The notes under the pieces were generated by a model. The model saw nothing but the letters and a program-made list of their open reading frames with translations, was not told where the DNA came from and made no database searches. A program made the translations under genes and the position numbers. 20,040 bases of DNA. It comes from a virus. Below, piece after piece: positions 1 to 20,040 of this stretch (position 1 is the first letter of the stretch; each line of letters starts with the position of its first letter). The DNA lies in the IMG/VR virus record IMGVR_UViG_3300008119_000787, positions 1 to 20,040 of that record; one strand, written 5' to 3'.

Positions 1-1736
1 TAAATTACTTCACCAGGGAAATTATATTGTGTTTTATAAATTGGGAATGGTGGTGTTGCTGAACCGTACTGTCTAATAACATAACCTTCAAATCCACAAG
101 GAACTGACTCTATGTTAGCATCTAAATTCATTTCCAACATAATGTATTTTGAATTCAAAGCGTATTCACCATCACTTGTACCAATCTTAACAGCCACGTA
201 ACTGTTAGAACCTGGGTCCATAGTACAGTTTGTGAATTTTTCTAAGATTACAGGGTTTGTGTCAGTATCGTAAAAACTACGAACCGCTAAATCAAAACTT
301 AAATTAGCGAATGAAATATTAGATATTGAAATTTTAATTTGTGTGTTTGCACTATCACCATCAGCTACCGAATAAATCTTAAATAACTTATCAACCGTAC
401 TACCGAATAATTGAGAAACTGCCCAAGGTGATTCAGGTGATTGATATCTTTGAAGATAGTTTGCAATAGTTCCTGTTGAATTCGTATATCTAACACCAGG
501 AAGTGCAACAAACTGAGAATTAAGACCTCTAATGTATCCCTTATTATAGGCATAATTTAACAAATTAGGGAAAGTTTCCTCAACAAATAATGGAACTTCA
601 GCTCTAGGTTTACCAAAGTTAGATAAACCAAATACTTTAGTAATGTAATTTGCGGATGTTGTACTTAAAGATGTTGCGAATGAAAACGCATCTCCCGCAG
701 CAGTTAATCCTGAAATTGCGAACTCTGTAAATGGATTCTGTGATATTCCTGAATAACTACCTGAATTATCAATAATAACACTAGTTAAACCTGATACAGT
801 ATAAACAGGACCATTACTTCCAACACCATATGTTGTAATACCTCTTGAACGTAAAGTAGCCGCAATTAAGTTATTATAATCTGTATAAGCGGTACCTGTA
901 TAGTTATAAATTGTTCCTGAAACAGTACCTGAATAAACACCACTACCTAAACTAGTCATACTAGATATTACATTATAGAATGAATAACCTGTATAAGCAT
1001 TTCCTGAAGAAATATCAAAGTTAGCGTAATACCAAGTGTCATTATTACCTGAAGTAAAATCAGCGTCTGCAGTTGTTACACCTGAAACACCATATACGTT
1101 AGTTGAAGCTGTGTAAGCCGTTAAACTTGGTGATGCTCCTGATGGTATTGTACCAAAATAATCTATTGTAAAACCTGAACCAACACCAGCGGCGTTAATT
1201 ATTGGTGAAATTTGTGAATCCAAATCATCTTGTATTGTTGAAATACTACCATCAAATTGTGTGTATTGAGCATCAAGATTAATAATTGCTGGGAATGAAC
1301 CAAATGTCACACTTGTTGAACCTGTTGAACCTGTAAATCCAACACTATATGTTGATGAACTTCCATTCAATCCAACCGTTGTTGAGTTAACATTGGCAAT
1401 TGTTGTTATTGACCATGACGGTCCTGCATCATACCCCGACAATCCCAATACTCTTGTTACGAATAATTGGTTAGACTGTTGTAGGTAGGATTTGGCGATG
1501 TACGCCAATTCATATTTAGGAATTTGTGTGTTTACAAATTTTTCTGGAACTGTACCCCCAAAATAAGACTCAAAGTCTGAGTAGTTTGTGATGAAAATGG
1601 GTTCAAAAGCTGGACCCATTAATGTCTCACCAACAAGACCAAGTGTGGTTACCCCAACACTTTGCGCTACAAAACTAAGGTCTCTTTCAGATGTGTATAC
1701 ACCAGGAGAAACGAAAACTTTATTTGATACTGCCAT
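1..1736 (-). CDS. Tail sheath protein, gp18-like (3' end cut by the window edge)
   Basis: Contractile tail sheath subunit; in T4-like phages it polymerises around the tail tube and contracts during injection. The ATG is at 1736 and the frame stays open to base 1, giving about 578 visible residues (T4 gp18 has about 659), so the C-terminus is missing. The N-terminus has the family hallmark: FVSPGVYTSERD near residues 8-19, then LVGETLMGPAFEPIFITNYSDF near 34-55. A Gly/Ser/Thr/Tyr-rich variable region fills roughly residues 90-330, as expected for the surface-exposed sheath domain. The later part (for example LFGSTVDKLFKIYSV) looks like the conserved C-terminal half. A TATTTATA octamer lies 30 bases upstream on the sense strand. 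The family call is confident; the exact gp18 relationship rests on recognition without alignment. Confidence 0.88.
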   Translation of the reverse strand, partial: MAVSNKVFVSPGVYTSERDLSFVAQSVGVTTLGLVGETLMGPAFEPIFITNYSDFESYFGGTVPEKFVNTQIPKYELAYIAKSYLQQSNQLFVTRVLGLSGYDAGPSWSITTIANVNSTTVGLNGSSSTYSVGFTGSTGSTSVTFGSFPAIINLDAQYTQFDGSISTIQDDLDSQISPIINAAGVGSGFTIDYFGTIPSGASPSLTAYTASTNVYGVSGVTTADADFTSGNNDTWYYANFDISSGNAYTGYSFYNVISSMTSLGSGVYSGTVSGTIYNYTGTAYTDYNNLIAATLRSRGITTYGVGSNGPVYTVSGLTSVIIDNSGSYSGISQNPFTEFAISGLTAAGDAFSFATSLSTTSANYITKVFGLSNFGKPRAEVPLFVEETFPNLLNYAYNKGYIRGLNSQFVALPGVRYTNSTGTIANYLQRYQSPESPWAVSQLFGSTVDKLFKIYSVADGDSANTQIKISISNISFANLSFDLAVRSFYDTDTNPVILEKFTNCTMDPGSNSYVAVKIGTSDGEYALNSKYIMLEMNLDANIESVPCGFEGYVIRQYGSATPPFPIYKTQYNFPGEVI

Positions 1737-1766
1737 TTTTCTATATGTTCAATTGTTTTATTTATG

Positions 1767-1774
1767 TATAAATA
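1767..1774 (-). promoter_or_regulatory. TATTTATA octamer upstream of the sheath gene
   Basis: The plus strand reads TATAAATA, so the sense strand of the sheath gene reads TATTTATA, 30 bases before its ATG. It lies in the divergent gap between the sheath gene and the small ribbon-helix-helix gene. The plus-strand reading equals the T4 late promoter core, so it could instead serve the rightward gene. The same octamer in sense orientation recurs before other genes here. Promoter function is inferred. Confidence 0.35.
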
Positions 1775-1810
1775 TTATGAAATTCAAGAAAAACTTTACT
1801 TTACAGTATC

Positions 1811-1818
1811 TATTTATA
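1811..1818 (+). promoter_or_regulatory. TATTTATA octamer upstream of the small RHH gene
   Basis: An exact TATTTATA in the sense direction lies 35 bases before ATG 1854 and 2 bases before an in-frame ATG at 1821. The 35-base spacing resembles those before the sheath gene (30) and the SOD fusion gene (29), which is one reason for preferring the 1854 start. Function is inferred from recurrence only. Confidence 0.3.
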
Positions 1819-1853
1819 ATATGGGCAGATTATTTTCTGCCTTTATTCTACCT

Positions 1854-2009
1854 ATGGAAAAGAAAATTAAGAATTTAAAGATATCAGTAGATGCACACGA
1901 CATTTTGAAGAAATACTGTGATAAACACGGTATTAAAATGTACAAGTTTTTGGAAAATTTGATTAAAGAAAAATGTCAAACTAAAAAAGACATTTATGGT
2001 GAATCATAA
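1854..2009 (+). CDS. Small ribbon-helix-helix-like DNA-binding protein
   Basis: A 51-residue basic protein with the layout of a ribbon-helix-helix (Arc/CopG-like) regulator: strand NLKISVDA (residues 7-14), helix HDILKKYCDKHG (15-26), then a second helix IKMYKFLENLIKEK (27-40). Such proteins usually dimerise and bind an operator through the strand. I prefer ATG 1854 because it puts the strand near the N-terminus, as is usual in this family. In-frame ATGs at 1821 and 1764 would add an odd hydrophobic leader (MGRLFSAFILP). The stop overlaps the convergent gp15-like gene by 6 bases. It lies alone between oppositely oriented virion genes, so it could regulate that locus; this is inference. A small non-regulatory protein remains possible. 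Confidence 0.6.
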   Translation: MEKKIKNLKISVDAHDILKKYCDKHGIKMYKFLENLIKEKCQTKKDIYGES

Positions 2010-3053
2010 CAACTTGATTCCGTATTGTAGACTGGCTTCTTCGCCATCGGTTTTTTTAACCACCTCAAATCTTAAGATGTCATTTGTGTTAACTTGAATT
2101 AGTCTAACATCAGTTCCATAAAAATCATTATTAATATAGACATCATAACTTTGAATATTGATTTGTCCTTGAGTTAAAAAGTCACCTGTATAATCAACAT
2201 TTAATTGTTTTGTCGTAACATCGGCAGGTATTGTAACGGATAAATCAAAACTATCTTTATTTTCAGGAAATCTTTTTTTCTTTGGTTTGGTTGTTTGAGA
2301 AGATACTTCAAAAGTATTCAACACACGAGAAACCGCAGGGGCTACTTCAAACTCATCTTCGTCCAATAAAAATCCTAACATTGTGAATTCATAATTTTGG
2401 ATGTAAAATCTTCTTCTTTGTACCTCAACAACTGACTCATCTGAAATACCCCCCATAATAATTGGAATGTAATGACCGTTGATTTGTCTATAGGCTTGTC
2501 TTGATGCAAAAGTTTGAATCACATTTTTGTTAAACTCATTTAACTCCCTCATTCTATTACAAACAATTTTTACATTATAGGTAATATCAACAGGAACGGG
2601 TTGTGGAATTTTATAGATATCCAAACCTTTAATGTTTCCATTCCAAGATGGAACGGCTGCGTAAAAATATTCTTTTCTATTTGGAATATTATAAATGATT
2701 GCGGGATTGCTTCCGTATTTAACTTCAGGTTGACGAACAACTGTAATAAAAGGTAATGTTGGATTACCATTCAAATCTTGAATGTCCCAAGTTTCAGTAA
2801 ATTGAGCCCAGTTTTGTGTGGTAATAATTAAATCAATCATTGGTATTATACTACCAGCAACCGTTGTTTGTAAATCTTCTTTTACAAAATCTAAAAATCC
2901 CCTGTCTAACTCGGGGTGCATTAAAGACTTTGGTAGGAAAGTTCCGTCATACTTAATATCTTGAAGCAATTGTTCTCTACGAGCCAAAAGAATTTTTTCG
3001 GGCTTAAGATTAATAGTTGGAATAATTTCCTTTCGTTTTCTTGGTACTGGCAT
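2004..3053 (-). CDS. Probable tail completion/sheath terminator protein (gp15-like), virion protein
   Basis: A 349-residue protein that I place in the T4 gp15-type tail completion role with modest confidence. The core has PVPVDITYNVKIVCNRMREL (about residues 152-171), then a Q/R-rich segment, GHYIPIIMGGISDES (193-207), and a strand-rich stretch ending YEFTMLGFLLDEDEFEV (221-237). This resembles the domain that T4-like tail terminators use around the tail end. A Lys-rich linker (TKPKKKRF, 255-262) leads to a separate beta-rich domain (about 265-349). ATG 3053 is chosen because the upstream gene's TAA ends at 3055, one base before it, suggesting translational coupling; a start at 3080 would overlap that gene by 26 bases. 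Neighbouring neck-like and sheath genes support a structural role. Confidence 0.45.
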   Translation of the reverse strand: MPVPRKRKEIIPTINLKPEKILLARREQLLQDIKYDGTFLPKSLMHPELDRGFLDFVKEDLQTTVAGSIIPMIDLIITTQNWAQFTETWDIQDLNGNPTLPFITVVRQPEVKYGSNPAIIYNIPNRKEYFYAAVPSWNGNIKGLDIYKIPQPVPVDITYNVKIVCNRMRELNEFNKNVIQTFASRQAYRQINGHYIPIIMGGISDESVVEVQRRRFYIQNYEFTMLGFLLDEDEFEVAPAVSRVLNTFEVSSQTTKPKKKRFPENKDSFDLSVTIPADVTTKQLNVDYTGDFLTQGQINIQSYDVYINNDFYGTDVRLIQVNTNDILRFEVVKKTDGEEASLQYGIKLL

Positions 3054-3054
3054 C

Positions 3055-3570
3055 TTATATACCTCTAAATTCATTTTCACTTACAGGGGTTGCAGTATAA
3101 GAATAATAAAATCCTTTATAACCACCATAAGTGTGTTTATTATCATAATCAGGAATACCTGCATCAATTACTGAATAGTATCTAACTTCAGATTCGGTTA
3201 TCCAATATCCGATATAATCACCCAATTCAATATTAACTTGTAAATCAGCAAGTTCTTGTTTATAAACGGCAAATTTTAATAATCCAGGTTCGTTTTGAAT
3301 AATTTTACTACTTCCTAAAAATTGTTCAGCCGCCTCTTCAATTCTAACATAAGCATTGATGGATACGGGCGCTAAAAATTGTATCCCGTCTTGTTGTACT
3401 TCACCATAAACATCATCTTGTAGTGTTTTGGTTCTATCAACTTTATAAAGTACTATTGTAAAATTCATATCCCCACCAAGCCATTCACGACCCATAGAAA
3501 TATCTAATGAGAAATCTTCCCCACCAAAAAATTTACCTAATCTTGTAATTGGAACTAGCTGTTGTGCCAT
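3055..3570 (-). CDS. Probable neck protein, gp14-like
   Basis: A 171-residue beta-rich protein resembling T4-type neck proteins of the gp14 kind, which join the head vertex to the tail. Visible features are an MNFTIVLYKVDRTKTLQDDVYGE stretch (about residues 35-57), comparable to the Tyr-rich segment ending in FGE in T4 gp14; LLKFAVYKQEL (97-107); and a GDYIGYWITESEVRYYSVID strand pair (117-136), comparable to the GDLIYF segment of gp14. There is no signal peptide or membrane segment. It is first in a leftward unit with the gp15-like gene, one base between its stop and the next ATG. The ATG lies 4 bases after GTATTTATC-like sequence, in a 39-base divergent gap shared with the helicase gene. 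The assignment rests on remembered motif similarity and synteny. Confidence 0.45.
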   Translation of the reverse strand: MAQQLVPITRLGKFFGGEDFSLDISMGREWLGGDMNFTIVLYKVDRTKTLQDDVYGEVQQDGIQFLAPVSINAYVRIEEAAEQFLGSSKIIQNEPGLLKFAVYKQELADLQVNIELGDYIGYWITESEVRYYSVIDAGIPDYDNKHTYGGYKGFYYSYTATPVSENEFRGI

Positions 3571-3574
3571 ACTT

Positions 3575-3582
3575 GATAAATA
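3575..3582 (-). promoter_or_regulatory. TATTTATC octamer before the gp14-like gene
   Basis: The sense strand reads TATTTATC (plus strand GATAAATA), 4 bases before the ATG at 3570. It is a one-base variant of the octamer found before other first genes here. In the other direction GATAAATA lies 27 bases before the TTG of the helicase gene, so one site could serve both divergent genes. The role is inferred. Confidence 0.3.
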
Positions 3583-3609
3583 TACATAAATTGATTATCT
3601 TTTATTAGA

Positions 3610-5379
3610 TTGGAAAATACTGAAAACACATATAATGTCTCTGTGTTAGAAAGAAAGGCTCTTGATTTGTTAGAGACGTATCAGGGTGCCAATAATTACA
3701 TCATACGTTTGAGACAAAAACAAATTGATAATAAAAAATTTTACCCAACCCGAGCTCAAGCCGAATACATAATAAATTATTACGAAACATCACCAAAGGT
3801 TGCAAAGAAATGGGTGGAACTTGATTCTTATTTTGCTCAAAAAATTGCTAATGATAAATTATTTTCATCTGTACCAACAAAAGTATATGTTGAAAAACTT
3901 TTGGTTGAGAAAGATACTGCTTATCATATTTGGGGGAAATTTTTTGAATCAGAACAAATACATGATTTTTGGATTCCAAAGGTTGCGATGGTAAAAGACA
4001 ACAAAGTTAAAGATGTTGTAATTGATTATGAAAAATATTCACACCGTCCACCACTTGAACACCAAAAAGAAGCCATTAAATCTTTGGTTGAGAATAAAAA
4101 GTTTATTCTTGCCGATGATATGGGTTTGGGTAAAACAACATCAACCATTATTGCCGCTTTGGAAACAGGGGCAAAAAAGATTTTGATTATTTGTCCAGCA
4201 TCTTTAAAGATTAACTGGCAACGTGAAATTGAAAACTATTCAAATAGACCAACATCAATCATTGAAGGTAAAAAATGGGAAGATAGTGATTTTATAATCA
4301 TCAACTATGATATTATTAAAAACTTTCACGATGAAAAAAAGAAATCAGATTCAGTTTTATTAAAAACAAAGTTTGATTTGGTGATTATTGATGAAGCTCA
4401 CTACATTCAAAACAAACAAGCCCAAAGAACCAAGTTAATTAATGACTTTGTATCTAATGTGGACAGACTTTGGTTATTAACAGGTACACCAATTACTTCA
4501 AGACCAATTAATTACTTCAATTTATTAAACTTAATTGAATGTCCTGTAGCTAAAAATTGGATGGCATATGTTAAAAGGTATTGTAATGGTTTCCAATTCC
4601 AAGCGGGAAGAAGAAAAATTTGGAATGTTAGTGGAGCATCCAACTTGGAAGAATTAAGAGACCGAACCGCACCTTTGGTTTTAAGAAGATTGAAGGAAAA
4701 TGTGTTAGATTTACCAGATAAAATTATCACACCTGTTTACTTAAGATTAAAATCAAAAGAATATGAAGCCTTAATGGGTGAATACTATGATTGGTACGAT
4801 AAAAATGGTGAGTCTGATTCATTAACCCTTCAATTTACCAAACTTACAAAGGTAAGACAGGTGATTGCTGAAGAAAAAGTTCCATCAACAATTGAAATTT
4901 GTGAAAACATTGTAGAGCAAGGTAAGAAGGTAATTGTTTTTACAAACTTTACCAAAACTTTGGAAATGATATTGGAACATTTTGGAAAAAAAGCGGTTAG
5001 ACTTGATGGACAAATGTCCCAAAAAGAAAGACAAATGTCTGTTGACCGTTTTCAAAACGAAGATGATGTTATGGTGTTTGTCGGAAACATAAAAGCCGCA
5101 GGTGTTGGTATCACATTGACTGCGGGTGAAGCGGTTGTAATGAATGATTTATCCTTTTTACCATCAGACCACTCTCAAGCGGAGGATAGAAGTTACCGTT
5201 ATGGACAAAAAAATAATGTGTTAGTTTATTACCCAATTTTTGACAATACTGTGGAAGGAATCATCTATGACATACTCAAAAAGAAGAAAGACATCTTTGA
5301 AACCGTGATGGGTGACAAGGTGGACAATGGCGATTATGTTCAAGAAATACTAGAACTTATAAATAATTGGAGGCGATAA
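3610..5379 (+). CDS. SNF2-family DNA helicase/translocase
   Basis: A 589-residue superfamily 2 ATPase of the SNF2 type, expected to translocate on or remodel DNA during replication, recombination or repair. Motif I is DDMGLGKT (residues 169-176), the DEAH box is 261-264, motif III is LTGTP (290-294), and motif VI is QAEDRSYRYGQ (523-533), the arrangement seen in SMARCAL1-like enzymes. The helicase C lobe includes VIVFTNF (441-447) and RLDGQMSQKER (464-474). The first 145 residues form a separate N-terminal domain (FYPTRAQAEYI; KKWVELDSY). The start is TTG 3610: an in-frame TGA lies at 3592-3594 and no ATG precedes that TTG. It may fill the niche held by UvsW in T4, but the motifs are SNF2-like. 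It heads a rightward block with the SOD fusion gene. Confidence 0.88.
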   Translation: MENTENTYNVSVLERKALDLLETYQGANNYIIRLRQKQIDNKKFYPTRAQAEYIINYYETSPKVAKKWVELDSYFAQKIANDKLFSSVPTKVYVEKLLVEKDTAYHIWGKFFESEQIHDFWIPKVAMVKDNKVKDVVIDYEKYSHRPPLEHQKEAIKSLVENKKFILADDMGLGKTTSTIIAALETGAKKILIICPASLKINWQREIENYSNRPTSIIEGKKWEDSDFIIINYDIIKNFHDEKKKSDSVLLKTKFDLVIIDEAHYIQNKQAQRTKLINDFVSNVDRLWLLTGTPITSRPINYFNLLNLIECPVAKNWMAYVKRYCNGFQFQAGRRKIWNVSGASNLEELRDRTAPLVLRRLKENVLDLPDKIITPVYLRLKSKEYEALMGEYYDWYDKNGESDSLTLQFTKLTKVRQVIAEEKVPSTIEICENIVEQGKKVIVFTNFTKTLEMILEHFGKKAVRLDGQMSQKERQMSVDRFQNEDDVMVFVGNIKAAGVGITLTAGEAVVMNDLSFLPSDHSQAEDRSYRYGQKNNVLVYYPIFDNTVEGIIYDILKKKKDIFETVMGDKVDNGDYVQEILELINNWRR

Positions 5380-5386
5380 TCAAACT

Positions 5387-5425
5387 TCGGCTTATTTATA
5401 ATCAATAAACATTAATAAAAGCCGA
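5387..5425 (+). repeat. Nested inverted repeat between the helicase and SOD fusion genes
   Basis: Arms TCGGCTT (5387-5393) and AAGCCGA (5419-5425) are perfectly complementary. Inside them TTTAT (5395-5399) pairs with ATAAA (5405-5409) around an AATCA loop. The structure lies entirely in the 50-base gap and ends 4 bases before the ATG at 5430. No T-run follows, so it is not a classic terminator; it could be a leader structure, a processing site or an attenuator. Pairing was judged by eye and no folding energy was computed. Confidence 0.5.
5393..5400 (+). promoter_or_regulatory. TATTTATA octamer upstream of the SOD fusion gene
   Basis: An exact TATTTATA in the sense direction, 29 bases before the ATG at 5430. 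It is embedded in the left half of the inverted repeat at 5387-5425. Promoter or translation-signal function is inferred from its recurrence before other genes. Confidence 0.3.
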
Positions 5426-5429
5426 CCTT

Positions 5430-6974
5430 ATGAAGAATCTTAAAAATAGGATTGAAGTAATTGAAGAAGATTTACAAAAAAAAGAAGTTAAAAGACAACA
5501 AGAGCAAAAAGTAAGAAGAGTTGTCGCAGAAGCCAAAAATATTAAGATAGAAAGATTACCCTATTCTTATTCAGCACTAAAACAATTTATTGACCCCGAA
5601 ACCATGAGTGTTCATTACAACAAACACTACAAAGGTTATGTTGATAAATTAAACGGAGCATTAAAAGATGATGAAGATTTGACCTTAGAAGAAATTGTCA
5701 AAACAATAGACAGTTTCAACAAGTTCATCAGAAATAATGCGGGTGGTGCTTATAACCACCAATTGTTTTGGAAAATGTTAACTCCAAAAACAACAAAACC
5801 CGGTCCAATCACACTTAAAAAAATTAATCAAAGTTTTTCATCATTGTCTGACTTTAAAAAGAAATTTGAAGGTCAATCAAAAGATAGATTTGGTTCAGGT
5901 TGGTGTTGGTTAGTTCTTACAAAAAGAGGAACCTTAAAAATTATGACAACCCCAAATCAAGACAACCCCCTTATGGATGTTGTTGACCAAGGTGGTTATC
6001 CAATTTTAGGTTTGGATTTATGGGAACACGCATATTATCTGAAATATAGAAACAGAAAAGAAGAATATATAAAAAACTTTTGGAGAGTTGTTAATTGGGA
6101 TTACGTAGAATCAGAACTTTCAAGAAAGTTGGATAAAACGGTAAAAGAATCTACAACAGCCAAAGAATTTTTGACTGAAGCTGTTAAAAGTGAACCTTGT
6201 TCAACACAAGACAAAATGGCTTCAAAATTATTGTTTAATACAAACAGAGATGTTCTTAATCTATACAAAAATGCAATCATGCAAATTTTGAAAGATACAT
6301 TTGCCGATAGATACTACAACAAAGATGAATATGCTAAAGGACAAATGTCGGGTGTATATAATTTGGAAGGTGAAGGTAGGTCGGTAATCAATTACTTGAA
6401 TACAAACTACAGTGCATTTTGTGTGTTAAAAAAAGATATAAACAAATATCTTACAAAAGTAGGTGAAGAACCAATTATTTTTTCAGGAAAAACACCAAGA
6501 GAACAAGTTAATGAAATGGCAAGAATGTTGAAAGTTCTAAACAAAGTTAAGTTTAGAGTATTCTCATTGGAATCTGAAACATTTAAAACAATTATGAGTG
6601 TGATGGGGGTTACTTCAGACAAAGGTAATAAAACTGAAGATGCTGTTGTTGAAAAACTTAAAAAACAATTTGGTGATGAAAATGTGACTCGTATTGGTGA
6701 ACTTGGAAACAAAGAAGATATGATGACGGGTGTTGATGTTAAGATTATGGTTGATGGTGTTGAAAAAACTGCACAAGTAAAACCATTCAGTTACATAACA
6801 AAAAGTGATGACATGTATAAAGTTGACGGAACCGCAAATGTTAAAAAATATCAAACTAATTGGATGATTTTTATGAAACGTTTGGATGATATGGTCATCT
6901 TTGATAATTCAAATACAAAAATAATTGACGGAGTTTATTATTTCCCAATTGATGCCAAGTTGTATCAATTATAA
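5430..6974 (+). CDS. Fe/Mn superoxide dismutase fused to a possible PD-(D/E)XK nuclease-like domain
   Basis: A 514-residue fusion. Residues 1-40 are a Lys/Glu-rich likely coiled coil. Residues 41-235 are an Fe/Mn superoxide dismutase domain: LPYSYSAL, SVHYNKHYKGYV, NHQLFW, FGSGWCWLV, LDLWEHAYY and WRVVNWDYV match the family in order. All four metal ligands are present (H62, H110, D196, H200), so superoxide dismutation is plausible. A linker has KEFLTEA (245-251), resembling the T4 internal-protein targeting/cleavage sequence. Residues 251-390 are unrecognised. Residues 401-451 fit a PD-(D/E)XK nuclease core with a Gln variant: E403, GVD436, then AQVK (448-451), as in Mrr-like enzymes. Normal SODs are about 200 residues. 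The SOD call is firm; the nuclease call is tentative. The gene lies between helicase and neck genes. Confidence 0.85.
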   Translation: MKNLKNRIEVIEEDLQKKEVKRQQEQKVRRVVAEAKNIKIERLPYSYSALKQFIDPETMSVHYNKHYKGYVDKLNGALKDDEDLTLEEIVKTIDSFNKFIRNNAGGAYNHQLFWKMLTPKTTKPGPITLKKINQSFSSLSDFKKKFEGQSKDRFGSGWCWLVLTKRGTLKIMTTPNQDNPLMDVVDQGGYPILGLDLWEHAYYLKYRNRKEEYIKNFWRVVNWDYVESELSRKLDKTVKESTTAKEFLTEAVKSEPCSTQDKMASKLLFNTNRDVLNLYKNAIMQILKDTFADRYYNKDEYAKGQMSGVYNLEGEGRSVINYLNTNYSAFCVLKKDINKYLTKVGEEPIIFSGKTPREQVNEMARMLKVLNKVKFRVFSLESETFKTIMSVMGVTSDKGNKTEDAVVEKLKKQFGDENVTRIGELGNKEDMMTGVDVKIMVDGVEKTAQVKPFSYITKSDDMYKVDGTANVKKYQTNWMIFMKRLDDMVIFDNSNTKIIDGVYYFPIDAKLYQL

Positions 6975-6982
6975 TAACTTGA

Positions 6983-6990
6983 TATTTATA
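6983..6990 (+). promoter_or_regulatory. TATTTATA octamer before the gp13-like gene
   Basis: An exact TATTTATA in the sense direction, 11 bases before the ATG at 7002, inside the 27-base gap after the SOD fusion gene. It is followed by an A-rich leader (TATAAAAAACT). It could be a late promoter element or part of an A/T-rich translation leader. Confidence 0.35.
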
Positions 6991-7001
6991 TATAAAAAAC
7001 T

Positions 7002-8117
7002 ATGGTAGTTATTGCTGAACCAGAAAGAACCAAACTGTATAACAGGATTTTAAATCAACTTGGAGCTCCATTAAGAGCCGTTGAATTGGAATTTGAAATG
7101 ATGGATTCATTACTTGAATTGTCCATCGGTGACTATACACAATATCTTTATGATTGGTTGATTGAATCACAATGGACAACATTGTATGGTATGAATCTGG
7201 ATACCCAATCAGTAGCAAACGCTTTAGTTAGAAGAACCCTTGATTGGGAAACTCAATACACTTACGCATATTCTAAAATTGTTGGTCTTCAAAATTCAGG
7301 TCCTTGGGTTCTTAAAAAGGATTATTTTGAATTACAACAAAACGTACAGATATATGAAATACCTGCAGGTCGTGAAATCAACGAACTTTTATGGTATTCA
7401 CCAGCTGAACAAAACAATTTATTCTTTGACCCTTGGTCAATGCAGAGTCTTGGTGGTTATGGTGGTATTGGTGGTCCTGGTGGATTTGCCCAAGCAGGTG
7501 GTGGTGGAGGTTACTTCATGTTCTCTTCATATGATGTACTAGCAAGACAACAAGATTTAAATCTTAAAAGAAGAATTATCCAACCTGATGTTAGTTATCG
7601 TGTAACTGCACTTCCTGATGGAAAAAGAGCGGTTATGTTGTATAACACACCTGGTGGAAGATTTGACTTTGGTGATAGTGAATTAATGAGAGGTCGTGTT
7701 TGGTATTGGTATTATGATACAACTGATGCTGACAGAGACCAATGTCTTAAAGATAACCCTGATATCGTAAAATTACCTTCAGACATTCCATTAGATGAAT
7801 TGAATTGGGTTGATTTAAATGACCCTGCAAGACAATGGGTTAGAAGATGGTTCACCGCATACTGTAAAGAAACCTTGGCTCGTGTAAGGGGTAAATTCAG
7901 TGGTAATTTAAAGACACCAGATAGTGAATTAACAATGGATTATACATCTTTGGCTACCGAGTCAAAAGATGAAAAGACAATGTTAGTCACAGAATTAAAA
8001 GAAAGATTAGAAAGACTTCGTCCTGAAAAACAAATGGAGAAAGAAGCACTCATCGCCGAAAATTTAAACAAACAATTGAAATTTAGAGCGATGCCTATAC
8101 CAATTACAGTTGTTTAA
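7002..8117 (+). CDS. Probable neck/head completion protein, gp13-like
   Basis: A 371-residue virion protein that I assign to the T4 gp13-type neck family, which closes the filled head and joins it to the tail. The N-terminal helical part has NQLGAPLRAVELEFEMMDSL (residues 18-37), comparable to the LGAP..VEL segment with following amphipathic helices in gp13 relatives. The C-terminal part has QWVRRWFTAYCKETLARVRGKFSG (278-301) and an acidic helix ending LKERLERLR (332-340), comparable to the conserved C-terminal helices. Between them is an unusual Gly-rich loop (150-170) absent from my memory of T4 gp13, which is about 309 residues. It lies on the opposite strand from the gp14- and gp15-like genes, 3 bases before the next gene. 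The assignment is from motif memory. Confidence 0.6.
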   Translation: MVVIAEPERTKLYNRILNQLGAPLRAVELEFEMMDSLLELSIGDYTQYLYDWLIESQWTTLYGMNLDTQSVANALVRRTLDWETQYTYAYSKIVGLQNSGPWVLKKDYFELQQNVQIYEIPAGREINELLWYSPAEQNNLFFDPWSMQSLGGYGGIGGPGGFAQAGGGGGYFMFSSYDVLARQQDLNLKRRIIQPDVSYRVTALPDGKRAVMLYNTPGGRFDFGDSELMRGRVWYWYYDTTDADRDQCLKDNPDIVKLPSDIPLDELNWVDLNDPARQWVRRWFTAYCKETLARVRGKFSGNLKTPDSELTMDYTSLATESKDEKTMLVTELKERLERLRPEKQMEKEALIAENLNKQLKFRAMPIPITVV

Positions 8118-8120
8118 CAT

Positions 8121-8456
8121 ATGGCCATAATTAAATCAATACCGATTGAGAAAATAATCAACGGTTACAGAATCAAAACATCAGAACTTGCAGTAGTTTC
8201 TGAATCAGAATATACCACAAATGGAGAATATGCCATTGTTATCAGAGGTGTTGATAATTGCAAACTTAAATTAAATTCTACAACAACTGATAGGATTAAA
8301 ATTAAGGCAATGACAAAAACATTAATCATTCCTGACATGAACTCCATTGATGAAGAATGGGATGAAATTGCCTTAGATAAAGGTTCTTGTGTTGAGTTTA
8401 TTTTCATCAACCAAAATTGGTATATCTTATCTTCAGATGGTTTGAAGATTTGGTAA
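8121..8456 (+). CDS. Small beta-rich protein, possible virion accessory protein
   Basis: A 111-residue protein predicted by eye to be mostly beta strand. The C-terminus (FIFINQNWYILSSDGLKIW, residues 93-111) resembles strand-rich tips or decoration modules of phage structural proteins, where a similar NWYILSS ending is common. It has no signal peptide, membrane segment or enzyme motif. It starts 3 bases after the stop of the gp13-like gene, so it is probably co-translated with it. Its 3' end overlaps the convergent polymerase gene by 24 bases. Function is not established; a tail or fibre accessory role is a guess from composition and position. Confidence 0.55.
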   Translation: MAIIKSIPIEKIINGYRIKTSELAVVSESEYTTNGEYAIVIRGVDNCKLKLNSTTTDRIKIKAMTKTLIIPDMNSIDEEWDEIALDKGSCVEFIFINQNWYILSSDGLKIW

Positions 8457-11249
8457 TCCTGTAATTTGATTTTCCCAACCGTCTTCAGCCTTTTCGTAAA
8501 TATAAAAAGGTTCCAATCCACGTTTTTTCCAATAGGACATTTCTTGTTCTGAAATTGTTAATACATCATTCAAATCATCTTGGTCACCAACACCTAATGG
8601 ATTTCCATTGATTAGTTCACATTGTGATGTTGTAAAGATTCCTCTATCTTCAGGTTTATCAACAATCAAACCAGCTCTAACTTCATCTTTGAACACAACC
8701 ATTAATGGTTCAATACGTTTATTAAATGTTGATATCGCTCTTGGTACATTGTACTCACCTGTCATTTCAGGATTTTCTTCCAAATCAGAAGGGTTTAACA
8801 TGTAACAATTAATTCTAATCATAGATTCCATTATATCTGTTGGGACTTTACCGTGTTTTTCTTGGTAATAACGTAAATCCTCTTCTCTCCAACCACTCTT
8901 TAACTTATTGACCTTTTGAACATCACCATGTGATGCTTTGGTTCCATTATTCACATAAAGAATCACATCACCAAGATTGACAGCCAATTTGTGGTGAATC
9001 GCAAGTTCCATGTGTGCTTGACGAGACATTAATGAACCCGCCTTTGTTTTTTGAGTACAACGGAATTGATAATCTTTTAAATTCTGTTTAACCTTTGCTC
9101 TTTGAGCAATTTTGGCCAATGGAACTTTTTGGTCATATATCTTTTGAAGATACTCATAGTAATATTCAATAAACTCTTTACCTTGACCATTCAACAACAT
9201 CTTAATTCCTTTATCCAAAAACTCTTCAATATAACCTGGTAACTTCTTTGATTTAATTGTATTACCAACCAATTTGATTTTACCTTTATCGGTCATCAAA
9301 GCGTAGTTCTTACGAGCCAAGTTAATACATGAAGGCCAAACACCATCATTATCTAAAGCCATCTCACCTCTCATGAATATGTCATTGTATTCCGCAATAT
9401 CCGCTGCCGCTCCCGTGTATTCTTTACCTTCTTTAGATTTCCAATTCAAACCACGACCAATATATTTACGGTCTTCTACACCAGATGGTGATGAAAAGTT
9501 CACACCATCCGTATCCATTACCAATGGTTCATATCCACGTTTCATAAAAAAACCAATCATCTGACGCAAGTATTGTCTACCAGTACAAGTAATTTGTTCA
9601 CCCATGTACATATCACCCCAATGGAATACTTGTGGTGCTGATAAAGCTCCAAACATTGAGTTAATAAAGATTTTAATCGGTAACTGTTTACGGTCATATG
9701 ACTTTGACTTCTTAGGGTCGGTCTTTTCAAATTTTTCAGCCAATTCTTTGTACATGATACGAGAACTTCTAAAGTAACCCAATAATCCTTTCATCGCACC
9801 TGTCACATCACAATCAGGAAACACATCATGTACCAACTGAATAGATGGATAAAGTGAACTAAAATCCAATTTCAATACATTTGTTGAATAACCAACTTTA
9901 ATCAAACGAGAAAGACCACCAACGAAATCCGTCTTACCTTGTTTTTCGGGGATAGCCAAGTTGTACTTGTAAGACCAAGCCAACATAATCATTTTCCACA
10001 AAGTTGCCGTACCCATCGTACTTACACGCTCATAAGTTGTAGGAACTAACGAAGCCAAAAGGAACGAACCTTGGTTAAACTCGTCATCCACACGTAGGGT
10101 TTCATCTAAGTCATCATCAAGATACTGTTCTACAATTTTATCACCTGTAGTCTTGATATATGTACCAGGAAAACGTGTGTCAAGGTCATTAAATTGTGGG
10201 TTATCGGCCTTTTTATACTTTCCGTTTTTAACATTAAACCAATAATCTTCCTTTTTAGCGTACATAGGACCAATTTCAGTGTGGTCAATGTATACACGGT
10301 CTTCATCTTGAATCTCCAAGTACTGTGTTATGTATTTCAAACCTGCTGACTTAATGTTTGAGTTAATCGCTTGGGCTCTACGAACTGAGTGTAAGATATC
10401 AATGATGTTATACCCCCACATTGATGTCTGTGGGTACTTTTCTACCTCATTGGCAAGCTTCAACATTTGTTCTTTCTGAGATATGGTACGTTGTGGGTTA
10501 AGTGACTTGGCTATCTTCTTAATATCCAATCCAAGTGCCTTGGCTCTCTCAAAAATCCACAACCAGTCAAAGTTAAATGAGTTATATCCACCAATGATAG
10601 ATGGTTTAAGTTCATTAATTGCATCAAAAAATCTAACCAAACCTAACTTTTCAGTTTCCTCTGTGGCACATTCAATTACCTCGTGGAACCCTTTGTTAGT
10701 TTTCATTCCAATCATGAATATACGACCATCCTTTGGTTCAAGTGAGGTCGTTTCTAAGTCAAATACAAATCGGGTTATGTCATTGTATTCCTCATATCCT
10801 TTGAATAGTCGTTTTTCCTTCTGAATAAGATATTGTTCTACAGGAGGTAACATAAGAAACTTGTCTTTTGCTTTTTCACCCCAAGGGTCAATACCTCCAT
10901 CACGGAAAAATTGAACCAATGAACGGTATCCACCAAGACATTTAACCATATAGGTTAAACCATTCTCTAATCTTTCATTATCGTGGGTGTCCAACTTGTC
11001 AATAACAATCTTATGTTTTGACATGGCTTCTTTTTGTAAACCTTTTGAACCTTGATAAAAATTTAAATCTCTTAGGTCACCGACCCAAGCAAAAGGTGTA
11101 AAATTATCTTTGATGATTTGTTTTCCCTTACCAGGAACTTCTTTAATTTTGTAGATTGCGTCTGTCACATAATCAAATTCTATGGACACAATGAATTGTT
11201 CGGGGTCGCCACCTTCCAAGAACGCTTTAATTTCTTCGTTTGATATCAT
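8433..11249 (-). CDS. Family B DNA polymerase with 3'-5' exonuclease, gp43-like
   Basis: The replicative DNA polymerase, 938 residues (T4 gp43 has about 900). The proofreading domain has Exo I FDLETTSL with D164 and E166, Exo II NSFNFDWL with D228, and an Exo III YxxxD at Y376/D380. Polymerase motif A is LDFSSLYPSI (461-470, D462), motif B is KIFINSMFG (526-534) and motif C is MDTDG (578-582, D579 and D581). All catalytic acidic residues are present, so the enzyme looks active. The ATG at 11249 follows TATAGAA and has no Shine-Dalgarno sequence. The 3' end overlaps the convergent small gene by 24 bases. It sits between virion and glycan genes, not in a compact replication cluster. Confidence 0.95.
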   Translation of the reverse strand: MISNEEIKAFLEGGDPEQFIVSIEFDYVTDAIYKIKEVPGKGKQIIKDNFTPFAWVGDLRDLNFYQGSKGLQKEAMSKHKIVIDKLDTHDNERLENGLTYMVKCLGGYRSLVQFFRDGGIDPWGEKAKDKFLMLPPVEQYLIQKEKRLFKGYEEYNDITRFVFDLETTSLEPKDGRIFMIGMKTNKGFHEVIECATEETEKLGLVRFFDAINELKPSIIGGYNSFNFDWLWIFERAKALGLDIKKIAKSLNPQRTISQKEQMLKLANEVEKYPQTSMWGYNIIDILHSVRRAQAINSNIKSAGLKYITQYLEIQDEDRVYIDHTEIGPMYAKKEDYWFNVKNGKYKKADNPQFNDLDTRFPGTYIKTTGDKIVEQYLDDDLDETLRVDDEFNQGSFLLASLVPTTYERVSTMGTATLWKMIMLAWSYKYNLAIPEKQGKTDFVGGLSRLIKVGYSTNVLKLDFSSLYPSIQLVHDVFPDCDVTGAMKGLLGYFRSSRIMYKELAEKFEKTDPKKSKSYDRKQLPIKIFINSMFGALSAPQVFHWGDMYMGEQITCTGRQYLRQMIGFFMKRGYEPLVMDTDGVNFSSPSGVEDRKYIGRGLNWKSKEGKEYTGAAADIAEYNDIFMRGEMALDNDGVWPSCINLARKNYALMTDKGKIKLVGNTIKSKKLPGYIEEFLDKGIKMLLNGQGKEFIEYYYEYLQKIYDQKVPLAKIAQRAKVKQNLKDYQFRCTQKTKAGSLMSRQAHMELAIHHKLAVNLGDVILYVNNGTKASHGDVQKVNKLKSGWREEDLRYYQEKHGKVPTDIMESMIRINCYMLNPSDLEENPEMTGEYNVPRAISTFNKRIEPLMVVFKDEVRAGLIVDKPEDRGIFTTSQCELINGNPLGVGDQDDLNDVLTISEQEMSYWKKRGLEPFYIYEKAEDGWENQITGLPNLQTI

Positions 11250-11252
11250 TTC

Positions 11253-11260
11253 TATAAATT
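11253..11260 (-). promoter_or_regulatory. AATTTATA octamer before the DNA polymerase gene
   Basis: The sense strand reads AATTTATA (plus strand TATAAATT), 3 bases before the polymerase ATG. It differs by one base from TATTTATA. The 3-base spacing matches those before the gp14-like, BppU-like and first methyltransferase genes. A conventional -10 element this close could not give a leader containing the ATG, so a translational role is also possible. Confidence 0.25.
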
Positions 11261-11281
11261 TTAACCGAGTGACCCATTATC

Positions 11282-11298
11282 TTCCGTGAAATACGGAG
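11282..11298 (-). other. Small hairpin in the gap upstream of the polymerase gene
   Basis: TCCGT (11283-11287) and ACGGA (11293-11297) pair around the loop GAAAT, and a flanking T-G wobble extends the stem. It lies in the 96-base gap between the small BppU-like gene and the polymerase gene. There is no T-run on the minus strand after it, so terminator function is weakly supported. The rest of the gap is A/T-rich with no clear gene. Confidence 0.25.
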
Positions 11299-11345
11299 TT
11301 TGTCTTACTCATTGATTAAAAGTATAGTTATTAATTTTGTTTCCG

Positions 11346-11750
11346 TCAACAACACCCTTGAGCTGTTGATATAAAACTTTCTTGGACATTAATAAATAAC
11401 TCATCTCTTAAAGGTAATATTAAATCACCTTGGGGTCCACCTAATAATGAATTATTATATTTAATTAAAAATTGACCAACATAACGACCAACGGCATTTG
11501 TATCACGAGCTGTAAATCTAAAATAAACATAGTATTCAGGTAGAGCATTTGGGTCGTCATTAACCACTTCAGTAATGTAAGCGGGTTTTGAAACAATCTT
11601 TGGAATACCCGATGCTTCATTAATCATCGTAAAAAAAATTGTTGCGTCACCTAAAGAATCCACAAAGGTTTGATATTCACTTCTACCATCTCTAACCACT
11701 TGCATTTTTAAAAGTGGTAATGTCGCATTTTTCTTAATGTAAAATTCCAT
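11346..11750 (-). CDS. Small virion protein with a BppU-like beta domain
   Basis: A 134-residue beta-rich protein resembling the N-terminal domain of baseplate upper proteins (BppU/DUF2479-like). It has FYIKKNATLPLLKMQVVRDG near the start (residues 3-22), a strand ATIFFTMIN (36-44), and the hallmark YYVYFRFTARDTNAVGRYVGQFLIKY (73-98), similar to the F-T-A-x-D-T-x-x-x-G-x-Y pattern of that family. It ends in paired cysteines. It probably belongs to the baseplate, a fibre attachment or a decoration. The ATG lies 4 bases after a TATTTATA octamer, and it begins 16 bases after the glycosyltransferase gene stop. The family match is by eye; other phage beta-sandwich proteins would look similar. Confidence 0.55.
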   Translation of the reverse strand: MEFYIKKNATLPLLKMQVVRDGRSEYQTFVDSLGDATIFFTMINEASGIPKIVSKPAYITEVVNDDPNALPEYYVYFRFTARDTNAVGRYVGQFLIKYNNSLLGGPQGDLILPLRDELFINVQESFISTAQGCC

Positions 11751-11754
11751 TACA

Positions 11755-11762
11755 TATAAATA
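11755..11762 (-). promoter_or_regulatory. TATTTATA octamer before the BppU-like gene
   Basis: The sense strand reads TATTTATA (plus strand TATAAATA), 4 bases before the ATG at 11750, in the 16-base gap after the glycosyltransferase gene. It suggests that the small virion gene has its own expression signal separate from the glycan block. Confidence 0.35.
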
Positions 11763-11766
11763 CTCA

Positions 11767-13440
11767 TTAAGATTCTTTTCTTAACGAACCGTCATAAAAT
11801 TCAAACCTATCATGTTCTGTTGGTGTCATTAACAACATTGCTGGTGTAATGTTTCCTTTAATTGTTTCTTGGAACATGTAACTCATCCAAGTTTGTTCAA
11901 AAGGTCTTGCCCATGTTGTCTCTAAGAACATTTTCTTGTTTCCATGACGTGTAACTACCTGTGGCCAGTTACAATAATAGATTTCACCATCAATAAACGG
12001 AATTCCATTATGTGTTCTAATATTTTTAAATTTTGTTTTTGGGGCATTTGGGTCTTGTCCGTGAACAGGTAGTGTTGGTTTTTCAGGCCAATGTTTTACT
12101 CTAAAATCTTGTGGTACATTATACCAAGACCATTGTATTCCATTATCACCAAAAAATTCTGAATAGTTAAATTTTAAAAAGTCATAATGATATTTTTTTG
12201 CAATTTCTATTGTATTTTTGTATAAATTCTTGGCGTATCTGTTGAAACCATTTCTACAAACCTCACCTTTATTTGGGTAAAAGAACATGTCATCTTCAAA
12301 GAAGAAATAAAAATCAAATCCATTTTCTTCTGAGTGTTCCGCAATCCATTGTCTACCACCACAAATACCTAAATTATCTTTCTTGATATGTTCAAAACCA
12401 TATTTTTCACAAAGTTCCAAGTATCTTTCGGTAGTTGATAAATCGGATGAATTATCTAATAAAAACTTTTTTGGTTTATCAATAAAGTCCATATCATAAA
12501 CTTCCATAGATTTCATTAAAGTTTCAAATTGATTTGGACTATTAAATGTTATTACATATAAAGCAGAATTATTAGTATCCAAATCATCATTTAATGTGGT
12601 GTTTACTGACTTACATTTTTTTTCTAATGTATCATTTTTTAAATCTTCAAAAAACTTACCAAACAATCCATTACCTTCAATTTCAAAATAATCAATAATA
12701 TCAGAATGTTTATAACACATTATTGTGAATATTGATTCTTCAGTTCCCATTAAATTTTGTGATAAAGTTGAACTTAATAGGTTGTAATAAATTCCATTAA
12801 TGTCACCGATTAAACTTTTTGGACCACCAAAAAAACCACCACGTGCAACCATATCAACTTTTGTTCCCGCAAATTGATTTATATTGTCATATGTAAAACC
12901 ATGTATTTCTGTATTGGCTTCGTATGGGAAACAAACAAAACTAAATTTGTTTGTATATTTTGATAATTTATTTAGAACTTTATCGTGAGTAAAATACCCT
13001 GGATGTACGGTATTTGTTAATCCAGCGTCAATCCAAAACATTTGTTCTGAATCAAATGAGTCCATAATTTTAGCGTCATTAAGTAAAAATACTTTAGACA
13101 TTACCAATGGATTATACAATTCTAATTTTGCTTGTGTTGATTCTGATAACCAACCCGCTTGATTATACCAATTTGGGTTTGTCCTAATTTCTTGAATTTT
13201 ATCATAAAATTCATTTTTAAACCAATCTTGAGAACGGGTAATAAACATTGTATTTTCACGAGTTCTTCTTTCAAAAACAAATGATTCTAATTCAGAATCA
13301 CCGAAAATAATCATATTATTTTCTACTTGTAATAGTTGTTCAAACTTATCCAAATAATGTTGAAAAGAACGTGACCATCCTTCTGATAATCCGTCTCTTT
13401 TAATATTCCAAAGTCCTGTTACTAAAGTTAATCCACTCAT
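11767..13440 (-). CDS. Two-domain glycosyltransferase: HtrL/YibB-like plus GT-A-like
   Basis: A 557-residue protein with two probable transferase domains. Residues 1-265 match the HtrL/YibB (WlaTC-like) family: LTLVTGLWNIKRDG at the start, RSFQHYLDKFEQLL (24-37), NNMIIFGDSEL (41-51), FWIDAGL (135-141) and GGFFGG (201-206). Residues 295-545 look like a GT-A fold: ALYVITFNSPNQF (293-305), LGICGGRQWIAEHS (357-370), and an acidic FFFEDDMFFY strand (379-388) that could supply the metal-binding motif. The sugar donor and acceptor cannot be read from sequence. The ATG overlaps the upstream methyltransferase stop by 4 bases (ATGA). It is last in the glycan block and is probably used to modify virion proteins or host glycans. 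Confidence 0.75.
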   Translation of the reverse strand: MSGLTLVTGLWNIKRDGLSEGWSRSFQHYLDKFEQLLQVENNMIIFGDSELESFVFERRTRENTMFITRSQDWFKNEFYDKIQEIRTNPNWYNQAGWLSESTQAKLELYNPLVMSKVFLLNDAKIMDSFDSEQMFWIDAGLTNTVHPGYFTHDKVLNKLSKYTNKFSFVCFPYEANTEIHGFTYDNINQFAGTKVDMVARGGFFGGPKSLIGDINGIYYNLLSSTLSQNLMGTEESIFTIMCYKHSDIIDYFEIEGNGLFGKFFEDLKNDTLEKKCKSVNTTLNDDLDTNNSALYVITFNSPNQFETLMKSMEVYDMDFIDKPKKFLLDNSSDLSTTERYLELCEKYGFEHIKKDNLGICGGRQWIAEHSEENGFDFYFFFEDDMFFYPNKGEVCRNGFNRYAKNLYKNTIEIAKKYHYDFLKFNYSEFFGDNGIQWSWYNVPQDFRVKHWPEKPTLPVHGQDPNAPKTKFKNIRTHNGIPFIDGEIYYCNWPQVVTRHGNKKMFLETTWARPFEQTWMSYMFQETIKGNITPAMLLMTPTEHDRFEFYDGSLRKES

Positions 13441-14069
13441 AATTCTTTTCTCCTACAAGTCCAAACAACATTTTCAAATGTATCTTTATCATAGATTTTT
13501 AAATTATTTTCTTCAGACGCTTGTGATATATCCGAATCAGCAATTTCATGCCAATTCCAAATTTTATTTAAAATTTTAGATTCAAAAACTTCTTTATTTT
13601 CCGCATAATCGTGAGCCAAAATAAAATCACCATTTTTAATATATTTTGAAATTACATTGAATTCTCCAATCTTCCATCCACCATCACATAAAACTATTGT
13701 AATACCATCTTGTTGGATATAATCTTTTACCTCTTGGTCAAAATCTAAAAACCCTTCAGTAAAAATGTTTTCAACACGAATATCTATACCACGAGCAATA
13801 ATTTCGTCATACCAAGGATGTCTACTTATATCATAACTCCTAATGTCAGTATCTAAATTAAGTTCATTACAACTAAGTTTTAAAAAGGTTGTAAACCCAC
13901 CCAAAGATGTCCCAATTTCTAATATTCTTTTTGGTTTAATATCTTTGATAAAGTTATAAAACACTTCAAATGCACCATGATATTGTTGTGCTGTATGTCC
14001 TTGAAATGCCGATAAACTATCATTGGCTTCAAGATTAGTAAATTTTGTTATATTCTCTTGTATATTCAT
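13437..14069 (-). CDS. Class I SAM-dependent methyltransferase
   Basis: A 210-residue Rossmann-fold methyltransferase. Motif I is RILEIGTSLGGFT (residues 48-60), followed by RSYDIS (about 82-87) for the second SAM-contact strand. ITIVLCDGGWKIGEFNVISKYIKNGDFILAHDYAENKE resembles the metal-binding and late-strand region of cephalosporin hydroxylase/rhamnosyl O-methyltransferase-like enzymes (Methyltransf_24 group). Position inside a glycosyltransferase block suggests a sugar O-methylation role, which is inference. Its stop overlaps the next ATG by 4 bases, and it starts 5 bases after the neighbouring glycosyltransferase gene stop. Confidence 0.75.
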   Translation of the reverse strand: MNIQENITKFTNLEANDSLSAFQGHTAQQYHGAFEVFYNFIKDIKPKRILEIGTSLGGFTTFLKLSCNELNLDTDIRSYDISRHPWYDEIIARGIDIRVENIFTEGFLDFDQEVKDYIQQDGITIVLCDGGWKIGEFNVISKYIKNGDFILAHDYAENKEVFESKILNKIWNWHEIADSDISQASEENNLKIYDKDTFENVVWTCRRKEL

Positions 14070-14074
14070 ATTAT

Positions 14075-14788
14075 TTAAAATCTTACGTGTAAATTACCCG
14101 CTTTGTCATGAAATTCAAAACAAGCCGGTATATGACCTCTAAAACTATCCCAATCCCATTTCATTTCAGCTTCTAATGCTGATACACCGATATCAAATCC
14201 ATCAGGATAATTTCTTATGTTGTTATGTATTGAGTACCATAAAAACTCTTCCCACCTTCTTACAAAATATCTAAATTTCCAATTGTTTTTAAACACCATA
14301 AATTGTTCATTAACAACATGAGCTTCATCCCATTTTGTATGTTCAAACACATGATAATCAACCATTTTTCTATCAAAAAAACAATTACTCATATTTTGTT
14401 TATGGTCACCAATTTTAGAAGGTCTTTCAAATAAAAAATCTAAATTATTCTTTTCCATATGATTGAACATATTAAATAATTTATCCTCGCTAAAATTTTC
14501 TGTCATTCTCCAATCGGCATCATTATATATTATATAATCATACCCTTTATCCAAACAATGTTTTAATGACAAAACTTTCAAGTTTAAGAAAAATGAAAAA
14601 CCCGGATTTCCATCATCATATCTGTCTAATTTAAATAAATCTAAATTAACTTTTGGACCAACTTCACAAAGTTCGTTAGTTGTAATATTAAAATCCGCCG
14701 AGCATTTTTCGCTATATTTTGTATAACACTCAGAAGCGTTTTTAACGTAGGACTCTCCTACAGCCAATGTTGTAAAAATATATTTCAT
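14075..14788 (-). CDS. GT-A type glycosyltransferase with DAD motif
   Basis: A 237-residue probable nucleotide-sugar-dependent glycosyltransferase. It begins YIFTTLAVGESYVKNASECYTKYSEKC, a typical GT-A first strand and helix. YIIYNDADWRM (residues 85-95) provides a DxD motif at D90-A91-D92 for metal and nucleotide binding. NEQFMVFKN and RRWEEFLWYSIHNNIRNYPDGFDIG further match small GT8/GT6-like enzymes, with an acidic IGVSALEAEM region likely near the acceptor site. The family number is not certain. The ATG overlaps the stop of the upstream GT10-like gene by one base (TAATG), so the two are translationally coupled. Confidence 0.7.
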   Translation of the reverse strand: MKYIFTTLAVGESYVKNASECYTKYSEKCSADFNITTNELCEVGPKVNLDLFKLDRYDDGNPGFSFFLNLKVLSLKHCLDKGYDYIIYNDADWRMTENFSEDKLFNMFNHMEKNNLDFLFERPSKIGDHKQNMSNCFFDRKMVDYHVFEHTKWDEAHVVNEQFMVFKNNWKFRYFVRRWEEFLWYSIHNNIRNYPDGFDIGVSALEAEMKWDWDSFRGHIPACFEFHDKAGNLHVRF

Positions 14789-15771
14789 TATGACTCTACA
14801 ATTTTTTCTAAGAAATTAAGGGTGTAATCAAAACTATAATAATCAGGTAATTTATTATCTACAAAAATTGGTGATTCAATATACTTTTTATATAATGTTT
14901 CGTTAGTATCAATTTCTTTAATTAAAGATAAAAAATCATTTAAGTCAGTAAAGTCGTGTAAATTAATAAAACTTTCAGGATTAAAACCTTCTTCTAAAAT
15001 ATGTTGATTACCAAAAAATATTGGAATTGCACCACTAAAGAACGCATGGTATATTTTTTCTTGTAAAATATAATCTGTATTAGTATAATGAATTGACATG
15101 TTAAACTTGTATTTTTGAAACAGTCCTATCTTTTCTCTATAAGTCAAACCATCAATTCTACCAAGATACAAGTGATTTTGCCATTGGTACTTATTTAATG
15201 TCTCGTCACCATGTAGTGTTTGTCTCCAAGGACCTGATGAACTAACCATTTTATATTCAGATAATTTATCAAAAACTTGACCTCTAAAATCATTATTTGA
15301 TGCTTGAGTAATTGAACAAAAACCAGTATTTCTTTTTGATATTACATCAAAATTTCTCTTTTCAGTTAACCAATTTAAAGGACTATCAACTAATCTTGCC
15401 TCATCATATAAAGTCCATACATCAAACACACCTGATGGTTGTCTCAAATATCTTTCGTGTTCAAACTTATTATATCCTAAAGCCCATTGGTTTTCATTAG
15501 ATAAGATTGGACTTCTAAAATCAGCAACTTCACCTGAAACATATAAAAATTTTTTATTCTTATCAGATTGATTATGGTTTGTTGGTAATTGACCTGTGTA
15601 CGTATCAATTTGATTTTCATTGTAATTTAAATCAGAGTGTATTACAATGTCAGGATTTATTGGGTCAATAATTACATTATATTTTTTTGATAAAATAAAT
15701 TTAAAGTAATTCATCCAACTATGTTGACCAACATTTGGAAACCCTTGTCTGGTTATTCTAATTGTTTTCAT
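14788..15771 (-). CDS. GT10-family fucosyltransferase-like protein
   Basis: A 327-residue glycosyltransferase resembling GT10 alpha-1,3/1,4-fucosyltransferases, which transfer fucose from GDP-fucose. The diagnostic region is YKFNMSIHYTNTDYILQEKIYHAFFSGAIPIFFGN (residues 221-255): it matches the family pattern of a YKF strand, an Asn-rich turn, and YxxEK with E238 and K239, followed by a G-x-x-P segment. SGEVADF (79-85) and SKRNTGFCSI (145-154) match the earlier donor-domain segments. Length agrees with bacterial members. Its ATG overlaps the upstream PLOD-like gene by 14 bases. No fucose-donor synthesis gene is visible here, so GDP-fucose would come from the host or from elsewhere in the phage. 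Confidence 0.82.
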   Translation of the reverse strand: MKTIRITRQGFPNVGQHSWMNYFKFILSKKYNVIIDPINPDIVIHSDLNYNENQIDTYTGQLPTNHNQSDKNKKFLYVSGEVADFRSPILSNENQWALGYNKFEHERYLRQPSGVFDVWTLYDEARLVDSPLNWLTEKRNFDVISKRNTGFCSITQASNNDFRGQVFDKLSEYKMVSSSGPWRQTLHGDETLNKYQWQNHLYLGRIDGLTYREKIGLFQKYKFNMSIHYTNTDYILQEKIYHAFFSGAIPIFFGNQHILEEGFNPESFINLHDFTDLNDFLSLIKEIDTNETLYKKYIESPIFVDNKLPDYYSFDYTLNFLEKIVES

Positions 15772-16462
15772 TTAAAGTTTGCGTTAATTTAATGGTGTTT
15801 TCATTATGTGGACCATTATCATGTATAATATAGGCATCCAAATTTAAAAGTGAAACTTCTCCATTTTCTATCTTAACACTATCTTTAGTGTCTAAAGTGC
15901 TAAAGAAAAAATCACGTTCTTGGTCAATAATAATATCATCGTTAAGTAGGTATTGAATTGTCCATCTACCTTGGTCATCAATACCTGTCTGATATTCTTT
16001 CTCAATTATATCTTTTAGGTGATTTACAATTTTATCAGTGTATCCAAAGTAAGTACCAGAATTTAAATACTTACTGTCATTAATGGCACGTTTATTTTCA
16101 TACAAATGAGTATAGTTTGTTGGTGGCCATAAACCTTTTTCGGCACCCATAATAAGGCTACAATTTAAAGATTGAAACTTTTCTATAATACCTTCAGGAG
16201 ATTTAATAAAGTTGGTATCTGTGGCATCTAAAAATAAAATATAATCATAGTTCCCAACAATATTTGATTCAATATACTCCAACACTTTTACTGTCTTGTA
16301 AAAGAATAATTTATCATAATAAGAACCATCGGTAATCAAACCAGAATTTCTTACAACATGAATATCTTCAGGTGAAAAATATTTTAAAGCATTCTTATAA
16401 AAAGATGGTTCATAATATTCGGGGTAGTCAAATAATGCCGTTATTAATGCAACATTTTTCAT
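15758..16462 (-). CDS. PLOD/GT25-like glycosyltransferase
   Basis: A 234-residue protein like the glycosyltransferase domain of collagen lysyl hydroxylases (PLOD/LH3) and related phage and virus enzymes. Ordered landmarks are LITALFDYPEYY (residues 6-17), YDYILFLDATDTNFIKSPEGI (72-92) with D79 and D82, GAEKGLWPP (106-114), KYLNSGTYFGY (131-141), and DDQGRW (162-167). These are the UDP-sugar and metal site landmarks of that group. Animal members add Gal or Glc to hydroxylysine; the phage acceptor is unknown. The gene overlaps the GT10-like gene by 14 bases and follows a methyltransferase gene after one base, consistent with one operon. Confidence 0.78.
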   Translation of the reverse strand: MKNVALITALFDYPEYYEPSFYKNALKYFSPEDIHVVRNSGLITDGSYYDKLFFYKTVKVLEYIESNIVGNYDYILFLDATDTNFIKSPEGIIEKFQSLNCSLIMGAEKGLWPPTNYTHLYENKRAINDSKYLNSGTYFGYTDKIVNHLKDIIEKEYQTGIDDQGRWTIQYLLNDDIIIDQERDFFFSTLDTKDSVKIENGEVSLLNLDAYIIHDNGPHNENTIKLTQTLNENN

Positions 16463-16463
16463 A

Positions 16464-17102
16464 TTAATTACCTGATATTTGTTTATAAAATTCTTTGATT
16501 AATTCACCATCACTATTAAAGATATTGTCTTGTGCAAAAAACTTATATGGTATTGTGTCTTCCCAAAAAACAACAAGTTCATTACCTAAGTTATTTTCTA
16601 AAACTTTGTCTGTTTCTTCAAAAACCTCAATAAATGGGTATTTTGGGTATATACAAATCATATCATCTTTAACATCAATAATTTGTTTATGATGTGCATT
16701 ACCCCTATATTTGTTGTCCCATAAAAACATAAATTCATTATATTTTGATGGGATTGCAATATAACCCTTTTTAGATATTTTAGGTAGTAATTCTAATAAA
16801 TCTGTTGGTGTTATTACATCTTCTAATGTGTGTGAACAGATGCTGTAATCAAACTTACCATGTTCCTCAACATAGTTCAATAACTCAGCCCAAGTGTTTT
16901 TATCTTGAATGTTAAAATCAAAAAATTTAACACCTTCTTGTTCTATTTTAACAATGTCGGCAACAAATTTACATTCAGGGTAAGACCAAAATTGTAGAGA
17001 TGCTCCAATATCAATTGTTTTATAGTCATTATCTGATATTATTTTTTTTACGTCACCGATTAGGTTCTTAACAGAACCATTATATTGCCAATGTGTTATC
17101 AT
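16464..17102 (-). CDS. SAM-dependent methyltransferase-like protein
   Basis: A 212-residue Rossmann-fold protein. TIDIGASLQFWSY (residues 29-41) is a degenerate motif I without the usual GxGxG. VADIVKIEQEGVKFFDFNIQD supplies the second strand, and FDYSICSHTLEDVITPTDLLELLPKISKKGYIAIPSK matches the fourth and fifth motifs of class I methyltransferases of the Methyltransf_11/23 type. His-rich NAHHKQII later may sit near the active site. The acceptor is unknown; the block suggests glycan or virion modification. It overlaps the upstream FkbM gene by 23 bases. It could be inactive or bind another ligand because motif I is atypical. Confidence 0.6.
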   Translation of the reverse strand: MITHWQYNGSVKNLIGDVKKIISDNDYKTIDIGASLQFWSYPECKFVADIVKIEQEGVKFFDFNIQDKNTWAELLNYVEEHGKFDYSICSHTLEDVITPTDLLELLPKISKKGYIAIPSKYNEFMFLWDNKYRGNAHHKQIIDVKDDMICIYPKYPFIEVFEETDKVLENNLGNELVVFWEDTIPYKFFAQDNIFNSDGELIKEFYKQISGN

Positions 17103-17709
17103 ATTTTTTGTTTAAGAATAGTATATCTTGTTGAATTAATTCGTAGGTCAAAGGATGATTTATGTTTCCAATAAGTTCAACAGGTTTAAAACCCAAGTTA
17201 TCCATATATTCATAAACAAACTCTTTTGTGGGGGCGTTTTGATTGTATTCCATTAAAGATACTTCCATTAGAATACCTTTAGCTTCTTTAATGATATCTA
17301 ACCCACCATTTATAATATCAATTTCAGAACCTTGAACATCAATTTTAATTAAATCAAATTTTTGATTGTTTAAAAGATTAGAAAGAGTTTTAGTTTGTTT
17401 TTTTTCTATAAGAATTTGGTCATCATCATAAAAAGATGTATTTTCACGGTAAATTGAATTACCTGTACATCTTGGTTCATTTTTTCTAATGTAGAAATCA
17501 ACTTCTTTTTCGGAATCACTTAATAAACAGATAGAGTAATCAACGTTTAAAGTTTCTAATACCACTTCACAACTTTCACTACCCTCAATTAAATAATAGT
17601 ATGAATTTGGGAAGATGTTTTTAATTTCATTATAAAATTGACCAACATTTGCACCAATATCCAAAATAGATTTCGGTTCAAAATATTTTTTAATACTTTC
17701 TAAACTCAT
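17080..17709 (-). CDS. FkbM-family methyltransferase
   Basis: A 209-residue methyltransferase of the FkbM type, which commonly O-methylates sugars. Motif I is SILDIGANVGQF (residues 14-25), then YYLIEGSESCEVVL (38-51) for the acidic SAM contact. The family hallmark FDLIKIDVQGSEIDIINGG (118-136) is intact, followed by LMEVSLMEYN. Length agrees with stand-alone members. It starts 3 bases after the upstream methyltransferase gene stop and overlaps the next gene by 23 bases. It probably methylates sugar residues added by the neighbouring glycosyltransferases, though the acceptor is inferred. Confidence 0.82.
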   Translation of the reverse strand: MSLESIKKYFEPKSILDIGANVGQFYNEIKNIFPNSYYYLIEGSESCEVVLETLNVDYSICLLSDSEKEVDFYIRKNEPRCTGNSIYRENTSFYDDDQILIEKKQTKTLSNLLNNQKFDLIKIDVQGSEIDIINGGLDIIKEAKGILMEVSLMEYNQNAPTKEFVYEYMDNLGFKPVELIGNINHPLTYELIQQDILFLNKKYDNTLAI

Positions 17710-17712
17710 AAA

Positions 17713-18270
17713 TTATTTAAAATAAACAACACCTGTTCCAGTTGAGTGTCCAATGTTTGTAATGTCATATTTTTCTTTGGTGATGGAACCCCAAAATCTT
17801 TCCATTTCAAAATTCAAATGAATATCATCAAGTAACAAATAACCTTTATAGTTAATTGACACCAAATGGTCATAAAATTCTTTTTCAAACGTACCATCGT
17901 GGTAAGTGTCCAACATAATATATTTTGAACCCAAAATAACACTGTTGTAATTACCATTTAAAACATTATCAATAATAAACTCAGCGTTCAATGGTGTATA
18001 ATTTAAATCAAATTCATTTCCAACATTAAAAGAACGAACTTTATTTTTTGAGTTTACAGAAAATGCAAGTGCTGAACAACCTTTAAGTGTTCCAACATCC
18101 AATATGTCAACCAAATCATCATTTTGTGAAATATGTGCCAACAATCTATAATGTTCTTGACCTGATTTTGACATAAAATATCCTTGATATTCCGAAGAAT
18201 TAATTCTTTGTGAGTAAGGGAACAAATCAATATTGTCCAATTGTTCGTTTGTAATTGATAAAAAATCCAT
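17713..18270 (-). CDS. Class I methyltransferase (Methyltransf_24-like)
   Basis: A 185-residue likely SAM-dependent methyltransferase. Motif I is DILDVGTLKGCSALAF (residues 55-70), preceded by the helix GQEHYRLLAHIS. After an N-terminal region, VRSFNVGNEFDLN supplies strand two, KYIMLDTYHDG strand four, and GYLLLDDIHLNFEM (residues 142-155) a DD pair and His, which may bind a metal. This layout matches small O-methyltransferases of the Methyltransf_24 group. The ATG lies 3 bases after a TATTTATA octamer and 12 bases after the stop of the broken GlcNAc transferase gene. A role in glycan methylation is inferred from neighbours. Confidence 0.68.
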   Translation of the reverse strand: MDFLSITNEQLDNIDLFPYSQRINSSEYQGYFMSKSGQEHYRLLAHISQNDDLVDILDVGTLKGCSALAFSVNSKNKVRSFNVGNEFDLNYTPLNAEFIIDNVLNGNYNSVILGSKYIMLDTYHDGTFEKEFYDHLVSINYKGYLLLDDIHLNFEMERFWGSITKEKYDITNIGHSTGTGVVYFK

Positions 18271-18273
18271 GTT

Positions 18274-18281
18274 TATAAATA
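18274..18281 (-). promoter_or_regulatory. TATTTATA octamer before the first methyltransferase gene
   Basis: The sense strand reads TATTTATA (plus strand TATAAATA), filling the 11-base gap between the GlcNAc transferase stop and the ATG at 18270, with only AAC in between. It may let the downstream glycan genes be expressed without the broken gene upstream. Confidence 0.35.
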
Positions 18282-19277
18282 TTATAAGTTACCAGTTATT
18301 CTTTCACACCAATCTTTAGACACCGAGTGTGGCCAAACTACCCAATACTTAGGTTTATGTTCAGTTTGGAACTCTCTCCATACTTTACAATATCCATCAG
18401 GGTCATTTAACATCCTATCAATTTCTGCTTTATCAGCATCTTTTCTAAAGATTGTTTCATCATTTTCATTGTGGAAAGCAACAACCCAAAAGTCGTAATC
18501 CTTTTCAGGAACTCTATCAAATCCAACATCAATACAATGTTTGAATATTTGAGCAAAATTCTTTTTCCACTCTTCTTCAGATTCAAAGTTATATGGATTT
18601 GGTGGATAATTTTTATCCAAAGTATATTGTTGTACCGCACGTTTTTCAAATAAAAGACCTGAATACTTTTCATAATCTCTTAATGTTCTAACTGTACCAA
18701 AACCATAAGGTCCATCATGACCTTCTTGAGTTTCACCATCCATACCAAACAATTTTCTGTTTGTAAAATGTGAGTGACTATTCTTGTTTCCCCAATCTTT
18801 ATCATCATCCCATTGTTTTGTTCTACCTTTACGAGTGTATTCGTGCCAAATCAAAACTTTATGTGGGTGAAACAAATCATAACCCCAAGTGTATGCACGA
18901 GCGGCAATTGAAATTTCCTCACCGTGGAAATAATATTCAGGGTTGTGTTGTACTTCTGTTGAGAATTGACCTAATGTAAAACAGTAGTGTGCTGAGTAGA
19001 AACGAGCCGTTACAGGTTCAGTTAAATTCTGCCAACCTGGAATTGTTTCAGGTAAGAAGAACACCGCACCTTCAGGAATAAATCTATCAAACGCCATTCT
19101 CCATGGTTCTTGAGTACGTCCTGCAGGGTCATTATCGGGGTCAAATGAAGATACATAACCTGTTAACAATGGTTTTTCATGTCCCTTCTTTTGAAGTTGT
19201 TTAATCATCTTAATCATCTCATCGTCCCAATTGGGAGCAAATCTCATGTGTGAGTCAAAACTGTCTTGCAATACCAA
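18282..19277 (-). CDS. GlcNAc-transferase-like glycosyltransferase, C-terminal part of a broken gene
   Basis: A 331-codon frame resembling the glycosyltransferase (GlcNAc) family that includes Skp1 GlcNAc-transferases. FDSHMRFAPNWDDEMIKMI (residues 7-25) is the family's metal-site region with the DSH triad, and GEEISIAARAYTWGYDLFHPHKVLIWHEY (119-147) is the conserved acceptor and active-site block. The C-terminal 120 residues form an additional domain (from about residue 210, DYEKYSGLLFEKR). The first codon is TTG immediately after an in-frame stop; the first ATG lies inside DSHM. The expected N-terminal donor-binding strand is encoded upstream in another frame (19255-19377), and about 60 residues of the family's middle are absent. 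It is therefore best read as the C-terminal part of a disrupted gene, or of one read by recoding. Confidence 0.7.
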   Translation of the reverse strand: MVLQDSFDSHMRFAPNWDDEMIKMIKQLQKKGHEKPLLTGYVSSFDPDNDPAGRTQEPWRMAFDRFIPEGAVFFLPETIPGWQNLTEPVTARFYSAHYCFTLGQFSTEVQHNPEYYFHGEEISIAARAYTWGYDLFHPHKVLIWHEYTRKGRTKQWDDDKDWGNKNSHSHFTNRKLFGMDGETQEGHDGPYGFGTVRTLRDYEKYSGLLFEKRAVQQYTLDKNYPPNPYNFESEEEWKKNFAQIFKHCIDVGFDRVPEKDYDFWVVAFHNENDETIFRKDADKAEIDRMLNDPDGYCKVWREFQTEHKPKYWVVWPHSVSKDWCERITGNL

Positions 19278-19377
19278 TTATTAAATTTTTGGGTTTCTTT
19301 GCGTTTTCTATCATGTTTTTGATAGTAGCAACAAGTTGGGGGTCACGATAAGCGGCAATTTGAACAAATATTTTCAT
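19255..19377 (-). pseudogene. N-terminal fragment of the GlcNAc-transferase-like gene
   Basis: A 40-codon frame beginning ATG 19377: MKIFVQIAAYRDPQLVATIK, then AKKPKNLIIGIARQF and TGA at 19255-19257. This is the canonical first strand and helix of the GlcNAc family (FVQIASYRDPEL-like). The C-terminal part continues in the +1 frame right after the stop: reading TTT, skipping T, then GAC gives ARQF-DSHMRF. Family members normally have a further stretch with a KGxxxAR motif between these points, which is missing. The likely cause is an internal deletion or an assembly error. Confidence 0.6.
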
Positions 19378-19434
19378 GAATATATTTTTTCATAAAAATA
19401 ATATAAGATTAAAAAAGATGAATACTAATGTTAA

Positions 19435-20040
19435 TTATCCTCCAACTACAACGTTTATTGAGTCAGCATTTGCACCTGAACCCCAAGTATAAGTGTATGT
19501 TCCTGGTGTTAATCCAAAACTAACGAATGATTGACCATTAAATGTTTGACTACTTGAAATTGCGGTTCCTGTTGTATAACCAACAGGGACTAATAATGAA
19601 TATGGTGCTGGTCCTTGTTTAATAACCCCAAATATATTACCACTTACTGATGTTTGAGACCCTCCTACTCCACCTGGTCCAAAATTAGGTGGTGTTGTTG
19701 TAAATCCGCTATATTGAACGGCATTTATTCCATTTGTACCCATTAAGAATGTTGCGTTACTAACTCCTAGTCCACCAAAACTAAAAGGTCCTGCACTTGG
19801 ATTAACAAGTGTTAAGTCATTTATGTTAAGTGAACCTGATGCCGACATTACAACATTACCACCTGACTCAACGATTGTCACACTAAGTCCTGAAGGTGTT
19901 GATGCCGATGTTGAAGTCGGTGTCGGTGTTTGAGTCGGAGTATCCGTTACAGTAGGTGTTGGTGTCTCAGTTGGTGTTTGAGTCGGAGTATCCGTTACAG
20001 TAGGTGTTGGTGTCTCAGTTGGTGTTTGAGTCGGAGTATC
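19435..20040 (-). CDS. Virion-like protein with Thr/Pro repeat linker (N-terminus cut by the window edge)
   Basis: The frame is open from the right edge to TAA at 19435-19437, giving 201 visible residues. About 46 N-terminal visible residues are a linker of alternating Thr/Pro with Gln, Glu, Asp and Val (TPTQTPTETPTPTVTD units). The rest is Gly/Ser/Thr/Val-rich beta sequence: VTIVESGGNVVMSASGSLNI, then FGGLGVSNATFLMGTNG, and a C-terminal GLTPGTYTYTWGSGANADSINVVVGG. The TYTWGSGANADS ending resembles the beta domains of secreted and surface proteins with PEP-CTERM-like C-terminal repeats, but no membrane anchor follows. It is probably a tail fibre, baseplate or decoration protein, with the linker a candidate for O-glycosylation. 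An internal GTG at 19881 is not the real start. It ends 57 bases before the glycan block. Confidence 0.65.
   Translation of the reverse strand, partial: DTPTQTPTETPTPTVTDTPTQTPTETPTPTVTDTPTQTPTPTSTSASTPSGLSVTIVESGGNVVMSASGSLNINDLTLVNPSAGPFSFGGLGVSNATFLMGTNGINAVQYSGFTTTPPNFGPGGVGGSQTSVSGNIFGVIKQGPAPYSLLVPVGYTTGTAISSSQTFNGQSFVSFGLTPGTYTYTWGSGANADSINVVVGG
19932..20040 (-). repeat. Perfect 48-bp tandem repeat encoding a Thr/Pro linker
   Basis: The 48-base unit beginning GAGTCGGAGTATCC starts at 19932, 19980 and 20028. It gives two full copies and part of a third, with no mismatch that I can see, and continues off the right edge. It encodes the 16-residue unit TPTVTDTPTQTPTETP. Identity at the DNA level suggests recent expansion or slippage. 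Confidence 0.9.

What the first reader, a model, noticed from the sequence alone, without database searches (positions are those of the whole stretch)
5430..6974. Superoxide dismutase fused to a possible PD-(D/E)XK nuclease in a phage
Seen: a complete Fe/Mn SOD domain with all four metal ligands (H62, H110, D196, H200) occupies residues 41-235 of a 514-residue phage protein. Residues 401-451 then show E403, GVD436 and AQVK (448-451), fitting the E...D...(E/Q)xK signature of PD-(D/E)XK nucleases, with Gln as in Mrr-like enzymes. Known: SODs are usually about 200 residues and stand-alone. Inference: one polypeptide may combine superoxide handling with DNA cleavage or binding, perhaps to defend the phage against oxidative host responses or to attack host DNA.
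Basis: partly seen in the sequence, partly recalled or inferred. Interest (0 to 1): 0.75.

Follow-up and report, generated by a model that had tools for sequence, protein, structure and literature searches.

The report
Phage head cargo: dismutase plus nuclease
A family of T4-like phages, probably infecting Bacteroidota, encodes an oxygen-radical-detoxifying enzyme and a DNA-cutting enzyme in one gene, and conserved protease-site motifs suggest the product is packed into the virus head, cut into two separate enzymes and injected into the host with the DNA.

Summary
Window 5430-6974 encodes a 514-residue protein with a complete Mn-type Fe/Mn SOD domain and a C-terminal PD-(D/E)XK domain. The nuclease call rests on 41/41 invariant E403/D436/Q449/K451 and on fold matches led by I-Ssp6803I and Hjc, not on any sequence-family hit. 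The fusion is conserved in a large family of T4-like phages.

The tag ends at an invariant Glu in [V/I/L]xE (39/39). An invariant [V/I/L]xE also follows the SOD (E240, 39/39), and 39/39 linkers have a further one before the nuclease. This is the T4 prohead-protease (gp21) motif. Relatives carry gp21 and a gp23 with LINE|A at its propeptide position. AlphaFold confidence falls below 50 only at these junctions. Natural deletion variants keep tag+nuclease or tag+SOD, broken at these motifs. A promoter-like TATTTAT element (41/41) is shared with gp21 and gp22.

Best reading: a capsid-targeted polyprotein of two enzymes, split in the prohead and injected. Virus PBCV-1 independently packages both a SOD and restriction endonucleases. 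Everything is computational; packaging, cleavage and both activities are untested. New variant of a known kind (T4 internal head proteins).

The parts
5430..6974 (+). SOD-nuclease polyprotein gene, 514 aa
   Evidence: 71 full-length relatives
5393..5400 (+). promoter-like element TATTTATA, 37 bases before the ATG
   Evidence: TATTTAT within 60 bases upstream in 41/41 representatives, 2/41 in reverse, 1.2 expected; also upstream of gp21 and gp22
5430..5531 (+). N-terminal tag, residues 1-34, proposed capsid-targeting propeptide
   Evidence: ends in [V/I/L]xE in 39/39; kept in SOD-less and nuclease-less relatives; helix then pLDDT below 50 at 27-35
5523..5531 (+). proposed prohead-protease site 1, VAE34|A
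5532..6149 (+). proposed mature SOD, residues 35-240; ligands H62 (5613-5615), H110 (5757-5759), D196 (6015-6017), H200 (6027-6029)
6141..6149 (+). proposed prohead-protease site 2, VKE240|S
   Evidence: invariant [V/I/L]xE, 39/39; pLDDT below 50 at 238-251
6171..6179 (+). proposed prohead-protease site 3, LTE250|A
   Evidence: a second [LIVM]xE in the linker in 39/39; the SOD-less relatives join tag and nuclease at LSE|S
6180..6608 (+). helical region before the nuclease core, residues 251-393
   Evidence: confident helices in both models; no named fold
6609..6971 (+). PD-(D/E)XK nuclease core, residues 394-514; E403 (6636-6638), D436 (6735-6737), Q449 (6774-6776), K451 (6780-6782)
   Evidence: 41/41 invariant residues; fold matches

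Best explanation
The gene encodes a virion-cargo polyprotein of a T4-like phage. Residues 1-34 act as a capsid-targeting propeptide that takes the protein into the prohead core. The phage's gp21-type prohead protease then cuts after E34, after E240 and probably after E250, releasing a stand-alone Mn-type SOD (35-240) and a PD-(D/E)XK nuclease (about 251-514) inside the head. Both are ejected into the host with the DNA, the SOD removing superoxide at the start of infection and the nuclease cutting host (or competing) DNA. Shown here: the domains, the conserved residues and motifs, the domain-loss variants, gp21/gp23 in relatives, and the shared upstream element. Inferred: packaging, cleavage, ejection. 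Most speculative: the use made of each enzyme in the host.
For: Tag and first linker each end in an invariant Glu with aliphatic P3 and freely varying P2, 39/39. T4 gp21 cleaves after L/I-x-E and internal proteins carry N-terminal propeptides (PMC9026906); T4 Alt is cut at ITE-6 and LTE-619 (PMC5694885). Seven long relatives' contigs, including a 295-kb one whose protein is about 96% identical to the window's, encode Peptidase_S77 (gp21) and gp23, and their gp23 carries LINE|A at residue 60 in 7/7, near T4's 65-residue propeptide cut. pLDDT is under 50 only at 27-35 and 238-251. The proposed mature SOD coincides with whole SOD chains. Tag+nuclease variants (seven loci) and one tag+SOD variant are broken at the motifs; those compared (three and one) lie in the same synteny. 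Cellular SODs have the N- and C-terminal motifs in only 6/80 and 8/80. TATTTAT element upstream in 41/41, shared with gp21 and gp22. T4 tag fusions package and deliver nucleases (PMC9026906). PBCV-1 packages a SOD and restriction endonucleases (PMC7019647).
Against: No virion proteomics and no cleavage data. The motif is short: a similar one at E362 (E in 92%, aliphatic P3 in 94%) lies inside a confident helix of the nuclease. P3 at E34 is Val in 5/39 representatives, the window included, whereas T4 is described as L/I. Most tags are longer than T4's 10-19 residues. The window's own contig shows no gp21 or gp23, being only 20 kb; these were found in relatives. A nuclease enclosed with phage DNA would need to be held inactive or be selective.
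Confidence: 0.66

Rival explanations
1. A true bifunctional enzyme made and used in the infected cell: SOD and nuclease stay joined, the SOD dimer serving to pair two nuclease domains or to protect the nuclease or DNA from oxidative damage, and the tag being a coiled-coil or docking helix.
For: The fusion is kept in 71 full-length loci; the tag is predicted as a long helix; Fe/Mn SODs are dimers (general knowledge).
Against: SOD-less and nuclease-less variants keep the tag; the linker is disordered and carries invariant protease-type motifs; the upstream element is shared with head-assembly genes.
Confidence: 0.17
2. A cytoplasmic auxiliary metabolic gene: a SOD acquired from the host limits superoxide during infection, while the C-terminal domain is a degenerate or non-cleaving DNA-binding remnant.
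For: Closest cellular SODs are from Bacteroidota, consistent with acquisition from hosts; other phages carry stand-alone SODs without the nuclease.
Against: All catalytic residues of the nuclease are invariant in 41/41 although the domain diverges to 26% identity, and the nuclease survives alone where the SOD is lost; a remnant would not be kept so. Does not explain the tag.
Confidence: 0.08
3. The nuclease is packaged or assembled for a virion or replication purpose (trimming packaged DNA ends, resolving branches at packaging) rather than for attacking host DNA.
For: The closest folds include Holliday-junction resolvases (Hjc, RecU); the gene lies beside neck, sheath and polymerase genes.
Against: The same folds include restriction and homing endonucleases, so substrate cannot be read from the fold; one relative lacks the nuclease (L084), so it is dispensable there.
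Confidence: 0.25

Closest known systems
T4 internal head proteins (IPI, IPII, IPIII) and Alt
   Same: N-terminal propeptide ending in an L/I-x-E-type site; gp21-type protease and gp23 with the matching motif in the same phages; Alt, like this protein, has more than one gp21 site (PMC9026906, PMC5694885)
   Different: The cargo is a two-enzyme polyprotein (SOD and nuclease) apparently cut between its domains; the tag is mostly longer; presence in the virion not yet shown
Fe/Mn superoxide dismutases (SodA of Bacteroidota; Sphingobacterium sp. T2 MnSOD, 5A9G and 6GSC)
   Same: Whole fold, four ligands, Mn-type second-sphere residues, about 45-50% identity
   Different: Phage SODs form one separate clade (100/100) with an N-terminal tag and a C-terminal nuclease
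PD-(D/E)XK nucleases such as I-Ssp6803I, archaeal Hjc, NhoI/Eco15I
   Same: Core fold (Foldseek probability 1.0 for the best I-Ssp6803I chains, 0.97 for the best Hjc; VIA-align Z 7.5-8.8 over 92-105 residues) and E...D...QxK residues
   Different: No detectable sequence homology; extra helical region at residues 251-393; fused behind a SOD
Chlorovirus PBCV-1 packaged SOD and packaged restriction endonucleases
   Same: A large dsDNA virus that packages both a SOD and DNA-cutting enzymes in its virion (PMC7019647)
   Different: Cu/Zn SOD from a separate gene, eukaryotic host, unrelated virus: an analogy only
A0A6J5L953 'superoxide dismutase' [uncultured Caudovirales phage]
   Same: 501-residue protein whose predicted structure matches the C-terminal domain (TMq 0.89, 32% identity): a deposited protein annotated only as SOD
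   Different: Its name records neither the nuclease nor the tag

Membership tests
Fe/Mn superoxide dismutase | Both Pfam domains and whole-domain fold | tested here: met
Fe/Mn superoxide dismutase | Metal ligands H, H, D, H | tested here: met
   H62, H110, D196, H200 invariant
Fe/Mn superoxide dismutase | Superoxide dismutation activity | not testable with these tools
   needs purified protein
PD-(D/E)XK nuclease superfamily | Conserved E, D and (E/Q)xK residues in the right core elements | tested here: met
   41/41 invariant; placed in helix, strand, strand
PD-(D/E)XK nuclease superfamily | Restriction-endonuclease-like core fold | tested here: met
   top structure matches in two methods are PD-(D/E)XK enzymes
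PD-(D/E)XK nuclease superfamily | Active-site residues cluster in space | not testable with these tools
PD-(D/E)XK nuclease superfamily | DNA cleavage activity | not testable with these tools
   needs purified protein
Mrr-like family | Match to a curated Mrr or other named PD-(D/E)XK sequence family | tested here: inconclusive
   no Pfam match of this kind for any of 22 members
T4-type internal head protein | N-terminal propeptide ending in the protease motif | tested here: met
   39/39 [V/I/L]xE; Val at P3 in 5 of them
T4-type internal head protein | gp21-type protease with the same specificity in the phage | tested here: met
   Peptidase_S77 in 7/16 long relatives' contigs; LINE|A in their gp23; specificity inferred, not measured
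T4-type internal head protein | Late expression with head genes | tested here: inconclusive
   shared TATTTAT element; no expression data
T4-type internal head protein | Presence and processing in the mature head | not testable with these tools
   needs virion mass spectrometry

The most novel reading that the evidence does not exclude
A widespread lineage of T4-like phages arms its capsid with a SOD and a DNase made as one polyprotein, which the prohead protease cuts into two separate enzymes inside the head for injection. Capsid cargo delivered as a protease-split polyprotein of two enzymes would be a new use of the T4 targeting system.
Probability: 0.6. Interest if true: 0.82.

Novelty: new variant of a known kind. 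Interest (0 to 1): 0.7.

Why it matters
Phage SOD genes are usually read as metabolic helpers made during infection. If this SOD is packaged and injected together with a nuclease, superoxide control would begin at DNA entry, and it would reveal a modular way of making capsid cargo: one polyprotein, cut apart by the maturation protease. It would also give sequence rules (a tag ending in L/I/V-x-E) for finding other injected proteins in an abundant but mostly unannotated phage group.

Tried and rejected
Searched Pfam, PHROGs, PADLOC and PDB sequences for a name for the C-terminal domain: no credible match (one PADLOC hit to SduA at E 0.009 in a relative covers a region outside the catalytic core and was set aside). 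Scanned bacterial and archaeal genomes for relatives of the nuclease: none confirmed, so there is no cellular gene context to suggest its function. Tested the T4-type late promoter TATAAATA upstream of the gene: 3/41, about chance; the conserved element is TATTTAT instead. Searched the 295-kb relative for further proteins with this particular tag: none convincing beyond the protein itself. Considered that the SOD-less form reflects a frameshift: rejected, since seven loci share the same clean 294-residue ORF; two apparent truncations (L032, L048) do look like frameshifts and were left out. Literature searches found no description of a phage SOD-nuclease fusion or a packaged phage SOD; the library lacks many subscription papers. 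The first fold search used the full-length model and returned only SODs, so the C-terminal part was modelled alone.

Full report
What is there. The window is a 20,040-base viral record. Its contents (family-B DNA polymerase, a SNF2-type helicase, a head-tail adaptor-like gene), together with gp21 and gp23 found in longer relatives, make it a T4-like phage. ORF 5430-6974 encodes 514 residues. Pfam finds both halves of an Fe/Mn SOD over residues 40-228. The AlphaFold model aligns residues about 37-235 with complete SOD chains, the top match being the Sphingobacterium MnSOD. The four metal ligands are invariant, as are H66, Y70 and Q177, which from general knowledge correspond to the second-sphere His30, Tyr34 and Gln146 of bacterial MnSOD. 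An active, Mn-preferring enzyme is therefore the natural prediction.

The C-terminal domain. No sequence family names it. Across 41 representatives, which fall to 26% identity with the window, the invariant residues include E403, D430, D436, Q449, K451, Y474 and F481. Modelled alone (residues 241-514, mean pLDDT 86), residues 394-514 match PD-(D/E)XK enzymes: I-Ssp6803I and archaeal Hjc by Foldseek, and Hjc, NhoI, a SPARDA effector, DpnI and RecU by VIA-align (Z up to 8.8). No Foldseek match in the PDB reaches E 0.001 and a Z near 8 alone is weak, but the agreement of the two scorings, the near-exclusive presence of PD-(D/E)XK enzymes at the top and the invariant signature together are convincing. 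Distances between the residues could not be measured.

The family. 71 full-length loci keep the fusion, and at least 586 viral stretches encode C-terminal relatives. The locus is syntenic in 22 compared relatives: minus-strand genes including one that reads like a tail sheath, the SNF2 helicase, this gene, the adaptor gene, DNA polymerase. Phage SODs form one clade (100/100) apart from the closest cellular SODs sampled, which are nearly all Bacteroidota. This suggests one acquisition and Bacteroidota hosts, though the cellular sample was limited to the 80 best hits.

The overlooked parts. Residues 1-34 form a tag that is variable in sequence and length but always ends in an aliphatic residue, any residue, Glu: 39/39, with nine different residues at the middle position. 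The same pattern recurs at E240, just after the SOD domain (39/39), and every linker carries a further [LIVM]xE before the conserved Cys257 (E250 in the window). T4 gp21 cleaves after L/I-x-E, and T4 internal proteins carry N-terminal propeptides removed by gp21 (PMC9026906). T4 Alt is cut at both ends, ITE-6 and LTE-619 (PMC5694885). Seven long relatives encode a Peptidase_S77 gp21 and a gp23, and all seven gp23 proteins have LINE|A at residue 60, close to T4's 65-residue propeptide (PMC9958956). One of these, a 295-kb contig, carries a copy about 96% identical to the window's protein.

Independent support. (1) In the full-length model the only stretches with pLDDT below 50 are 27-35 and 238-251. 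(2) Natural variants: seven loci lack the SOD and read tag-[IV]LSE|S-nuclease (294 aa), and one (L084) lacks the nuclease and ends about a dozen residues after its INE|G; three of the former and L084 were checked for synteny and sit at the same place. The tag is kept in both and the modules part at the motifs. Among the ten records searched, those with the SOD-less form show no SOD elsewhere, though most are fragments. (3) Only 6/80 and 8/80 of the closest cellular SODs show an N- or C-terminal motif. (4) A TATTTAT element lies within 60 bases upstream in 41/41 (2/41 in reverse; 1.2 expected), and also precedes gp21 and gp22, though not gp23. In the 295-kb relative TATTTATA lies upstream of 37 of 278 predicted genes against 12 in reverse, so it is probably this phage's promoter element, shared with assembly genes.

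Limits. A three-residue motif is weak in isolation. A comparable pattern at E362 sits in a confident nuclease helix and is presumably structural. Linkers carry 2.4 motifs on average against 1.2 in shuffled linkers, so the count alone is only a twofold excess; the weight rests on the invariance of E34 and E240. The representatives are related, so 39/39 does not mean 39 independent events. Val occupies P3 at E34 in 5 of 39 representatives, the window included, whereas T4 is described as L/I. No protein was observed in any virion.

Mechanism. I infer that the tag takes the precursor into the prohead core, gp21 removes the tag and separates the enzymes, and both leave with the DNA. Precedents: T4 tag fusions delivered foreign proteins, and a packaged staphylococcal nuclease digested the phage DNA only when calcium was added (PMC9026906); chlorovirus PBCV-1 packages a late-expressed SOD, and its packaged restriction endonucleases are held to degrade host chromatin (PMC7019647). 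By analogy the SOD would blunt superoxide at entry and the nuclease would attack host or competing DNA; this last step is the least certain, because the fold is equally compatible with a junction resolvase.

Novelty. Both domains and the targeting system are known kinds. No paper found describes their combination or a packaged phage SOD, although the library lacks many subscription papers. A deposited relative is annotated only as 'superoxide dismutase'. I rate it a new variant of a known kind.

Noticed in passing
295-kb relative G001 (IMGVR_UViG_3300027621_000003): 165728-166174 and 181516-182211; 173390-174190 and 175043-175477; genes starting at 102905, 170758, 186729, 192274; 183028, 190939: Otherwise dissimilar proteins share N-terminal tags (such as MKNLLNISEEEKNRILEMHTSATNKHYL[NK]E|Q, MKKIIRLTESDLTRIVRRVISE|Q, MNLQENIxRIKxMMGLxxE) that also end in an aliphatic-x-Glu motif: possibly a large set of capsid-targeted cargo in this phage group.
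   Followed up: partly
window 5393-5400 and 6983-6990 (plus-strand genes); 1767-1774, 11755-11762, 18274-18281 (minus-strand genes): TATTTATA stands a few to about 40 bases before several gene starts in the gene's own orientation; probably this phage group's promoter element.
   Followed up: partly
L226:3743-4615 (LR756501, 735-kb phage): A huge phage encodes a 290-residue stand-alone relative of the nuclease with E...D...QxK but no obvious tag; BFVD lists an 1113-residue marine phage protein with the same fold, TMq 0.80.
   Followed up: partly
L230:1-2037 and L231:1082-2007: Stand-alone SOD genes of Vibrio phage 2.275.O and Pseudomonas phage MIJ3 both lie close to a gene annotated as a ClpS-like adaptor.
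   Followed up: no
window 5384-5426: An imperfect inverted repeat (TTCGGCTTATT ... AATAAAAGCCGA) surrounds the TATTTATA element just before the gene; similar repeats stand there in many relatives: possibly the helicase gene's terminator.
   Followed up: no
window 11767-19277 (-): A run of minus-strand genes that by eye look like glycosyltransferases and methyltransferases lies beyond the DNA polymerase gene.
   Followed up: no
window 19881-20040 (-): The truncated protein at the window's end carries Thr-Pro-rich tandem repeats (DTPTQTPTETPTPTVT).
   Followed up: no
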